Below are positions 1-64,000 of a stretch of 64,000 bases of DNA, piece after piece; positions within the stretch are counted from its first letter, which is position 1, and every line of letters begins with the position of its first letter. The translations under genes were made by a program, and so were the position numbers. The stretch covers positions 1-64,000 of the forward strand of contig CANQGK010000001.1 of the NCBI GenBank assembly GCA_947623175.1. Reading direction: 5' to 3'. This stretch comes from an uncultured Clostridia bacterium. Lineage in GTDB: Bacteria > Bacillota > Clostridia > Oscillospirales > Acutalibacteraceae. A model generated the notes under the pieces. That model had not been told where the DNA came from. It was given only the letters and a program-made list of their open reading frames with translations, and did not search any database.

Positions 1-41
1 GTTTGGAAAGTCCCGAAACCCGCATAAACACTGGCTTTTTC

Positions 42-1550
42 TTACTTGTCGTTCGGTAAGGACTTCATTGTCGGGAAAAGTATAACCTCTCTTATCGAGT
101 CGGAATTGGTAAGGAGCATTACCGCTCGGTCTATTCCTATGCCCATGCCGCCTGTGGGGGGCATGCCGTATTCCATTGCTGTGAGGAAATCCTCGTCGAG
201 CATTTCGGCTTCGTCGTCGCCGCGTTCGCGAAGCTCCAACTGCTTTTCGAAGCGCTCGCGCTGAACGATCGGATCGTTAAGCTCCGAATAGGCGTTCGCA
301 AGCTCACTGCGGCAAATAAAGAGCTCAAAGCGCTCGGTAAGCCGCGGATCTTCGGGCGACGCCTTTGTAAGCGGAGATACCTCTACCGGATACATTGTAA
401 TAAAGGTAGGCTCTACAAGTTTTTCCTCTACCCTTTGGTCAAAGCATGCATAAAGGGCGTTGCCCCAGGTTTTATCGGCGGTATCAGCCAATTCCACACC
501 GATAGCTTCCGCCGCGGCTACGGCTTCGGCGTCGTCGGTGACGGCGGCAAAATCAACGCCCGTATATTCCTTTACGGCGTCTACCATGGTAAGTCTGCGC
601 CAGCCGGGTGTAAGGTCGATTTTTTCGCCCTGCCATTCTACCTCGTAAGTGCCGAGAATTTCCTTTGCCGCGCCGGAAATGATACCCTCGGCGATATCCA
701 TCATATCATGAAAATCCGCATAAGCCTGGTAAAGCTCAACCGTGGTAAATTCGGGATTGTGCTTGGGATCCATACCCTCGTTGCGGAAAATTCTGCCTAT
801 TTCGTATACTCTGTCCATACCGCCGACTATCAGCCGCTTTAAAGGCAATTCGGTGGCAATTCGCATATACATCGGTATATTAAGGGTATTGTGATGAGTG
901 ATAAAAGGTCTTGCCGCCGCGCCGCCGACAATTGTATTGAGCACGGGCGTTTCCACCTCGATATAATCCATATCGTCAAGATATTTGCGCATATATTTAA
1001 TAAACTGCGAGCGAATAATAAAATTGCGCTTGACGTTGTCGTTCATGATAAGATCCACGTATCTTTGACGAAATCTCAAATCGTTATTGGTAAGACCATG
1101 GAATTTTTCGGGCAGCGGGATGAGCGATTTTGAAAGCAGCTTAATAGCGGTCGCATGAACCGAAATTTCGCCGGTTTGGGTTTTAAAAACAAAGCCCTCC
1201 AAGCCTACAATATCGCCGATATCCCATTTTTTAAAGGAGGCGTAAAGCTCCTCCCCTACGTCGTCGCGGCGAACGTAAAGCTGAATTTTGCCGGTGGAAT
1301 CCTTCAGTCCTACAAAGCTTGCCTTACCCATAATTCTGCGCGCTACGATGCGTCCGGCAATTTTTACGGTTTTGCCCTCGTACTCCTCAAAAGCGTTTTT
1401 AATTGCGGCAGAGTCGCTGTCAAAATCAAATTTGGTAATTTTAAACGGGTCGTTTCCCGATTCCCGCAAAGCGGCTAATTTTTCTCTTCGCAGCTTGAGT
1501 ATTTCGTTTAAATCCTGCTCGGGAGCGTTATTTACATTATTTTGAGCCAT
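42..1550 (-). CDS. lysS: Lysyl-tRNA synthetase, class II
   Basis: Charges tRNA-Lys with lysine in the cytoplasm. About 502 residues, normal for bacterial LysS. An N-terminal OB-fold anticodon-binding region (roughly residues 50-150) precedes a class II catalytic core. The core shows motif 2 (FRNEG, followed by HNPEFT) and motif 3 (GGMGIGIDR near residue 470). The frame opens 12 bases further upstream at 1562. I prefer the ATG at 1550 because a GGAG Shine-Dalgarno sits 6 bases before it and would lie inside the coding region if the upstream ATG were used. It follows greA on the same strand with a short gap, so the two are probably co-transcribed from the greA promoter. Identification is secure. 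Confidence 0.97.
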   Translation of the reverse strand: MAQNNVNNAPEQDLNEILKLRREKLAALRESGNDPFKITKFDFDSDSAAIKNAFEEYEGKTVKIAGRIVARRIMGKASFVGLKDSTGKIQLYVRRDDVGEELYASFKKWDIGDIVGLEGFVFKTQTGEISVHATAIKLLSKSLIPLPEKFHGLTNNDLRFRQRYVDLIMNDNVKRNFIIRSQFIKYMRKYLDDMDYIEVETPVLNTIVGGAAARPFITHHNTLNIPMYMRIATELPLKRLIVGGMDRVYEIGRIFRNEGMDPKHNPEFTTVELYQAYADFHDMMDIAEGIISGAAKEILGTYEVEWQGEKIDLTPGWRRLTMVDAVKEYTGVDFAAVTDDAEAVAAAEAIGVELADTADKTWGNALYACFDQRVEEKLVEPTFITMYPVEVSPLTKASPEDPRLTERFELFICRSELANAYSELNDPIVQRERFEKQLELRERGDDEAEMLDEDFLTAMEYGMPPTGGMGIGIDRAVMLLTNSDSIREVILFPTMKSLPNDK

Positions 1551-1577
1551 AGTCTTCTCCATCCGTATTTTAACATA

Positions 1578-2051
1578 TTACTTTGAAATATCTATTATCT
1601 TAAGCTTAAATTCGCCGCCGGGGGCTTCTACGGTGACCTCGTCGCCTATTTTTCTGCCCAAAAGCGCCTTACCTACGGGCGACTCGTCCGAAATTTTGCC
1701 CTCGCGCGGGTCGGACTCGGTGGAACCCACGACCTTGTAAACGCTTTCGTCGCCGTACTCGGTATCCAAAACCTTAACCTTGACGCCTATCATAACCGAT
1801 TTGGCTTTGCCCTTAACGTCTTCGATAATTTCAACGTTTTTAAGCATAGCCTCGATTTCGGCAATTCGCGCCTCGATTTTGGCCTGCTCGTTTTTGGCTT
1901 CGTCGTACTCGCTGTTTTCCGAAAGATCGCCGTATCCGCGCGCAATCTTGATTTTTTCGGCAATATCCGCACGACCTACCGTTTTGAGATTTTCGAGCTC
2001 CTCGTTAAGTTTTTTAAGACCGTCGTCGGTGATTTTAATAGTTTTAGCCAT
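1578..2051 (-). CDS. greA: Transcription elongation factor GreA
   Basis: Rescues backtracked RNA polymerase by stimulating cleavage of the nascent transcript. At 157 residues it has the family length. The N-terminal antiparallel coiled coil spans about residues 1-75, with the conserved acidic tip GDLSENSEY at 41-49 (Asp42 and Glu45 are the catalytic acidic pair in the family). The C-terminal FKBP-like domain contains the usual SPVGKALLG stretch. A good minus-strand promoter (2102-2130) lies directly upstream and lysS directly downstream, giving a greA-lysS transcript as in many Firmicutes. Confidence 0.97.
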
Positions 2052-2101
2052 GAAAAGACCTGCTTTCTTTATATTTAATACGATAGAAATACATAAATTA
2101 T

Positions 2102-2130
2102 ATTATATATTTTTTACTCTTATATGTCAA
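2102..2130 (-). promoter_or_regulatory. sigma-A type promoter for greA-lysS
   Basis: On the minus strand a perfect -35 TTGACA (2125-2130) and a perfect -10 TATAAT (2102-2107) are separated by 17 bases. It reads toward greA, whose ATG is at 2051. It is divergent from the response-regulator promoter at 2185-2213, and a 24-bp direct repeat lies between the two. Confidence 0.85.
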
Positions 2131-2136
2131 GAATAT

Positions 2137-2184
2137 GTTTTCGAACGCTTTTTTGATTTTGTTTTCGAACGCTTTTTTGATTTG
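2137..2184. repeat. 24-bp tandem direct repeat between divergent promoters
   Basis: Two adjacent 24-base copies (2137-2160 and 2161-2184) differ only in the last base. Each contains TTTTCGAACG followed by a T-rich CTTTTTTGAT. The second copy ends where the -35 element of the response-regulator promoter begins. This could be a simple replication-slippage duplication or a pair of direct-repeat operator sites; the sequence alone does not decide. Confidence 0.85.
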
Positions 2185-2213
2185 TTGACATAAAATTCAT
2201 AATGAATTATAAT
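2185..2213 (+). promoter_or_regulatory. sigma-A type promoter for the response regulator/kinase genes
   Basis: A perfect -35 TTGACA (2185-2190), a 17-base spacer and a perfect -10 TATAAT (2208-2213). The start codon of the response regulator is 32 bases downstream, preceded by a GAGGT ribosome binding site. The consensus match implies substantial constitutive expression of the sensing genes. Confidence 0.88.
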
Positions 2214-2244
2214 TATAAAAAAGTTTGCAAATACGAGGTAAAAT

Positions 2245-2919
2245 ATGACCTACAAAATATTGATAGTCGAAGACGACAAAGGAATATCCGCAGCCGTAAA
2301 AGACTGCTTGAAAAGTTGGGAGATGCAGGTAGAAACGATAAAGGATTTTCGCAGCATTACGGCGGAATTTTGCAAATTTAACCCGCATCTTGTACTTATG
2401 GATATCTTACTGCCCTTTATGGACGGCTATTATTGGTGCCGCGAAATACGGAAGATTTCCAACGTGCCGATAATTTTTATCTCCTCCGCTTCGGACAATA
2501 TGAATATCGTTATGGCGATGAATATGGGCGGCGACGATTTTATTGCCAAGCCCTTTGATTCGAGCGTTTTGGTTGCCAAAATTCAGGCTCTGCTTCGCCG
2601 AAGCTACGATTTTGCCGCCACCCTTTCCTTTTTATCCTACAAAGGCGCGGTTTTGGATACGAGTAATAACTCACTTATTTACAACAACGAGAAGGTAGAG
2701 CTTACCAAAAACGAATACCGCATACTGCTTTGCCTTATGGAAAACAAGGAAAAAATCGTGAGCCGCGAGCATTTGATGGAAAAGCTCTGGGAATCGGACG
2801 CGTTTGTGGACGATAATACCCTTACGGTCAACATAAACCGCCTGCGTAAAAAGCTTGCGGGCGTGGGGCTTTGCGATTTTATAACTACAAAAGTCGGCGT
2901 AGGATATATGGTGAAATAA
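2245..2919 (+). CDS. OmpR/PhoB-family response regulator, BceR-like
   Basis: DNA-binding response regulator of a peptide-antibiotic sensing module. 224 residues. The receiver domain has the acidic pocket Asp10-Asp11, the phospho-acceptor Asp53 (in LMDILLPFMDG) and the conserved Lys102 (AKPFD). A winged-helix DNA-binding domain occupies about residues 130-224 (LTKNEYRIL, DDNTLTVNINRLRKK). The start is supported by a GAGGT site. It is followed after one base by its kinase, and the ABC transporter genes come next, the arrangement of BceRS-BceAB systems. The likely target is the unusual promoter region at 3923-4017. The family call is strong; the inducing compound is unknown. Confidence 0.93.
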   Translation: MTYKILIVEDDKGISAAVKDCLKSWEMQVETIKDFRSITAEFCKFNPHLVLMDILLPFMDGYYWCREIRKISNVPIIFISSASDNMNIVMAMNMGGDDFIAKPFDSSVLVAKIQALLRRSYDFAATLSFLSYKGAVLDTSNNSLIYNNEKVELTKNEYRILLCLMENKEKIVSREHLMEKLWESDAFVDDNTLTVNINRLRKKLAGVGLCDFITTKVGVGYMVK

Positions 2920-2920
2920 G

Positions 2921-3910
2921 ATGAATACCTTTTTGCGATATCTAAAAACCAAATTACGTACAATAATGATTTTTCTTTTGTTTGCCGTGATATTTGCGGT
3001 TACGTTTTATTTGTATTCCCTGCCCTTAAAGGCGGTTTTATACCCGGATTTGCTGTGTTTGTTTTTCGGAACGGTTTTTTTGATCGCCGATTTTTTGAAA
3101 ACGAACGAAAAATATAAAGCGCTTAAGCGGCTTAAAACCTTTTCCGCCGAAATGATCGAAACCCTTCCGGAGAGCGAGACCGTATGCGAAGAAGAATATA
3201 AAACGATAATCGAAAATCTCAAAAATGAGCTTATCTCCGCAAAAGCCGAATCGCAGACGGCGTATAAGGATATGATAGACTATTATACCGCCTGGGCGCA
3301 TCAAATAAAGACGCCCATAGCCTCCATGAAGCTTACGCTTCAAAACGAGGATTCCGAGCTTTCTCGAAGGCTTTCTTCGGATTTGCTTCGCACACAGCAA
3401 TATGCCGATATGGTGCTGGCGTTTTTACGACTCGGCTCAAAATCGAGCGATTACGTATTTCGCGAGCACCGACTTGACGATATAATTCGCTTTTCGGTAA
3501 AAAAATTCGCCCCCGAATTTATCGACCGCAGGCTTACCCTCGACTACACTCCCACGGACGCTTTCCTTATAACCGACGACAAGTGGCTGTCATTTGTGCT
3601 CGAACAGCTCATATCAAACGCGCTTAAATACACCCAAAGCGGCGGGATCACCATATCGTTAAAGGACAAAACCACTCTGCTTATCGAGGACACCGGCATA
3701 GGCATCAACGAATCTGATTTGCCCCGAATTTTCGAAAAGGGCTTTACCGGCAACAACGGCAGAACCGACAAAAGCGCCAGCGGATTGGGTCTTTACCTTT
3801 GCAAGCAGATTTGCGACCGGTTAAGCATCGGTATTTCCATTACCTCCAAGGTGGGAAAAGGCACGGCGGTAGCCCTTAATTTCGAGCAAAATCCGCTTAA
3901 AGCCGAATAA
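2921..3910 (+). CDS. Intramembrane-sensing histidine kinase, BceS-like
   Basis: Membrane histidine kinase partner of the preceding regulator. 329 residues. Two N-terminal membrane segments (about 13-35 and 38-58) are joined by only a few residues, so there is almost no extracellular sensor. That is the hallmark of BceS-type kinases, which sense through the partner ABC transporter. The HisKA-like helix carries His127 in AHQIKTP. The ATP-binding domain shows the N box around Asn233 (ISNALKY), the G1 box DTGIG at 257-261 and the G2 box GLGL at 288-291. The start codon is one base after the regulator stop, so the two genes are translationally linked. Signal specificity cannot be read from the sequence. 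Confidence 0.92.
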   Translation: MNTFLRYLKTKLRTIMIFLLFAVIFAVTFYLYSLPLKAVLYPDLLCLFFGTVFLIADFLKTNEKYKALKRLKTFSAEMIETLPESETVCEEEYKTIIENLKNELISAKAESQTAYKDMIDYYTAWAHQIKTPIASMKLTLQNEDSELSRRLSSDLLRTQQYADMVLAFLRLGSKSSDYVFREHRLDDIIRFSVKKFAPEFIDRRLTLDYTPTDAFLITDDKWLSFVLEQLISNALKYTQSGGITISLKDKTTLLIEDTGIGINESDLPRIFEKGFTGNNGRTDKSASGLGLYLCKQICDRLSIGISITSKVGKGTAVALNFEQNPLKAE

Positions 3911-3922
3911 TTTTAAAAAAAT

Positions 3923-3997
3923 CTTACAAAAATGAAAGAAAAAGACGGGAATTGTAAGCCGAATCTATGGTGAAGCGGTTCCCGTCCGGTATATAAT
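3923..3997 (+). promoter_or_regulatory. Putative BceR-type activated promoter and operator
   Basis: The region between the kinase and the transporter holds a -10 TATAAT at 3992-3997, but the expected -35 position (3969-3974, GGTGAA) is far from consensus. That suggests activator dependence. Upstream lie CTTACAA (3923-3929) and its inverted copy TTGTAAG (3952-3958). A second interleaved inverted repeat is GACGGGAA (3944-3951) with TTCCCGTC (3979-3986). The placement fits a response-regulator site controlling the transporter. Binding is an inference. Confidence 0.6.
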
Positions 3998-4000
3998 ATT

Positions 4001-4017
4001 CCTGTAAATTTTACAGG
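4001..4017. promoter_or_regulatory. Perfect 17-bp palindrome at the transporter transcription start
   Basis: CCTGTAAA and TTTACAGG flank a single central T. The palindrome starts 3 bases after the -10 element and its right end runs into the Shine-Dalgarno AGGAGG of the ATPase gene. It could be a repressor operator at +1, or, if transcription starts at its left edge, an RNA hairpin that hides the ribosome binding site. Confidence 0.55.
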
Positions 4018-4027
4018 AGGTTTTATA

Positions 4028-4792
4028 ATGAGCTATCTTGAAGTCAAAAACATTAAAAAAGTATATACCACACGGTTCGGCGCAAACAGAGTCGAGGCGC
4101 TGCGCGACGTGAATTTCAGCATAGAAAAGGGCGAATACGTCGCGGTTATGGGCGAATCCGGCAGCGGCAAAACCACCCTTCTCAATATTCTTGCGGCGAT
4201 ATTAAAGCCGACGTCGGGCAGTATAACCCTTGACGGCAACGAGCTGTCGCATATAAAGGATTCCGACCTTGTGGAATACCGCAGAGACAATTTAGGGTTT
4301 GTCTTTCAGGATTTTAATCTGCTCGATACGCTTTCGGTAAAGGATAATATCTATTTACCGATCGTGCTTGCGGGCAAAAATCCCAAAAATCTCGCCGCAA
4401 AACTCGTTTCCCTCGTGAGCACGCTCGGAATTTCGGAAATATTGAAAAAATACCCGTATGAAATTTCGGGCGGTCAAAAACAGCGGGTTGCCATAGCGCG
4501 GGCGCTGATTACCGATCCCAAGCTCATTCTTGCGGACGAGCCGACCGGTTCGTTGGATTCGAAATCATCCGACGATATTCTGCGCTTATTTACCGAAATA
4601 AACAAAGAGGGGCATACGGTGCTTATGGTAACCCATTCGGTAAAAGCGGCAAGCTGTGCAAACCGAATTTTATTTATTAAAGACGGCGAGGTATTTCATC
4701 AAATTTACCGCGGCGACGATACCAACGAACAGCTTTACGGTAAAATTTCCGATACGCTCACATTGCTTCAGACGGGCGGTGAGCGCAGATGA
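4028..4792 (+). CDS. ABC transporter ATPase, BceA/MacB-like
   Basis: ATP-binding subunit of a peptide-antibiotic resistance transporter. 254 residues. Walker A GESGSGKTT at 42-50, Q-loop around FVFQDF (91-96), signature ISGGQKQR at 146-153, Walker B plus D-loop LILADEPTGSLD at 166-177, H-loop VTHS. An AGGAGG site precedes the ATG. The permease gene overlaps the end by four bases (ATGA), indicating translational coupling. The neighbours are the BceRS-like regulators, so the function is most likely sensing and protection against cell-wall-active peptides such as bacitracin-like or lantibiotic compounds. The substrate is not determinable here. Confidence 0.93.
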   Translation: MSYLEVKNIKKVYTTRFGANRVEALRDVNFSIEKGEYVAVMGESGSGKTTLLNILAAILKPTSGSITLDGNELSHIKDSDLVEYRRDNLGFVFQDFNLLDTLSVKDNIYLPIVLAGKNPKNLAAKLVSLVSTLGISEILKKYPYEISGGQKQRVAIARALITDPKLILADEPTGSLDSKSSDDILRLFTEINKEGHTVLMVTHSVKAASCANRILFIKDGEVFHQIYRGDDTNEQLYGKISDTLTLLQTGGERR

Positions 4793-6840
4793 AAAGGTTT
4801 TTATATTTAAGGCTCGCGCTTTCGGGCATTTATAAAAACCGAAAGCTGTATTTACCCTATATTTTAAGCACCGTAGGTACGATAGCCGTCTATTATATTA
4901 TACATTTTCTCTCCTGCTCGCCTTTTGTCATAAATATGGCATACGGAAACAACGTCGGGATCGCGCTCGCTTTGGGTAAAATCGTGATCGCCGTTTTTTC
5001 GCTGATTTTTCTTTTTTACACAAACTCCTTTCTCACAAGAAGGCGTTATAAGGAATTCGGGCTTTACAACATACTCGGTATGACAAAGCGCAATATTTTC
5101 GGCATAGTTTTTTGGGAAACGCTGATTGTCTCCGTAACGGGTTTAGCCGCGGGAATTTTCGTAGGAATAATATTTTCGAAGCTTGCGGAATTGGGACTTA
5201 TGAAATTGATATCCGCCGAAACGAATTATATAATTTTCGTATCGGGCAAGGCTTTATATTATACCGTGCTCATTTACGGCGCACTCTTTTTCATTTTAAT
5301 GTTAAAATCATTTTTCGTGATAAGCAGAACAAATCCCATCGCCTTAATGCAAAGCGAAAACGTGGGCGAAAAGCCCATAAAGGCAAATTGGGTATTGGCT
5401 TTTTCGGGCGCTCTTATTTTGGGAGGCGCCTATTATATGTCGGTTTCGATAGATAATCCGCTTACGGCGCTCACCCTCTTTTTTGTCGCCGTTATAATGG
5501 TAATAATAGGCACCTATTTGCTGTTTATGTCGGGCTCGGTGGCGCTGTGCAAAATTCTTCAAAAAAACAAAAGCTATTATTATAAAAAGAATCATTTTAT
5601 TTCGGTTTCTTCGATGACCTACCGTATGAAGCGCAACGGCGCGGGGCTTGCGTCGATCTGCATTCTTTCCACCATGGTGCTCGTAATGATTTCTTCCACC
5701 GGAAGCCTATATTTCGGAAAAAACAACGCCTTAAAAGCTCGCTATCCCCGCGATACCGAAATATCGGTGGTTTATCATTCTATTGATAAAATATCCGACG
5801 ACAACATTGCTAAAATCAAAAGCGCTTACGATCGGGTTTTTGAAAATCATCGGTTTACCCCTAAAAACGTTTTGGAATACCGCTACGGAGAAATTGCGGG
5901 ATTATTAAAGCAAAATACCGTACAGCCTAACCCCGATTACGATACCGTAAACGTCAATTACAGCGACGTACGTTCGATTTATTTTATAAGCTTAGCCGAT
6001 TACAATCGGGTTTTGGGCACGGATTATACCCTTGAGCCGGGGGAAGCGATGATATACACCTTAAGGTGCAAATACGACGCTAATCTGCTAAACATTGGCG
6101 ATTTAAAGCTGCGGATTGTAAAAACGCTTGACCGGTGTATAAATATCGGTGAGGCAAACTCGCTTATTATGCCCTCATTTTTTATCGTGATACCGGATTT
6201 TAAAGTCCTTACCCCGCTTGCAAGCATAACATTCGGAGATATGCCGGTACTGTTCTTGCGCTATCATTACGGTTACGATTCCGACGCCGAAGCCGACGAG
6301 ACTATAGCCGTTTATAAGGATCAGTCGAGCGCCTTGGAGGATATGCTCACACAAAGCGAGGGCGCTCGGGACGATACCTCGGAATATAACGATTACGGCA
6401 TTTACAGAGGCTGTATAGCGGAAGAAAAGGACGATTTTAATTCGCTTTTCGGCGGGATGTTCTTTTTGGGGATTATACTCTCGATAATTTTCATCATAGC
6501 CGCGGCGGTAATTATTTACTACAAGCAGGTTTCCGAAGGGTATGAGGACGCAAAGCGGTTTGAAATATTGCAAAACGTGGGAATGACCAAAACCGATATC
6601 CGCAAAACGATAAATTCCCAAATTTTAACGGTATTTTTCGCGCCGCTTATCCTTTCGGGGCTCCATTTGGGTTTCGCATTCCCCTTCCTTTGGAAAATTC
6701 TGCAAATGTTCAGCCTTACGAATTTAAGATTTATAATCTCGGTAACCTTAGTCGCTTTTGCAATATTCGGCGTATTCTATACGATAATTTACAAGCTTAC
6801 GGCGAGATTGTATTATTCCATCGTCACCGTAAAAGAATAA
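4789..6840 (+). CDS. ABC transporter permease, BceB-like
   Basis: Membrane subunit of the Bce-type transporter. 683 residues, the length of BceB proteins, which have ten membrane helices. Two N-terminal helices, a four-helix FtsX-like block to about residue 310, then a large extracytoplasmic domain of about 220 residues (roughly 315-535) and a final helix cluster. The large outside loop between helices 7 and 8 is the ligand-sensing domain in this family and is the part expected to determine specificity. It overlaps the ATPase gene by four bases. It ends just before a strong bidirectional terminator shared with valS. Confidence 0.92.
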   Translation: MKRFLYLRLALSGIYKNRKLYLPYILSTVGTIAVYYIIHFLSCSPFVINMAYGNNVGIALALGKIVIAVFSLIFLFYTNSFLTRRRYKEFGLYNILGMTKRNIFGIVFWETLIVSVTGLAAGIFVGIIFSKLAELGLMKLISAETNYIIFVSGKALYYTVLIYGALFFILMLKSFFVISRTNPIALMQSENVGEKPIKANWVLAFSGALILGGAYYMSVSIDNPLTALTLFFVAVIMVIIGTYLLFMSGSVALCKILQKNKSYYYKKNHFISVSSMTYRMKRNGAGLASICILSTMVLVMISSTGSLYFGKNNALKARYPRDTEISVVYHSIDKISDDNIAKIKSAYDRVFENHRFTPKNVLEYRYGEIAGLLKQNTVQPNPDYDTVNVNYSDVRSIYFISLADYNRVLGTDYTLEPGEAMIYTLRCKYDANLLNIGDLKLRIVKTLDRCINIGEANSLIMPSFFIVIPDFKVLTPLASITFGDMPVLFLRYHYGYDSDAEADETIAVYKDQSSALEDMLTQSEGARDDTSEYNDYGIYRGCIAEEKDDFNSLFGGMFFLGIILSIIFIIAAAVIIYYKQVSEGYEDAKRFEILQNVGMTKTDIRKTINSQILTVFFAPLILSGLHLGFAFPFLWKILQMFSLTNLRFIISVTLVAFAIFGVFYTIIYKLTARLYYSIVTVKE

Positions 6841-6888
6841 AACTTAAAATGATAACAAATTTTGCTATTTTACAGCAACGGCAGACTA

Positions 6889-6916
6889 AAAGACCACCGG
6901 CGAACCGGTGGTCTTT
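6889..6916. terminator. Bidirectional intrinsic terminator between bceB-like gene and valS
   Basis: A perfect 12-base-pair stem (AAAGACCACCGG with CCGGTGGTCTTT) closes a CGAA tetraloop. It lies between two convergent genes and ends four bases before the valS stop codon. The plus-strand tail is GCTGTTACATTTTTT, so the U run is not immediate. The very stable stem still makes termination likely in both directions. Confidence 0.8.
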
Positions 6917-6920
6917 GCTG

Positions 6921-9551
6921 TTACATTTTTTCAATATCCGCTATACCTTGCTCTATCATTTTGATTTTTTCGAGTACCTTTTGAAGCCCCTCTTTTTGCT
7001 GTTCAACAAGGTTTGCGGGAGCTTTTGCCAAAAATCCGGGGTTGTTTAATTTCTTTTCGAAAAATTCCTTATCTGCCAGCGCCTTTTTAAGGTCCTTATT
7101 AAGGCGTTCAAGCTCGGCGGCAAAGTCAACCAGCTCGTTCATCGGCATATAAACTGCGGCGGCGTCGGTTATAATTCTGACGGCGCCCTCGCTTTCGAAT
7201 TTATCGCCAATTTCAACCGCCGAAGCGTAACCCAGGCGGCAGATATAAGCGGTGCCCATAGCGAAGGTTTCCTTATCTGCGGAGGCTATTTGAACCTTGG
7301 CTTTTCTCGAGGGCGGCACGTTCATTTCCGCTCTGCGGTTACGAATAGCCTTAATTACCGCCATGATTTTTTCAAATTCGCTCTCTTCTTTTGTAAATTC
7401 GAGCTCTTTACCGAATTCGGGCCAGGCGGCAACCATAAGCGCGTCGCCGCTGTGCGGCATCGACTGCCAGATTTCCTCGGTGATAAAGGGCATAAAGGGA
7501 TGCAGCAGCGCCAAAGTACCGGTAAATACGTAAACCAATACGCTTCTTGCGGTATTTTTAGCGGCTTCGTCGTCGCCGTTAAGGCGCGATTTGCAAATTT
7601 CAATATACCAATCGCAGAATATATCCCAAATAAAATCGTAAAGCTTCTGTACGGCTATGCCTAACTCGTATTTATCGAGATTATCGGTAACCTCCGAAAT
7701 AAGCTTATTGTATTTTGAAAGTATCCATTTATCCTCGAGCGCCAATGCGGAAATATCAAGCGGTATAATTTCGTCGCTTTCAAGATTCATAAGTATAAAT
7801 CTCGCCGCGTTCCAGATTTTGTTTGCAAAGTTGCGGCTCGACTCTACCCGCTCGGGTATATAGCGCATATCGTTTCCGGGGCTGTTGCCTATCGCAAGCG
7901 AAAATCTCAAGGCGTCCGCTCCGTATTCTGCGATAACCTCCAACGGATCTACGCCGTTTCCTAAGGACTTTGACATTTTTCTGCCCTGCGGATCGCGTAC
8001 AAGGCCGTGAATAAGTACGGTATCAAACGGAACCTCGCCCGTCTGCTCAAGACCGGAGAACATCATTCGCATAACCCAGAACGGAATTATATCGTAACCG
8101 GTAACGAGGGTGTTTGTGGGATAATAATGCTTGAAATCTTCGGTTTCTTCGGGCCAGCCGAGGGTTGAGAAGGGCCAGAGCGCCGACGAAAACCAGGTGT
8201 CCAGGGTATCGCCGTCCTGCTCGATATTTTTGCCGTGACAGTGGGCGCATTCGTGCGGCTCGGTCTTGGAAACGGTGATTTCTCCGCAATCGGCGCAGTA
8301 CCATGCTGGGATTCGGTGCCCCCACCAAAGCTGTCGGGAAATGCACCAATCTCTGATATTTTCAAGCCAATGGAAATATACCTTTTCAAATCTTTGGGGG
8401 ATAAATTTGGTATCGCCCTTTTTAACCGCTTCTATAGCGGGCGCCGCCAGAGGCTTCATTTTAACAAACCATTGCTTTGAAACCTTCGGCTCGACCGTAG
8501 AGCCGCAGCGGTAACAGGTGCCTACGTTGTGGGTATAATCCTCCACCTTAACAAGCACGCCTTCGCTTTCCAAATCGGCGACTATGGCTTTTCGCGCTTC
8601 GTATCGGTCCATTCCGGCATATTTCGGATAATCCTCGACGATCCGCGCATCGTCGGTTAAAACGTTTATAACCTCCAAATTATGACGAAGACCTACTTCG
8701 AAGTCGTTGGGATCGTGCGCGGGGGTGATTTTAACAACGCCGGTACCGAAATCCGGTTCAACGTAATCATCAGCCACAACGGGTATTTCACGGTGCACAA
8801 GCGGCAAAATAAGGGTTTTGCCTACTAAATGCTTATATCGCTCGTCGCTCGGGTTTACCGCTACGGCGGTATCGCCCAAGAGGGTTTCGGGGCGGGTGGT
8901 GGCAAGCTGTAAATAGCCGCTGCCGTCGGCAAACGGGTAGCGCAAATGCCAAAAATGACCGGCTTGCTCCTCATATTCAACCTCGGCGTCGGAAATGGAG
9001 GTTTTGCAATGGGGGCACCAATTGATAATCCGCTCGCCGCGATAAATAAGCCCCTTATTGTAAAGGCGAACGAAAACCTCCTTTACGGCGTCGCTGCAGC
9101 CCTCGTCAAGGGTGAAGCGCTCTCTGTCCCAGTCGCATGAGGAGCCGAGCTTTTTGAGCTGTTCGATAATTCTGCCGCCGTATTGCTTTTTCCAAGCCCA
9201 GGCGCGCTCTAAGAAGCCCTCTCTGCCTACGTCCTCTTTGGTAACGCCCTCGGATTTCATTTTTTCGACTATTTTCGCCTCGGTGGCTATGGAAGCGTGG
9301 TCGGTACCCGGAACCCAGAGGGTATCGTAGCCCTGCATACGCTTAAAGCGGATAAGAATATCCTGGAGGGTATTGTCGAGCGCATGCCCCATGTGAAGCT
9401 GACCGGTAATATTCGGAGGCGGAATAACTATCGTAAAGGTTTTTTTGTCTTTTTCGCATTTTGCATGGAAATATTTTCCGTCAAGCCATTGCTTGTAAAT
9501 ACGGTCCTCAACCTCTTTCGGATCGTATTGCTTGGCTAATTCTTTTGCCAT
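6921..9551 (-). CDS. valS: Valyl-tRNA synthetase
   Basis: Charges tRNA-Val and edits misactivated threonine. About 876 residues, typical for bacterial ValRS. The class I HIGH element appears as [14 protein letters not shown] near residue 50. The editing domain lies between about 190 and 340, KMSKS appears as [14 protein letters not shown], and a coiled-coil tRNA-binding arm occupies the C-terminal 70 residues. The frame opens at 9560, but the ATG at 9551 has a GGAGTGA site six bases upstream and is preferred. Its own promoter and a roughly 200-base untranslated leader precede it. No T-box signature is visible in that leader. Confidence 0.96.
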
Positions 9552-9760
9552 TTTTTTCACTCCGTTTTGGAAATTTATTCTATTAATATTTTAAAAATTT
9601 GCGCATAAGCTATTATTGTCAGCAAGAGGCGTTTGTATTTACGGCTGACTTTAAAAGCTGTCTGAGATTGAGAACGAACAAACCGGATTTCGAAAAAGCA
9701 TATGCTTTAGGTCGAAACATGGTTGTCGGCTGCGATTTCGGCAGCTTTTTCAATTATTTA

Positions 9761-9788
9761 ATTATACACCTATATCGCTTTGAGTCAA
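9761..9788 (-). promoter_or_regulatory. Promoter for valS with a long structured leader
   Basis: Minus-strand -35 TTGACT (9783-9788), a 16-base spacer and -10 TATAAT (9761-9766), starting four bases after the stop codon of the ParC-like gene. The leader from about 9755 to 9552 contains a GCTGC/GCAGC hairpin and a second stem-loop around an AAAGCATATGCTTT palindrome. It also contains a 33-codon ATG frame without a ribosome binding site. No terminator or T-box box was found. Confidence 0.7.
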
Positions 9789-9791
9789 GTA

Positions 9792-12032
9792 TTATATATC
9801 AATTTTGGATTGCTCGGCGACGCCGGCGGGCATTTTACTTCCCGCGGCGGGCAAATTGCGGGTGCGATAACGGTAATCGGACTCAAGCGACTCCTTTTCA
9901 TAAAGGGAAACCTCGGATATGCGCTGACCCTTTTTCTGAGTCATAACCGATATGCCGCCGTTGTCCTTGGAAGCCTTAGCGGGTATTTGCGCCGTGTTTA
10001 CGATAAGCATTCTGCCGTTGCTTGATTTAAGCAAAAGCTCGGCGTCCTCTTTAAGGAATATCACGCTATGAAGCGTAAATTTGTCGCAATAGGCTTTAAT
10101 AAGCTTTTTGCGGTTGGTCTTGGTCATATATGACGAAAGCGGAACCTTGGCTATTCTGCCGTTATCGAAGCAAAATACCATATAGCCCGAATAATCGCGG
10201 GTTTCTACCATATAAACGGCGCTTTCGGCGTCGTCAAACTCAAGCTTTGTCGGTACATACTCTCCCATAAGGCTCGCTTTGCCGTAGACAAAGTCGGCGG
10301 CTTTGGATTTGTAAACCTGACATTTGTTAGAAAAGAATAAAAGGTCGGCGGCATTTGTAGAATCGGTTATAAGGGTGATTTCATCCCCCTCCTTAAGCTT
10401 TTGCTCGCCGCTCATTCTAAGCGACTGCGGCGATATTTTCTTAAAGTAACCGTCTTTGGTGAAAAACAGGGTTACGGGCGAATTGTCGACCTCGTTCTCT
10501 TCCTCGTAATCGTCGTTGCCGTCCGCGCTTACTATTTTGGTGCGTCTTTGAGCGCCGTATTTTTCGGCTACTTTTTGAAGCTCCTTAATAATTATTTTCA
10601 AAACCTTTGATTTGAACTTAAGTACGTCTTCCATTTCGGCTATTTCGTCCATAAGCTCTTTGATATCGGCGGTACGTTTTAAAATATATTCGCGGTTTAA
10701 ATGGCGAAGCTTAATTTCGGCGACGTATTCGGCTTGAATTTCGTCGATGCCGAAGCCTATCATAAGATTGGGCACTACCTGCGACTCCTCGTCGGTCTCG
10801 CGCACGATTTTGATGGCTTTATCGATATCGAGCAGAATTTTTTCGAGTCCCTTTAAAAGATGCAGTCGGTCCTTGGCCTTGGTAAGCTTGAAATAAATTC
10901 TGCGGCGCACACATTCCTCTCTGAACGCCACCCATTCGGAAATAATTTCCTTAACGCCCAAAACCCGCGGAGAGCCGGCTATAAGAATATTGAAATTACA
11001 TGAAAAGCTGTCTTCCATCGGAGTCAGCTTCATGATTTTTTTCATAAGCTTGTTATAATCGGCGTCGCGTTTTAAATCTATGGCGATTTTAAGACCGCGA
11101 AGGTCGGTTTCGTCGCGAACATCGTTGATTTCGGTAATTTTTTTAAGCCGCACCAATTCGATTATCTTATCGATTATGGCCTCGCTCGTGGTTGTGGGGG
11201 GGATTTCGGTAATTTCGATGCAATTATTTGACGAATCGTAGCTCCATACGCCTCGCACCCTAAAACTTCCCCTGCCGGTCTTATAAATATTTTCAATTTC
11301 GTCGCGGTTGTATAAAAGCTCGCCGCCTATGGGAAAATCGGGCGCCAAAAGCGTGTCCGCAACGTTTACGTCGTTATCCTTGATATAGGCTATGGTGGTT
11401 TCGCAGACCTCTTTTAAATTAAAGGGGCAAATCGAGCTCGCCATACCTACCGCGATACCGGTGTTGGCGTTTACAAGCACCGAGGGAAAGGTAACCGGAA
11501 AGAGTGTCGGCTCTTTCATGGTAGCGTCGTAATTATCGACAAAATCCACCGTGTCCTTGTCTATATCGCAAAAAAGCTCGGCGGCTATCGGCGCCAATTT
11601 AGCTTCGGTATAACGCGACGCCGCATACGCCATATCGCGCGAATAAGCTTTACCGAAGGAGCCCTTGGATGCGACATAAGGGTGCAAAAGCGCCTGATAG
11701 CCTTCCGAAAGTCTCACCATGGTTTCGTAAATCGCCGCGTCGCCGTGCGGGTTTAACTGCATGGTTCTTCCGACAATATTTGCCGATTTGATCGTACCGC
11801 CGTTTAAAAGCCCCATATTGTACATGGTATAGAGCAGTTTGCGGTGCGACGGTTTAAACCCGTCAATTTCTGGAATTGCGCGCGATACTATTACGCTCAT
11901 AGCATACGGCATATAGTTGGTTTCGAGCGTTTCGGTTATGGGCTGCTCGACCGTAAGCCCCGCGCCCGCGATGTAGGCGTTAATGTCCGGTTTAAACGCC
12001 TTTTTTTCTTCCTTGCGTTTTCTTGGAGCCAT
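9792..12032 (-). CDS. parC: Type IIA DNA topoisomerase subunit A, ParC-like (divergent)
   Basis: DNA cleavage/rejoining subunit of a gyrase/topoisomerase IV-type enzyme. 746 residues. The N-terminal winged-helix domain contains the catalytic Tyr141 (ASRYTEAKL). The segment matching the quinolone-resistance region reads HGDAAIYETMV at 96-106, with Ala99 at the position of E. coli GyrA Ser83 and Glu103 at that of Asp87. A coiled-coil tower follows, then a shortened C-terminal beta-pinwheel region. No GyrA box (QRRGGKG) is seen, which favours a topoisomerase IV-like rather than gyrase role. It lies 40 bases after the subunit B gene. The symbol is by analogy only. Confidence 0.85.
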   Translation of the reverse strand: MAPRKRKEEKKAFKPDINAYIAGAGLTVEQPITETLETNYMPYAMSVIVSRAIPEIDGFKPSHRKLLYTMYNMGLLNGGTIKSANIVGRTMQLNPHGDAAIYETMVRLSEGYQALLHPYVASKGSFGKAYSRDMAYAASRYTEAKLAPIAAELFCDIDKDTVDFVDNYDATMKEPTLFPVTFPSVLVNANTGIAVGMASSICPFNLKEVCETTIAYIKDNDVNVADTLLAPDFPIGGELLYNRDEIENIYKTGRGSFRVRGVWSYDSSNNCIEITEIPPTTTSEAIIDKIIELVRLKKITEINDVRDETDLRGLKIAIDLKRDADYNKLMKKIMKLTPMEDSFSCNFNILIAGSPRVLGVKEIISEWVAFREECVRRRIYFKLTKAKDRLHLLKGLEKILLDIDKAIKIVRETDEESQVVPNLMIGFGIDEIQAEYVAEIKLRHLNREYILKRTADIKELMDEIAEMEDVLKFKSKVLKIIIKELQKVAEKYGAQRRTKIVSADGNDDYEEENEVDNSPVTLFFTKDGYFKKISPQSLRMSGEQKLKEGDEITLITDSTNAADLLFFSNKCQVYKSKAADFVYGKASLMGEYVPTKLEFDDAESAVYMVETRDYSGYMVFCFDNGRIAKVPLSSYMTKTNRKKLIKAYCDKFTLHSVIFLKEDAELLLKSSNGRMLIVNTAQIPAKASKDNGGISVMTQKKGQRISEVSLYEKESLESDYRYRTRNLPAAGSKMPAGVAEQSKIDI

Positions 12033-12072
12033 GTAATATCTCCTTTAAAATATAAAATATAATGTTCGTAAT

Positions 12073-14055
12073 TCAGCTGATATCCGCTTCTTCAAGGTAC
12101 ATATAACCGTTTTCGGCTATAAATTCCTTTCTGCCCGAAAGGTCGTCTCCCAAAAGCAGGTCAAACATGCGCGAGGTTCTTTCGGCGTCCTGCGGAATAA
12201 CCTTTATAAGGCGGCGCGTCTCGGGATTCATGGTGGTAAGGTTCATCATATCCGGCTGGTTTTCGCCGAGTCCCTTGGAGCGCTGAACGGTATACTTATT
12301 ATTGCCTATTTTGGCTAAAATCTCAGTTTTTTCCTTTTCGTCGTAAGCAAAATAGGTCATATCCTTTGTGCCGATTTCGTAAAGCGGAGTTTCGGCTATA
12401 TAGACCTTGCCGACGTCTATAAGCGTAGGCATCAGGCGATAAATCATGGTAAGAATAAGGGTTCTTATCTGAAAACCGTCAAAGTCGGCGTCGGTGCAGA
12501 TTATGACCTTATTCCAGCGAAGGGCGTCGATGTCAAAGGTGGCAACCCCTTTATTCGCTTTGGTTTTAACCTCCACGCCACAGCCGAGAACCTTTATAAG
12601 ATTGGTGATTATATCGCTTTTAAATATCTTTTCGTAATCGGCCTTGAGACAGTTGAGTATTTTTCCTCTTACGGGTATTATAGCCTGAAAATCGGCGTTT
12701 CTTGCCAATTTGCAGGAGCCCAGCGCCGAGTCGCCCTCCACTATAAAGAGCTCGCGCTCGTTTACGTCCTTGGAACGGCAGTCGACGAACTTGTCGACCC
12801 TGTCAAGCATACCGTTCGAGCTTTGAAGAGTTTTCTTTATATTGATGCGCTCGCGCTCACTGCGTTCGCGGCTTCGTTTGTTTATAAGCACCTGATCGGC
12901 GATTTTATCGGCTTCGGCTTTGTTTTCGATAAAGTAGACCTCTAATTGATGTCTTAAAAAATCGGCCATCGCCTCGTAAATAAACTTATTTGTGATTGCC
13001 TTTTTGGTTTGGTTTTCGTAAGAAGTCACGGACGAAAAGGAGGATATTACCAACACCAGGCATTCCTCGACGTCCGAAAAGGTTATTTTGCTTTCGTTGC
13101 CCTTATATTTGTTGGTCTGCTTTATATAGGCGTCTATCTGAGAGGTAAAGGCGGTTCTTGTCGCCCTTTCGGGAACGCCGCCGTGCTCAAGCCAGCTTGA
13201 ATTATGGTAATATTCCTTTAAGGTATGACGATTGCTGAAGGCGAGCGCCACGTTAATTTTCACCTTGTATTCCGGCTTATCCTCGCGGTCCTTACCCTTA
13301 CGTTCGGTATTCCATACCTGCACGTTTGTAAGCTTATCGTCGCCTACCGTTTCCTCGACGTAATCCCTGATTCCGTTGCCGTAAATGATTTCCTTTTGTA
13401 TGAATTTATTGCCTTGCTGTTCTTTAAATATAAAGAGCAAACCGTCGTTGACTATCGCCTGACGCTTTAAGGTGTCGATAAAATACTCCGTCGGAATATC
13501 GATATCGGTAAATACCTCGATATCCGGCTTCCAGCGGGTTTTAGTGCCGGTATCCTTGCCGGAATAGGGTTCTTTTTGAAGCCCGCCGACATTATAACCC
13601 TTTTCAAAATGCAGGTTATACTTAAACCCGTCGCGCTTGATTTCGACGTCCATATATTCCGAAGCGTACTGTGTGGAGCAAAGGCCCAAGCCGTTAAGAC
13701 CGACGGAATATTCGTAATTGGCACCGTCGTTGGTGTTGTATTTGCCTCCGGCGTACATCTCACAATAAAGCAATTCCCAATTAAAGCGCTGTTCGTTATT
13801 ATTGTAATCCACCGGAGCGCCGCGGCCGAAGTCCTGCACTTCAATAGAGCCGTCCGCGTACTTGGTGACGATTATTTTATTGCCGTAGCCTTCTCTTGCT
13901 TCATCAATAGAGTTTGAAATTATTTCAAATACGGAATGTTCACAGCCGTCGAGACCGTCCGACCCGAAAATAACGCCCGGGCGCTTGCGTACTCTGTCGG
14001 CGCCTTTTAATTGACTTATACTTTCGTTACCGTATTCGGCTTTAGCTTTTGCCAT
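12073..14055 (-). CDS. parE: Type IIA DNA topoisomerase subunit B, ParE-like (divergent)
   Basis: ATPase/TOPRIM subunit partnering the ParC-like protein. 660 residues. The GHKL ATPase has Glu44, Asn48 and Asp51 in EIISNSIDEA, DFGRG at 75-79 and GLNGLG further on. The TOPRIM domain has EGDSA and TDADFDG. After the last motif the usual AHIRTL reads FQIRTL, so the His common in GyrB/ParE is Gln here. Together with the opening GNESISQLKG this marks a divergent branch rather than the housekeeping gyrase. Start ATG at 14055 with a GGAG site. Its own promoter lies at 14088-14117. Confidence 0.87.
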   Translation of the reverse strand: MAKAKAEYGNESISQLKGADRVRKRPGVIFGSDGLDGCEHSVFEIISNSIDEAREGYGNKIIVTKYADGSIEVQDFGRGAPVDYNNNEQRFNWELLYCEMYAGGKYNTNDGANYEYSVGLNGLGLCSTQYASEYMDVEIKRDGFKYNLHFEKGYNVGGLQKEPYSGKDTGTKTRWKPDIEVFTDIDIPTEYFIDTLKRQAIVNDGLLFIFKEQQGNKFIQKEIIYGNGIRDYVEETVGDDKLTNVQVWNTERKGKDREDKPEYKVKINVALAFSNRHTLKEYYHNSSWLEHGGVPERATRTAFTSQIDAYIKQTNKYKGNESKITFSDVEECLVLVISSFSSVTSYENQTKKAITNKFIYEAMADFLRHQLEVYFIENKAEADKIADQVLINKRSRERSERERINIKKTLQSSNGMLDRVDKFVDCRSKDVNERELFIVEGDSALGSCKLARNADFQAIIPVRGKILNCLKADYEKIFKSDIITNLIKVLGCGVEVKTKANKGVATFDIDALRWNKVIICTDADFDGFQIRTLILTMIYRLMPTLIDVGKVYIAETPLYEIGTKDMTYFAYDEKEKTEILAKIGNNKYTVQRSKGLGENQPDMMNLTTMNPETRRLIKVIPQDAERTSRMFDLLLGDDLSGRKEFIAENGYMYLEEADIS

Positions 14056-14087
14056 ATTTTTAATACTCCTAAACTATAATTGAATTT

Positions 14088-14117
14088 ATTATACACCATA
14101 TTTTGTGTTTTCGTCAA
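14088..14117 (-). promoter_or_regulatory. Promoter for parE-parC-like operon
   Basis: Minus-strand -35 TTGACG (14112-14117), an 18-base spacer and a perfect -10 TATAAT (14088-14093), 33 bases upstream of the parE-like ATG. It is divergent from the thioesterase promoter. Confidence 0.75.
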
Positions 14118-14168
14118 GTAAAATAACCGATTATATGCAATTTGTGCCCTGAAAATTATACTTTTCGG

Positions 14169-14197
14169 TTGATTTTGAAAGCTGAATGGTATATAAT
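14169..14197 (+). promoter_or_regulatory. Promoter for the acyl-ACP thioesterase
   Basis: -35 TTGATT (14169-14174), 17-base spacer, perfect -10 TATAAT (14192-14197). The ATG at 14230 follows within 33 bases. Confidence 0.78.
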
Positions 14198-14229
14198 GTG
14201 TACAGTATTTTATTTCGGGTGGCAAAATT

Positions 14230-14943
14230 ATGGAATTTTCAAGAGATTTTTATTTACGCGCGTCGGATTTTGATACCTACGATCGGCTTACTCCGAGAGC
14301 AATTCTCGAGCTTTTTCAGGACGTTGCCGGCAATCATGCCGAGGAAATGGGAATAGGCTTTAAGCCCCTTTATGAAAAAAATCTAATCTGGGTAATCGCG
14401 CGGACAAAGTATATTGTCGAGAAAAAGATCAACCGTTATACCGGAGTAAAGGTCAAAACCTGGCCTCTGACGCCCGGCAAACTTACCTTCAGGCGGGAGT
14501 ATTTGATTTACGACAATGCGGGAGATATAGCCGTTCGCGGCTGCGCCGATTGGGTAATAGTAAACCGCATAGAGCATTCCCTCGCTTCGGGCGTCGATAT
14601 TTTCCCCAAGGGCGAGTATTCCGATGTGCCGGCAATCGACGAAAAATTAAGAAGAATAAAGGATATCGACGGCAAATCGTCCGAACCGAAAACGGTTATA
14701 CCGCAATTTACCGATATTGATTTAAACGGACATGTCAACAACACGAAATACGCGGATTTTGCGATAAACGCTCTGCCGAAGGACGAGCGCGAAATCGTAT
14801 CCTTTCAAATCGATTATCATAACGAGGCATTGGTGGACGAGCCGCTGATTTTGTCTTACGTCACCGACGGCAAAAAAGCCGTCGTCAAGGGCAAAAACGC
14901 CGACGAAGTCAAAAAATTCACCTGCGAAATAATGTATAAATAA
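14230..14943 (+). CDS. Acyl-ACP thioesterase (FatA/FatB family)
   Basis: Hydrolyses acyl-acyl carrier protein to free fatty acid in the cytoplasm. 237 residues, a double hot-dog protein of the bacterial size class. The start FSRDFYLRASDFDTYDRLTP and the second hot-dog motif DIDLNGHVNNTKY (Asn and His of the NxHxNN signature are family active-site residues) identify the family. The gene stands alone with its own promoter and ends in a terminator region. Such genes are common in Clostridia that recycle or release fatty acids. Chain-length preference cannot be judged. Confidence 0.88.
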   Translation: MEFSRDFYLRASDFDTYDRLTPRAILELFQDVAGNHAEEMGIGFKPLYEKNLIWVIARTKYIVEKKINRYTGVKVKTWPLTPGKLTFRREYLIYDNAGDIAVRGCADWVIVNRIEHSLASGVDIFPKGEYSDVPAIDEKLRRIKDIDGKSSEPKTVIPQFTDIDLNGHVNNTKYADFAINALPKDEREIVSFQIDYHNEALVDEPLILSYVTDGKKAVVKGKNADEVKKFTCEIMYK

Positions 14944-14971
14944 GCCGTGAAACGGCATACTTTTAATTTTA

Positions 14972-15027
14972 CCGCAAAGAAGAGCCCGGTCGACCGTATA
15001 AGTCTTCCGAACTCTTCTTTTTTGCGG
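14972..15027. terminator. Terminator between convergent thioesterase and Band-7 genes
   Basis: CCGCAAAGAAGAG pairs with CTCTTC-TTT-TTTGCGG with a three-base bulge. Read on the plus strand, GAAGAG/CTCTTC is followed by TTTTTT, an intrinsic terminator. The loop holds a CGGTCGACCG palindrome followed by TATAAG. A smaller GCCGT/ACGGC hairpin at 14944-14956 follows the thioesterase stop. Confidence 0.7.
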
Positions 15028-15038
15028 ATTTTACGACG

Positions 15039-15989
15039 CTATTTATCACAGCATTCGTCTTTTTTGACCGGTTCCGGCTTTTTGGGCGCCGGCTTAATAT
15101 TATCGCCGAGTCCCGTGCTCTCGGTAAAGATGGTATTATTGGTAACGGCGTTTACGGCGTCGGTGGGGATTATAAGCTTTGACGCGGTGCCGTTCGACAT
15201 ATTGACGAGCGCTTCGTATTTTTTAAGCTCCAAAACCGCGGCGTCGATACCGGCTTCCTTTAACGCCTTAAGTCCTTCCGCTTCCGCCTGCTTTGCGAGG
15301 AAAATCGCTTTGGCTTCGCCTTCCGCCCTTGCGATGCGGGCGTCTCTTTCACCCTCGGCGGCGAGAATCATAGCCTGCTTGTCGCCCTCCGCTCTTGTGA
15401 TGGCGGCGGCTTTATGACCTTCCGCCTGCAAGAGGGTTTCGCGGCGGTCGCGCTCCGCCTTCATCTGCTTCTCCATAGCGCTCTGGATTTCTTCCGGCGG
15501 GATAATATTCTTAAGCTCGACGCGGGTAACCTTGATACCCCATTGGTCGGTTGCCTCGTCCAAAATCGCGGTCATTTTGCTGTTTATGGTATCGCGCGAG
15601 GTGAGCGTACCGTCAAGCTCAAGCTCGCCGACTATATTACGAAGTGTGGTGGCGGTAAGATTTTCCAGAGCGTTGATCGGATTTACCACGCCGTAGGTGT
15701 AAATCTTTGCGTCGAAAATGCGGAAATAAACCACCGTATCTATACGCATGGTAACGTTATCCTTGGTGATAACCGGCTGAGGCGGAGAATCGAGCACCTG
15801 CTCTTTAAGTGTTATTTTTTTGGAAATTTTCTCAACAAAGGGGATTTTCACGTGAAGTCCCGCGCCCCAGGTGGTCTTATACTTACCGAGCAATTCGATT
15901 ACGTATTCGGTAGCCTGCGGCACGATCCGGATGTTTGTGACTAAAAGAATAAAAATTACGATAATAAGCGCATAAATCAAGTAGGTCAT
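15039..15989 (-). CDS. SPFH/Band-7 membrane protein, QmcA-like
   Basis: Member of the stomatin/prohibitin/flotillin superfamily, which forms ring-like assemblies at the cytoplasmic membrane. 316 residues. One N-terminal membrane helix (about 2-20), the Band-7 domain (about 25-190, with the conserved DPYxx-like NPINALENLTATTLRN segment), then a long Ala/Glu-rich coiled coil (about 185-255). A short Lys/Pro/Asp/Cys-rich tail ends it. The gene follows an unrecognised gene with a 27-base gap, so they probably share a transcript. No NfeD-type partner is nearby. The precise role is unknown. Confidence 0.9.
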   Translation of the reverse strand: MTYLIYALIIVIFILLVTNIRIVPQATEYVIELLGKYKTTWGAGLHVKIPFVEKISKKITLKEQVLDSPPQPVITKDNVTMRIDTVVYFRIFDAKIYTYGVVNPINALENLTATTLRNIVGELELDGTLTSRDTINSKMTAILDEATDQWGIKVTRVELKNIIPPEEIQSAMEKQMKAERDRRETLLQAEGHKAAAITRAEGDKQAMILAAEGERDARIARAEGEAKAIFLAKQAEAEGLKALKEAGIDAAVLELKKYEALVNMSNGTASKLIIPTDAVNAVTNNTIFTESTGLGDNIKPAPKKPEPVKKDECCDK

Positions 15990-16016
15990 AATATCACCTT
16001 ATCCTTTTTTTAAAAA

Positions 16017-16757
16017 TTATTTTATAAGCGCGGCGCGCAATTTTTTGTTTTTTATAAAAATCGGCATAAAGTTTTCATACGAAGCGAGCATATGCTTATC
16101 TTCGGAAATGGCGTTTTTAATACTCTCCGCCACGGGGGCGTCGTTATATGACGCGGCGCAAAGCACGGCTATTACGGCATTGACCGTCTCGCGGTCGCCC
16201 TTTACGTATGCCTCCCTCAAAATATCGACGAATTTCTTAATCTGTTTTGAGGTACCCGTAAGAAAAATCTTTTTAAGATACGGCACAAGATATTCGCCGT
16301 AGAAATTAAGATAAAGGAAATTTCCGTATACCGCAATATGATTTTTATATTCGGCTTTGAGCGGCGGAAAAACGTCAAGCATCTTTTTGGTAAAGCCGGT
16401 TATGGTGCCGCTGCCGCTTTTGGCGGTGGGAAGCTCGATATTTGCATTGGCCGACCTTATCCTTTTTATGCCGAGCTCCTTGCGCAGAGAATTGGTAAAA
16501 TCGATACCGACGGCTGTCGCGTCCTTTTGGGTTTGCGAATCGTCGAAAAGCCAGGCGTTGATCTCGCGAAATTCGCCGACGCCGCCTTCTTCGTCGATAT
16601 CCGCTACGGATAAAGTAAACATCTGCCGTGCATCATCGTAAGCCACGTTCACCGCTTTTGTATTATTTGCAAAGCCGTTTTCGGTATTCGTAAAAGAGTT
16701 TTCATCCAAAAAGGGTTTAAGCTCGTCTAATACGTTTTCAAGATATCTGTTATCCAA
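16017..16757 (-). CDS. Protein of unknown function (246 aa) upstream of Band-7 gene
   Basis: I do not recognise this family. 246 residues, soluble, with no signal peptide or membrane helix. The N-terminal half is acidic and beta-rich (residues 1-100, with DIDEEGGVGEF). The C-terminal half (about 120-246) looks helical and contains TGTSKQIKKFVDILREAYVKG. The layout suggests a nucleotide-independent binding or adaptor protein, but that is a guess. It has its own good promoter and is followed after 27 bases by the Band-7 gene, hinting at a shared membrane-associated function. Confidence 0.75.
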   Translation of the reverse strand: MDNRYLENVLDELKPFLDENSFTNTENGFANNTKAVNVAYDDARQMFTLSVADIDEEGGVGEFREINAWLFDDSQTQKDATAVGIDFTNSLRKELGIKRIRSANANIELPTAKSGSGTITGFTKKMLDVFPPLKAEYKNHIAVYGNFLYLNFYGEYLVPYLKKIFLTGTSKQIKKFVDILREAYVKGDRETVNAVIAVLCAASYNDAPVAESIKNAISEDKHMLASYENFMPIFIKNKKLRAALIK

Positions 16758-16787
16758 TTAAAGTCACATCCAAAATATATTTTCTTT

Positions 16788-16816
16788 ATTTTAACATATT
16801 TTTTATGGTTTGTCAC
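16788..16816 (-). promoter_or_regulatory. Promoter for the unknown gene/Band-7 pair
   Basis: Minus-strand -35 GTGACA (16811-16816), 17-base spacer, -10 TAAAAT (16788-16793), 31 bases before the ATG at 16757. Divergent from the rsmA promoter. Confidence 0.7.
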
Positions 16817-16827
16817 CTAAAATTTTC

Positions 16828-16856
16828 TTGAAGTATATTTTTTAATATAGTATACT
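16828..16856 (+). promoter_or_regulatory. Promoter for rsmA
   Basis: -35 TTGAAG (16828-16833), 17-base spacer, -10 TATACT (16851-16856). A GGCGC/GCGCC hairpin (16875-16890) lies in the resulting leader before the GGAG site and ATG at 16914. It has no U run and its role is unclear. Confidence 0.7.
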
Positions 16857-16913
16857 TTATATTACGGTAAATCGGGCGCTTAAATGCGCCAAATCTTATT
16901 TTCGGAGTAAAAC

Positions 16914-17762
16914 ATGAATTTATATGATATCAATACCGTTAAATCGGTACTCGCCAAAGCGGATTTTTCCTTCAAAAAAAGCTTAGGACAAAATTTTTTG
17001 ATTAACGGCGAGGTATGCCCGGCTATGGCGGCAGCCGCCGCCGACGATAAAACCGGCGTTTTGGAAATAGGTCCCGGGATAGGCGTGCTTACAAAGGAAT
17101 TATCCCTTCACGCAAAAAAGGTGGTAGCCGTCGAGCTTGACGAACGGCTTAAAAATATTTTGCCCGTGACGCTGAACGACTGCGCCAACGTTGAGGTTAT
17201 ATACGGCGACGTATTAAGGCTTGATTTATTTAAACTTATAAAGGAGCATTTTTCCGACTGCGAGAGGGTGGCGGTGTGCGCCAATCTTCCCTATTACATA
17301 ACCTCCGAAATCGTTATGTATCTGCTCGAAAGCCGGCTCCCCCTCGACAATATTACAGTAATGGTGCAAAAGGAAGCTGCGGAGAGACTCTGCGCCGAGG
17401 TGGGTACGCGAAAAGCCGGAGCGGTTTCGGTAACGGTAAGCTATTACGCAAAAAAAGAAATACTGTTTGAGGTCGACAAAACCGGCTTTATCCCCACTCC
17501 GAAGGTTGATTCCGCGGTGATACGGCTTAAAATTCTCAGCTCCCCGCCGATAACCGTAAAGGATGAAAAAAAGTTCTTTTCGTTTGTGAAGGCCGCTTTT
17601 GCACAGCGGCGTAAAACCCTTGTAAATTCGGTTTCAAACACCTTAAAAATCAACAAGGAAAGCTTAAAAAAAGCGCTTTGCACCCTCGGCTTACCCGAAA
17701 CGGTACGAAGCGAACAGTTAAGCTTGGAGGAATTGGCAAGCCTTTGTGATATATTGAATTAA
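16914..17762 (+). CDS. rsmA: 16S rRNA (adenine1518-N6/adenine1519-N6)-dimethyltransferase
   Basis: Dimethylates two adjacent adenines in the 3' terminal hairpin of 16S rRNA during late small-subunit assembly. 282 residues, normal length. The family entry KSLGQNFLIN, the AdoMet loop EIGPGIGVLT and the catalytic NLPYYIT motif (near residue 125) are all present, with the helical C-terminal domain (AFAQRRKTL). The start is supported by the upstream GGAG. The next gene on the strand is the GerQ-like gene. Confidence 0.96.
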   Translation: MNLYDINTVKSVLAKADFSFKKSLGQNFLINGEVCPAMAAAAADDKTGVLEIGPGIGVLTKELSLHAKKVVAVELDERLKNILPVTLNDCANVEVIYGDVLRLDLFKLIKEHFSDCERVAVCANLPYYITSEIVMYLLESRLPLDNITVMVQKEAAERLCAEVGTRKAGAVSVTVSYYAKKEILFEVDKTGFIPTPKVDSAVIRLKILSSPPITVKDEKKFFSFVKAAFAQRRKTLVNSVSNTLKINKESLKKALCTLGLPETVRSEQLSLEELASLCDILN

Positions 17763-17862
17763 ATATAAAAGTATATTAAAATCCACCATTTCCGCAAAAT
17801 ACGAACCTCGGAAAATGCGCCGCATATAATATACCGAAATATATATTTTGGAAGTGTTATAA

Positions 17863-18291
17863 GTGGAAAATCCGATACAAAAGCATATACAAAACGAAAA
17901 CGATTTAGACCTTTACGAAAGCTATTTAAAAGAAAATTTTCAAGGAAATCCGCAAACCGAAGTAATCGAAAAAGCGCCGGAAAGTCTGTCCATGCCCGCA
18001 GAGCCCTACGGCAAAAGCGTAAAATGCCGCAAAAGCACCGACGGCAATGCGGCGATTTCGACCGTCGGGCTTTCCGACGGATATCTGCGCCGGCAAACGG
18101 GTAAGCTTGTAAAGGTCGACTCGCTTATCGGCGGCAGAATCTGCGCAAAGGCGGGTATTTTGCTCGACGTCGGCGAGGATTATATAGTGATAAAGCCCAA
18201 TAAAAGCTGTCTCAGCATGATGATACCGACGGCGAACATCGAATACATTACGATAATACACGATAACGATATATCGAAAATATTCAATTAA
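17863..18291 (+). CDS. GerQ-like small protein (possible spore coat-associated)
   Basis: 142 residues. The first 75 residues are hydrophilic and low in complexity. The last 65 form a compact beta-rich unit (YLRRQTGKLVKVDSLIGG, VGEDYIVIKP, ANIEYITII) whose layout resembles the C-terminal domain of the spore coat protein GerQ. The resemblance is by eye, so the spore role is tentative. It starts with GTG after a GGAAGTG site. Its stop and that of the convergent pfkB gene share the palindrome TTAA (18288-18291), so no terminator separates them. Confidence 0.6.
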   Translation: MENPIQKHIQNENDLDLYESYLKENFQGNPQTEVIEKAPESLSMPAEPYGKSVKCRKSTDGNAAISTVGLSDGYLRRQTGKLVKVDSLIGGRICAKAGILLDVGEDYIVIKPNKSCLSMMIPTANIEYITIIHDNDISKIFN

Positions 18292-19178
18292 TTTAAAAGC
18301 TTCATAATTTCGTCCGCCTTAGCAAGCCCGTTTGACGCCGCCGTGGCGGCGCCTGCGGCGGCTCCCAGGCGAAGCGCATAATCGTAACCGCGCTCTATAC
18401 CCGCCAAAAATCCCGCAACCATAGAGTCCCCCGCGCCTACGCTGTTAAGCGCTTTTACCGGAAATGCCGCTACGGTACGGATTTTGCCAAATTCATCCGC
18501 CAATAACGCGCCCTCTTTTCCGAGAGAGACAAGCACGTTTACCGCTCCCATCTCCTTGAGGCGCAAAGCCGCGTTTTCGATTTCTTTATCGGAGGTAATT
18601 TTCACTCCGAAAATTTCTTCCAATTCAAAAATATTCGGCTTGATTAGGAACGGCTTATACTTTAAGGTGTTTATAAGCAAATTGCCCGAGGCGTCGATAA
18701 CAAAGCGTGCCGACTTATCGGACAGCTTATTTAAAATACGTTCGTAAATATTATCCGGCAGTGCTTTCGGTATACTGCCCGAAAGCACCAGGGTATCGCC
18801 CGGCAAAATGCGTTCAAGCTTATCCGTTAAAGCGGATAATTCGTTTTCCGCGATATCCGGCCCTTTGGCGTTAATTTCGGTTTCATTTGCACCCAAAAGC
18901 TTAACGTTTATGCGGGTAAAACCGCCGCCGAGCTTTATGAAATCGGAATTGACGCCGCTCTTTTTAAGCAAGTCTTCGAGATATTCGCCGCTGAAGCCCG
19001 CGATAAATCCGAGCGCCGTATTTTCGACGCCCAATTGCGACAATACGTAGGATACGTTTATACCCTTCCCGCCGAAGGTTATTTCCTCCCCCGCGGAACG
19101 GTTGAGCACGCCCGGCGTTATGCCGTCAACCCTCATACCGTAATCCAGCGCGGGATTAAAGGTTACGGTGTAAATCAT
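18288..19178 (-). CDS. fruK: PfkB-family sugar kinase, 1-phosphofructokinase-like
   Basis: Phosphorylates a sugar phosphate, most likely fructose 1-phosphate or tagatose 6-phosphate. 296 residues. PfkB signature 1 appears as GGKGINVSYVLSQLG near residue 36. Signature 2 with the catalytic Asp appears as VGAGDSMVAGFLAG near residue 249. The ATG is preceded by GGAGGTGA. It lies 27 bases after aroF on the same strand and is probably the last gene of the aromatic operon, an odd partner. No PTS fructose transporter or DeoR regulator accompanies it here, so the substrate is uncertain. Confidence 0.82.
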   Translation of the reverse strand: MIYTVTFNPALDYGMRVDGITPGVLNRSAGEEITFGGKGINVSYVLSQLGVENTALGFIAGFSGEYLEDLLKKSGVNSDFIKLGGGFTRINVKLLGANETEINAKGPDIAENELSALTDKLERILPGDTLVLSGSIPKALPDNIYERILNKLSDKSARFVIDASGNLLINTLKYKPFLIKPNIFELEEIFGVKITSDKEIENAALRLKEMGAVNVLVSLGKEGALLADEFGKIRTVAAFPVKALNSVGAGDSMVAGFLAGIERGYDYALRLGAAAGAATAASNGLAKADEIMKLLN

Positions 19179-19204
19179 TTTTTCACCTCCGATTTAAGCC
19201 GGCT

Positions 19205-20236
19205 TTACTTTAAGCTGTCGGCAATCGAATAAATCAAATCGCGGGATTTTTCCCATCCGAGGCACGGATCGGTAATCGACTTTCCGTAAATATGCTCGCC
19301 GATTTTCTGGGCGCCGTCCTCGATATAGCTTTCTATCATAAGTCCCTTTACCATTTTGCGTATGTCGCCGTTATAATTACAGCTGTGGATTACGTCCCCG
19401 GCAATTCTTATCTGTTCAAGATACTGTTTGCCGGAATTTGCATGGTTTAAGTCCACAAGCACCGAAGGATTGGCAAGCTCGGTTTTATCATAAAGCTCAC
19501 GAAGATTTATAAGGTCCTCATAATGATAATTGGAAACGTTTTTGCCCGCATAATCGGTATAGCCGCGCAAAATTGCGTGAGCGTACGGATTTCCGGCGCT
19601 TTTTACCTCCCAACCGCGATAAATAAAGGTATGCCTGTGCTGTGCGGCGGTGATCGAATTCATCATAATCGACAAATCGCCTCCGGTCGGATTTTTCATA
19701 CCGACGGGCACCTCGATACCGCTGGCGGTAAGTCGGTGCTGTTGATTTTCCACCGAACGAGCGCCTACCGCCACATAACCCAAAACGTCGGATAAATAGC
19801 GGTAGTTTTCGGGATAAAGCATTTCATCTGCGCAGGTAAAGCCGTAAAGGGTAAGCGCCGACATATGCAGATCTCTTATGGCTATGATACCCTTTAACAT
19901 ATCGGGATTTTCGTCGGGATCGGGTTGATGAAGCATACCCTTGTACCCGTCGCCCGTGGTGCGGGGTTTGTTGGTATAAATTCGCGGGATAATGAATATT
20001 TTATCCTTTACCTCCTCCTGAATCAGGCGAAGGCGTGAAATATAGTCGAGCACCGCTTCGCGGTTATCGGCGGAGCATGGGCCTATTACAAGTATAAATT
20101 TATTGCTTTCGCCGCTGAAAATGCTTCGTATCTCGCAAGCTCTTTTATCCCGTATTTCGGTCAATTCCTCCGTCAGCGGATAGCGGTTCTTGATCTGCTG
20201 CGGTATGGGCAGTTTTCTTATAAATTCCATTTTCAT
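19205..20236 (-). CDS. aroF: 3-deoxy-7-phosphoheptulonate synthase, class I (DAHP synthase)
   Basis: First enzyme of the shikimate pathway, condensing phosphoenolpyruvate with erythrose 4-phosphate. About 343 residues, AroFGH type. Visible motifs include VIGPCSADN, PRIYTNKPRTTG with the substrate-binding KPRTT, GVKNPT-like GMKNPTGGD, and the metal-binding His near DLNHANSGK. The start is ambiguous. The frame opens with a TTG at 20248 one base after an AAAGGA site, ATGs follow at 20236 and 20230, and the best-spaced triplet after the Shine-Dalgarno is an ATT at 20242. Ninth gene of the aromatic operon. Feedback type cannot be assigned from sequence. Confidence 0.95.
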   Translation of the reverse strand: MKMEFIRKLPIPQQIKNRYPLTEELTEIRDKRACEIRSIFSGESNKFILVIGPCSADNREAVLDYISRLRLIQEEVKDKIFIIPRIYTNKPRTTGDGYKGMLHQPDPDENPDMLKGIIAIRDLHMSALTLYGFTCADEMLYPENYRYLSDVLGYVAVGARSVENQQHRLTASGIEVPVGMKNPTGGDLSIMMNSITAAQHRHTFIYRGWEVKSAGNPYAHAILRGYTDYAGKNVSNYHYEDLINLRELYDKTELANPSVLVDLNHANSGKQYLEQIRIAGDVIHSCNYNGDIRKMVKGLMIESYIEDGAQKIGEHIYGKSITDPCLGWEKSRDLIYSIADSLK

Positions 20237-20263
20237 AAAAATCTTCAAGTCCTTTTGAAATAT

Positions 20264-21121
20264 TTATACTTTATCAAACAAGCCCCGACGTTCGGTCGAC
20301 AAGCGCATCATATCGCGGATGCCTTTTCGGTCGTCGTTTTTTATTTTATCGTAAAGCTCGTCAAAGGTGCTTTTAAAACGATCCATTTCGTTAAGTAATG
20401 CCGCTTTGTTGCTCAAAAACAGTTCGCTCCACATCTCGTCGTTGATGCGGGCAATTCGCGTCAAATCCCTGAAAGAGTCGCCGGTATATTTTTCGAGTCC
20501 TTCCGAATTATTACAGCACATAAGCGATATGGCTATACAGTGGGTAAGCTGTGACAAAAAGGCTATCATCTCGTCGTGCTCCGATACGCTCAGCTCGGCT
20601 ATCTGCTTAAAGCCTAAAATTTCACCGAGGCTTCGACATAATTCTATGGCTTCGGGGGTGTTCTTTTCGGTGGGAACCACGATATAGTTTGCCGCATGGA
20701 AAATAGCGTCGTCGCTGTTTTGCACGCCCGCGACTTCTTTACCCGCCATGGGGTGCGCGGCTATAAATTCGACGTCTTCGCGCAGCATATCCTGAACTTT
20801 ATAAACTACGCTTCCCTTAACGCCGGTAACGTCGGTCAAAATACAACCGCTTTTAAAATATTGCTGATATTTTGCTATCCAATCGACAAAAATATGCGGA
20901 TAAAGGGCGAAAATAACCAAATCCGCCTTAGCTATGATATCCGGCTCTATTTCGGTGGTGCCGTAATCTATCATGCCGTTTTTAAGTGCATAATCCACCG
21001 AAGAGCGGCTTTTTGTGATGGCGCTTACCGAAAAGCCCATTTTTTTAAGCCCCTTCGCGTAGCTGCCGCCCAAAAGCCCCAAACCGACTATCAAAATATC
21101 TATTTTTTTAATTAGCTTCAT
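20264..21121 (-). CDS. tyrA: Prephenate dehydrogenase
   Basis: Oxidatively decarboxylates prephenate to 4-hydroxyphenylpyruvate, the tyrosine branch. 285 residues, a monofunctional TyrA without fused chorismate mutase or C-terminal ACT domain. The Rossmann motif GLGLLGGSYAKGLKKMG starts near residue 12. AAHPMAGKE and SQLTHCIAISLM carry conserved substrate-site residues. It overlaps the aroA stop by four bases (ATGA). The lack of an ACT domain suggests that tyrosine control acts mainly through transcription of the operon. Confidence 0.94.
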   Translation of the reverse strand: MKLIKKIDILIVGLGLLGGSYAKGLKKMGFSVSAITKSRSSVDYALKNGMIDYGTTEIEPDIIAKADLVIFALYPHIFVDWIAKYQQYFKSGCILTDVTGVKGSVVYKVQDMLREDVEFIAAHPMAGKEVAGVQNSDDAIFHAANYIVVPTEKNTPEAIELCRSLGEILGFKQIAELSVSEHDEMIAFLSQLTHCIAISLMCCNNSEGLEKYTGDSFRDLTRIARINDEMWSELFLSNKAALLNEMDRFKSTFDELYDKIKNDDRKGIRDMMRLSTERRGLFDKV

Positions 21122-22332
21122 AATTCCTTTTTCACCTCTGAAATAATGCCGAGCGCGGATATGCGTTCAAAAAAATCGGGAAAGCTCTTGCTTACCGCTT
21201 CGGCGCCGACAATTTCGCCCGACGTCACAGACGCCAAAACCGCGAGCGCCATAACTATGCGGTGGTCGTTATGACCGTATAATTGCGCCGTCGGCGTTTT
21301 GAGAACCGTTTTCGGAACAGTAATTTTATTATCCTCTACGGAAATATCGCATCCGAACTTTGCAAGCTCGGTTTTCATAGCCTCACCGCGGTCGCTCTCT
21401 TTGATTTTAAGCCGGCGCGTACCGGTAAAGACGGCGCCGTTTTTTGCGGCGGCAATCGCCATAAAAATCGGGCCTAAATCGGGGCAATCGGATATATCTA
21501 CCGTAGGACAGCCGCGTTCGAGCAGGGGAAAAATATCCTTATACACTCTGTCGCCCTGAGCGGTATTTTTAAGCAGTCCGCTTACGTATACGTTGCCGCC
21601 GAAAAGGTTAAATGCGTCCAAAAAGGCGGCGTTCGAATAATCGCCCTCAACGCCTATTGTGCGGTTTTTACATTTTTGACCGCCATTTATATATATGGTT
21701 CGCTCGTCCTTACGGCTTATTCTCACTCCGAATTTTGCAAGCGCGTTTATGGTGAGGGATAAATAGGAAGCGCTTTCTATATTCCCCGTAATTTCGATTA
21801 CGCTGTCCTCCGGGAGGGCGGACAGCGCGAATATGAGTCCGCTTATAAATTGGCTCGAGATATCCCCTCTTACCGAATATTTTCCGCTCAAAAGCCTTCC
21901 CTTAAGGGTTACGAAATCCTTGCCTTTTTCGAATTTTATCCCCTGCGTTTTGCAAATCTGCTCGTAAACGTCGAGCGATCTCTGAAATAATCTTTCGCTT
22001 CCGTAAAGGGTTATTTCCTTATCGAAAAGCAGGCAGATAGGAATCAGAAACCTAAGGGTGCTCCCGCTCTCAAAACAGTTTAATCGGTCGGATTTAAGCT
22101 CGCCGTTAAAATCGAGCCCGCCAATACTTACGCTGTCGGAAGAAACGGCGATTTCCGCTCCCAACCCCTCAAGACAGGAAATCGTCGCCTCCATATCTTT
22201 GGAAGCGCTTATCCCGCGAATAACGCTTGTCCTCGAAAGCGCGCCGCAGATGAGATATCTGTGCGCCATGCTTTTTGAGGGGGGCGCTTTTACCCTGCCG
22301 GCGGCTTTGCTTTTTTCTATTCTTACAGTCAT
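21118..22332 (-). CDS. aroA: 3-phosphoshikimate 1-carboxyvinyltransferase (EPSP synthase)
   Basis: Transfers enolpyruvate from PEP to shikimate 3-phosphate. 404 residues, slightly short for the family. PPSKSMAHRYLICGAL near residue 17 holds the conserved Lys/Ser/Arg substrate contacts. ESGSTLRFLIP corresponds to the PEP-binding loop, whose usual NAGTxxR core is GSTLR here, as in many class II-like enzymes. RLKIKESDRGEAM and GHNDHRIVMA are the C-terminal signatures. The gene overlaps aroQ by four bases and tyrA by four bases. Confidence 0.95.
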   Translation of the reverse strand: MTVRIEKSKAAGRVKAPPSKSMAHRYLICGALSRTSVIRGISASKDMEATISCLEGLGAEIAVSSDSVSIGGLDFNGELKSDRLNCFESGSTLRFLIPICLLFDKEITLYGSERLFQRSLDVYEQICKTQGIKFEKGKDFVTLKGRLLSGKYSVRGDISSQFISGLIFALSALPEDSVIEITGNIESASYLSLTINALAKFGVRISRKDERTIYINGGQKCKNRTIGVEGDYSNAAFLDAFNLFGGNVYVSGLLKNTAQGDRVYKDIFPLLERGCPTVDISDCPDLGPIFMAIAAAKNGAVFTGTRRLKIKESDRGEAMKTELAKFGCDISVEDNKITVPKTVLKTPTAQLYGHNDHRIVMALAVLASVTSGEIVGAEAVSKSFPDFFERISALGIISEVKKEL

Positions 22333-22769
22333 GTATTACCCTCGCAGTAGGCCTTTAAAAACTCCAAAGCTTCGATATAGCCGTTTATGCCGTGACCGGT
22401 TATGGTCTTGACGCAGGCAGACCTTACGTAGCTTATCCTGCGAAAATCCTCACGCTTTGAAACATCCGAAATATGCACCTCCACGGTGGGTATTCCCACC
22501 GCCTTAAGCGCGTCGAGCAAAGCGATACTTGTATGGGTATAAGCGCCCGGGTTGATCACTATACCGTCATAGACGCCGTACGCCGCCTGAATTTCGTCGA
22601 CAAGCGCGCCCTCGTGATTTGACTGAAAAAGCTCTGTTTCAATTCCCGACCGCTCTGCGTAATTTTTAATATTATCACAAAGGGTTTCGAAGCTGTCGGT
22701 TCCGTAAATGCCCGGCTCGCGTATTCCGAGCATATTGATATTCGGCCCGTTAATTACCAAGAATTTCAT
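22329..22769 (-). CDS. aroQ: 3-dehydroquinate dehydratase, type II
   Basis: Removes water from 3-dehydroquinate. 146 residues, the type II dodecameric family. NGPNINMLGIREPGIYG near residue 7 contains the catalytic Arg/Tyr loop, NPGAYTHTS carries the conserved Asn and His region, and EVHISDVSKRE the second His. It overlaps the preceding aroE-aroK gene by 20 bases, indicating coupled translation. Confidence 0.96.
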   Translation of the reverse strand: MKFLVINGPNINMLGIREPGIYGTDSFETLCDNIKNYAERSGIETELFQSNHEGALVDEIQAAYGVYDGIVINPGAYTHTSIALLDALKAVGIPTVEVHISDVSKREDFRRISYVRSACVKTITGHGINGYIEALEFLKAYCEGNT

Positions 22770-24003
22770 TTATATAAGCCTCCTCCAATCGTTTTATATC
22801 CATCTCGTCGTATTTATTTACTTTGAGTACAAAGTCCGCCGAGGACAGGTATATGCCGTACCTTTCTTTGTACCTTAATTCCAGATCCTTACGACTGCTC
22901 GATAAAGGGCGGTCGTCGGTGGAAATTAAAAACTCAAGCGGTCGGTCTATGAAAATCAGACTGCCGTTTTGCTTTAAAAGGTCGACGTTTTCCTGTCTTA
23001 AAACCGCGCCGCCGCCGGTTGCGATAACGCAATTTTGTTTTGCCGCCGTCTGCTTTATTACGCGGCTTTCGTATTCTCTGAAGGTGTCGACGCCCTCTTT
23101 TGAGATTATTTCGGGTATCGAAGCTCCGACGTATTTTTCGATTTCCTCGTCGGTATCGATAAATTCCTTGGAAAAATCCTCGGCAATGCGTTTCCCCATG
23201 GTGGTTTTACCGCAGCTCGGCATACCCGTAAGGACGATATTGTGTTTATTTGTATAAATCTTTTTATAAACCGACTCGGTTATAGAATAGTCAAATTCGG
23301 TATCGATAAATTTTTCCGCCGCAAATACCGCCTGCGATACAAGCATATAAAGCCCGCCCGTCGCCGGTATTCCCCGCTTTTTCGCGTCAACGACAAGCGC
23401 GGAGCTTAAGGGATTGTAAATAACGTCTATTACGCCGCAAAGCTTAGAAAAGGCGGAAATATCCAAAGGCTTCTCGCCTATTTTCGGGTACATGCCGCAG
23501 GGCGTCGTATTGATTATTATTTCGGTATCGCGATAAGCCTCATAAAGCTCGTTATAGGTAATAAGCCCCTTGCCGCCCGATCTTGAAACGCGGTGAATTT
23601 CGGATGCGCCGAGGCTTTGTGCCGCGGCGTATGCGGTTTTGGAGGTGCCGCCGCTGCCCAAAATCGCGACCTTTTTGTTTTCAAGCGAAATTTTTTCCCT
23701 GTTTATCAAGGCGCAAAGCCCCGAAAAATCGGTATTATAGCCGTATAATTTTCCGTTTTTATTGACAACGGTATTAACGGCGCCGATTTTCTCGGCTATA
23801 GTGTCGATTTTGTACAAATAGGGTATTACCGCTTCCTTGTAAGGAATTGTAACGTTAATCGCCTTAAAATCCGCCTTTTTCATAAAGTCGGGCAGCGCTT
23901 CGCGCGCAACCTCGACAAGCCGGTAATCGTAATCTGCCAACTCGTTATGTATAATTTTTGAAAAGCTGTGCGACAGCCTTTCGCCTATACAACCGTACTC
24001 CAT
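22750..24003 (-). CDS. aroE-aroK: Bifunctional shikimate dehydrogenase / shikimate kinase fusion
   Basis: One 417-residue polypeptide for two successive steps. Residues about 1-255 are shikimate dehydrogenase: SHSFSKIIHN substrate site, NVTIPYK with the catalytic Lys, NTDFSGL with the catalytic Asp, and GSGGTSKTA NADP loop. Residues about 256-417 are shikimate kinase: Walker A GMPSCGKTT, FIDTDEEIE, FREYES and TGGGAV. The frame extends 34 codons further upstream into aroC, but the ATG at 24003 overlaps the aroC TAA by one base and starts the conserved domain directly. A fusion of consecutive enzymes is established for some Clostridia and fits the operon logic. Confidence 0.95.
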   Translation of the reverse strand: MEYGCIGERLSHSFSKIIHNELADYDYRLVEVAREALPDFMKKADFKAINVTIPYKEAVIPYLYKIDTIAEKIGAVNTVVNKNGKLYGYNTDFSGLCALINREKISLENKKVAILGSGGTSKTAYAAAQSLGASEIHRVSRSGGKGLITYNELYEAYRDTEIIINTTPCGMYPKIGEKPLDISAFSKLCGVIDVIYNPLSSALVVDAKKRGIPATGGLYMLVSQAVFAAEKFIDTEFDYSITESVYKKIYTNKHNIVLTGMPSCGKTTMGKRIAEDFSKEFIDTDEEIEKYVGASIPEIISKEGVDTFREYESRVIKQTAAKQNCVIATGGGAVLRQENVDLLKQNGSLIFIDRPLEFLISTDDRPLSSSRKDLELRYKERYGIYLSSADFVLKVNKYDEMDIKRLEEAYINEILGN

Positions 24004-25094
24004 TATTTTACCAACCAATCCGTTCCGAAGCTTCCGCATAACATATCGCATAAAACCAATGCCGTAACGCTGTCTACTACAACCCGGGCTCTGTGCACTA
24101 TGCATGGATCATGTCTGCCGCCGGCGGCAAGCTCGGTATTTTCGTGAAGCTTGATATCAACCGTATTTTGCATACGGCATATTGTCGGGGTGGGCTTTAC
24201 GGCGCATCTGAAAATAATCGGCATTCCGTTGGTAATGCCGCCGTTTATGCCGCCGTTATTATTAGTCTTGGTGCAAACCTTGTCGTTTTCGTAATAAAAC
24301 TCGTCGTTTGACTCGCTGCCGTGCAAATCCGATATGGCAAAGCCCGCGCCGAATTCTACGCCTTTTATTGCGGGAATTGAAAAAAGCGCATGTGAAAGCA
24401 TACCTTCAATCGTATCAAACCAGGGCTCGCCTACTCCCGCCGGCATACCCGTAACGGCGGTTTCGAGTATACCGCCTACGCTGTCGCCCTGTCTTTTTGC
24501 CGCAAGTATCGCCGATTGCATTTTTTCGGCGGCGCCGTCGTCTAATACGGCAAAGGCTTTTTTGTTAAGCAAATCGATATCCGTGCTTAAATTGTCAAAG
24601 CCCTTATCGTCCGTACCGGCACAGCGGGCAATATGGCTGCCTATAAATATCCCCTTGTCCCTCAGCGCACTTATTAAAATCGCGCCCGCTGCAGTCAGCG
24701 CGGCGGTAATTCTTCCGCTGAAATGTCCGCCGCCGCGATAATCGGCAAAACCGTGATATTTTGCAAAAGCCGTGAAATCGGCATGTCCGGGGCGCATTTT
24801 ATACTTAATTTCACCGTAGTCCTTAGACTTGGTATTTTCGTTGGGAATAAGAATACATATCGGCGTACCGGTGGTATACCCCGCGAAAACGCCGCTTTCT
24901 ATTACGAATTTGTCCTGCTCGGTACGCGGCGTGGAAATCGCGCCGACAGGACGGCGCAAATCGAGCTGTGAAGCGATAAAAGCCTCGTCCACGGCTATTC
25001 CCGGAGCTACGCCGTCAAGCACGGCTCCGATACCCGTGCCGTGACTTTCGCCGAAAATAGTCAGCGATATATTATTTCCGAATGTGTTTTTCAT
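24003..25094 (-). CDS. aroC: Chorismate synthase
   Basis: Converts EPSP to chorismate using reduced FMN. About 363 residues. GESHGTGIGAVLDG near residue 15 and RPGHADFTAFAKYHGFADYRGGGHFSGR near 95-125 are the family signatures, with the later DVKLHENTE-like and RHDPCI stretches. The start is the ATG at 25094, which overlaps the aroB TGA by one base and follows a GAGGTGG site by seven bases. A TTG one codon upstream is less likely. Confidence 0.96.
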   Translation of the reverse strand: MKNTFGNNISLTIFGESHGTGIGAVLDGVAPGIAVDEAFIASQLDLRRPVGAISTPRTEQDKFVIESGVFAGYTTGTPICILIPNENTKSKDYGEIKYKMRPGHADFTAFAKYHGFADYRGGGHFSGRITAALTAAGAILISALRDKGIFIGSHIARCAGTDDKGFDNLSTDIDLLNKKAFAVLDDGAAEKMQSAILAAKRQGDSVGGILETAVTGMPAGVGEPWFDTIEGMLSHALFSIPAIKGVEFGAGFAISDLHGSESNDEFYYENDKVCTKTNNNGGINGGITNGMPIIFRCAVKPTPTICRMQNTVDIKLHENTELAAGGRHDPCIVHRARVVVDSVTALVLCDMLCGSFGTDWLVK

Positions 25095-26104
25095 CAATAA
25101 TCCACCTCTTTGAGCTCCTCGGCAAAGCGGTCGAAGGGTACGGTGTGCATTTCGTATTTTCCGACTTCGCCGACGTAAGTTAAGGTAATATCGCTGCCAG
25201 ACATTTTTTTATCGTGACGCATAGCGTCTGTTATTTTTTGTTTGTCACAGTCTATCCTTGTCGGAAGATTAAGCTTTTTAAGTACCGGCAGAAGTCTTTT
25301 TCTCACTTCCTCGGAGCACACCGGTATCATGCCTAAAGCGACGCATTCGCCGTGGTATAGATTTTGCATTTCGTTTACGCTTTCGATAGCGTGCGCCAGA
25401 GTATGGCCGAAATTAAGAATTTTTCTTAAACCCTTTTCCTTTTCGTCGGACTCTACGACCTGCCGTTTTATCTTTATCGAAGCCTCGATAATTCGGTCGA
25501 TATTTTTTTCGATATCCTCATTTTCAAAAATCGAAAACAGCTCGCCATCGCTTGTGAGCGCCATTTTGACCGATTCGGCAAGTCCGTTTGAAATTTGTCT
25601 TGCCGGCAGGGTTTTAAGGGTATCGGAATCGATTATAACCGCTTTCGGCGGATAAAAAGCGCCCACGATATTTTTATAGCCCGCGAAATCTATCGCAACC
25701 TTGCCCCCTACAGAGGAGTCCACCTGCGAAAGTACGGTAGTGGGTATGTTGTAAAAATCTATGCCGCGCATATAGCTTGCGGCGACAAAGCCGGAAAGGT
25801 CGCCTACAACGCCGCCGCCCACCGCCACAACGGCGTCACTGCGGGTAAAGCCGTACTCCACCAGCTTTTCGAGCAGCATTTTATAGGTATCGAAGCATTT
25901 TGAGGTCTCGCCCTCGTTTACCGTTACGATATACGCCTCGCGGCACTGCGCCGCCGCCGCTTTTGCATACTCCGAGGGCACACCGCTGTCGGTAACCACG
26001 AGAACGCGCCTTTTAAGCTTTAAATAGTCGTTAAGCCTGTAAAGCGCTCCCCGCTCTAAGACTATATCATATCCCCCGCTTGAGGTTTTTACCGGAATAA
26101 CCAT
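25094..26104 (-). CDS. aroB: 3-dehydroquinate synthase
   Basis: Cyclises DAHP to 3-dehydroquinate with NAD and a divalent metal. About 336 residues. NEGETSK, the glycine-rich GGGVVGDLSGFVA, and the metal-ligand segments NFGHTLAHAIE and YHGECVALG are visible. The frame opens at a TTG (26116), but a GGAG site inside that stretch sits six bases before the ATG at 26104, which I take as the start. Third gene after the aminotransferase in the aromatic operon. Confidence 0.95.
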   Translation of the reverse strand: MVIPVKTSSGGYDIVLERGALYRLNDYLKLKRRVLVVTDSGVPSEYAKAAAAQCREAYIVTVNEGETSKCFDTYKMLLEKLVEYGFTRSDAVVAVGGGVVGDLSGFVAASYMRGIDFYNIPTTVLSQVDSSVGGKVAIDFAGYKNIVGAFYPPKAVIIDSDTLKTLPARQISNGLAESVKMALTSDGELFSIFENEDIEKNIDRIIEASIKIKRQVVESDEKEKGLRKILNFGHTLAHAIESVNEMQNLYHGECVALGMIPVCSEEVRKRLLPVLKKLNLPTRIDCDKQKITDAMRHDKKMSGSDITLTYVGEVGKYEMHTVPFDRFAEELKEVDY

Positions 26105-26118
26105 ACCAAACTCCAATT

Positions 26119-27207
26119 TTATAATGATATTTCTTTTTCGAAATTTCCCACGACACGCAGTTCACTGCAGTGCCGTTTAAGCTCTTCGAGCATTTTTCGG
26201 CCCTTGGGGCTGTTGACGTTGCCCTCGCCCTCCACAAAGAAATAATAGCTCCAGATAAGCTCCTTTGTAGGTCGGCTTTTAAGCGCTTTCAAATTAAAGC
26301 CGTTATCGCCGATAACCGAAATCGCCTTGCCGAGCGAACCCGCTTCGTTGGAAACGGTAAAAAGCATTATAAAGTGATTGTCCGACTCACTGCCCGCTTT
26401 TGCCGTACGGGAAAATACCGCAAAACGGGTAGTGTTGTTATTGCTTTCGTTTATATGCGCCTCAAGCTTTTTAAGTCCGAATTTTTCGGCGGCTTCCTCG
26501 CTTGCTATAGCGGCAATATCATGTCTGCCCGACTCGGCGACCAGCTTTGCCGCAACGGCGGTATTGACGGCTTCCTGTTTTTCAAATCCGTGCTTTTTGA
26601 TATAAGCCGCGCATTGACCCAACGCCTGCGGATGGCTTATAACCGTTTTGATTTCGTCCATGGACGTGCCCTTTACCGCCAAAAGGTTTTGCACGACGTC
26701 GATATCGTAAATTCCGTTTATGTAAAGCGAGCCGAAAAAGGTAAGATCCATAACTTGTCCCACGTCGCCGTTGTAGCTGTTTTCGATAGGCAGAATCACG
26801 CAGTCGCACTCGCCGTTTTCAACCGAGGAATAGGCGGATTTAAAATCGGGATACGGCACCGCTTCGGCGTCGGGAAAAACACGGTTCGCGGCGATATTGG
26901 CAAAGGCGCCCTCGACTCCGCTGAAGGCGACCCGCATGCCCTGCATAAGCCGGTGCTGATAATTTTTGGAAATATCGATATTGCTTTGCAAAAAATTTAT
27001 ATAAAAGGACTTAAGCTCCTCGTCCTTTATATACTCGGCGTTTCGGCGTATGATCTCACCCTCGCGCGCCGAATCGTATATTTTCATCCCGTGCTGTTTT
27101 TTATATTCGGCAACGGCGCGCACCGCCTTCATCCGCTCGGAAAATAAGCGCGCCATTTCCTTATCTATATCGTTAATGGCTTGTCTTGCGTTGTCAAGCT
27201 CGGTCAT
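26119..27207 (-). CDS. pheA: Chorismate mutase / prephenate dehydratase (P-protein)
   Basis: Bifunctional enzyme of the phenylalanine branch. About 362 residues. The N-terminal AroQ-type chorismate mutase helices (1-85, with ARQAINDIDKEM) are followed by prephenate dehydratase (about 95-275, containing NNTTRFAVF with the catalytic Thr-Arg-Phe). A C-terminal ACT domain (GSLGKAISVIGDNG and the KSRP version of the ESRP motif) binds phenylalanine in this family, so feedback inhibition is likely. The ATG at 27207 is chosen because an AGGTGA site overlapping the stop codon of the preceding gene is four bases upstream. Confidence 0.96.
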   Translation of the reverse strand: MTELDNARQAINDIDKEMARLFSERMKAVRAVAEYKKQHGMKIYDSAREGEIIRRNAEYIKDEELKSFYINFLQSNIDISKNYQHRLMQGMRVAFSGVEGAFANIAANRVFPDAEAVPYPDFKSAYSSVENGECDCVILPIENSYNGDVGQVMDLTFFGSLYINGIYDIDVVQNLLAVKGTSMDEIKTVISHPQALGQCAAYIKKHGFEKQEAVNTAVAAKLVAESGRHDIAAIASEEAAEKFGLKKLEAHINESNNNTTRFAVFSRTAKAGSESDNHFIMLFTVSNEAGSLGKAISVIGDNGFNLKALKSRPTKELIWSYYFFVEGEGNVNSPKGRKMLEELKRHCSELRVVGNFEKEISL

Positions 27208-27211
27208 AACT

Positions 27212-28396
27212 TCACCTGTATTCTTCAATAAGTTTTTTAAATCTGTCAAGCGATTTTTCAATCATTTCGGTGCCTACGCAATAGCTTATACGCACGTAGC
27301 CCTCGTATCCGAAATCGTCCCCCGGAACAATCAAAATTTCATAACCCTTCGCGCGTTCGCAAAATGCGGCGGCGTCCGGCTCGGGCGATTTTACAAAGAG
27401 ATAAAAAGCGCCGTCGGGGCGTACCGCGGTATAGCCGTATTCGCACAGAGCGTTATAAAGCAGATTGCGGTTTTTGTCGTAAACCGAAATATCGGAGGTT
27501 TTGCCCAAGACCTCTTTTACGGTGTACTGCAAAAGGCTCGGAGCGCAAACGTAGCCAAGCGCTCTGCCGGCGCCGCAAACGGCGGCGTACAAATCCCCGC
27601 AGTTTGTCGCCCTCGGTGAAACGAAAATATAACCGATACGCTCGCCGGGAAGAGACAAGGATTTGCTGAACGAATAGCAAACGACGGTATTGTCGTAAAA
27701 ATTCGGTATATACGGCACCGCAACTCCGCCGTACACAAGCTCCCTATAAGGCTCGTCAGCTATTATGTAAATATCGGTACCGTATTCGACGGATTTTTTG
27801 TTAAGTAATGCCGCCAGCTTTATAATCGTGTCCTCACTTAAAACCGCTCCGCTCGGATTGTTTGGCGAATTGACGATAATACCCTTGGTTTTAGGCGAAA
27901 TTACCCTTTCAAGCGCTTCAAAATCGATTTGAAAATCGGGTTCACTGCATTTAACTACCCTCGTTACGGCTCCCGCCTTTTCGGCGAATACGGTATATTC
28001 GGGGAAAAAGGGCGCCAAAAGAATTATTTCATCCGTCGGATTTACTATAGCGTTAAGGGTGATGGTAAGCGAAGCCGCCGCGCCGCAGGTCATATAAATA
28101 AGGTTGGGATCGGATTTTGCGCCGAAGGTCGAGGCGATATATTCGGCGATCGCGGCGCGTACGCCGGCGTCGCCCTGGGCGGAGGTATAGCTGTGAAGTT
28201 CCATCGGAGATTTGGTTTCAAGCAGTCGCTTTATGGTATCGGTAACGATTTGCGGAGCGGGTATGCTCGGATTGCCAAGGCTGAAATCAAATACATTATC
28301 CGCCCCTATTTCTTTACGCCGCAAATTGCCGTATTCGAAAATTTCGCGTATAACGGAACGCTTCTTGCCCAATTGAGTCATTTTTTCGGAAATCAT
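27212..28396 (-). CDS. Class I/II aminotransferase, probable aromatic aminotransferase
   Basis: PLP-dependent transaminase, first structural gene of the aromatic operon. 394 residues, fold type I. NSPNNPSG at 176-183, ADEPYREL with Asp214, and the PLP Schiff-base Lys245 in SFSKSLSLPGERIGY. By family it could act on aspartate or aromatic keto acids. Its position directly in front of pheA and under the Phe/Tyr leader argues for transamination of phenylpyruvate and hydroxyphenylpyruvate, or of prephenate. The ATG follows a GAGAGGAAGAG site. Confidence 0.88.
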   Translation of the reverse strand: MISEKMTQLGKKRSVIREIFEYGNLRRKEIGADNVFDFSLGNPSIPAPQIVTDTIKRLLETKSPMELHSYTSAQGDAGVRAAIAEYIASTFGAKSDPNLIYMTCGAAASLTITLNAIVNPTDEIILLAPFFPEYTVFAEKAGAVTRVVKCSEPDFQIDFEALERVISPKTKGIIVNSPNNPSGAVLSEDTIIKLAALLNKKSVEYGTDIYIIADEPYRELVYGGVAVPYIPNFYDNTVVCYSFSKSLSLPGERIGYIFVSPRATNCGDLYAAVCGAGRALGYVCAPSLLQYTVKEVLGKTSDISVYDKNRNLLYNALCEYGYTAVRPDGAFYLFVKSPEPDAAAFCERAKGYEILIVPGDDFGYEGYVRISYCVGTEMIEKSLDRFKKLIEEYR

Positions 28397-28434
28397 AAAT
28401 CTCTTCCTCTCAAGTCATGTTTAATTATAAAAGA

Positions 28435-28474
28435 GCCCGCAACTCGCATACGTTAAAGTATGACAATTGCGGGC
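28435..28474 (-). terminator. Intrinsic terminator of the aromatic-operon attenuator
   Basis: On the minus strand GCCCGCAA pairs with TTGCGGGC, and inside it CATAC pairs with GTATG around a TTTAAC loop. The strand then reads CTCTTTTATAATT. This is a strong rho-independent terminator placed 13 bases after the leader-peptide stop codon and 38 bases before the aminotransferase ATG, the expected position of an attenuator. Confidence 0.9.
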
Positions 28475-28487
28475 CGACCGTATAAAG

Positions 28488-28571
28488 TTAAAAAGCATTT
28501 TTAACCGGGTAGAGACAGTCCGTTTTTTTAAAAAAATAAAAGTAATAAAAGAAATATCTTGATATACTCAC
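28488..28571 (-). CDS. Phe/Tyr leader peptide of the aromatic operon (27 codons)
   Basis: A short reading frame starting GTG at 28571, preceded by a strong AGAGGTGA site 6 bases upstream and ending TAA at 28490-28488. After MSISR come nine aromatic residues in a row, YFFYYFYFF (codons 6-14), then a mixed tail ending Asn-Ala-Phe. The frame lies between a near-consensus promoter and an intrinsic terminator, upstream of the genes for Phe and Tyr synthesis. By analogy with the pheA and trp leaders of enterobacteria, ribosome stalling on the aromatic run when charged tRNA-Phe or tRNA-Tyr is scarce would prevent the terminator from forming. The frame and its features are visible; the mechanism is inferred. 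Confidence 0.85.
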   Translation of the reverse strand: MSISRYFFYYFYFFKKTDCLYPVKNAF

Positions 28572-28585
28572 AAACTGTCACCTCT
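28505..28585 (-). promoter_or_regulatory. Leader RNA pairing arms of the aromatic attenuator
   Basis: On the minus strand GAGGTGACAGT (28584-28574, covering the leader Shine-Dalgarno) can pair with ACTGTCTC (28519-28512) just after the aromatic codons, enclosing them in a hairpin. A second hairpin, GTTAAAAA-TGC-TTTTTAAC (28506-28488), ends at the leader stop codon. GACAGTTTG can alternatively pair with CAATTGTC in the 5' arm of the terminator. Such mutually exclusive pairings are expected for attenuation. Which one is the antiterminator I cannot decide by eye. Confidence 0.6.
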
Positions 28586-28593
28586 AAAGTAAT

Positions 28594-28622
28594 ATTTTAC
28601 CTTAACGTCAAAAATTTGTCAA
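28594..28622 (-). promoter_or_regulatory. Promoter of the aromatic amino-acid operon
   Basis: Minus-strand perfect -35 TTGACA (28617-28622), 17-base spacer and -10 TAAAAT (28594-28599). Transcription would start near 28587, only a few bases before the leader-peptide ribosome binding site. Confidence 0.88.
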
Positions 28623-28683
28623 GCGTGAATTTATACAAACTTTAACGGTTTAAAGTGTTAAAATCTATACAATTATCGGGCTG

Positions 28684-29706
28684 TTATTTAATTTCAAGCT
28701 CACGTATCGAGCGAAGCTGATAATCGACGTTTTTAAGCAGACTCTTTTTCTTAAGAGCTACAGCCGCGCCCTTTACGACGCTGTAGGACGGGTTTTCCAT
28801 GGTATGTACCTTAATTCCGAGATATTTTGATATTTTTTCCGGCAGACCGCAAAGCTGTGAGCCGCCGCCCGTCAGATAAAATCCGTCATCCGTAATATCC
28901 GCCACAAGGTCGGGATCGGTTCTGTTAAGCACCTGTCTAATACCGTCGCAAACGGAGTTTACCGTTTCGTTAATGGCGTCGTAAACCTCGCCGCTTGAAA
29001 TTTCAAAGCTTTCGGGCAAGCCGGTGAAAACGTTTCTGCCTTTTGCAAGGACGGCTACTTCGATATCCCGCTTTACCGCCGCGCCGATTTTAATTTTAAT
29101 AAATTCTGCCGTGAGCGGGCCTATTTCGATATTATACTCCTTGCGGACGTATCTTGCTATTTGATTGTCAAAATCGAGCGACGCGATTTTTAAAGAGTCG
29201 CAAACCGTAATTCCGCCCATGGATATTACGGCGATATCGGTGGTACCCGCGCCGATGTCCACAATAAGGGTGCCGTGGGGAGTTTCGGTATCTATCCCCA
29301 GACCGAAGGCTACGGCAAGCGGACCCTCTACCACGGAAATATTTCTGCCGCCCGCCGATTCAAGCAAATTTGCGAGCGAATGGTGCTGTAATTCGGTAAG
29401 ACCCGCCGGCAGTGTGGCGAGTATTCGCGGTCTGAAAATTTTGTTGCCGAAGGCGGTGTTCATATATTTTTTGAGCATTGCCTCCGCTATTTCGTAATCG
29501 GCGATAACTCCGCGTTCTATAGGGCTTACGCAAATCAGGCTGTCCGGCGTTCTGCCGAGCGTTTGCTTTGCCTTTTCGCCGAAATAAATCGGCTCGTAGG
29601 TTTCGGCGTCCACCGTGACCATATTATCCATTTCGAGTATGATTTTCGTACTTGAAAAAATCACGGTTTTGGAGGTGCCTATATCTATTCCGATGTCTGT
29701 TGCCAT
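28684..29706 (-). CDS. mreB: Rod shape-determining protein, MreB/Mbl family
   Basis: Actin-like filament protein that guides lateral cell-wall synthesis under the membrane. About 340 residues. Phosphate 1 motif DIGIDIGTSKTV at the start, phosphate 2 motif LIVDIGAGTTDIAVISMGGI near residue 150, and the adenosine motif LTGGGSQLCGLPEKI near 290. A GGAG inside the first codons of the longer frame precedes the ATG at 29706 by six bases, so I use that start. No mreC or mreD follows, so it may be an Mbl- or MreBH-type paralogue. Same strand as comF and recD2, 54 bases after comF. Confidence 0.92.
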   Translation of the reverse strand: MATDIGIDIGTSKTVIFSSTKIILEMDNMVTVDAETYEPIYFGEKAKQTLGRTPDSLICVSPIERGVIADYEIAEAMLKKYMNTAFGNKIFRPRILATLPAGLTELQHHSLANLLESAGGRNISVVEGPLAVAFGLGIDTETPHGTLIVDIGAGTTDIAVISMGGITVCDSLKIASLDFDNQIARYVRKEYNIEIGPLTAEFIKIKIGAAVKRDIEVAVLAKGRNVFTGLPESFEISSGEVYDAINETVNSVCDGIRQVLNRTDPDLVADITDDGFYLTGGGSQLCGLPEKISKYLGIKVHTMENPSYSVVKGAAVALKKKSLLKNVDYQLRSIRELEIK

Positions 29707-29760
29707 AACTGTCTCCATTCTGCCGCCGAGGAGCGGTAGGCGATTTGCGGCAAGCGAAAA

Positions 29761-30513
29761 TTATTTTTCCTTGCCGGTACCGCGCTTGGCGTGATTTTGG
29801 TTATTTTTCTTTTTATTTTTATCGTCCATTTCGCTTATAAGTCCGGCTATGCAGTATACCGATTCGGCTCCCGCGGCAATAAGCTGTTTTGCGCACTCGT
29901 CAAAGGTCGCGCCGGTAGTTTTAATATCGTCGACCAATAAAATATTTCTGCCCGTAAGCGATACCTCGCAGGAATAAATACCTTTGACGTTTTTAAACCT
30001 TTCCCTGCCCGAAATCTTATGCTGTACTTTATGTTTGCCCCGGCATTTAAGGTAATTAAGCCCCAAAGGCAGACCGAGTATTTTTGATAAATCCTTTGCC
30101 AAAAGCGCGCTCTGGTTGTACCCTCTTTTCAATTCCCGCCAAGGGCTGAGCGGAACGTAGATTATACAGTCAAGCTCTTTGTCAAAATAGCATTGCTTTA
30201 CCGTTAACGCCATCTGCTCGGCAAAAAAGCGTGATAAGCCGGCTTCGCTGTAAAATTTAAAGTCGTACATCATCTTTTTTGCGACTCCGTCGTTTACAAA
30301 GGGCGCGGCACAGCCGTCAAAATGAAACGCATGTTTTGAACAGTCGCAATATTTCTTTATATGGCCGCATTTTGGGCAGACTCTGTCCGGATTGCGGCGC
30401 GGCGACAACTCAAAGCAGTACTCGCAAAGATAATCACCCTCGTCGATTATCTCTCCGCAGCCGGCACAGGTATTCGGAAAAAACGCCGAAATCACCGTAT
30501 CAAGTATTTTCAC
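29761..30513 (-). CDS. comFC: ComF-family phosphoribosyltransferase-like protein
   Basis: Competence-type ComFC/GntX protein associated with DNA uptake or processing. About 250 residues. An N-terminal zinc-ribbon region has CAGC, CEYC, CPKCG and CDC pairs (within about 15-65). A type I phosphoribosyltransferase domain follows with the PRPP loop ILLVDDIKTTGATF near residue 200. The C-terminus is Lys/Asn rich. The start is either TTG at 30531 or GTG at 30513; the latter has AGAGG nine bases upstream. It overlaps the end of the helicase gene by about 14 bases. A role in competence is by family only. Confidence 0.88.
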   Translation of the reverse strand: MKILDTVISAFFPNTCAGCGEIIDEGDYLCEYCFELSPRRNPDRVCPKCGHIKKYCDCSKHAFHFDGCAAPFVNDGVAKKMMYDFKFYSEAGLSRFFAEQMALTVKQCYFDKELDCIIYVPLSPWRELKRGYNQSALLAKDLSKILGLPLGLNYLKCRGKHKVQHKISGRERFKNVKGIYSCEVSLTGRNILLVDDIKTTGATFDECAKQLIAAGAESVYCIAGLISEMDDKNKKKNNQNHAKRGTGKEK

Positions 30514-32728
30514 GAGCCTTTCCCTCTTCAATAAAGCTTTTAAGCAAAGTATATCTCAGGGTTTTTTTATCGTTATCCGCCATATCCTGCCATACCGATT
30601 CGTCACCCAAAACGACGAGCATTTTTTTGGCTCGGGTAACGGCGGTATATAACAGATTGCGGTATCTCAGCTTTGACGGCACGTCAAAAAGCGGGAGTAT
30701 TACATAATCGTATTCACTGCCCTGACTTTTATGAACCGTCACGGCGTACGCCAATTCCAATTGACCCAAATCCTCGGAAAAATAGGTTGCCGTGCGGTCG
30801 TCGTACCTTACCTTTAAAATACCGGCGCGGGTATCGATATCGGTGATGAAGCCGACGTCGCCGTTATAAACGCCGTTGCCGTACTCGCCGTTATCCCGCT
30901 TGTACTGCAAATCGTAATTGTTTTTTATCTGCATAACCTTGTCGCCCGTGCGCAGATAAAAGCCCTTGTAAAATAACTGCGGTTCGCCGTTTTTGTGCGG
31001 ATTAAGCCGCTCCTGCAATAAATTGTTGAGATTTACCGTTCCGGTATCGAGCATTTTGGAGGGGCAAAGTATCTGCAAATCGGTGACGGGATTAATGTTA
31101 TACGCCTTGGGCAGTCTTGCCGTAACCAGCTCCAAAATCGAATTTATAAGCGAATATTTATCCCGGCTTTTGATAAAAAAGCAATCGGACGACTTGTCCG
31201 AAAAATCGGCCTTTTCACCGTTTATAATCGCATGCGCGTTTGTGATTATTTTGCTTTTGTTAGCCTGCCTGAAAACCTTTTTAAGCATTATTACGGGGAA
31301 GGCTTCGGAAGAGAGTATATCGACCAAAACGTTGCCGGCGCCAATACTCGGAAGCTGGTCGGAATCCCCGACGAGAATGATCCGGCAGGAAAGCTTCAAA
31401 GCCTTTAACAAATCGCAAAAAAGCAATGAGTCTATCATGGACGCCTCGTCTACGATTATAACGTCGCATGTAAGCGGATTTTTTTCGTTTCTCGAAAAGC
31501 TTCGCTGTTCGCCCTCGCCCCATTCCACCTCCAAAAGTCGGTGGATGGTCTTGGCCTCCATCCCGCAAAGCTCCTGCATGCGTTTCGCGGCTCTGCCTGT
31601 GGGCGCGGCAAGCTCGATTTCGAGATTACGCCGCTTAAAAAGCTTTATTATGGCGTTAAGGGTGGTGGTTTTACCCGTTCCCGGTCCCCCCGTAAGCACG
31701 AGAATACCGTTTTTGAAAGCCTCGAAAATCGCCTTGCGCTGTAGATCCTCAAATTCGATTTTAAGTATGCTTTCGACGTTTTTGATTTCGAGCTCGTCGA
31801 CCGTAACCGCGGCGTTAATATAGCTTTTTACCGACAGCATGCGCGAGGCTATGTATCGCTCCGCCGAATAATAATCCGGCAGGGCGACGTATTCGGCGTT
31901 ATTTATTTTTGCGGTTTCAAGCCTGAAGCAGTCGATAAGACGGTCACAGGCGATATCGGCAACACTTTCATTGCAGGAAAGCAATCGCGCAGATACCGAT
32001 ACCACCTTTTCGCGGGGAAGGCATGTATGCCCGTTCATAAGATTTTTTCGTAAAACGTATTCTATACCGGCGCAGATACGCTGTTCGCTTTCGGGATTTA
32101 ATTTTAAATCCGTCGCGATTTCCTCGGCGATTTCGAACTGAAATTCAAGTCCTTCTTCGCATAAAACGTAAGGGTTGGCGGTTATTATTTTAACCGAATC
32201 GGCGCCTAATTTTTTGTAAATTTTGAGGCATCTGTCGGGCGATATCTTATACTTTGAAAGCATAAGCATAATATCTCTTATACCGTATTGCTTTTTGTAT
32301 TCTTCGCTCAAAGCCAACGCCTTTTGCTTTGAAATACCCTTTATAACGGTTAATTCGAGCGGTTTTTCGGCGATTACGTTAAGGGTGTCGTCTCCGAAGC
32401 GTTCGACCAATTTGACCGCCGTCGCGGGGCCGATTCCCTTAAGGGCGCCGGCGGAGAGATAACGTAAAACGGCGGCGGAGTTTTCGGGCGCTTTTTTTTC
32501 GAAGCCGGTTGCCGAAAACTGACTTCCGTAGGTGGGATGAACGATATAGTTGCCGTAAAAATCAGCGGTCTCCCCCTCGTTTAAAAAGGGCAATATTCCC
32601 ACTACGGTAATTTTTTCCGATTTGGTTTTAACCTCCGCCACGGTATATCCGTTGGATTGATTGCGAAAGGTTATCCTTTGTATTGTGCCGGTAATAACAA
32701 GCGAATTATCGGCGGAGCTTTCCTGCAT
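30500..32728 (-). CDS. recD2: ATP-dependent RecD2-type DNA helicase
   Basis: Superfamily 1B 5'-3' helicase acting in DNA repair and fork maintenance without RecBC. About 742 residues. Long N-terminal region with an OB-like segment and helix-hairpin-helix GIGPATAVKLVERFG near 100. Walker A GGPGTGKTT near 350, Walker B VIIVDEASMID, DSDQLPSIGAGN, and the C-terminal motif VTVHKSQGSEYD. The frame opens at TTG 32740, one base after an AAGGAGG site, and the first ATG (32728) is 13 bases from it, so the exact start is uncertain. comF overlaps its end. Confidence 0.94.
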   Translation of the reverse strand: MQESSADNSLVITGTIQRITFRNQSNGYTVAEVKTKSEKITVVGILPFLNEGETADFYGNYIVHPTYGSQFSATGFEKKAPENSAAVLRYLSAGALKGIGPATAVKLVERFGDDTLNVIAEKPLELTVIKGISKQKALALSEEYKKQYGIRDIMLMLSKYKISPDRCLKIYKKLGADSVKIITANPYVLCEEGLEFQFEIAEEIATDLKLNPESEQRICAGIEYVLRKNLMNGHTCLPREKVVSVSARLLSCNESVADIACDRLIDCFRLETAKINNAEYVALPDYYSAERYIASRMLSVKSYINAAVTVDELEIKNVESILKIEFEDLQRKAIFEAFKNGILVLTGGPGTGKTTTLNAIIKLFKRRNLEIELAAPTGRAAKRMQELCGMEAKTIHRLLEVEWGEGEQRSFSRNEKNPLTCDVIIVDEASMIDSLLFCDLLKALKLSCRIILVGDSDQLPSIGAGNVLVDILSSEAFPVIMLKKVFRQANKSKIITNAHAIINGEKADFSDKSSDCFFIKSRDKYSLINSILELVTARLPKAYNINPVTDLQILCPSKMLDTGTVNLNNLLQERLNPHKNGEPQLFYKGFYLRTGDKVMQIKNNYDLQYKRDNGEYGNGVYNGDVGFITDIDTRAGILKVRYDDRTATYFSEDLGQLELAYAVTVHKSQGSEYDYVILPLFDVPSKLRYRNLLYTAVTRAKKMLVVLGDESVWQDMADNDKKTLRYTLLKSFIEEGKARENT

Positions 32729-32751
32729 TTTGCAAATCAATCCTCCTTATA

Positions 32752-33087
32752 TTATCCCGTCACGGCTTTTAAATACTTGCCGAGCTCGTCTGCGGAGCAG
32801 TAGATAAAATTATTGTTTTGCGCTATTTTTTTGCATTCCTTAAAATTTTCCTCGTTTAAAAGCGAGTTTACTATAATTACGTCGTCGCCGCTTTTGCCCG
32901 ACCAGATATACTGCTCTGCGACAAACCGCAGCTGCGCAAGCGCGGTACCGTCGGTAAGCACTACCACTTTATATGAAATCATCGGCTCGCGGGGTTTAAG
33001 CACGTAAAGCTTGAAAATATGTAATATCTCGGCAATTCCGAGCATAGCGGGAATTAAAAACAGCAATAACAGTATAAATTCGGTCAT
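32752..33087 (-). CDS. Small single-pass membrane protein, unknown function
   Basis: About 111 residues from the ATG at 33087, which is preceded by a GGGAGGA site. One N-terminal membrane helix (residues 3-25) is followed by a soluble domain with alternating hydrophobic strands (YKVVVLTDG, DVIIVNSLL, NNNFIYCSADELGKYL) that reads like a small alpha/beta fold. I do not recognise the family. It sits immediately upstream of recD2 on the same strand. Confidence 0.7.
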   Translation of the reverse strand: MTEFILLLLFLIPAMLGIAEILHIFKLYVLKPREPMISYKVVVLTDGTALAQLRFVAEQYIWSGKSGDDVIIVNSLLNEENFKECKKIAQNNNFIYCSADELGKYLKAVTG

Positions 33088-33201
33088 GAATATTCCTCCC
33101 ACACGATTTATAGGACGCCGAAAAGCCGAGAATTAAAAGAAGGCTTAAAGCGCCGGTCACTATAAATATATGCGGGAAATATTAAGCTGTTAATAATTTT
33201 C

Positions 33202-33220
33202 GGGCGGCAAAATGCCGCCC
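33202..33220 (-). terminator. Probable terminator after cdaR
   Basis: GGGCGGCA-TTT-TGCCGCCC forms an 8-bp stem 20 bases after the cdaR stop codon on the minus strand. The following GAAAATTATTAA is only weakly U-rich, so it may terminate inefficiently and let some transcription continue toward the small membrane protein gene. Confidence 0.55.
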
Positions 33221-33239
33221 TTAAGAATTGCATTAAAAT

Positions 33240-34511
33240 TTATTTTACGGTAACCGAAGTCGTATATGTGCCCTGTGCCCAGATATTTTTGTGGTCTTTA
33301 AACTCGATAGCGGCGTCAACGGTGTATACGCCCGCCGTTTTATTGGTAAGATCTACTACCGCATAAATATCCGAAGCGCTCAAATCGTTTACCACCGACG
33401 CCAGACCGCAAACCTTAACGTTGGCAATAATCCGCGGCCCGTCTACCTTAAGCTTTGAGGAAAGACCTTTGTATCTTATCGTAGGCACGTTAAAGGATTT
33501 CACAACGTATTCCTTGGTATTTACGGTGACTCTGAAATGGTCGATGCTTTCGAGTATTCTTACCCCTTCGGGCAATTTGGCGGATACGTCAAATTTATTT
33601 GAGGACTCAGAAACGGTGGTAATATCGATAGCGGAAAGGGTTACCGACTTGGTTTTATCGACCATATCGGGCGTACCGATAACCGTAACGGTATCATGGT
33701 CTATAGTGACGGAAAGCGACTTCGTATCAAATCCCGAAGGTGTTTTTGTAAAGTCCGCCACAACCGGTACGGTTTTCTTCTTGGAAATAGGTACGGTAAC
33801 GTTCACCTTAACCATGCTCAGCGTCAGGTTTTCGGTGCTTATTTCCTTGCCGTCGGCGTCAAACAAAGCTATATTAGCCTCAAAGGTTTCGCTCGCGCTC
33901 AAGGTCTTGTTGATTTTGGCGGAAGCTTTTACCGACTCTATTTGGTTGATAACCGTTCTTGGTCCGCTTATGGTTACGGTATCGCTCTCGGCGCCGCTTA
34001 AAACGGCGTTTTCGGCTACCAGGCCGTCGGCTGCTGCTACGCCCTCGGCGGCTGCGACAACGGTGAACTCCTTGGTTTCGACATAGTCGAAATTAACCTT
34101 TAAGGTAGGTGGCGAAATGGTTATGATATCGTACTCGGCGGCGTTAATATCCCCCGTAGCGGCAACCTTTAAATTGTATTCGCCCGGAGCGTCGACCTCG
34201 CCGGCGGAAGCAAACAGGCTCAAATCGGCGCTGGTAAGTCCGCTTACGGCGTAGCTCGGCCCCATTACGGTTACGGTGAATTTCTGCTCGGAAATGTCGC
34301 CTATAATATTCATATCGTTCTCGGCGGCAAAGGTGTTTTCGAGATTTACGTTAACGGTAATATCAGAAAAGGTGCGCGTGATAATGGGCTTTTGCTCTAT
34401 AACTATAATAAGCCACAGGGTAAAAGCCAAAATCAGCGAAAACGGAACGGTAAAACGCCTGTTATAGATGAGTTTCTTTAAGTTTAAGGAAAAGTTATTA
34501 AAAAATTTCAT
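33240..34511 (-). CDS. cdaR: YbbR-domain protein CdaR
   Basis: Membrane-anchored regulator of the diadenylate cyclase. 423 residues. A short cytoplasmic N-terminus, one membrane helix (about 22-40, VPFSLILAFTLWLIIVI), then four repeated extracytoplasmic YbbR beta domains (roughly 50-125, 135-215, 220-310, 330-420). Recurring VTISGP, VTVIGTP and VTVMGPS motifs mark the repeats. It overlaps cdaA by four bases. The usual third gene glmM is not adjacent here. Confidence 0.92.
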   Translation of the reverse strand: MKFFNNFSLNLKKLIYNRRFTVPFSLILAFTLWLIIVIEQKPIITRTFSDITVNVNLENTFAAENDMNIIGDISEQKFTVTVMGPSYAVSGLTSADLSLFASAGEVDAPGEYNLKVAATGDINAAEYDIITISPPTLKVNFDYVETKEFTVVAAAEGVAAADGLVAENAVLSGAESDTVTISGPRTVINQIESVKASAKINKTLSASETFEANIALFDADGKEISTENLTLSMVKVNVTVPISKKKTVPVVADFTKTPSGFDTKSLSVTIDHDTVTVIGTPDMVDKTKSVTLSAIDITTVSESSNKFDVSAKLPEGVRILESIDHFRVTVNTKEYVVKSFNVPTIRYKGLSSKLKVDGPRIIANVKVCGLASVVNDLSASDIYAVVDLTNKTAGVYTVDAAIEFKDHKNIWAQGTYTTSVTVK

Positions 34512-35410
34512 TTTTTCACGTTTTCCTTTCCGTCGGCTTTCTTAAACGGCTTTAAATTGCTTATGATAGTCTTGACCTTACCCGCTTTTTGAGTATCCTG
34601 CGAGCTTAAAAGCAGGCGCTTTAATTCGGCGGCGGCGGATACGCCGCTGTAATTGCGGGTAATGGAGCCGTTTTGCGCTATTGAGATGGTGCCGGTCTCC
34701 TCGGATACGACAACCACTACCGCGTCGGAATTTTCGGTCATACCGATAGCCGCCCTGTGCCTCGTTCCGAGCTGGAGGCTTATATCCTCGCGCTGAGTAA
34801 GAGGCAAAATACAGCCGGCGGCATATAATCTGCCGTTTCGTATGATAAGCGCGCCGTCATGCAGGGGGGATTTCGGGAAAAAGATATTGTTTAAAAGCGA
34901 AGGCGAAGAGGAAGCGTCTATAACGGTGCCTGTATCGGCGATTTCGCCCAATTGGGTTTTACATTCGAAAACGATAAGCGCGCCGATGCGCTTTTCCTGC
35001 ATTGAGGATATCGCTTTGCTCACGTTCTCGATGCAGACGGCAAGCTCGTTTTCATCGTCGCCCGCTATCTGCCCGCGGCTAAAGTTGGCGTGACCCATTT
35101 TTTCGAGAATACGGCGAAGCTCGGGCTGGAATATGACCGCAACCGCAACTATCGCGGAGTTTACGATTTTAGAAAGGAAGAGCTTTAGGGTAACAAGATC
35201 CCACCAGCCCGCTATAAGATAAATTACAACGAGTAATAAAATACCTTTTACAAGCTGACCCGCGCGCGATTCGCGCAAAAAACCGATGGCTTTGTAAATT
35301 ATGAAAGCCATTACCAAAATATCGATAATATCGAAAGGTATGCGCATATGCGAAATCGCATAAATTATTTGATTCCAAACCGCATAAACGGCGTTGAATA
35401 CGTTGCTCAA
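34508..35410 (-). CDS. cdaA: Diadenylate cyclase CdaA
   Basis: Membrane-bound enzyme making cyclic di-AMP from two ATP, a second messenger for potassium and osmotic control. 300 residues. Three N-terminal membrane helices (about 25-95) are followed by the DAC domain with the catalytic DGA motif (SPLHDGALIIRNGR) and RHR motif (GTRHRAAIGM). Start codon TTG at 35410, with an AAGGAT site eight bases upstream and no in-frame ATG near. Coupled to cdaR through an ATGA overlap. Confidence 0.95.
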   Translation of the reverse strand: MSNVFNAVYAVWNQIIYAISHMRIPFDIIDILVMAFIIYKAIGFLRESRAGQLVKGILLLVVIYLIAGWWDLVTLKLFLSKIVNSAIVAVAVIFQPELRRILEKMGHANFSRGQIAGDDENELAVCIENVSKAISSMQEKRIGALIVFECKTQLGEIADTGTVIDASSSPSLLNNIFFPKSPLHDGALIIRNGRLYAAGCILPLTQREDISLQLGTRHRAAIGMTENSDAVVVVVSEETGTISIAQNGSITRNYSGVSAAAELKRLLLSSQDTQKAGKVKTIISNLKPFKKADGKENVKK

Positions 35411-35480
35411 TTCAAAACATCCTTCGGGTTTTTACTTGTAATTTATTTTAACATAAAAAAACTTATCATTCAATACCAAT

Positions 35481-36620
35481 TTATAATTTTTTTATGAATT
35501 TTTCTCCGTTTATCAGCTTTAAAAAGGCGGATACTTCCCCGCCCGTGTTAAATGCGCAGGGCGAGAGCCTTACGGTACCCGTATCCTTGGTGTCCAAATA
35601 TCGGTGTGCCTCGGGCGCGCAATGCAGCCCTCCCCTTACCGCGACGCCGTTTTCGGATAAAATTTGCGCCGTGGTTACGCTGTCGGCGTCTCCGAAATTA
35701 AAGGAAAGGACCGGCGCGTAATCGTAGCTTGACGGCTTCGGCGTATAAAGCTTTATATTGCGGTTTTCCTTTAATCCGTCATAAAGCCGTCTTATAAGGT
35801 TCATTTCATAATTGTATATTTTTTCTAAGCCTATGGAGTTTACAAAATCGATACCGGCACCGATACCTAATATTCCCGGCACGTTCAAGGTTCCGCTTTC
35901 GAGCCTTTCGGGTAAATATTCGGGCTGGGTAAGCTGCGCCGAATTGGTGCCCGTTCCGCCCTCCAAAACAGTGTTTTCAATATATTTTTCGGCTATCAAT
36001 ATCCCCGTTCCCATCGGTGCGTAGAGCCCTTTGTGCGGCGCCGCGCAGAGAAAATCAATATGCATTTTTTGCATATTTACGGGTATTACGCCGGCAATTT
36101 GCGCTGCGTCCACCGCGAACAAAATCCCCCGCTCGGCGCAAAGCTTGCCTATTTTTTCAATCGGCAAAAGCTTACCGAAAACGTTCGAAGCGCCCGTGCA
36201 TATTATCATGCGCGTGTTGGGCTTTATAAGCCTTTTAAATTCTTCTACGGTTTCTTCGTCGTCAAAAAGCGAAACCTTTGCTTCGCTGTACGGATTGCCG
36301 ATCTTTTTAAGCGGACGCATGACCGCGTTGTGCTCAAAGGTGGAGACTATAACGTGGTCACCCTTTTTCAAAACGCCCTTGATAACACAATTTATTGCAT
36401 GCGTACAGTTTAAAGTGAAAACAACCTTTTCGGCGCCCGTCGCTCCGAAAAAATTCGCCGCTTTTTCACGAATGCGGTAAATCGCGTCCGCGGTTTTTAC
36501 CGACAGGGTATGACCGCTTCTGCCGGGATTTGCGCTGTATTCCGACAAGGCGGTAAGCGTTGCTTTTATAACGTTTTGCGGCTTTTTCCCCGTAGTAGCG
36601 GCGTTATCGAAATATATCAT
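35481..36620 (-). CDS. Class V aminotransferase, cysteine desulfurase-like
   Basis: PLP enzyme that likely removes sulfur (or selenium) from cysteine or selenocysteine. 379 residues. The PLP Lys is Lys197 in APHKG, preceded by His196. The catalytic Cys334 lies in RGGLHCAP, a loop typical of the SufS/CsdB-like group. A gene for a DUF3343 protein lies immediately upstream on the same strand, a recurrent pairing in Clostridia. A terminator-like hairpin separates the two. The acceptor of the sulfur is unknown. Confidence 0.88.
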   Translation of the reverse strand: MIYFDNAATTGKKPQNVIKATLTALSEYSANPGRSGHTLSVKTADAIYRIREKAANFFGATGAEKVVFTLNCTHAINCVIKGVLKKGDHVIVSTFEHNAVMRPLKKIGNPYSEAKVSLFDDEETVEEFKRLIKPNTRMIICTGASNVFGKLLPIEKIGKLCAERGILFAVDAAQIAGVIPVNMQKMHIDFLCAAPHKGLYAPMGTGILIAEKYIENTVLEGGTGTNSAQLTQPEYLPERLESGTLNVPGILGIGAGIDFVNSIGLEKIYNYEMNLIRRLYDGLKENRNIKLYTPKPSSYDYAPVLSFNFGDADSVTTAQILSENGVAVRGGLHCAPEAHRYLDTKDTGTVRLSPCAFNTGGEVSAFLKLINGEKFIKKL

Positions 36621-36656
36621 ACTCTCACCACTTTATATTTATATTAAAAAGCGTAA

Positions 36657-36682
36657 AAAAGGGCGACAAAGCGCCCTTTTAA
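36657..36682 (-). terminator. Intrinsic terminator between DUF3343 gene and cysteine desulfurase gene
   Basis: Minus-strand AAAGGGCG and CGCCCTTT enclose a short CTTTGT loop, and the stem ends in CTTTTTTACG. It begins a few bases after the DUF3343 stop codon and lies upstream of the desulfurase ATG. The desulfurase then needs read-through or its own start, and no convincing promoter is seen in the 36 bases that remain. Confidence 0.75.
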
Positions 36683-36685
36683 AGC

Positions 36686-36910
36686 CTAATCGTTTTTTTG
36701 ATTGATTTGGAGAATTTTAATGCCAGCGTCGCGTAATATTGCCGTCGCCCGTTCGATATCGCCTTCGACTATGATGGCATAACCGCAGCCGGCGCTTCCC
36801 TTTCCCGACATAATTCTTTGCGTTTTTGCCTTAAATCCTTTTCGGTTCAATATATCCTTGCCTTTAATGGCGTAGGTTACGGTTCCGGTAGTAATTATAT
36901 ATCTTTGCAT
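36686..36910 (-). CDS. DUF3343 domain small protein
   Basis: About 74 residues from the ATG at 36910, which has a GGAG site eight bases upstream. It carries the GSAGCGYAIIVEGD segment with the conserved cysteine of DUF3343 proteins, which pair with cysteine-desulfurase-like or YedF/TusA-like sulfur and selenium genes. A sulfur-relay role is inferred from the neighbourhood only. Confidence 0.8.
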   Translation of the reverse strand: MQRYIITTGTVTYAIKGKDILNRKGFKAKTQRIMSGKGSAGCGYAIIVEGDIERATAILRDAGIKILQINQKND

Positions 36911-37039
36911 TTTCGTCACTCCGAAGTAATTTGAGCAAGAAACAAAAATCCGTCGCCGAATTTTTAAAGCTTACCTAATACATTGTATGCCTATATTTTC
37001 ATTATGCTAAATAAAGATTTACGGCGTTTGCGGCAACAA

Positions 37040-37057
37040 TTCGCATAATTATGCAAA
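37040..37057. promoter_or_regulatory. Palindrome upstream of the amino-acid transporter promoter, ArgR-box-like
   Basis: TCGCATAATTATGCA holds a GCATAATTATGC palindrome just upstream of the -35 element at 37063. Spacing and AT-rich centre resemble an ArgR half-box pair, but several consensus positions differ. A transcription-factor site is plausible; its identity is not established. Confidence 0.35.
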
Positions 37058-37062
37058 AAATA

Positions 37063-37091
37063 TTGACTTTCGCGCGTGACAGTGGTATAAT
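37063..37091 (+). promoter_or_regulatory. Promoter of the amino-acid ABC transporter
   Basis: -35 TTGACT (37063-37068), 17-base spacer, perfect -10 TATAAT (37086-37091). A CCGATATCGG palindrome with TAATA/TATTA flanks (37101-37120) lies just downstream of the start point and could also be an operator. Confidence 0.85.
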
Positions 37092-37143
37092 CTACAAAAA
37101 TAATACCGATATCGGTATTAAAAAAATTTGAGGAGTGCTACTT

Positions 37144-37926
37144 ATGAAAAAGTTTACAAAAATCATCTGCCTTTTGGCCGCACTTTGCATCTGTCTTACC
37201 TGCGCCGCTTGCGGCAACGCCAAAACCGAAAGCGGTACACCGTCCTCCGCGGATAGCGGTAAAAAGCTTGTTATGGGTACCAACGCGGCTTTCCCGCCTT
37301 ATGAATTTGTTGACGATAACAACAATATCGTAGGCATCGACGCCGAAATTGCCAAGGCTGTCGCCGATAAGCTCGGTATGGAGCTTGAAATCAAGGATAT
37401 GGAGTTTGATTCGTTGATCACCGCCGTTAAGTCGGGCTCTATCGACATTGCCCTTGCGGGTATGACGGTTAACGACGAGCGCAAGGAGTCGGTTGATTTT
37501 TCCGATACTTACGCTACCGGAGTTCAAGTGGTTATAGTTCCCGAAAATTCGAGCATTAAGACTATCGACGACCTCGAGGGCAAAAAGATCGGCGTTCAGG
37601 CAGGTACTACGGGCGACAACTATTGCACATCGGATTACGGTCAGGACCACGTTAAGCAGTTCACTAACGGCGCTCTTGCCGTAGCGGCGCTTGCTAACGG
37701 TCAGGTCGATTGCGTAGTTATCGATAACGAGCCCGCCAAAAACTTCGTAAAGGCAAATAAGGGTCTTAAAATTCTCGAAACCGAATATGCCAACGAAGAC
37801 TATGCCGCCGCTATCGCCAAGGACAATAAGGATCTTCAGGAAAAATTCAACAAAGCGCTTAAAGAATTGAAGGACGAGGGCAAAATTGCCGAAATTATCG
37901 AAAAATACATCCCTTCGGAACAATAA
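37144..37926 (+). CDS. Polar amino-acid ABC transporter substrate-binding lipoprotein
   Basis: Extracellular lipid-anchored receptor of an amino-acid importer. About 260 residues. A signal peptide ends in a Cys-rich lipobox region (TCAACGN). The mature part is a family 3 binding protein (FPPYEFVDDNNNIVGIDAEI, DIALAGMT, the EGKKIGVQAGTTGD lobe). The true start is the ATG at 37144, eight bases after AGGAG, not the GTG three codons upstream. A stem-loop between it and the permease may keep it more abundant than the membrane parts. Substrate, for example glutamine, cystine or a basic amino acid, is not resolved. Confidence 0.93.
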   Translation: MKKFTKIICLLAALCICLTCAACGNAKTESGTPSSADSGKKLVMGTNAAFPPYEFVDDNNNIVGIDAEIAKAVADKLGMELEIKDMEFDSLITAVKSGSIDIALAGMTVNDERKESVDFSDTYATGVQVVIVPENSSIKTIDDLEGKKIGVQAGTTGDNYCTSDYGQDHVKQFTNGALAVAALANGQVDCVVIDNEPAKNFVKANKGLKILETEYANEDYAAAIAKDNKDLQEKFNKALKELKDEGKIAEIIEKYIPSEQ

Positions 37927-37946
37927 TTTTTTAATTTGCTTCGGGC

Positions 37947-37972
37947 GGCAGGGCGGCTACGGCTTCCCTGCC
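37947..37972 (+). terminator. Stem-loop between receptor and permease genes
   Basis: GGCAGGG pairs with CCCTGCC around a 12-base loop, followed by ACTCTTATATTATT. It is a weak terminator or an mRNA-stabilising hairpin, as often seen after binding-protein genes. Confidence 0.5.
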
Positions 37973-38003
37973 ACTCTTATATTATTAAGGAATGGGTGAA
38001 ATT

Positions 38004-38780
38004 TTGAGTATTATAACATTTGCCGATTGGCTTTCCGGCATGCCCGGTTGGCTTAAAAATTCCCCGGAATGGATACAAAATTTTATATATCAATTATACC
38101 AAACCTTTGTTTATGCCGACAGATGGAAATTTTTTACCGACGGCTTGCGCATCACATTTATCGTAACCGTAGGCGCCCTGCTTTTGGGCATAATTATAGG
38201 CTTTTTAATCGCGGTCATACGCACCTCGCACGATTTAAGTGTTAAAAAGCCGAATATTATTTTAAGAATACTGAACGCCGTGGCAAACGTATATTTAACC
38301 GTAATTCGCGGTACCCCTATGATGGTACAGCTGCTTATTATGGGTTTTGTAATCATGGTGCCCAAAACCGAGCTTTCAACCATTATATGCGGCATTATAA
38401 CCCTCGGAATAAATTCCGGCGCCTACGTTGCCGAAATCGCCCGCTCGGGTATTATGTCAATCGACCGCGGACAGATGGAGGCGGGGCGTTCGTTGGGCTT
38501 TAACTACGCCAAAACTATGTGGTATTTCATAATCCCGCAGGCTGTAAAAAATATTCTGCCGGCTTTGGGCAACGAGATGATAACCCTGCTTAAAGATACC
38601 TCGCTCGTGTCGGTTATAGCACTGCGCGACGTCACCAAGCAAGCGCAGAACATAGTAAGTATAACCTATCAACCCTACGTTCCTTACATAAGCCTTGCCG
38701 TAATTTATCTTGTTATAGTAATTATTCTTACCAAATTACTCGGCATATTTGAAAGGAGGCTTCGCAACAGTGACCACTAA
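38004..38780 (+). CDS. Amino-acid ABC transporter permease
   Basis: HisM/GlnP-type membrane subunit, about 258 residues with five or more helices. The permease signature appears as [35 protein letters not shown], which contains the EAA loop contacting the ATPase. The frame opens with ATG at 37992, only one base after an AAGG. A TTG at 38004 has GGGTGA five bases upstream and gives a natural start (SIITFADW), so I prefer it, with moderate certainty. Its 3' end overlaps the ATPase gene by 11 bases. Confidence 0.92.
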
Positions 38781-39510
38781 CGAAACCCTTATAAAGGTTG
38801 AGTCTCTTAAAAAATCCTTCGGCGAGGTCGAGGTACTCAAAGGCATTGACCTCGAAATCAAAAGCGGCGAGGTAATCGTTATTATAGGCCCGTCGGGCTG
38901 CGGCAAATCGACCTTTTTGCGCACCCTCAACCTGCTCGAACAGCCTACCGGCGGCAGAATACTTTTTGAAGGTACCGATATTACGGCGCCCAAAACCGAT
39001 ATTAACCTTCACCGGCGAAAAATCGGTATGGTTTTTCAGCAGTTTAACCTCTTCCCCCATATGACCGTACTTAAAAATATGACTATAGCGCCTATGAAGC
39101 TCTTAAAAACTTCGGCGGCGGACGCCAAAAAGCATGCTATGGTGCTTTTGGAAAAGGTAGGGCTTGCCGACAGGGCAAACTCCTACCCCTCTCAGCTTTC
39201 TGGCGGACAAAAACAGCGTGTGGCTATCGTGAGGGCGCTTGCCATGAAGCCCGACGTTATGCTGTTTGACGAGCCGACCTCCGCGCTCGATCCCGAAATG
39301 GTCGGCGAAGTGCTCGAGGTTATGAAGGCGCTTGCCAACGACGGCATGACGATGGCTATAGTAACCCACGAAATGGGCTTTGCCCGCGAGGTTGCCGATC
39401 GCGTACTCTTTATCGACCAGGGTATTATTATGGAACAGGGCGCCCCGGAGGAAATATTCGCGCACCCGAAAAGCCCTCGACTTAAGGACTTTTTAAGCAA
39501 AGTAATTTAA
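38770..39510 (+). CDS. Amino-acid ABC transporter ATPase
   Basis: GlnQ/HisP-type ATPase, 246 residues. Walker [11 protein letters not shown]-loop [12 protein letters not shown], signature LSGGQKQR, Walker [16 protein letters not shown] and H-loop VTHEM. The start is GTG at 38770, ten bases after AAAGGAGG and inside the end of the permease gene. A TTG further upstream would place the ribosome binding site within the coding region. Ends before a strong bidirectional terminator. Confidence 0.95.
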
Positions 39511-39525
39511 AAAATCAACATATAA

Positions 39526-39563
39526 AAGGCGGCTTCGTAGCTTTACCGGTACGAAGCCGCCTT
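39526..39563. terminator. Bidirectional terminator between transporter and DUF3267 gene
   Basis: AAGGCGGCTTCGTA pairs perfectly with TACGAAGCCGCCTT around a 10-base loop between convergent genes. The flanks are TATAA on one side and AATATAT on the other. Confidence 0.85.
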
Positions 39564-39581
39564 AATATATGCCAAAAGTTA

Positions 39582-40217
39582 TTATTTTTCGAACGCCACA
39601 ACGCCGCATTCGTAAGGGTGATCGTAATAGAGCGCCTCTTTGCCCTGCGATTTGTGCCGCAGCAATTTAAGGGTTATAAGAAAATCGCCGCCGCCCCCGA
39701 TTATCATAAACGCCGACAATAGCAAAAGAAACAGACTTCCCGTAATTACCGAAATTATCGCCGGCAAAAAGCCCAAAATAACCGTCGGCATAACACTTCC
39801 GACAACGTATTGACCTTTTTTAAGCGCTCCCGAGCAGCTGCAATAGGGGGTTAACGCCGTCCAAATAACGCCGAAGCGAATCGATTTAAAGTGATTTTCG
39901 GCAAAAATTCCGAAAACCAAGCCATGAATAAGCTCGTGAAGGACGATCATCGGAAAATACGCTATTAAAAGGAGAAAAAAACCGCGCAATCCAAAGTATA
40001 AAGATGTAATATTCGCGGGATTTACAACGAAATATATGACAAAAAGGACTGCTAAAAACGGCAGCATAACGACAAGCGCGAGAATATTCGCCTTTAGAAT
40101 GCTTATGATCAAATCGGTTTTTACATAGCCGTTTTGCGCCATTTTTTCGCAAATTTTCTCAAATTCCGCCTTCCGCTTAAGCTCCGCCGCAGTAAGCTCA
40201 CGCTCTCGATTTTCCAT
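39582..40217 (-). CDS. DUF3267 membrane protein, putative zincin-type peptidase
   Basis: 211 residues with four to five predicted membrane helices after a charged coiled N-terminus. A membrane-embedded HELIHG motif (HExxH type, near residue 113) and a later SGALKKGQYVVGSVMP segment match the DUF3267 family of putative intramembrane metalloproteases. The substrate is unknown. Start ATG with a GGAGGAA site. Same strand as htpG, 122 bases downstream of it. Confidence 0.85.
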   Translation of the reverse strand: MENRERELTAAELKRKAEFEKICEKMAQNGYVKTDLIISILKANILALVVMLPFLAVLFVIYFVVNPANITSLYFGLRGFFLLLIAYFPMIVLHELIHGLVFGIFAENHFKSIRFGVIWTALTPYCSCSGALKKGQYVVGSVMPTVILGFLPAIISVITGSLFLLLLSAFMIIGGGGDFLITLKLLRHKSQGKEALYYDHPYECGVVAFEK

Positions 40218-40339
40218 AAATTCCTCCTATACGTTTTTCGTCCGATTTACCGTCTTCAAAGGCAGGCGAAAACCGACTGCCTCTATATGAGGGTAAAATC
40301 CTCTGTCTGTCCGATATCCGACAGCGCGCGAGCTTATCG
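40218..40339 (-). other. htpG-DUF3267 intergenic region with two inverted repeats
   Basis: After the htpG stop the minus strand holds CTGTC-GGATATCG-GACAG and then GGCAGTCGG-TTTT-CGCCTGCC followed by TTTG. The second could be a weak terminator. No clear promoter is seen. Confidence 0.45.
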
Positions 40340-42247
40340 TTAAATACCGTTTGTCATTAATTCGCAGACCAGATTGCTGTGTTCTACAGGGTCTGGTACG
40401 CCGGCGCCGCCTATAAGGCATGCCTCGTCGTACAAAAGCTTGGAATATTTCTTCAAGGTTTCGCTGTCATCCTTAAATAGCGTCTTTAATTTTTCGGCTA
40501 TGGGGTGAGACGCGTTTATTTCGAGCACAAGCTGTGCTTTTACCTTATTGTCGGCGGCACCCGGCATTGAATTTAAGGTTTTTTCCATTTCGAGAGAAAT
40601 GCCGCCCTCGCTGGTTATGCAAACGGGATGCTTTTTAAGCTTATTGGTGAAGCGAACCGCGTTTATCTTATCGCCGACAGCCTCTTTCATCAAATCGAGC
40701 ATTGCCTTGTTGGCTTCGTTTTCGGTTTCGAGCGCCTTTTTCTCGTCCTCGCTGTCAAGCTCCAGCTTATCGTCGCAAATATTCATAAATTTCTTGCCGT
40801 CGTATTCGCCGAGCATCATAAGCGCGAATTCGTCGACATTTTCGGTAAGGTAAAGAATTTCGTAGCCTTTTTCCTTTACGGCGTCGGTTTGCGGAAGCAT
40901 TTCAATCTTTTCGTCGGTCTCGCCGCAGGCATAATAAACGGTGTCCTGACCTTCCTTCATGTTTTCGACATATTCTTTAAGGGTAGCGTATTTCTTTTCC
41001 TTTGAGGTGCGGAAAATAAGCAGATCCTTCAAAACATCCTTATGCATTCCGTAATCGTTGTAAACGCCGAATTTAAGCTGAACGCCGAAAGCCTTAAAGA
41101 AGGCTTCGTATGCCTCTCTGTCGTCCTTGAGCATTTTTTCAAGCTCGTTCTTTATTTTCTTTTCAATGGTTTTGGCAATAAGCTTCAGCTGACTGTCATG
41201 CTGGAGCATTTCACGCGAAATGTTGAGCGATAAATCCTCGCTGTCTACCAAGCCCTTTACAAAGCTGAAATAATCTGGCAAAAGGTCGGCGCACTTGTTC
41301 ATAATCAGCACGCCCTTTGAATAAAGCTGTAAGCCCTTTTCAAATTCTTTTGTGTAGTAATCGAAGGGCGGCTGCTTCGGAATGTACAGCAGGGCGTCGT
41401 AAGTCGCCTGGCCCTCGGTTTTGTAGTGAATTACTCTCGCCGGGTCGTTGTAATCATAAAATTTATCTTTATAAAAATTATTGTAATCTTCGTCCTTCAA
41501 TTCGGTTTTCGACTTTTTCCAGAGGGGCACCATGCTGTTGAGGGTGCGGATCTCGGTTACGTCCTTATATTCCGTCGGTGCGTCCTTATCATCGTTCGGA
41601 ACGGGCTCCTTGGTGGTAAACGCCATTTTGATAGGATGTCTTATATAATCCGAATACTTTTTAACCAAAGCGCTTATTTTATATTGGTCGAGAAATTCAT
41701 CGTATTTTTCGTCCTCGGTATTTTCCTTTATATGCAATGTTACCGTAGTACCCACGCCCGTTTTATCGCAAGGGGATACGGTATAGCCCTCGGCACCCTC
41801 TGACTCCCAGCAAAACGCCTCTTTTTCGCCGTAAGCAAGACTCTCAACCGTCACCTTATCGCTTACCATAAACGCCGAATAAAATCCGACGCCGAACTGA
41901 CCTATAATATCTACGTTATCGATTTTATCGTTTTCCTGCTTGAAGTTAAAGGAACCCGATTTCGCTATCGTGCCCAGATTTTTGTCAAGCTCGTCCTCGG
42001 TCATACCGCAGCCGTTATCGATAATTTTGAGGGTTCGCGCCTCTTTGTCGATGACGATTTCGATCTGAAACTCATCCGCCGCTATGCCGACGTTAGAGTC
42101 GGTAAGGGACTTGAAATACAGCTTATCAAGCGCGTCGCTCGCGTTGGATATGAGCTCCCGCAAAAAGATTTCCTTATGGGTATAAATGGAGTTTATCATC
42201 ATGTCCATAAGTTTTTTCGATTCTGATTTAAATTGTTTTGTACGCAT
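40340..42247 (-). CDS. htpG: Molecular chaperone HtpG (Hsp90)
   Basis: Cytoplasmic ATP-dependent chaperone, about 635 residues. GHKL ATPase motifs LISNASDALDKL, IIDNGCGMTEDEL and GQFGVGFYSAF are in the N-domain. The middle domain has the conserved GVVDSEDLSLNISRE-like GLVDSEDLSLNISREMLQ, and the C-terminal dimerisation region is complete. The frame extends 22 codons upstream, but the ATG at 42247 (MRTKQF) follows GGAAGGTGT and matches the family N-terminus. Follows manA after 29 bases. Confidence 0.96.
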   Translation of the reverse strand: MRTKQFKSESKKLMDMMINSIYTHKEIFLRELISNASDALDKLYFKSLTDSNVGIAADEFQIEIVIDKEARTLKIIDNGCGMTEDELDKNLGTIAKSGSFNFKQENDKIDNVDIIGQFGVGFYSAFMVSDKVTVESLAYGEKEAFCWESEGAEGYTVSPCDKTGVGTTVTLHIKENTEDEKYDEFLDQYKISALVKKYSDYIRHPIKMAFTTKEPVPNDDKDAPTEYKDVTEIRTLNSMVPLWKKSKTELKDEDYNNFYKDKFYDYNDPARVIHYKTEGQATYDALLYIPKQPPFDYYTKEFEKGLQLYSKGVLIMNKCADLLPDYFSFVKGLVDSEDLSLNISREMLQHDSQLKLIAKTIEKKIKNELEKMLKDDREAYEAFFKAFGVQLKFGVYNDYGMHKDVLKDLLIFRTSKEKKYATLKEYVENMKEGQDTVYYACGETDEKIEMLPQTDAVKEKGYEILYLTENVDEFALMMLGEYDGKKFMNICDDKLELDSEDEKKALETENEANKAMLDLMKEAVGDKINAVRFTNKLKKHPVCITSEGGISLEMEKTLNSMPGAADNKVKAQLVLEINASHPIAEKLKTLFKDDSETLKKYSKLLYDEACLIGGAGVPDPVEHSNLVCELMTNGI

Positions 42248-42276
42248 TGTTACACCTTCCAAAATAATATAACTTA

Positions 42277-43233
42277 TTAAATATAACTGATTAGTAATTC
42301 GGCTTTTCCGCAAAGCTTTGTTTCAAAGCCGGCGGGAATAAACAAGCTTCCGCCTTTACAAAGCTTTAAGCTTTCGCCGTTATAGCAAATATCCGCGTTG
42401 CCGTCAAGGCAAAGGACGGATAAAAAGCTTTTTTCGTTATAAAGCCCGTACTCGTTTTCGAGCTTTAAAGTGTAGGAGGTAAAAAATTCACAGCTTGCAA
42501 GCTCGCGCTTTATATTGCCGTCAATTTCGGTAACCTTTCCCACTTTGCCGTATGGCAAAACCGGTTTTTCGGTTTTGGTCACGTCTACCGCCTTTTCGAT
42601 ATGAAGCGGGCGGGGCTTACCGTCGGTTCCGAGTCTTCCGTAATCGGAAACGCGATATGTGCTGTTGGAATTTTGTTGAACCTCCGCTATCAAAATTCCC
42701 CCGCCTATCGCATGGAGCGTGCCCGCCGATATAAAGAACAGGTCGCCCTTGTTTACCGGTACAAAATTAAAAACGTCGGTGAGGGTATTGTCGGTAATTC
42801 GCCTTTTAAATTCTTCTTTGGAAATATCCTCTTTAAAGCCGTATACAAGCTCTGCGCCCTCGTCACAGTCGACAACGTACCACATTTCGGTTTTGCCGTA
42901 CTCGCCTTCGTTTTTTAAGGCGTACTCGTCATCGGGATGAACCTGCGCCGACAGCTTGTCCTTTGCGTCGATAAGCTTTATGAGTATCGGAAAATAGGAA
43001 AATTTCGCCGCTTTTTCACCCAAAGCCGCCTTTCCCCATATTTCCAAAACCTCCGGAAGAGTTTTTCCGGCATATTCGCCGTTTATAACCCGTCCGGGGC
43101 CGTCCTTATGACAGGAAAGCACCCACGCTTCCGCCGTAATTTCCTTATCGGTCTCGTAGCCGTATTCGGTTTTAAGGCGTGTTCCGCCCCATATATAATC
43201 TTTGATTTCGGGTTTTAAGAGTAATGGATACAT
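42277..43233 (-). CDS. manA: Mannose-6-phosphate isomerase, class I
   Basis: Interconverts mannose 6-phosphate and fructose 6-phosphate with zinc. 318 residues, the short Firmicutes form. Zinc ligands lie in SAQVHPDDEYA (near residue 97) and GTLHAIGGGI (near 172). EVQQNSNSTYRVSDYGR is the family signature. It lies between a metallophosphoesterase gene and htpG on the same strand with short gaps. Confidence 0.95.
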   Translation of the reverse strand: MYPLLLKPEIKDYIWGGTRLKTEYGYETDKEITAEAWVLSCHKDGPGRVINGEYAGKTLPEVLEIWGKAALGEKAAKFSYFPILIKLIDAKDKLSAQVHPDDEYALKNEGEYGKTEMWYVVDCDEGAELVYGFKEDISKEEFKRRITDNTLTDVFNFVPVNKGDLFFISAGTLHAIGGGILIAEVQQNSNSTYRVSDYGRLGTDGKPRPLHIEKAVDVTKTEKPVLPYGKVGKVTEIDGNIKRELASCEFFTSYTLKLENEYGLYNEKSFLSVLCLDGNADICYNGESLKLCKGGSLFIPAGFETKLCGKAELLISYI

Positions 43234-43256
43234 CGTTTTGCCACCTTGTCGCCGCT

Positions 43257-43940
43257 TTATTTGACGGCAATCATATTTTTAAATACGCAGCTGTGCCGCG
43301 GAGTAATTATCCGGTCCTCATGAAGCGAACCGAAATACCAATGCTTGAATTGACAGGAGCGGCCGATTTCTTCAAAATAACCGTTAAGCTTGTTTATCTG
43401 GTCCTCGGCGCCGTTTCGAAGCAGCATGGAGCTTTTTACCAATGACGGCGGCTCGTGCGTGATTATATAATCCACCTTACAGCCCGCTTCGTCAAGCCGT
43501 TTTGCTCCCTCCGCCATTTCAAGCGGCGTCGGCTCCTCCTCGCGCCACCAATTTCCCTGTTCGAGCCGCATGTCCTTGTCGGTGCTTTCCCCGCCGCCGA
43601 AGGTAAAAAACGATTTTCCCTCGATATCAAAAATCTGACCGCGCATCAGGTGTATAAGGTTGCCCTTTATCCTATGTATCAAGCCGCCGTGCCAATAGGT
43701 AACGCGACAGCGGTTTATGGTATCCATATTATCGTGAGTACCGTCGATAAAAGCGGTAACGAACCTGCGAGAAGAAAAAAAGTCGATCACCTGCTTCTCG
43801 GTCTTATCGCCGCTGAATATATAACCGAAATCGCCGCATACAATAAGCACGTCGCCGCTTTTGAGTTTTCTGAAGCTTCGGTCGTATAGCCGCTCGAGGC
43901 TTCCGTGCATATCGCCCGTAACGTATACCGTAATTTTCAC
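43257..43940 (-). CDS. Calcineurin-like metallophosphoesterase
   Basis: 227 residues with the metal-binding motifs GDMHG (near residue 9), CGDFGY, DGTHDN and ITHEPPS. A broad-specificity phosphoesterase of unknown substrate. The start is unusual. The frame opens with GTG at 43940 embedded in AAGAGGTGAAAATTACG, so the Shine-Dalgarno overlaps or abuts it. The triplet at the best distance (five bases after AGAGG) is the ATT at 43934. Either choice keeps the first metal motif. First gene of a likely three-gene unit with manA and htpG. Confidence 0.88.
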   Translation of the reverse strand: MKITVYVTGDMHGSLERLYDRSFRKLKSGDVLIVCGDFGYIFSGDKTEKQVIDFFSSRRFVTAFIDGTHDNMDTINRCRVTYWHGGLIHRIKGNLIHLMRGQIFDIEGKSFFTFGGGESTDKDMRLEQGNWWREEEPTPLEMAEGAKRLDEAGCKVDYIITHEPPSLVKSSMLLRNGAEDQINKLNGYFEEIGRSCQFKHWYFGSLHEDRIITPRHSCVFKNMIAVK

Positions 43941-43968
43941 CTCTTTTTAATCAAATAATGCTTTTAAT

Positions 43969-43997
43969 TTGCATTATAATATGTTATTATATATATA
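43969..43997 (+). promoter_or_regulatory. Possible promoter for the D,D-carboxypeptidase gene
   Basis: -35 TTGCAT (43969-43974), 17-base spacer, -10 TATATA (43992-43997). The region is very AT-rich, so this is one of several possible assignments. An AATGC/GCATT inverted repeat overlaps the -35 region. Confidence 0.45.
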
Positions 43998-44022
43998 TTA
44001 ACACATTTTCGGAGAGATTGCT

Positions 44023-45351
44023 ATGCTAAAAAAGCTTTTTTTAATATTTTTTACCTTTATTTTGGCTTTTTCCGCCCTTTTTTCACCTTTGACTGCCTCC
44101 GCTTACGAAATAACCGGATTTGAAATACATGCCAAAAACGCGTTGCTTATTTCCAAGGATACAAATAAAGTATTATACGAGAAAAATATCGACCAAAAAA
44201 TCTACCCCGCCTCCATCACCAAAATAATGACCGCAATACTTGTACTCGAAAGCGATAAGTATAAGCCCGACGAAAAAATCTCTATGACCAAAGAAGCGCT
44301 CGATATTGTGCTCGGCACGGGAAGCTCGGTATCCAATTTAAAGGAAGGAGAAACCTTCACCCAGCTTGACCTTATTCATCTGGTACTGATGTCCTCATGC
44401 GGCGACGTCACCTATCTTGCCGCCATGTACTACGGAGGCAGCGTCGATAATTTTGTCGATATGATGAATCAAAAGGCCGCCGAATTGGGGCTTAAAAACA
44501 CCCATTACGCAAACCCCGTAGGGCTGCACGACGAACAAAATTACACGACCGTTCGCGATATTTACACCCTGACGCTTTACGCGCTTAACAATGAAACCTT
44601 TAAATCGGTCTGCGAAAAGCCGCGATACACCATGGCGGCGACAAATTTATCGGGAGAGCGCACCCTTTCCACCACCAACTTTTTACAGGATACCACCACC
44701 AATTACTATTACCCCTACGCCAAGGGCGTAAAAACGGGATATACAGACGAAGCCGGCAGATGTGTTGTGAGCACGGCGGTTTACGGCGGTTACACCTACG
44801 TTTGCATAGTTATGGGCTGTCCGCCAAACGCCGGACGGCGCTATGAGTTTATAGACAGCGCCAACCTTTACAGATGGGCGTTCAACAACTTTTCATTTAA
44901 AGAGGTGGCAAATTCCAAAGAACCGGTTTGCGAAATTCCGCTCGAATTATCCCTCGAAACCGATTTTGCTCCCCTTTATTTCAAGGAGCCCTTCGTAACC
45001 GTGCTTCCGAACGAAGCCGACGCTTCCACCTTTATAATAAAACCGAAGCTTAATTCCGAAAAGGTCGAAGCGCCCATAAAAAAAGGACAGGTATTGGGCA
45101 CCGCCGACGTTATATACGCCGAGGAAGTCATCGGAACGGTGGACCTCGTAGCCGGCTCCGATATAAAAGCAAGTAAAATATTGGTTATTTCAAAATATAT
45201 TAAATCCTTCTTTTTTTCAAAATACATGAAAATTTTTATCGGCGTAGTAATTCTCGCCATCGTAATCTATATACTTTTATGCATATTCCTCAATATGTCA
45301 AAAATAAAAAAACGTAAGGTTCGTTATATACCTTACAAAAAGGAGAAATAA
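44023..45351 (+). CDS. dacA: D-alanyl-D-alanine carboxypeptidase (S11 family, DacA/DacF-like)
   Basis: Trims the terminal D-Ala of peptidoglycan stem peptides outside the membrane. 442 residues. A signal peptide (1-27) is followed by the S11 penicillin-binding domain with SxxK Ser64-Ile-Thr-Lys67 and KTG at 237-239. The place where SxN is expected reads Ser125-Cys126-Gly127 followed by Asp, so the Asn is absent. A PBP5-like C-terminal beta domain precedes a membrane helix (about 403-427) and a basic tail, instead of the usual amphipathic anchor. It is followed after three bases by the cyclophilin gene. Confidence 0.93.
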   Translation: MLKKLFLIFFTFILAFSALFSPLTASAYEITGFEIHAKNALLISKDTNKVLYEKNIDQKIYPASITKIMTAILVLESDKYKPDEKISMTKEALDIVLGTGSSVSNLKEGETFTQLDLIHLVLMSSCGDVTYLAAMYYGGSVDNFVDMMNQKAAELGLKNTHYANPVGLHDEQNYTTVRDIYTLTLYALNNETFKSVCEKPRYTMAATNLSGERTLSTTNFLQDTTTNYYYPYAKGVKTGYTDEAGRCVVSTAVYGGYTYVCIVMGCPPNAGRRYEFIDSANLYRWAFNNFSFKEVANSKEPVCEIPLELSLETDFAPLYFKEPFVTVLPNEADASTFIIKPKLNSEKVEAPIKKGQVLGTADVIYAEEVIGTVDLVAGSDIKASKILVISKYIKSFFFSKYMKIFIGVVILAIVIYILLCIFLNMSKIKKRKVRYIPYKKEK

Positions 45352-45354
45352 TTT

Positions 45355-45960
45355 ATGAAAATCACAACCAAAATCTTATGCTTTTTATCGGCGGCGATCC
45401 TTTGTCTCGCCTTTGCGGGCTGCGGCGGTAAAAATTCGGACTCCGAAGCCGAAAAATTAGGTAAAGTAAACGCCGTTATAACCGTCGAAAACTACGGCGA
45501 TATAACCTTGGAGCTTGACGGAGATACCGCGCCGATAACCGTAGCCAACTTTGTAAAGCTTGTAAAATCCGGATTTTACGACGGGCTTACCTTCCACAGA
45601 AGCGTTCCCGATTTTATGATTCAGGGGGGCGATCCCGCGGGAAACGGCACCGGCGGCAGTGACGAACCGATTAAAGGTGAATTTTCGGCAAACGGCGTAG
45701 AAAACAATATATCCCATGTGCGAGGCACAATTTCCATGGCGCGGCAAAGCAAAGACATGAACTCCGCGTCCTCGCAGTTTTTCATCGTTCAAAGGGACTC
45801 GACTTATCTCGACGGCGAATATGCCGCCTTCGGCAAGGTTACGGCGGGTATGGAGATAATCGATAAAATGATTGCCGACGCTCCGGTAGTCGATCCCGTT
45901 TCCGGTCTTATAGACTCTGCGAAACAGCCCCGCATTACTTCGATTAAAATAATCGAGTAA
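45355..45960 (+). CDS. Peptidyl-prolyl cis-trans isomerase, cyclophilin-type lipoprotein
   Basis: Extracytoplasmic foldase, 201 residues. Signal peptide with a good lipobox (AFAGC, Cys near residue 22). The cyclophilin domain has GFYDGLTFHR, FMIQGGDPAGNGTGG, ISMAR and SSQFFIV, which include the conserved Arg, Phe and Gln active-site residues. GGAG site before the ATG. Likely helps folding of exported proteins. It is in an operon with the carboxypeptidase. Confidence 0.95.
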   Translation: MKITTKILCFLSAAILCLAFAGCGGKNSDSEAEKLGKVNAVITVENYGDITLELDGDTAPITVANFVKLVKSGFYDGLTFHRSVPDFMIQGGDPAGNGTGGSDEPIKGEFSANGVENNISHVRGTISMARQSKDMNSASSQFFIVQRDSTYLDGEYAAFGKVTAGMEIIDKMIADAPVVDPVSGLIDSAKQPRITSIKIIE

Positions 45961-45965
45961 AACTC

Positions 45966-45993
45966 TTGACAAACGAAAAATTTATAGTATACT
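45966..45993 (+). promoter_or_regulatory. Promoter of the folate transporter gene
   Basis: Perfect -35 TTGACA (45966-45971), 16-base spacer, -10 TATACT (45988-45993). The THF riboswitch begins about 15 bases downstream. Confidence 0.85.
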
Positions 45994-46007
45994 TAAAAAA
46001 GTAAACT

Positions 46008-46101
46008 CAGAATAGACAGTCTTGCGTTAAGTGCTTATCGGACGGGGAGTTGCCGGTAGGACGAAGGATTTTCCCACGGTTTGACTGTCGCATCCCGCTG
46101 A
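46008..46101 (+). ncRNA. Tetrahydrofolate (THF) riboswitch
   Basis: Conserved THF aptamer segments are present in order: GCGTTAAGTG (46024-46033), GGGGAGTTGCCGG, AGGACGAAGG, CACGG and GCATCCCGCT near the 3' end. The closing stem pairs AGACAGTC with GACTGTC across the aptamer. A GAATAAT/ATTATTC stem (46103-46140) follows before the AAGGAGG ribosome binding site (46156-46162) and is a candidate expression platform. The placement before a folate-type ECF S component matches the known association of this riboswitch class with folT. Reduced folate is expected to lower expression. Confidence 0.85.
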
Positions 46102-46169
46102 CGAATAATCGGTTTATGGCGTTATACCTTCTTATTATTCGAAAATCGGGTAATTAAGGAGGTATTTTT

Positions 46170-46709
46170 ATGCAAAAAAATTCCCAAATTGTAAAAATCT
46201 GTTTTTGTGCCGTAATGGCGGCGCTTTATACCGGTCTCGATTATATTGCGGTATCGTTAAGCGCGCCCTTCGGCGGAACCATGAAGCTGTCGGTAAGCGG
46301 AATCGTAATTATTATAGCCGCAATAATGTACGGCCCCTTATGGGGCGGCGCCGTAGGCTTCGTCGGCGCGTTTTTGGGGCAGATTATTACCTACGGCTTT
46401 ACCGCGACCACGCTTTTATGGGTTTTGCCCGCGGTGGTACGGGGAATAGTATTCGGTCTGCTTTTCATTCTTTTCAAAAGAAGCCTTAAAACCTATATAC
46501 TCTGCATCGAAACGGTTATAAGCGCCCTTTTGGTTACGGCGGTCAATACGCTTGTTATGTATATCGACGCGAAAATATACCGCTATCCCGTCGCTTTATT
46601 CGGCATAGCGCTTGCAAACCGAATAATCGCCGCCGTAATCACCTCTATAATTTTTGCGGTTTTACTGCCCCTTATTATAAAGGGCTTAAAGCGTATATTG
46701 TTACGATAA
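46170..46709 (+). CDS. folT: Folate-type ECF transporter S component (FolT-like)
   Basis: Substrate-binding membrane subunit of an energy-coupling-factor vitamin importer. 179 residues, six predicted membrane helices. The segment LSVSGIVIIIAAIMYGPLWG, with the following GGAVGFVGAFLGQI, is typical of FolT/BioY-like S components. The THF riboswitch upstream makes folate the likely substrate. The shared EcfA1-A2-T module is not in this window and would be encoded elsewhere. Strong AAGGAGG site before the ATG. Confidence 0.88.
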   Translation: MQKNSQIVKICFCAVMAALYTGLDYIAVSLSAPFGGTMKLSVSGIVIIIAAIMYGPLWGGAVGFVGAFLGQIITYGFTATTLLWVLPAVVRGIVFGLLFILFKRSLKTYILCIETVISALLVTAVNTLVMYIDAKIYRYPVALFGIALANRIIAAVITSIIFAVLLPLIIKGLKRILLR

Positions 46710-46738
46710 ATTCGAATTCGAATGATATTTCCGTATTT

Positions 46739-47863
46739 TTACGTCCGTTTAAAATACATAAACAGCTGACATTTTATCATACCGTTATAAAGCTTGCGGC
46801 GTTTGTCGGCAACTCTGCCGAAATGCTTTTCAAACTCGTCGTGCGGACTTATAATATAATATTTTTGACCGTCGCCCATAACAAATCGCTCGCCCATAAT
46901 CCGATATAATTCTTCCGCCGATTTAAGGTCGAGCAGTCTTTCTCCGTAGGGCGGGTTCGTAACCGTGACCGAGCGCTCCTTCGGGGGCGCGAAATCGCGA
47001 ATATCGGCAACCGCCGCTTTAACGTATTTCCCCACGCCCGCCTTTTCGGCGTTATTAAGGGTGAGCTCCACGCAGCTTTTATCAATATCGAAGCCCTGAG
47101 CGCCGAAGTCGATATTATGCCTTATAAGATCCCGCGCTCTCGCGCGCTCCTCGCGCCATATTTTATCGCCCAAAAATCCGAAACGCTCCGCCGCAAAATT
47201 ACGGCGAATGCCCGGCGCGATATTTGCCGCCATCATCGCCGACTCTATAAGCAGGGTTCCGCTTCCGCAAAAGGGATCGAAAAACCGCGTATCGGGATAA
47301 ATCCGCGCCAAATCACACATCGCCGCCGCCAGGGTTTCTTTAAGCGGCGCGTCGTTGGAATTTCTGCGGTATCCGCGCTTGTGAAGTCCTTCGCCCGAGG
47401 TATCGATCATCATGCTCACGGTATTTTTATGTATTGAAAAGCGGATTTTATATTCGGTTCCCGTTTCTTCGAAATAGCTTATTTTGTATTTTGCTTTAAG
47501 GTTTTCGACGATCGCCTTTTTAATAATCGACTGACAGTCGGGTATGCTGAAAAGCTGTGAATCTATACTCCACCCGTTTACGGGAAAGGCGTCGTCCTTG
47601 CCTATGTAATCGCTCCACGGCAGAGCCTTTACCCCGTCGAACAGCTCGCTAAAGGTTACCGCTTCAAATTCGCCGACGTTTATTAAAATACGTTCCGCAA
47701 ATCGGGAGCAAATATTGGCGCGCGCCAGCATATTGGCGTCTCCCGACAATAAAACCCTGCCGTTTTCGGCAGTGACATCCTCGAAGCCCATTCTGCGAAA
47801 TTCATTTGCGGCAATGCTTTCCGTTCCGAAAAGGCAAGGCGCCGTAAGCTTTAATTTATCCAT
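46739..47863 (-). CDS. THUMP-domain class I SAM-dependent RNA methyltransferase (RlmL/YpsC-like)
   Basis: Probably methylates 23S rRNA guanine N2. About 374 residues. N-terminal ferredoxin-like and THUMP domains (1-155) and a UPF0020 methyltransferase domain with DPFCGSGTLLIE (near 200) and the catalytic NPPYGERL (near 306). Two consecutive ATGs (47866 and 47863) overlap the fumarase stop; the second has better spacing to AGAGGT. A YpsC/RlmL-N type identity is most likely. The rRNA position is not proven. Confidence 0.92.
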   Translation of the reverse strand: MDKLKLTAPCLFGTESIAANEFRRMGFEDVTAENGRVLLSGDANMLARANICSRFAERILINVGEFEAVTFSELFDGVKALPWSDYIGKDDAFPVNGWSIDSQLFSIPDCQSIIKKAIVENLKAKYKISYFEETGTEYKIRFSIHKNTVSMMIDTSGEGLHKRGYRRNSNDAPLKETLAAAMCDLARIYPDTRFFDPFCGSGTLLIESAMMAANIAPGIRRNFAAERFGFLGDKIWREERARARDLIRHNIDFGAQGFDIDKSCVELTLNNAEKAGVGKYVKAAVADIRDFAPPKERSVTVTNPPYGERLLDLKSAEELYRIMGERFVMGDGQKYYIISPHDEFEKHFGRVADKRRKLYNGMIKCQLFMYFKRT

Positions 47864-48711
47864 CATTTTACCTCTGTACTGCTGTGTCTTGTAACGTGAC
47901 AGCCTATATTTACCGCAACCGGCAGCCCCGCAATGTGTGTGGGCGCGGTCTCGATATTGACCGCCAAAGCGGTGGTGTCGCCCCCGAAGCCCTGCGGACC
48001 TATGCCTAACCGGTTGATCTTTTCGAGCAGCTCCGCTTCGAGCAGAGCGTAAAATTCGTCGCCGTTTTTAATTCGCGTATCACGGCAGAGCGCCTTTTTG
48101 GCGAGCAGAGCGCATTGCTCGAAATCACCGCCGATGCCGACGCCCACGACCATAGGCGGACAGGGGTTATTGGAGGCTTTTTTTACAATGTCCAATACGG
48201 CGTTCACAACGCCTTCCCTGCCGTCGGCGGGTTTAAGCATTTTAATACCGCTCATGTTTTCGCTTCCGAAGCCCTTGGGCGCTACGGTGATTTTAACGCT
48301 GTCACCCTTTGTGATAACGGTATGAATTATCGCCGGAGTATTGTCGCCCGTGTTCAGCCGGTTTAAGGGATCGCCCACGACCGATTTACGAAGCAAGCCC
48401 TTTTCATAGCCGCGCCTTACGCCCTCGTTTACGGCGTCGCAGAGGGAGCCGTCGGTGAAGTGAACGTCCTGCCCTATTTCGAGAAAAACCACCGCCATAC
48501 CGGTATCCTGACATATCGGCAAATCGTATTCCCGCGCCGCGTCGATATTCTTTTGCAAATCCTTTAGTATTGACGCCGCCAAGTCACAGCTTTCGCATTT
48601 AAGAGCGGAAGATATACCATCTTTAATATCGTCGGGCAATTGTTTGTTTGCCGTTATGCACAGCCGTTCTACCGCGGCTGTAATTTTTTCGCAAGAAATT
48701 TCGTTTATCAC
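47863..48711 (-). CDS. fumA: Fumarate hydratase class I, alpha subunit
   Basis: N-terminal (alpha) half of an iron-sulfur fumarase, or of L-tartrate dehydratase. 282 residues, the normal alpha length. Conserved Cys residues occur in CQDTGMAVVFLEIG, NNPCPPMVVGVGIGGDFEQC and NIGCHVTRHS and are the expected ligands of the 4Fe-4S cluster. The beta subunit, which normally follows directly, is not adjacent; instead the RNA methyltransferase gene starts within its stop codon. A terminator separates it from the upstream yabR gene. Confidence 0.92.
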   Translation of the reverse strand: MINEISCEKITAAVERLCITANKQLPDDIKDGISSALKCESCDLAASILKDLQKNIDAAREYDLPICQDTGMAVVFLEIGQDVHFTDGSLCDAVNEGVRRGYEKGLLRKSVVGDPLNRLNTGDNTPAIIHTVITKGDSVKITVAPKGFGSENMSGIKMLKPADGREGVVNAVLDIVKKASNNPCPPMVVGVGIGGDFEQCALLAKKALCRDTRIKNGDEFYALLEAELLEKINRLGIGPQGFGGDTTALAVNIETAPTHIAGLPVAVNIGCHVTRHSSTEVK

Positions 48712-48738
48712 GTTTTAAACCTCTTTTCAAAAGAAAAA

Positions 48739-48767
48739 GGCGAAATACCCTTTACGGCTACTTCGCC
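48739..48767 (-). terminator. Intrinsic terminator after yabR
   Basis: Minus-strand GGCGAA and TTCGCC, with further internal pairs (TA/TA, CC/GG), are followed directly by TTTTTCTTTT. It lies between the yabR stop and the fumarase start, closing the sporulation/division cluster. Confidence 0.85.
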
Positions 48768-48784
48768 CCGATACTCGTTTTTCA

Positions 48785-49231
48785 CTATTTTAACGCGCCG
48801 CGCTTGGTTCGCTTGATTTCCGGATTTTTTCGCTTTAAATCCGAAAACTTTTCGTCGCTCGCGGCTTTGAATTTGCTCATCATCTCTTCGAAGCTTGCGG
48901 ATTCCGAGGTCTTGGGAGTCCATACGTAAGAACCGTCGGGCTTCGGCGGAGCCTGCCTCTTTTCCTGTTTCGGACGAAAACCCTCTTTTTTCTCGGGTTC
49001 CAAAGCACGCCTTATGCTGAGGGAAATTTTACCGTCCTCCGAAATGCTTAAAATCTTCATTTTAACGACGTCGTTTATTTTCACAAACTCGTTTATGTCG
49101 TTAACGTAAGTACGCGCAACTTCGGATATATGTACCAAACCCGATTTGCCCTCGCCTAAATCGGCAAACACGCCGAAATTGGTAATGCCGGTAACTTTAC
49201 CTTCTACGATTTGTCCTTCTTTGAGCTGCAT
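48785..49231 (-). CDS. yabR: S1 RNA-binding domain protein, YabR/GSP13-like
   Basis: 148 residues. One S1 domain (residues 1-72: GQIVEGKVTGITNFGVFADLG, GLVHISEVA, VKMKILSISEDGKISLSIR) is followed by a basic, low-complexity tail. Position after divIC matches the B. subtilis order yabM-yabN-yabO-yabP-yabQ-divIC-yabR. The ATG follows AGGAGG by twelve bases. Likely binds ribosomes or mRNA; the exact role is unclear. Confidence 0.9.
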   Translation of the reverse strand: MQLKEGQIVEGKVTGITNFGVFADLGEGKSGLVHISEVARTYVNDINEFVKINDVVKMKILSISEDGKISLSIRRALEPEKKEGFRPKQEKRQAPPKPDGSYVWTPKTSESASFEEMMSKFKAASDEKFSDLKRKNPEIKRTKRGALK

Positions 49232-49261
49232 AAAAAAAGAAATCCTCCTAAAAACCCTATA

Positions 49262-49552
49262 TTAATTACCCGATATGTCAATAAAAATTTGCTCATCGGA
49301 ATAAATATATCCTAATCGTTCGCGTGCCGCTTTTTCGATTATTTTATTATCGGAATCGGAGTCGAGCAGAGAACGCAGCTGTTCAATGTCGTTTTCCTCC
49401 TCCGTATATTGCTGTTTTAACTCCTTAAGCTCCGCTTTGCTCTCGTTAAGCGTATTCCAAAGCGAGCCCAAGGTTACGGTCATATAAGCACAAACACCCA
49501 AAATCAATAACCGCAATATTATACTTTTATTTTTTTTCGGTTTACGCTTCAT
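49262..49552 (-). CDS. divIC: Septum formation initiator, DivIC/FtsB family
   Basis: About 96 residues from the ATG at 49552, which has GGAG eight bases upstream. A basic cytoplasmic N-terminus, one membrane helix (about 12-32), a coiled coil (about 30-65, with LRSLLDSDSD) and a C-terminal ARERLGYIYSDEQIF motif define the family. It forms the FtsL-DivIB-DivIC complex in the division septum. Confidence 0.92.
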   Translation of the reverse strand: MKRKPKKNKSIILRLLILGVCAYMTVTLGSLWNTLNESKAELKELKQQYTEEENDIEQLRSLLDSDSDNKIIEKAARERLGYIYSDEQIFIDISGN

Positions 49553-49652
49553 CACAGATACTCCGCACAATATAAAATACCGTTATGTCTTATTGCCTAT
49601 TTTAGCAATCGAATTACATTTAATAAGGCTTTAGTTAAGTATACAACAAATA

Positions 49653-50111
49653 TTACCGTTTTTTCAAGAGTTTTTTAATACTTTTCGGTATTTTTTTAAT
49701 AATTTTTCGTAAAAATTCGCCTACGGCGGTAAATTTCGCGTACAGAAAATCAAAAACCCGATAAAAACCCCTGTTTGCGGCAGAAAAAATCCTTGCGGCA
49801 AGGGAAAAGAAAAAAACGTAAACCTTTAAAACCAATACCGAAAGGGTTATGCGCGTAAGGACAAAGCCTAAAGTCAACGCCGCAAAAATATAAGCGCGCA
49901 GTTCCCCGTTCGTAAGCGCCAAAAGCAGACAAAAGGTAACCGGCGATATAATTATAAAATATATCAGATCCTCAAAAAATACGGTTAAATCGGAATGCTT
50001 AATTACCCTGCGGATTGCCCGCAAAATATCATAGCACAAGCAAAATACGCCGCCGAAGGACATCGCGCGCAAAAAACCGAAAAGCTGAAGAAAACTGCTT
50101 ATTTCCCACAT
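49653..50111 (-). CDS. yabQ: Spore cortex biosynthesis protein YabQ
   Basis: 152 residues with three to four membrane helices in the first 100 residues (FGFLRAMSFGGVFCLCYDILRA opening, then FFEDLIYFIII) and a basic C-terminal tail. In B. subtilis YabQ sits in the outer forespore membrane and is needed for cortex formation. Its stop is well separated from divIC (100 bases), and its start lies one base after the yabP stop. Confidence 0.9.
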   Translation of the reverse strand: MWEISSFLQLFGFLRAMSFGGVFCLCYDILRAIRRVIKHSDLTVFFEDLIYFIIISPVTFCLLLALTNGELRAYIFAALTLGFVLTRITLSVLVLKVYVFFFSLAARIFSAANRGFYRVFDFLYAKFTAVGEFLRKIIKKIPKSIKKLLKKR

Positions 50112-50112
50112 A

Positions 50113-50391
50113 CTATCTGAACAGTCGGTGGAAAAATCCGCCGTTTGGCTCTTCTGCAGTATAAATTACGGCATGAAGTCTGCCCTCGCCCGCAAGGTCG
50201 CCGATTTCGGACTCAAAGCTTAATATATGTAAGCCGGCACCCTTTATGTAAAGCTTGCCCATGACGGTTTCGAGAGCTATGCTCTCATCGTCAAATGCCA
50301 AAACCTCTTTAACTCCCGAAAGAGTGAATTTTTTCCGGTCCTCGATAATTACGTTGTGATTTTTTTGTGCGGTTTCTTCCAAGGCTGACAC
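50113..50391 (-). CDS. yabP: Sporulation protein YabP
   Basis: 92 residues of the YabP/YqfC family: a compact beta-rich protein with RKKFTLSGVKEVLAFDDESIALET and MGKLYIKGAGLHI, the family core. It is produced during sporulation and partners YabQ in cortex assembly. A CDS for the S4 protein precedes it by 53 bases. Confidence 0.93.
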   Translation of the reverse strand: MSALEETAQKNHNVIIEDRKKFTLSGVKEVLAFDDESIALETVMGKLYIKGAGLHILSFESEIGDLAGEGRLHAVIYTAEEPNGGFFHRLFR

Positions 50392-50444
50392 CCCAAAAAT
50401 ATAATCTTAATAAAATTATATTTGGGTTTTGCAAATCTTATTCT

Positions 50445-50684
50445 TTAAATTAATTTATACATGCCGGCGGCGTCATCCTTTTTAACCGTTTCCTTGCAGG
50501 AAACGACCTCCGCCTTAAACTCACGGGCGCCGAAGGTTATCTCTATGCGGTCGCCCTCCTTGACCTCGTAGGAAGCCCTGGCGGCTTTGCCGTTTACGAA
50601 TACTCTGCCCGCGTCGCACGCCTCATTGGCAACGGTGCGGCGCTTTATAATACGCGATACCTTTAAAAATTTATCTAATCTCAT
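50445..50684 (-). CDS. rqcP: S4-domain RNA-binding protein RqcP (YabO)
   Basis: 79 residues from the ATG at 50684 (MRLDKFLKVSRIIKRR), preceded by GGGTG. A single S4 domain with VANEACDAGRVFVNGK. In B. subtilis YabO/RqcP works with RqcH in ribosome-associated quality control, stabilising P-site tRNA during alanine tailing. Its position between hup and yabP is the conserved one. Confidence 0.92.
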   Translation of the reverse strand: MRLDKFLKVSRIIKRRTVANEACDAGRVFVNGKAARASYEVKEGDRIEITFGAREFKAEVVSCKETVKKDDAAGMYKLI

Positions 50685-50735
50685 AAAACACCCTATAAAT
50701 TTCAAGCCGCCCTGTAAGGACGGCCTGTAAATTGA

Positions 50736-51008
50736 TTAATTGATAGCGTCTTTTAAAGCCTTACCTGCTTTGAATACGGGATTCTTGGAAGCGGGAATTT
50801 GGATTTTAGCGCCCGTCTGAGGATTAATGCCGGTTCTTGCGGTACGATTGTGTACTTCGAAAGTACCAAAGCCTACAAGCTGAACCTTCCCACCTGCCTT
50901 GAGTTCGGCGGATACGGAGTCAACGAAAGCGGCAAGCACTTTCTCGGCGTCTTTCTTCGCAATGTCAGCCTTTTCGGCAATTGCGGCAACTAATTCTGTT
51001 TTGTTCAT
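50736..51008 (-). CDS. hup: DNA-binding protein HU
   Basis: Nucleoid-associated histone-like protein, 90 residues from the ATG at 51008, which follows TTGGAGG. The MNKTELVAAIAEKA opening and the GFGTFEVHNRTARTGINPQTG signature with the DNA-intercalating Pro are clear. Its own promoter is present. It is placed between spoVB and yabO as in many Clostridia. Confidence 0.97.
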   Translation of the reverse strand: MNKTELVAAIAEKADIAKKDAEKVLAAFVDSVSAELKAGGKVQLVGFGTFEVHNRTARTGINPQTGAKIQIPASKNPVFKAGKALKDAIN

Positions 51009-51033
51009 TTTTAGAACCTCCAATAATTTTTTT

Positions 51034-51044
51034 ACGATAATCGT
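51034..51044. promoter_or_regulatory. ACGAT-A-ATCGT palindrome in the hup leader
   Basis: A perfect 11-bp palindrome lies between the hup promoter and its ribosome binding site. It could be an operator or a small leader structure; no regulator is assigned. Confidence 0.3.
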
Positions 51045-51074
51045 TACCGTGTATACAAATTAATGTATATATTA

Positions 51075-51103
51075 AATTTACCACACTTTTCATAAATAAT
51101 CAA
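51075..51103 (-). promoter_or_regulatory. Promoter of hup and the yabOPQ-divIC-yabR cluster
   Basis: Minus-strand -35 TTGATT (51098-51103), 17-base spacer, -10 TAAATT (51075-51080) in a very AT-rich stretch upstream of hup. Confidence 0.6.
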
Positions 51104-51167
51104 TCTTTTTTAACTGATTTTTTTAAAAAAATGCTGTTTTTTTATAAAAAATGCGAAAAAACGCTAA

Positions 51168-52850
51168 TTATTTAAAAATTTTGAGCCTTTTGCACACATT
51201 TTTAAGCTTTTCTCCGGCGGGTAAAGCCTCAATATCGCTCTCGTCGAAGGCCTTGAAAAGTATCAAAAAGAGAAAATAGAGCGCCGCCGCCGCGATAACC
51301 GAGAGCAACGTTATCAAATTCGAGTCGCCGAATCTGCAAATCAGAGCCGCCGCGCCCACGCAAATCAAAGCCGACGCCGCCGGCTTTAAAAGACCGGACA
51401 GAACCTTAAAGGCTAAATCGGTTTTATAAAATAAAGCGAAAAGGTGCATACAGCTTGTCACAAAAAAGCAGGCAAGCGTCGAATAAGCCGCTCCCAAAAT
51501 ATTTATACTTTCAATTTTGCATAGCAAAAGATTGAGAACGATTTTTACGATTATGCCGGCAAGAACGTTTATAAAAACCGTATTCTGCTTATTTATCGCT
51601 TGTAAAATTCCGGCTAAGGGATAAGAAAAACCGGCGAAAATTGCCGCGATACCGTAAATCACAAGCATTTGCCCGCCAAGATACGAGGACTCCCCCGCGC
51701 CGAACAGCAGGCACATTATCCGCTCGCCCAAAAAGGTAAGCCCCAAGCCTAACGGAAAGCATATAAGCGACGTAAGCTTGAGCGCCGCTTTGGCGTTTTC
51801 GTTTAAAGCGCGGATATTTTTTTGAGCAAAGCTCTCGGTAACGGCGGGTATAAGCCCCACGGCTATGGAAACCGTGAGCGCAGGCGCCAAATTAAATAAG
51901 GTATACGCCTTGCTTCGTATTCCGTAAAGCAATGTAGATAAGGAATGCATATCCGGTAATTTGCCGAAGGTATTTTTATACTCCGACAAAAGCGCGGAAA
52001 AAATACCGTTTGCCGCGTTATCGTTTTGCGCAAAAATACCGTTCAGTTGTGCCCTTACGGTAACGCTGTCTATAAAAGCGGCGAGGCTTACCGAAACCGA
52101 CGCAAAAACTATCGGAACCGATAAAAAGATAAGCTCCTTTACGATTTCGGCGCCGCTTAAAGTTGCAGCATCGGGATTAAAGGCTGTATCGGTACCCTTT
52201 TCCCTTTTATAGCGTAATTTTAAATATAAAGCCGAGATACAGGTTCCGACGGATATTCCGACTATTGCGGCGCCCGACGACAATGCCGGATCGCCCGTTA
52301 TTTTAATAATCGCAAAAGCGAAGCCGAGCCCCAAAACAAGCTTGCCGAGCGCTTCGATTATATTTGAAACGGCGGCGGGGCGCATATCGCCGAGCCCCTC
52401 GAAATAACCGCGGTAACCGGCGGCAATAAAACAAAAAATTATCGAGGGCGCTATCGCAATATACGAATAAAGGCTCTTTCCGCTTTTGTCGGTAAAGTGA
52501 GTCAGAGGATAAACGCATATCAAAAAGCCTAAGAAACAAACGATACCGAAGCAAAGCATCAGCCGCCTTGATACCTTAAAGGTCTTTTCAACCTCCGAAT
52601 ACCTCCCATTTGCCGCAAGCGTGGCTACGATTTTTGAAATAGCAACCGGAAAACCGGAAACGCTCAAAAAATATATCGGGGTAAAAACGTCGTACCCGGA
52701 AGAAAAATATCCGAAGCCCAAATCTCCCAAAATATAATCGGAAGAAAGCGGGATTTTAAATAAAGCGCCGATAAGCTTTACCAAAACGGCGGAAAAGAGC
52801 AAAATCAAAGCGCTTTGCTTTAAAGTTTGATTTTTTGGTTTTCCGTTCAT
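51168..52850 (-). CDS. spoVB: Stage V sporulation protein B-like flippase (MurJ/MATE superfamily)
   Basis: Polysaccharide/lipid-linked precursor exporter with about 14 membrane helices, 560 residues. The family is SpoVB/YabM/MurJ-like, involved in spore cortex or cell-wall precursor flipping. The frame extends 58 codons further upstream across the nucleosidase gene in another phase. The ATG at 52850 (MNGKPKNQTLKQ) overlaps the nucleosidase TGA as ATGA and starts the first helix correctly. Its position upstream of hup-yabO-yabP parallels yabM in B. subtilis. Confidence 0.9.
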   Translation of the reverse strand: MNGKPKNQTLKQSALILLFSAVLVKLIGALFKIPLSSDYILGDLGFGYFSSGYDVFTPIYFLSVSGFPVAISKIVATLAANGRYSEVEKTFKVSRRLMLCFGIVCFLGFLICVYPLTHFTDKSGKSLYSYIAIAPSIIFCFIAAGYRGYFEGLGDMRPAAVSNIIEALGKLVLGLGFAFAIIKITGDPALSSGAAIVGISVGTCISALYLKLRYKREKGTDTAFNPDAATLSGAEIVKELIFLSVPIVFASVSVSLAAFIDSVTVRAQLNGIFAQNDNAANGIFSALLSEYKNTFGKLPDMHSLSTLLYGIRSKAYTLFNLAPALTVSIAVGLIPAVTESFAQKNIRALNENAKAALKLTSLICFPLGLGLTFLGERIMCLLFGAGESSYLGGQMLVIYGIAAIFAGFSYPLAGILQAINKQNTVFINVLAGIIVKIVLNLLLCKIESINILGAAYSTLACFFVTSCMHLFALFYKTDLAFKVLSGLLKPAASALICVGAAALICRFGDSNLITLLSVIAAAALYFLFLILFKAFDESDIEALPAGEKLKNVCKRLKIFK

Positions 52851-53575
52851 GCCGACCGACCGAAAAGGTTCGAATTTATAATAACCTTTATAAATTCGAG
52901 TATATAATCCGATAAAAGGGTTTGATTGTCGGTATTCGTCTCGCGATAAGCGTCGGCGGCGGTTTCTCCCGCATCGTCGGATATACGCCTCAGGCTGAAA
53001 AATGGTACGTCGGAATATGCGCAAACATAGGCAATTGCCGCCGTTTCCATATCACAGCACATAGCCGAAAATTTTTCTTTGAGCACGTTTCTTAAGCTTT
53101 CATCGCACACAAAGCTGTCGCCCGAAACGGCGGTACCGGTTTTCGCGCAGTCGCAAAGGTTTCCGAACAGGCGCATAAGTACGGCGTCTGCATTATAAAT
53201 ATAATCCTGCCCCGGCTTTTCGCAGGGCTTGTACCCTATTCCGGTAAGGTCAAAATCATGCTCCAAAAAGCGGCTGCAAACGCAAAGCTCGTTTCGAGAT
53301 ATGCCGGAAATACCGCCCGACAAGCCGTAATTAAGCAAAATGTCACAGCCGCAGTCGATCAAATGCATCGCGGCGGCGGCGGCGTTTACTTTGCCTATGC
53401 CGCACAATACGGATATTACCTGCGCTTCGCCTTTTTCGGTTTTGACGGTGAATTTATGGCCGGTTCTGTTTAAAACGCCGTATTTTTCGTATTCGCCGTT
53501 TTCGATAAACCGAGCCAACGGCTTGTATTCTTCATCGTCAGCAATTACAATGCCTATTTTTAAAGCGGCGTCCAT
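52847..53575 (-). CDS. mtnN: 5'-methylthioadenosine/S-adenosylhomocysteine nucleosidase
   Basis: Cleaves adenine from MTA, SAH and 5'-deoxyadenosine, recycling by-products of SAM enzymes. 242 residues. Opening KIGIVIADDEEYKPL, LCGIGKVNAAAAAMHLID, the substrate motif CDMETAAIAYVC with the ribose-contacting Met-Glu pair, and RRISDDA with the catalytic Asp. TAA-ATG adjacency with the coiled-coil gene upstream and ATGA overlap with spoVB suggest one operon. Confidence 0.92.
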   Translation of the reverse strand: MDAALKIGIVIADDEEYKPLARFIENGEYEKYGVLNRTGHKFTVKTEKGEAQVISVLCGIGKVNAAAAAMHLIDCGCDILLNYGLSGGISGISRNELCVCSRFLEHDFDLTGIGYKPCEKPGQDYIYNADAVLMRLFGNLCDCAKTGTAVSGDSFVCDESLRNVLKEKFSAMCCDMETAAIAYVCAYSDVPFFSLRRISDDAGETAADAYRETNTDNQTLLSDYILEFIKVIINSNLFGRSA

Positions 53576-53860
53576 TTAAACCTCTTTGTTTGCTTTGCGC
53601 TCTTCGCTGATTTTTTCTATTTGCTCGTTTTTAAGCTTTATTTCCTCGACAAGCGCTTTGATTTTTTCGTCCTCTATTTCGATATCGCCGATTTTTTCGA
53701 AAATCGCGGCGCCAAGCTTTTCATAATCCTTTGCCCGCTTTGCTTTGATCGAGGCAATATTGAATTTTTGCTTTTGGTCGGTGACTACTTCGTCGGTTTT
53801 GCGGCGCGCCACTTCGAAAGCGTCCTTGGCGGTATTGATAGCGTTGTCAAAAAATTCCAT
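53576..53860 (-). CDS. Small coiled-coil protein, unknown function
   Basis: 94 residues, strongly charged and helical throughout. FFDNAINTAKDAFEVARRKTDEVV opens as an amphipathic helix and residues 60-94 are a Lys/Glu coiled coil. No cysteine or membrane segment. Its stop codon abuts the nucleosidase start. I do not recognise a named function; similar small proteins are often called phasin- or apolipoprotein-like by shape only. Confidence 0.75.
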   Translation of the reverse strand: MEFFDNAINTAKDAFEVARRKTDEVVTDQKQKFNIASIKAKRAKDYEKLGAAIFEKIGDIEIEDEKIKALVEEIKLKNEQIEKISEERKANKEV

Positions 53861-53923
53861 GATCTGTTCCTCCGTTATTTTGTATTTTATTTTTTAATAT
53901 TTTAACATAAAATAATTATTTTT

Positions 53924-55411
53924 TCAAGTACCGACTGTAAAACTCGCCGACCGACTGTAAAACTCGCCGACCGCGTCCTTACGCGAAATAATTTCGTCGA
54001 AGCGGTCGATATATTCATACGGGTATTTGAAGTTAAATATTCTCTCGATCCGACTGCCGCCGGGCTCGCGCAGTTTTGTGACGGCAGAAGCGCCGCAGGC
54101 AAGTATGGTATGCGTTTCGTCCATGATATATACGTTATATAGACATTCGTACCCTTTTTTTGCGTAGCCGATGTTTTCGAGGTTGCCCACCGTTTTGCTT
54201 TGCCTGTACATATAATAGGGCAATATCCCCTTTTCGCTCAGTCTCTCCCGCGCGCGGTCGACCATAAAAGACGCCGTCTCTCCCACCTCTTTTTCGGGAA
54301 GAACGCCGTTTCGCGTCATATCCGACGCCCGCTTAAAGGAAAGCGAATGTACCGTCACGCTTTCGGGATCAAGCCCGAGTATTTGCTCTAAGGTATTTTC
54401 AAAGCTTTCGCGGGTATCCTGCGGAAGTCCGGCTATCAAATCCATATTTATATTCGAAAAACCCATGGAGCGCGCCAGCGAAAAAGCTTTTACGGTATCT
54501 TCCGCGGTATGGCGGCGACCTATCGCGGAAAGTACGCCGTCGTTCATGCTCTGCGGATTTATGCTTATGCGTGTAGACGAATTATCCTTTATTACCCGTA
54601 ATTTTTCGACGTTTATCGTATCGGGTCTTCCCGCTTCGACGGTGTATTCCTTCAAGGAAGAAAGATCGAAACTGTCCTTTACGGCGCTTAAAACTCTGTC
54701 AAGCTCCATAGCCTCAACAGCCGTCGGCGTGCCGCCGCCCACATAAACCGTTTCAAGCTTCAGACCGTTTTCCTTTGCAATCTGCGCCGTAACCCGTATT
54801 TCCTCGCAAAGCTTTTCTATGTAAGCGGGTATGAGCCGTTTTGCCTGCGCTACGGAATGCGATACAAAGGAGCAATAGGAACAGCGCGTCGGACAAAACG
54901 GTATGGAAATATAAAGGCTGAATGAATTTTTCGACGAGCGGGATATTATTTCTTCCTCGCCCTTTACCGCCGCTTTGCAGAGCGATATCTTTTTATCGGA
55001 TACAAAAAAGGAATTTTTAAAATATTCTTCGGCGCCCTTTTCGCCCATGCTTTCGCAAAGTCTCGAAAAAAGCTTTGCCGGACGTATTCCGGTAAGCAAG
55101 CCCCATTCGGGCGCATATCCGACGGCGTTTACAAAGCAGTCGTACAATGCGGCGGCGAGCTTTAATTCGCATTCGTTTTCGTAATCGGGGTGATTATTTG
55201 GCACCGAAAACGCCTTTTTATAAATTTTACCGTTAAAATAAAGCTTCGCCGAGGCTTCGGTATCACCGTCGCCCTTATAAAGCAAGGTTACGGCGGTCGA
55301 GTCGCCCCTTTGCAAAATTTCGGTGAACTCTATTTTTTCAAAGGGTAAAAATATTCGTATAAGCTTTTCGAGCTCGTATTTAAAGGAATGGTTAATTAAA
55401 CAAAGCTTCAT
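53924..55411 (-). CDS. hemZ: Coproporphyrinogen III dehydrogenase-like radical SAM protein HemZ
   Basis: Oxygen-independent coproporphyrinogen oxidase-like radical SAM enzyme, 495 residues. The N-terminal 160 residues are the HemZ-specific extension. The radical SAM Cys triad is CPTRCSYC (near 173-180). VYVGGGTPTA, INMDLIAGLPQDT and YMYRQSKTVGNLENIGY follow as in HemN/HemZ. The C-terminus is altered by a 20-bp tandem duplication: removing one copy would end the protein YSRYLKK instead of YSRSASFTVGT. Whether it makes heme or is an HemW-like protein is uncertain. It is coupled to the MBL gene by an ATGA overlap. Confidence 0.9.
   Translation of the reverse strand: MKLCLINHSFKYELEKLIRIFLPFEKIEFTEILQRGDSTAVTLLYKGDGDTEASAKLYFNGKIYKKAFSVPNNHPDYENECELKLAAALYDCFVNAVGYAPEWGLLTGIRPAKLFSRLCESMGEKGAEEYFKNSFFVSDKKISLCKAAVKGEEEIISRSSKNSFSLYISIPFCPTRCSYCSFVSHSVAQAKRLIPAYIEKLCEEIRVTAQIAKENGLKLETVYVGGGTPTAVEAMELDRVLSAVKDSFDLSSLKEYTVEAGRPDTINVEKLRVIKDNSSTRISINPQSMNDGVLSAIGRRHTAEDTVKAFSLARSMGFSNINMDLIAGLPQDTRESFENTLEQILGLDPESVTVHSLSFKRASDMTRNGVLPEKEVGETASFMVDRARERLSEKGILPYYMYRQSKTVGNLENIGYAKKGYECLYNVYIMDETHTILACGASAVTKLREPGGSRIERIFNFKYPYEYIDRFDEIISRKDAVGEFYSRSASFTVGT
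53931..53973. repeat. 20-bp exact tandem duplication at the hemZ 3' end
   Basis: Two identical 20-base copies (53931-53950 and 53951-53970) plus three bases of a third. Twenty is not a multiple of three, so the duplication shifts the final codons of hemZ and moves the stop from a TAA at about 53919 (in the collapsed frame) to the TGA at 53924. Confidence 0.95.
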
Positions 55412-56028
55412 GTTTTTTCCCGCACAAACGGATTAAACCGCTTTTCGTGAAGTATATCGGTAACCTCGCCATGCCCCGGATATACCGTCGTATCGTCGGG
55501 CAGTGTGTAAAGCTTTTTTACCGACTCTGTAAGAGCCTTGTAACTGCCGCCCGGAAAATCGGTACACCCTACCGATTCGAAAAAGAGAGTATCCCCCGAA
55601 AAAAGCACACCGTTGATCAAAAAAGCCGCCGAACCCGGGGTATGCCCGGGAGCGCTTATTACCTTTATATTCATATTGCCCAAAGTAAAGACCTTGTCCG
55701 CGTCAAATAAAATATCCGCCGAAAAGGGCTCTGTGCTGTCGCCAAAAAGCGAGGATAAATTTGCGTAATTATCGGATAAAAATTCGTTTTCTTCTTTTAA
55801 AATCGCAATTTTTACCCCCGTGACGTCGCGCAAAGCCTTCGCGCCGCCGATGTGATCGTAGTGAGCGTGGGTAAGCAATATAAGTCTTTTCTTATTTTCG
55901 TTTTCTTTAAGAAAGCTTTCGGCGTCATTCGAATAATATCCGGGATCTATTACAACGGCGGCATTTTCGGCAGAAACCAAATAGCAATTGACCGCAATAT
56001 CCCCCAAAACCAAAGTTTTAATTTCCAT
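55408..56028 (-). CDS. MBL-fold metallo-hydrolase (glyoxalase II-like)
   Basis: 206 residues. Metallo-beta-lactamase fold with THAHYDHIGG (near residue 54), a metal-bridging Asp in FSGDTLF and a final YPGHGEVT. YcbL/GloB2-like small hydrolases of this type have broad thioesterase activity. It overlaps dtd by 11 bases upstream and hemZ by four bases downstream, part of the tight recJ-rel-dtd-MBL-hemZ run. Confidence 0.92.
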   Translation of the reverse strand: MEIKTLVLGDIAVNCYLVSAENAAVVIDPGYYSNDAESFLKENENKKRLILLTHAHYDHIGGAKALRDVTGVKIAILKEENEFLSDNYANLSSLFGDSTEPFSADILFDADKVFTLGNMNIKVISAPGHTPGSAAFLINGVLFSGDTLFFESVGCTDFPGGSYKALTESVKKLYTLPDDTTVYPGHGEVTDILHEKRFNPFVREKT

Positions 56029-56482
56029 TTTTTCTCCAAATATCCGTATCGTATAAAATCGTAACCGGTCCGTCGTTAATAAGCTCTACCTGCATATCCG
56101 CTCCGAAAATACCCTCGTCGACCTTTTTTATTCCGTATTCGCGAAGCTTTTCGCAATAAAACATATAAAGATTTTTTGCGGCGACCGGCTCCAAAGCGTT
56201 GATAAACGAAGGTCTGTTACCTTTTTTAAGGTCGGCGCAGAGGGTGAACTGTGAAATAACCAAAGCCTCGCCGCCGATATCGGTAACCGATAAATTCATT
56301 TTATCGTTTTCGTCGCAAAATACGCGAAGCGCGGCGGTTTTTTTCGCCAAAAGCTCCGCTTCGGCTTCGGTATCGCCGTCGGCGGCGCCCAAAAGTATCA
56401 TAAAGCCCTTGCCGCAGGAGCCTACGGTTTTGCCGTCCACTCTTACGGACGCAGATAAAACCCTTTGAATTACAGCTTTCAT
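56018..56482 (-). CDS. dtd: D-aminoacyl-tRNA deacylase
   Basis: Removes D-amino acids (and glycine from tRNA-Ala) from mischarged tRNA. 154 residues. SQFTLCADLKKGNRPSF carries the conserved Ser-Gln and Thr, and the Gly-cisPro chiral proofreading motif appears as NDGPVT near the end. It follows rel with a one-base overlap, the common Firmicutes order. Confidence 0.95.
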   Translation of the reverse strand: MKAVIQRVLSASVRVDGKTVGSCGKGFMILLGAADGDTEAEAELLAKKTAALRVFCDENDKMNLSVTDIGGEALVISQFTLCADLKKGNRPSFINALEPVAAKNLYMFYCEKLREYGIKKVDEGIFGADMQVELINDGPVTILYDTDIWRKNGN

Positions 56483-58674
56483 TACTGATTTATCCTTTCA
56501 ACACTGAATACGCCGCGTATTTTTTCAATACGGGCGATAATGCTTTTTAAATGTTCTACGCTTTCGGCGCTCACGGTTAATATGACGCTGCAATTTCCGC
56601 CCTTTACCTCCTTGGCGCTTATGCTGTGAACCGGCACATGCATATTGTTTACGGCGCTCATAACGTCGATTACGATGCCGTCGCGGTCGATAAACATGGC
56701 CTGAAGCGTCGAGGTAAAGGACTCGGATTTGGAACCATTCCAATGCGCGTTTATCCAGCGGTCGGGCTCCTCGCAGTTTGAAATATCCCGCGGTACGTTG
56801 TTGCAATCCCGCTTGTGTATGGATACGCCGTGACCTCTTGTAATAAAGCCTATGATATCGTCGCCCGGAAGCGGAGTGCAGCATTTTGAAAGCTTTATAA
56901 GACAATTGTCTATTCCCTCGACCACAACGCCGTCGGTCGGGCGTGCGCTTCGGGTTTCCTCGACGGGCTTTATTTCGGGCGGTTTTGCCGCGGTATAGCG
57001 TTTTGTGTAATCGTCCTTAATACGCGGCATAATTTTGGAAAGCAAGATGCCGCCGTAGCCTATTGCGGCGTAAAATTCGTCCGTATTGGCAACCCTTACC
57101 TTGCGCGCTATATCTTCGATAAATTCGGCGTAATCGCCCGACGGGATTTCAATATCGTTTCGGCGAAGCTCCTTTTCAAATTCGAGCCTGCCGGCGGCGA
57201 TATTTTCCTCCCTTTTCTCCTTTTTAAACCAGGAACGGATCTTCGCCTTTGCCGACGACGTGACCGCTATGTTAAGCCAATCCCTGCTCGGCCCGTGCCC
57301 CGGCTGGTTGGTGGTTAAAATTTCGATTACCTCGCCGGTTTTGACCTCGTGGTTAATAGGTACTATTTTACCGTTTACCTTGGCGCCCACCATCCGTATG
57401 CCTACGGCGGAATGTATGGCAAAGGCAAAATCCACAACGGTGGAGCCCACGGGCAAATTTATAACGTCGCCCTTCGGCGTAACCGCGAAAACGTCCTCCT
57501 GAGACAAATCGACCTTGATACTGCGGACAATATCGGTGGCGTCCGAGGTATTCGACTGATTTTCGAGTATCTGCCTTATCCAGGCAAGACGCTCCTCCAT
57601 TTTTTTGTCGTTTTCTACAATTCCTTCTTTATACTTCCAATGCGCCGCGATACCGAACTCCGCCGTATGGTGCATTTCAAAGGTGCGTATCTGAATTTCA
57701 AAGGGAATACCCTCGCGGCTTATGACCGTAGTATGAAGCGACTGATACATGTTGGGCTTCGGCGTGGAAATATAGTCCTTAAACCTGTTGGGAATAGGCC
57801 TGAACATATCATGCATAATTCCCAGAATGTTATAGCAGTCGGCTACGGTGTCGGTTATAATGCGTATTGCGTAAATATCGTATATCTCGTCGAAGTCTCT
57901 GCCCTGGATATACATTTTGCGGTAGATGCCGTGAATGGATTTTACGCGGCTCTGGTAAACCGCCCGTATATTCGGAGCGGTTTCGTTAAGCCGCTTTTCT
58001 ATCCGGCTCTTGATATCCTCAAGCACTTCGTTTCGCTGTTGACTGCGCAAATACAAAAAATTCTCGATTTCCTCATACGCCACGGGGTCAAGGTGCTTTA
58101 TAGCCAAATCCTCAAGCTCCTCCTTAACGGGGCGAATACCGAGTCTGTGAGCTATCGGAGCGTAAATTTCGAGAGTTTCGACCGATTTATCCCTCTGCTT
58201 CTGTTCGGGTACGGCGTCTATGGTGCGCATATTGTGAAGCCGGTCGGCAAGCTTGATTATTATCACGCGAATATCGTGAACCATGGCGATAAGCATTTTT
58301 CGCAGACTTTCCGCCTGCTGTTGTTCTTTGGTCGAAAAATTAAGCCTGCCTATTTTGGTGACGCCGTCGACAAGGAGCGCCACTTCGTCGCCGAACTCCG
58401 CCTTTATATCCTCGAGGGTATAATCGGTGTCCTCCACAACGTCGTGCAGCAGAGCCGCCGCTATGGACTGACTGTCCATTCCCAACGATACGATTATTTT
58501 CGCTACGTTAAAGGGATGAATATAATAATCCTCTTTCGTCCAGCGCTTTTGCCCCTCGTGAGCCGTAACGCAAAGCTCAAAGGCTCTTTTTACCATGTCA
58601 AAGTCGTAATTTGAGTTGACCTTTTGCATACAGGCATACAGGTCGTTGTAATCGTCAATTTGCCGCCGGGTCAT
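56482..58674 (-). CDS. relA: Bifunctional (p)ppGpp synthetase/hydrolase
   Basis: Stringent-response enzyme (Rel), 730 residues. HD hydrolase domain (HEGQKRW, LLHDVVEDTDYT, KLADRLHNMRT) intact, so hydrolysis is expected. Synthetase domain with KPNMYQSLHT and FEIQIRT. Then the TGS domain (EDVFAVTPKGDVINLP), helical/zinc-finger region with KCCTPLPGDDIIG, and a C-terminal ACT domain. The ATG lies inside the end of recJ (20-base overlap) after AGGAGGG. Confidence 0.96.
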   Translation of the reverse strand: MTRRQIDDYNDLYACMQKVNSNYDFDMVKRAFELCVTAHEGQKRWTKEDYYIHPFNVAKIIVSLGMDSQSIAAALLHDVVEDTDYTLEDIKAEFGDEVALLVDGVTKIGRLNFSTKEQQQAESLRKMLIAMVHDIRVIIIKLADRLHNMRTIDAVPEQKQRDKSVETLEIYAPIAHRLGIRPVKEELEDLAIKHLDPVAYEEIENFLYLRSQQRNEVLEDIKSRIEKRLNETAPNIRAVYQSRVKSIHGIYRKMYIQGRDFDEIYDIYAIRIITDTVADCYNILGIMHDMFRPIPNRFKDYISTPKPNMYQSLHTTVISREGIPFEIQIRTFEMHHTAEFGIAAHWKYKEGIVENDKKMEERLAWIRQILENQSNTSDATDIVRSIKVDLSQEDVFAVTPKGDVINLPVGSTVVDFAFAIHSAVGIRMVGAKVNGKIVPINHEVKTGEVIEILTTNQPGHGPSRDWLNIAVTSSAKAKIRSWFKKEKREENIAAGRLEFEKELRRNDIEIPSGDYAEFIEDIARKVRVANTDEFYAAIGYGGILLSKIMPRIKDDYTKRYTAAKPPEIKPVEETRSARPTDGVVVEGIDNCLIKLSKCCTPLPGDDIIGFITRGHGVSIHKRDCNNVPRDISNCEEPDRWINAHWNGSKSESFTSTLQAMFIDRDGIVIDVMSAVNNMHVPVHSISAKEVKGGNCSVILTVSAESVEHLKSIIARIEKIRGVFSVERINQ

Positions 58675-60685
58675 TTTTTACCCTCCTTTCAAGCAGGCGT
58701 TTATAGGTAGGCGATTTCGTAAGCTCGGTTTTAGCCGCGCCCTTTATCGCAAAATAAGAATTTTTGTCCTTTTCGATAAGCTTTAATTCCTCGAGCGTAT
58801 CGAGGGCAATGCAGGTCTTTCCGTAGCCGATTTTATCGGCAAAAACATACTTTATCCTGTCAGCCAAAGCCCTTTTTTCCAAAATAAATTTATAAACCGC
58901 GCCGACGTCCTCGCGCGTAGGCAAAATCAAATCGGTATCGATATCCGAGCCCGAATAAAAATCCTTTAAAGCACAAAGCTCTCCGAATACCCGTTCGTCC
59001 TGCATACCGCCGGGTCTCAGCGCGCGCAAAGTTACCGAAACGTTATATTCGTCCTTATAAAAATTAACATCGATATTTACCGCCAAATCGAGGAGATCGC
59101 CGACCTCGAAGCAAAAAGCCTCGGCGCTTACCCCGAAAAGCAGGCATTGAAAGGTAGTATCGTCCTTTAAAAACAAGAGCCGCAAATGCTTATTGTTGCC
59201 TATGGGGGTGATCCTTTGCAGGGTAACCCCGTAAACGCCGAACAAGGGCTGCGGATTACCCTCGCCGAAGGGCTCGAGCCGATGTAAAGCAAAAGCCAAA
59301 TCTAAAGATATCGCCGCGGGGTTAAGCTTGCAGTCAAGCTTTATTTCGGGCGGAACGTAGGGACGCGTTTTTGCGTATTCGTTTATTTTTTTCCTGAACT
59401 CCGCTATATTTTCGGTATTAAGGGATATTCCCGCCGCTTGCGAATGACCGCCGAATTTTAAAAGCAAATCCTTACAGGAATTTATCGCATCGTAAAGCGA
59501 GAAACCGTCGATGCTTCTCCCCGAGCCCGTAGCCGTATCGCCGTCGGTCGACAAAAGTATTGCCGGAACGCCGTACCGCTCGGTGATTTTTGCGGCGGCT
59601 ATGCCTATTACGCCGTGATGCCAATTTTCGGCGCTTACCACTATTATGCGATCGTATTTTAAATTGCTTTGCTCTATTATATTTATCGCTTCTTCAGTAA
59701 TTTTCTTTTCGGTATTTTGCCGATTTGCGTTTTCCGAATCGATTTCATTAGCAAGGTTTAAAGCGGTCATCATGTTATCGCAGATAAGCAATTCCACGGC
59801 GCGCTCCGACTTGCCCATACGCCCTGCGGCGTTTATGCGCGGCACCAGCGAGAATTGAATTTTGGTCGCGTTAAGCGAATCGCGCGATATTCCCGCCGCG
59901 CTCATCAGCGCGGAAAGCCCCGTCGAGGGGGATTTTTTAAGCTTTTCGATACCGTATTTTACTATTGTGCGGTTCTCAAGCGTCAGCGGCATAATATCCC
60001 CCAAAACCGACAGAGTGAGAATATCCGCAAAATAAGGCAGTAATTCCTCGGGTTCCTTGTTTTCCAAAACGCATATAAGGCGAAAAGCCACCTGCGCGCC
60101 GCAAATTTCCTTAAAATCCGAGGGGCAATCCTTTCTGTGAGGATTGACAACAGCCGCGGCGGCGGGCAAATTTTCGTCCGGCAGATGATGGTCGGTAATA
60201 ACCGTGGTCATACCGAGCTTATTTGCGAGCGAAATTTCCTCAAAGCTTTTAATTCCGTTATCCACGGTGATAATGAGCTTTACGCCACACTCGTTTAATT
60301 TCTTTACGGCGTCGCAATTCATACCGTACCCTTCGTCGAAACGGTCGGGTATATAATAAAGGCAGTCGGCGTTTCGCATTTTTAAATAGCTGTACATAAT
60401 CGCGGCGGCGGTCACGCCGTCACAGTCGTAATCGCCGTAAACGGCAATTTTTTCGCCGTTTTCGATTACCGCGTTTATAATATCCGCGGCGGCTATTATA
60501 TCTGCCGTCTCGCGCGGGTCCGAAAATACAGGCTCGTTCGACAAAAACTGCTCCAATGCCATAGGATCCGTATACCCGCGCGACGAAGCTATCAGCGCAA
60601 CTATCGGATCAACCTCACATTCCGCCGCAAGCTCCTTCGCCAACGCTTTGTCTATATGCGAAACCGTCCATTTTTTCATGCCCAT
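58655..60685 (-). CDS. recJ: Single-stranded-DNA-specific exonuclease RecJ
   Basis: 5'-3' exonuclease for recombination and mismatch repair. 676 residues. DHH phosphoesterase motifs GDYDCDGVTAAAI (near residue 83), ITDHHLPDE and the DHHA1 motif GGHSQAAGISL. The OB-fold region and a C-terminal winged-like extension follow. The ATG at 60685 or the second ATG two codons on may be used; GGCGGTG precedes. First gene of the recJ-rel-dtd-MBL-hemZ run, with its own promoter. Confidence 0.95.
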   Translation of the reverse strand: MGMKKWTVSHIDKALAKELAAECEVDPIVALIASSRGYTDPMALEQFLSNEPVFSDPRETADIIAAADIINAVIENGEKIAVYGDYDCDGVTAAAIMYSYLKMRNADCLYYIPDRFDEGYGMNCDAVKKLNECGVKLIITVDNGIKSFEEISLANKLGMTTVITDHHLPDENLPAAAAVVNPHRKDCPSDFKEICGAQVAFRLICVLENKEPEELLPYFADILTLSVLGDIMPLTLENRTIVKYGIEKLKKSPSTGLSALMSAAGISRDSLNATKIQFSLVPRINAAGRMGKSERAVELLICDNMMTALNLANEIDSENANRQNTEKKITEEAINIIEQSNLKYDRIIVVSAENWHHGVIGIAAAKITERYGVPAILLSTDGDTATGSGRSIDGFSLYDAINSCKDLLLKFGGHSQAAGISLNTENIAEFRKKINEYAKTRPYVPPEIKLDCKLNPAAISLDLAFALHRLEPFGEGNPQPLFGVYGVTLQRITPIGNNKHLRLLFLKDDTTFQCLLFGVSAEAFCFEVGDLLDLAVNIDVNFYKDEYNVSVTLRALRPGGMQDERVFGELCALKDFYSGSDIDTDLILPTREDVGAVYKFILEKRALADRIKYVFADKIGYGKTCIALDTLEELKLIEKDKNSYFAIKGAAKTELTKSPTYKRLLERRVKNDPAAN

Positions 60686-60715
60686 ATTTTCACCGCCTTT
60701 TAACCGTATTTAATA

Positions 60716-60744
60716 ATTTTACCATTAAATTATGTTTTTTTCAA
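60716..60744 (-). promoter_or_regulatory. Promoter of the recJ-rel-dtd-hemZ operon
   Basis: Minus-strand -35 TTGAAA (60739-60744), 17-base spacer, -10 TAAAAT (60716-60721), 31 bases before the recJ ATG. Confidence 0.75.
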
Positions 60745-60794
60745 CTTTTATATTTATAAACGGCAAAAATATTTACGAAAAAATTTGCAATATT

Positions 60795-60834
60795 AAAACG
60801 CACGCTTGAAATTTCGGTGCAAGCGTGCGTTTTT
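60795..60834 (-). terminator. Intrinsic terminator after the GH28-like gene
   Basis: AAAACGCACGCTTG pairs perfectly with CAAGCGTGCGTTTT. On the minus strand it is followed by AATATT after the TTTT arm. It separates the GH28-like gene from the recJ promoter. Confidence 0.88.
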
Positions 60835-60895
60835 TTGTTAAATTTTGACCGTTTATTACGAAACGCAAAAGGTAAGCTTCGCGTTAAGCGCTCTG

Positions 60896-63097
60896 TTAAA
60901 GCAAAGGATCAAGCTGCTCCAAGATGCGTTCCGCCATTTTTTCCATACCTAAGTCGCCCGGATGGTTAGCGACGCCCGTATGCTCAAATTTGCCTATGGC
61001 CTTCATACTGTCGTCGTTGCCGAGGTCGCCGAGCTCCACGATGGGCAGCTTATGTGAAGCGCCGTATGCGCGAATGGCGGCGTCACCCGGATGCTGCCAG
61101 AAGCCGGTAGTGAGAATAATTTTGGCTTTGCCCGAAGGATTAAGGTAATCGAGCAGTGAAGCAAGACTCTTCTCAAACAGCTTTACGTCAAGGCTTGCGG
61201 GGCAGTTTTCCACAACCCGCATTATAATTATATCGGCGTTAAAGGCGCGCGCGTTTTCAAAAAGCGGATAGCAATTTTCACCCGTTTGATAATTGCGCTC
61301 CCACTCGGCTGCCTGACAAATGCAGAAAGCCACTTCGGGATCGATTTCGTTCACGTGCTTTGCAATCAGGTGAACGTAATCCTTTTCGGGGCTTGACGCC
61401 GCCATGCCATGGCAGGAGTTCCAGCCGATTTCTTTTGCGACTCCGTGAAGCGTCATGGAATTGCCGAGGAAAAGAATACGTCTGCCCTTGCCCTCGGGAT
61501 TTAAAAAGGTAACGAAATGACTCGGCTTTAGTTGATTTTCGGCGGAGACGTTATTTTTTTTCAGCTGTTCGTACCGGTCGCCGGAGTTGAAAGTCAAATT
61601 CCTTACGTTGCGGGTGGTGAGCAGCGCGTTCTCGCGAGTCAGCGGATTGCCGTTTATAACGACGTTGCTTATCTCGATATTGTAAAATTCCACCCCTTCG
61701 AGCGACGATTCTATTTCGATCGGAACGTTTAATTTTCCGTCGCGCATCGGGATGCGCTCGTCATAATATACCGTAATGTCACGGCATATTATGTCATGGA
61801 CGCCGCCAATCTCAATGCCGGTCAAATCGAGCTCCTTGTTCCATTCAAACGGAACGCCGTTTACGGTGTGATATTGTTCACGGAAACGGTAGTTGGAGAA
61901 CTGTATAAGCCGTACTTCCGCCATTTCGTCCTTTCGGGTGTAGACTTTATCGTCGCTTACCTGAATTTCGGGCGCGGTGTCAAAGGAGTTGTATTCTACG
62001 CGGATGTTTTCAAAAAGCAGATGGTGCACCTCGGCGCAGTCGCCGTTTTGAATATCGATAGCAACCGATCCGCCGCGTAAAACGTCGCAGTTGCGGAAGG
62101 AGATATTTTTATACTCGCGGCAGGCGGTTTCAAATCCTATTTCGCAGGTTCTGCCCCAATCGCACCAAAGGGTGCAGTTTTCAACCGAAACGTCGGTAAC
62201 GTCGGTAAGTGCGTAGCGGTCGATGGCTTTAAGCGATATGGTATCGTCAAAGGAATGTACGAATGAATTTTTAACGATGACGCGCTGACTGTTTACTATG
62301 TCGATACCGTCGGAGTTGTAGCACCACTGACCGAAAATCTTTATACCGTCGAGTACAACGTCGAAGCAGTGGAAGAAGCTGGCGCAAAATATAGCGGAGT
62401 TGCGGAACAGCACGCCCTCGACCGTAATGTTTTCGCAGTCGTAGAACTTGATATTTCCGTTGGTATAATTTTCATAACAGTAATCTCCGGAAGAAAGACG
62501 ACCTTCGCATATATCGTCAAACAGACCGTTGCCGAATATGTGTATGTTTTTGGCGTCTTCGGCGTAAATCGAGCCTAAAACCAACGCGTCCTTATCAACG
62601 TAAAGGCTCTCGTTGTCCTTAAGCACTACTTTACCCGGCATGTGGACGCCCGGGCCGAAATACCATGTTACGGACTCGGGATCGGGCGGCAGTATAGGCT
62701 TGCTGTTGAAAATATAAAGGCAATGGTGATAGCTTCCGGCTTCCAAGACGAAATCGCCGTTTTCGCTAAGTGTAAAGGCTACCCTGCCGTCCTTTACGGT
62801 ATGGGTTATATTTTTTGAATACGGCTTTATGAAAACCGTTTCATGCGGCAGCTTTACCTCTACTTCAATATTAAGCGGCTCGTCGCTTACGAGATTTACA
62901 AACGAAGCAAGCTCAGTCTGATCTGCCGAACGCTGATGACCCGGCCATGAACGGTTAAACGGGTAGGCGGATATGCGGCAGGTGTAGACGGGTACCTCCT
63001 TGCCGCTTACAAAAACACGGTAGTCGGAGGAAATGGGCTCGAGATAGGGAAATGCGGATTTTGTATATTCATGTTTAAATTCGGAGTAGGAAAACAT
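60896..63097 (-). CDS. GH28-like beta-helix glycosidase fused to an SGNH hydrolase domain
   Basis: 733 residues in three parts. An N-terminal beta-sandwich-like region (1-150) precedes a right-handed beta-helix (about 150-500) with polygalacturonase-like motifs NSDGID at 261-266 and Asp284-Asp285 in HSFDDTISLK. A C-terminal SGNH/GDSL-type esterase domain (about 535-733) has the nucleophile block GNSMT (Ser547) and NHPGDLGM near the end, containing His712. The Asp normally three residues before that His is Val709. No signal peptide is visible, so the enzyme appears cytoplasmic and may act on imported, acetylated pectic or other oligosaccharides. Promoter at 63155-63183. Confidence 0.85.
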   Translation of the reverse strand: MFSYSEFKHEYTKSAFPYLEPISSDYRVFVSGKEVPVYTCRISAYPFNRSWPGHQRSADQTELASFVNLVSDEPLNIEVEVKLPHETVFIKPYSKNITHTVKDGRVAFTLSENGDFVLEAGSYHHCLYIFNSKPILPPDPESVTWYFGPGVHMPGKVVLKDNESLYVDKDALVLGSIYAEDAKNIHIFGNGLFDDICEGRLSSGDYCYENYTNGNIKFYDCENITVEGVLFRNSAIFCASFFHCFDVVLDGIKIFGQWCYNSDGIDIVNSQRVIVKNSFVHSFDDTISLKAIDRYALTDVTDVSVENCTLWCDWGRTCEIGFETACREYKNISFRNCDVLRGGSVAIDIQNGDCAEVHHLLFENIRVEYNSFDTAPEIQVSDDKVYTRKDEMAEVRLIQFSNYRFREQYHTVNGVPFEWNKELDLTGIEIGGVHDIICRDITVYYDERIPMRDGKLNVPIEIESSLEGVEFYNIEISNVVINGNPLTRENALLTTRNVRNLTFNSGDRYEQLKKNNVSAENQLKPSHFVTFLNPEGKGRRILFLGNSMTLHGVAKEIGWNSCHGMAASSPEKDYVHLIAKHVNEIDPEVAFCICQAAEWERNYQTGENCYPLFENARAFNADIIIMRVVENCPASLDVKLFEKSLASLLDYLNPSGKAKIILTTGFWQHPGDAAIRAYGASHKLPIVELGDLGNDDSMKAIGKFEHTGVANHPGDLGMEKMAERILEQLDPLL

Positions 63098-63148
63098 TTT
63101 ATACGCTCCTTTGCTGTGATTTTGACGGAAAAGCGAATTTTCTTCGGT

Positions 63149-63183
63149 CGTTTCAGTATATCATGCGCCGAAACGGTTGTCAA
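63149..63183 (-). promoter_or_regulatory. Promoter and inverted-repeat operator of the GH28-like gene
   Basis: Minus-strand perfect -35 TTGACA (63178-63183), 17-base spacer and -10 TATACT (63155-63160). An inverted repeat CGTTTC (63170-63175) and GAAACG (63149-63154) brackets the -10 element, a layout that would let a regulator block RNA polymerase. The GAAAC/GTTTC halves recall LacI-family sites, but the 15-base spacing is unusual. Confidence 0.7.
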
Positions 63184-63252
63184 TTCCTTTTTAACGGCAA
63201 GAGGCACCCTTTTTTACGATAAATCTTAAAAATTGTTATACAATGAAGCTTC

Positions 63253-64000
63253 TCAAATTAAATCAAAAAGCGCTTTTTTCAAGGCGGTAAAATCGACCGC
63301 GTTAATAACTCCGTCGTTTGCCGTGTCAAATTCCGCGACGTTGGCAAACCATTCGTCTTTTTCGGAAAGCTCCTGTTTTTTAACAAAGATCAAATCGAGT
63401 ATATTGACATTACCGTCGGCATTGTAATCGCCCTTGGCTATCTCATAATCCAAATCCGCGGTAAAGGCGAAGTCCTCCGCCGCGAATGTGCAGTCGTAGG
63501 TTGCCGCAACTCCCGAGAAGTAAATGCTTGTAACGGCGGAAGGATCAAATTCTTCGTACGAAACCCAGCCGTTTTCGGAAGCGATAATATCGGCAACGTC
63601 AAGCACTATTCTGTTCCAGCCGTAATTCAAGCCCTCGAGTACCTTTGTCGCCGACGCCTCGGAATATACCTCGCCCTCCTCGGCGGGCGTCGCGTTAAGA
63701 TTAAGAGTGATGCTCGTTTTGGCGGTAATATAGATATTCATTTCTATATGATTGACCTTGTTTAAGTTGACCGGAACGGGGAATTTCACAGGCTCGGCTA
63801 TTGTGGAAATATCGGTACCGCCGGGCACTTGTATTTGCGAGCAAATATCGTAAACGCCGTACGCCTTACCCGTATAGCCTTCTTCGGATTTCTGCACTTC
63901 CTTTGCAAGGCATGCAAAATTGGTCAAAACCACTCTTACGGAGGTTTCGGAATTGCCAAGCATAGTACCGGATAATGAAATTTTGGCAATATTCGCAAAA
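63253..64000 (-). CDS. Dockerin-containing protein, 5' end outside the window
   Basis: The reading frame runs off the window edge at 64000, so the N-terminus is missing; the ATG at 63963 is internal. The visible part is a beta-rich segment of about 180 residues resembling a carbohydrate-binding or discoidin-like module. It is followed by a C-terminal type I dockerin with two calcium-binding repeats, GDYNADGNVNILDLIFVKK and AEFDTANDGVINAVDFTALK. Dockerins plug secreted enzymes onto cohesin scaffolds in cellulosome-type complexes. The catalytic domain, if any, lies beyond the edge. Confidence 0.88.
   Translation of the reverse strand, partial: FANIAKISLSGTMLGNSETSVRVVLTNFACLAKEVQKSEEGYTGKAYGVYDICSQIQVPGGTDISTIAEPVKFPVPVNLNKVNHIEMNIYITAKTSITLNLNATPAEEGEVYSEASATKVLEGLNYGWNRIVLDVADIIASENGWVSYEEFDPSAVTSIYFSGVAATYDCTFAAEDFAFTADLDYEIAKGDYNADGNVNILDLIFVKKQELSEKDEWFANVAEFDTANDGVINAVDFTALKKALFDLI

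Follow-up and report, generated by a model that had tools for sequence, protein, structure and literature searches.

A candidate Phe/Tyr leader-peptide attenuator before an aromatic amino-acid operon in Clostridia

In Firmicutes, tRNA-sensing control of amino-acid genes usually takes the form of T-boxes, and the leaders of the enterobacterial pheA and pheST genes are known for Phe codons only. Aromatic genes of low-GC Gram-positives are reportedly the subject of Panina (2003), and attenuation in proteobacteria that of Vitreschak (2004). The accessible passages of one article name the enterobacterial pheA and pheST systems as attenuators and list phenylalanine under attenuators and tyrosine under T-boxes (PMC1262725), and a Tyr T-box is described before the tyrosine operon of the B. 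cereus group (PMC2494555). According to the accessible parts of the articles concerned, branched-chain leader attenuators occur in Staphylococcus and Listeria (PMC5794164, PMC5864092), his leaders are reported in bacilli (PMC2965389), and candidate his attenuators have been described in Eubacteriales, including C. difficile (PMC9413887). The his leader attenuators of Eubacteriales and Erysipelotrichales are patchy in their distribution, and in one case a horizontal transfer of operon and attenuator was suggested (PMC9413887). Since leader-peptide attenuation has thus been reported in Firmicutes, including Clostridia for histidine, the mechanism itself is known. The uORFC-13-1 motif is a leader frame with a promoter, a Shine-Dalgarno (SD) sequence, at least one Phe codon and a terminator before aroF, for which attenuation was proposed; its 24 representatives come from Acholeplasma and environmental sequences, and the accessible text does not mention Tyr (PMC8632094).

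The leader region and its operon

The window, the whole 64 kb stretch of Clostridia DNA analysed here, had been predicted to carry, on its minus strand, a near-consensus promoter, a ribosome binding site, a 27-codon frame with nine consecutive Tyr/Phe codons, alternative pairing arms and a terminator 38 bases before the first gene of a complete aromatic amino-acid operon. The elements of this leader are as follows.

28594-28622, minus strand: promoter, TTGACA at 28622-28617, a 17-nt spacer and TAAAAT at 28599-28594; 11 of 12 consensus positions
28579-28585, minus strand: leader SD AGAGGTG, read from the sequence
28566-28585, minus strand: region 1, the SD and start-codon stretch, predicted partner of region 2 (MFE fold; duplex and partner-swap tests)
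28488-28571, minus strand: leader peptide frame VSISRYFFYYFYFFKKTDCLYPVKNAF and stop; 27 codons, GTG start at 28571, stop at 28490-28488
28530-28556, minus strand: nine consecutive Tyr/Phe codons, YFFYYFYFF, the proposed sensor (pattern count)
28508-28522, minus strand: region 2, CGGACUGUCUCUACC, within the leader frame, predicted partner of region 1 or region 3 (fold, swap tests, alignment)
28470-28484, minus strand: region 3, UAUACGGUCGGCCCG, running into the 5' arm of the terminator, putative antiterminator with region 2 (swap tests, alignment)
28423-28475, minus strand: intrinsic terminator, stem 28475-28435 and U-rich tail (folding, covariation)

A short frame with an SD is therefore present at the sequence level between the promoter and the first gene, and the promoter, the ribosome binding site and the frame were found as predicted, the frame being right in its coordinates, length and aromatic run. 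The TTGACA-17-TAAAAT sequence is the top-scoring of 16 promoter-like matches in a scan of 18000-28800, although this number of matches is what chance would give (mean 16.1). The nine-codon Tyr/Phe pattern occurs once in the 64 kb and in none of 100 shuffles. The 161-nt leader is more stable than its shuffles (z -5.1), none of 200 being equally stable. The terminator stem is directly followed by UCUUUUAUAA, and the distance from its end to the aminotransferase ATG (28396) is 38 bases, as predicted. A simple terminator scan did not list the leader terminator, for which the interrupted stem and broken U run are the reading given, and its identification therefore rests on folding and covariation.

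The genes behind the leader were assigned from NCBIfam and Pfam matches.

27212-28396, minus strand: PLP-dependent aminotransferase, the first structural gene (NCBIfam PRK06836, 546.8 bits against a cutoff of 376)
26119-27210, minus strand: pheA, chorismate mutase and prephenate dehydratase (CM_2 and PDT above Pfam cutoffs; below NCBIfam cutoffs)
25094-26116, minus strand: aroB, 3-dehydroquinate synthase (above NCBIfam cutoff)
24003-25097, minus strand: aroC, chorismate synthase (above NCBIfam cutoff)
22750-24105, minus strand: aroE-aroK fusion, shikimate dehydrogenase and shikimate kinase (above Pfam cutoffs; below NCBIfam cutoffs); the true start is probably inside this frame
22329-22769, minus strand: aroQ, type II 3-dehydroquinate dehydratase (above NCBIfam cutoff)
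21118-22332, minus strand: aroA, EPSP synthase (Pfam domain above cutoff; below NCBIfam cutoff)
20264-21121, minus strand: tyrA, prephenate dehydrogenase (Pfam domain above cutoff; below NCBIfam cutoffs)
19205-20248, minus strand: aroF-type DAHP synthase, TIGR00034 (above NCBIfam cutoff)

These nine aromatic genes, close-packed on a single strand, make up the complete shikimate-to-Phe/Tyr operon that had been claimed. A 1-phosphofructokinase-type pfkB gene (18288-19178, minus strand) lies 26 nt behind aroF and is possibly co-transcribed with the operon.

Leaders of relatives and their pairing regions

An aminotransferase match was present in 97 of 99 related genomes, many of these matches being distant paralogs. 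The locus set was assembled from an ortholog search, region fetches and a scan of named contigs, which gave 107 loci, 91 of them distinct once 16 duplicates with identical last 250 nt had been removed; two of these (L024, L027) have no upstream sequence, which left 89 loci, and a partial ortholog in G045 is outside the set. A leader was scored where an SD, a run of at least three F/Y/W residues, at least four aromatics and a start 130-215 nt before the gene occurred together. By this criterion 48 of the 89 loci have a leader, and the 41 without one comprise nine of the same genus, six from other families of the order and 26 named contigs. The chance level of the criterion (SD, run of at least three, fixed distance) is 36 in 1920 dinucleotide shuffles; a stricter form (run of at least five, at least six aromatics) is satisfied by 22 of the 48 real leaders and by 0 of 1920 shuffles.

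The original prediction had named orthologous operons without an aromatic-rich frame as evidence against it. Within the genus, 38 of the 47 orthologs with upstream sequence keep the leader by this criterion and nine do not. By eye, five of the nine (L015, L017, L020, L022, L023) have the gene directly after a mreB-like gene and in two (L006, L008) a short spacer contains an SD but no leader frame; L090 (G029) has a terminator-like hairpin further upstream, and L095 is the ninth. In L008 (G021) the aminotransferase frame also has an in-frame TAG as its codon 12. Most of the named relatives are assemblies from the gut of ruminants or other animals. Four loci on contigs titled Aeromonadales, Bacteroidales or Bacteroidia (L063, L067, L069, L070) have aminotransferases that are 55-58% identical, which reflects either transfer or wrongly named bins.

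In 47 of the 48 leaders a hairpin of -15 kcal/mol or lower precedes T's (the exception is L005), the hairpin picked by the scan in L010 and L049 being other than the terminator. Because the distance of region 1 from the start codon differs between leaders, swap tests took the place of covariation on the MAFFT alignment for this region. In these tests, which do not model the tree and cover 47 leaders (L058 has no anchor and was left out), the native 2:3 duplex averaged -18.5 kcal/mol against -15.2 (sd 0.43) with swapped partners, and the native 1:2 duplex -16.3 against -12.8 (sd 0.39); in both cases 0 of 2000 swaps reached the native value. The same was true of 28 representatives with less than 75% similarity, for 1:2 and 2:3 alike, and of the 31 leaders outside the alignment (L142 left out), where the values were -18.8 against -15.5 for 2:3 and -17.0 against -12.7 for 1:2, again with 0 of 2000 swaps each. 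Single leaders give examples of the pairing: in L030, AGAGG and AGACAG of region 1 face CCUCU and CUGUCU of region 2, and GGACUGUCUU pairs with AAGACAGUCC in the 2:3 helix, for which L026 has GCGGACC with GGUCCGC, L102 has GGACUUUCUGU with ACAGAAAGCCC (one A-C mismatch) and L154 has GGACUACC with GGUAGUCC.

On alignment A1, which holds 45 of the 48 leaders (L049, L057 and L058 were left out), 78.5% of the cells of the 2:3 helix are paired, compared with 23-40% in slid registers, and for the terminator helix the figures are 89.6% and 37-53%; one terminator pair is C-G in 22 of the 45 leaders and U-A in 16. Two of the five covariation measures were less clear for each helix (35/500 and 144/500 shuffles for 2:3; 11/500 and 40/500 for the terminator). 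The slid 2:3 controls have a similar number of double changes, and inner 2:3 positions are often mismatched, pair 84/162 being formed in 11 of 45 leaders and pair 80/166 in 22 of 45. RNAalifold on the alignment gave the terminator only and did not predict the 2:3 helix. Taken as a comparison of sequences, these results support three helices, namely 1:2 (the leader SD with region 2), 2:3 (the antiterminator) and the terminator. The pairing arms of the original prediction thus beat partner swaps, the comparison of orthologous leaders that it had proposed finds regions 1, 2 and 3 changing together, and its terminator is backed by both fold stability and covariation.

In the MFE structure of the window leader the full terminator forms, and it still forms when region 1 is removed. 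In partial transcripts that end in the 5' arm of the terminator, this arm is held by region 2 in 47 of 47 leaders. Because the complete terminator wins in the MFE fold and RNAalifold gives the terminator alone, antitermination must be kinetic; a kinetic choice between structures is a feature of known attenuators. In the window 43 nt separate region 1 from region 2, with the aromatic run in between. The stop codon is 5-28 nt past region 2, with a median of 20, in 46 of the 47 leaders (one more was dropped from this count); it is at most 15 nt past region 2 in 19 of the 46 and farther in 27, including the window's leader (20 nt).

Distribution and possible movement between families

The recurrence of the aromatic-rich frame at this place, on which the original prediction depended, extends across ten families when leaders are sought with a covariance model. 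The model finds the window copy in its own genome at E 2.4e-24 and no second leader copy there, the next-best match having E 0.008. In overlapping genome samples, matches with E<1e-5 were found in 35 of 394 genomes of the order, in 7 of 391 of the class (four of them new, adding three further families) and in 2 of 398 of the phylum (none new), which gives 39 sampled genomes. Eight matches at E<=1e-3 fall outside the class, none of them below 1.6e-4. In all 39 the gene directly downstream is an aromatic one (18 times the aminotransferase, 13 times pheA, 8 times aroF). The leader frame is seen by script in 36; in G100 and G174 it lies farther from its SD, and G495 has an interrupted aromatic run. 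An RNA element without an Rfam match can now be searched for with this model.

The weaker matches are mixed and were kept outside the count of 39. In three of the six examined, an aromatic gene is preceded by an aromatic leader frame, so the absence of a model match does not imply the absence of an attenuator. Two of the three (L189 in G196, L198 in G136) precede an aminotransferase. The third (L168; G216:C8:39528-39690, minus strand), from a different genus of the window's family, combines the frame MCHATGLFYNGFCSYYFSKGYFCCDKD with a terminator-like hairpin, and the gene directly behind them is a B. subtilis-type DAHP synthase, which differs in type from aroF; this locus is perhaps a diverged or an independent aromatic leader attenuator. 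G181, G388 and G614 have no aromatic leader frame at their weak matches.

Identities to the window's PheA and KsgA were compared across one shared sample of 147 genomes from the order. In 17 leader-bearing genomes of other families the medians are 64% for PheA and 42% for KsgA, whereas in other genera of the window's own family, which have no model match, they are 34% and 55% (7 of 8 sampled genomes with a PheA match, some of these matches partial). There are exceptions among the leader-bearing genomes: G131 has its leader before aroF and a PheA of only 34% identity, and G074 and G082 have KsgA identities of 54-56%, so vertical descent is sufficient for both. The disagreement of the two proteins suggests horizontal transfer of the operon together with its leader, and ancient paralogs with differential loss may be an alternative to transfer. 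A reading of operon and leader as a mobile cassette is also weakened by G216, evidence that a second genus of the family can have its own leader-like element. We regard as evenly balanced, for and against, the full proposal that one homologous Phe and Tyr attenuator, present in at least ten Clostridia families, moved between families with its operon, remained at the head of the operon as the first gene was exchanged and acts as a switch with three states, of which only that with a ribosome parked between the leader SD and region 2 opens the operon. If the mobile-cassette reading is true, a classical attenuator would be reading Tyr and Phe codons in genomes that have T-boxes for Trp genes and PheRS.

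The proposed switch, its alternatives and known systems

Our results make it very probable, on comparative sequence evidence, that the leader is a ribosome-mediated transcription attenuator reading the supply of charged tRNA-Phe and tRNA-Tyr; most likely it would let the bacterium turn on these genes only when Phe or Tyr is scarce. When either charged tRNA is scarce, the ribosome would be held in the aromatic run and would fill the 43-nt stretch between regions 1 and 2, which would block the 1:2 pairing. Region 2 would then be free to pair with region 3, whose 3' end is the 5' arm of the terminator, and the polymerase would read into the operon. With ample Phe and Tyr, the ribosome would cross region 2 and leave, region 2 would be masked or recaptured by region 1, and the terminator would form. 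Since more than 15 nt often separate region 2 from the stop codon, it is doubtful that a ribosome at the stop would cover region 2 in many leaders, and recapture by region 1 after ribosome release seems the more likely route to termination than masking at the stop. In a leader that is not translated, the 1:2 helix would form at once and the terminator too. Of these states, only the one with a ribosome stalled in the run would open the operon; the 1:2 helix would, in addition, close the SD of the leader itself.

Several other explanations have to be considered. The leader could be a plain constitutive terminator or a small RNA between mreB and the aminotransferase gene with an aromatic frame that is accidental, as the leader is T-rich, like Phe and Tyr codons themselves, and the nine orthologs of the same genus scored as leader-less would fit such an accident. 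We consider this very improbable, however, because shuffles seldom yield such a frame, because frame, SD and run recur in ten families despite a changing downstream gene, and because regions 1, 2 and 3 covary. A functional small hydrophobic peptide acting in trans is a similarly slim prospect. It would account for the conservation, in many leaders, of a D-C-L stretch after the run, but this stretch is encoded by RNA region 2 and changes together with region 3, and both the length of the peptide and its Phe and Tyr residues, which replace each other between leaders, vary. As region 2 lies inside the frame, directly after the aromatic run, the conserved D-C-L looks like a by-product of the RNA. 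That the attenuator senses mainly one amino acid, the first codons of the run deciding and the others being filler, is unlikely, though the ribosome stops at the first starved codon and leaders differ in their order of F and Y. Among the 1114 residues of the 48 leaders are 182 Phe and 176 Tyr, Trp codons are absent, the longest run includes both Phe and Tyr in 47 of the 48, and the operon makes both amino acids.

Control by a T-box or a metabolite riboswitch would be in keeping with the eight T-box matches of the window's genome (L108-L115, five of them above cutoff), including those before pheS and trpE, but can hardly be credited at this locus. At the window leader no Rfam family reaches its gathering score, T-box family RF00230 included, and only chance-level matches (E 5-9) were obtained; a T-box or riboswitch there was accordingly rejected. 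The Rfam families of enterobacterial amino-acid leaders gave no gathering-score match in the window or at ten leader loci of relatives, where the only Rfam matches, an L10 leader (L122) and a tRNA (L124), lie away from the leader. Nor was a T-box found as a substitute in 18 loci searched to 1500 nt upstream of the matched gene, 12 of them pheA loci (L189 and L198 among these have a leader) and six of them leader-less aminotransferase loci (L006, L008, L015, L020, L022, L023, of the nine in the genus). The sole Rfam match in the 18 was a SAM riboswitch in L023 (2883-2977), downstream of the aminotransferase gene.

For seven of the T-box matches (all but L114), the first long frames behind them, mostly partial sequences that score below cutoffs, have pheS, asnS, leuA, thrS, TrpX, trpE and ilvB as their best matches; the trpE T-box, at 90.7 bits, is just below its 93-bit cutoff, and that of ilvB is weak (36 bits). 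Judging from these matches, T-boxes appear to control the Trp genes and PheRS, and the leader the Phe/Tyr operon. One genome would thus divide the work between a leader peptide, over the whole Phe/Tyr operon, and T-boxes, matched before pheS, trpE and the gene of a Trp transporter. Elsewhere in the window a THF riboswitch (46006-46102, plus strand, 77 bits) lies 67 nt before the frame 46170-46709; among NCBIfam families this frame is best matched by the folate ECF transporter S component, with a score slightly under the cutoff.

A mixed Phe/Tyr leader attenuator was found neither in Rfam nor among the matches listed in our searches of the mostly non-subscription literature. Within the literature searched, the mechanism proposed here is of a known kind, and its specificity, geometry and host range were not found described. 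If the attenuator reading is right, the family offers natural variants that bear on the combination of Phe and Tyr signals, on the role of SD sequestration in attenuation and on the question of an attenuator moving with its operon. Judged by the accessible text description, the Clostridia leaders are set apart from uORFC-13-1 by their Tyr codons and their hosts, yet 8 of the 39 loci are also directly upstream of aroF and the two may be the same family (PMC8632094). The his leaders of Eubacteriales and Erysipelotrichales likewise represent leader-peptide attenuation in Clostridia, but for histidine and his operons (PMC9413887), and those of Staphylococcus and Listeria represent it in Firmicutes, sensing branched-chain amino acids instead (PMC5794164, PMC5864092), as far as the accessible passages describe them. 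The Tyr T-box of the B. cereus group does the same job in distant relatives with a tRNA-binding RNA that has no leader peptide (PMC2494555). The architecture that had been likened to enterobacterial leaders stands in its leader, run, antiterminator and terminator; its geometry differs from that of the textbook trp case, in that the leader's own SD serves as region 1 and the stop codon is reached only past region 2. The Clostridia leaders resemble those of enterobacterial pheA and pheST in their aromatic run, competing hairpins, intrinsic terminator and downstream genes of Phe biosynthesis or PheRS, and they differ from them in the lack of an Rfam match, in the mixture of Phe and Tyr codons and, in the window, in standing before a whole shikimate-Phe-Tyr operon.
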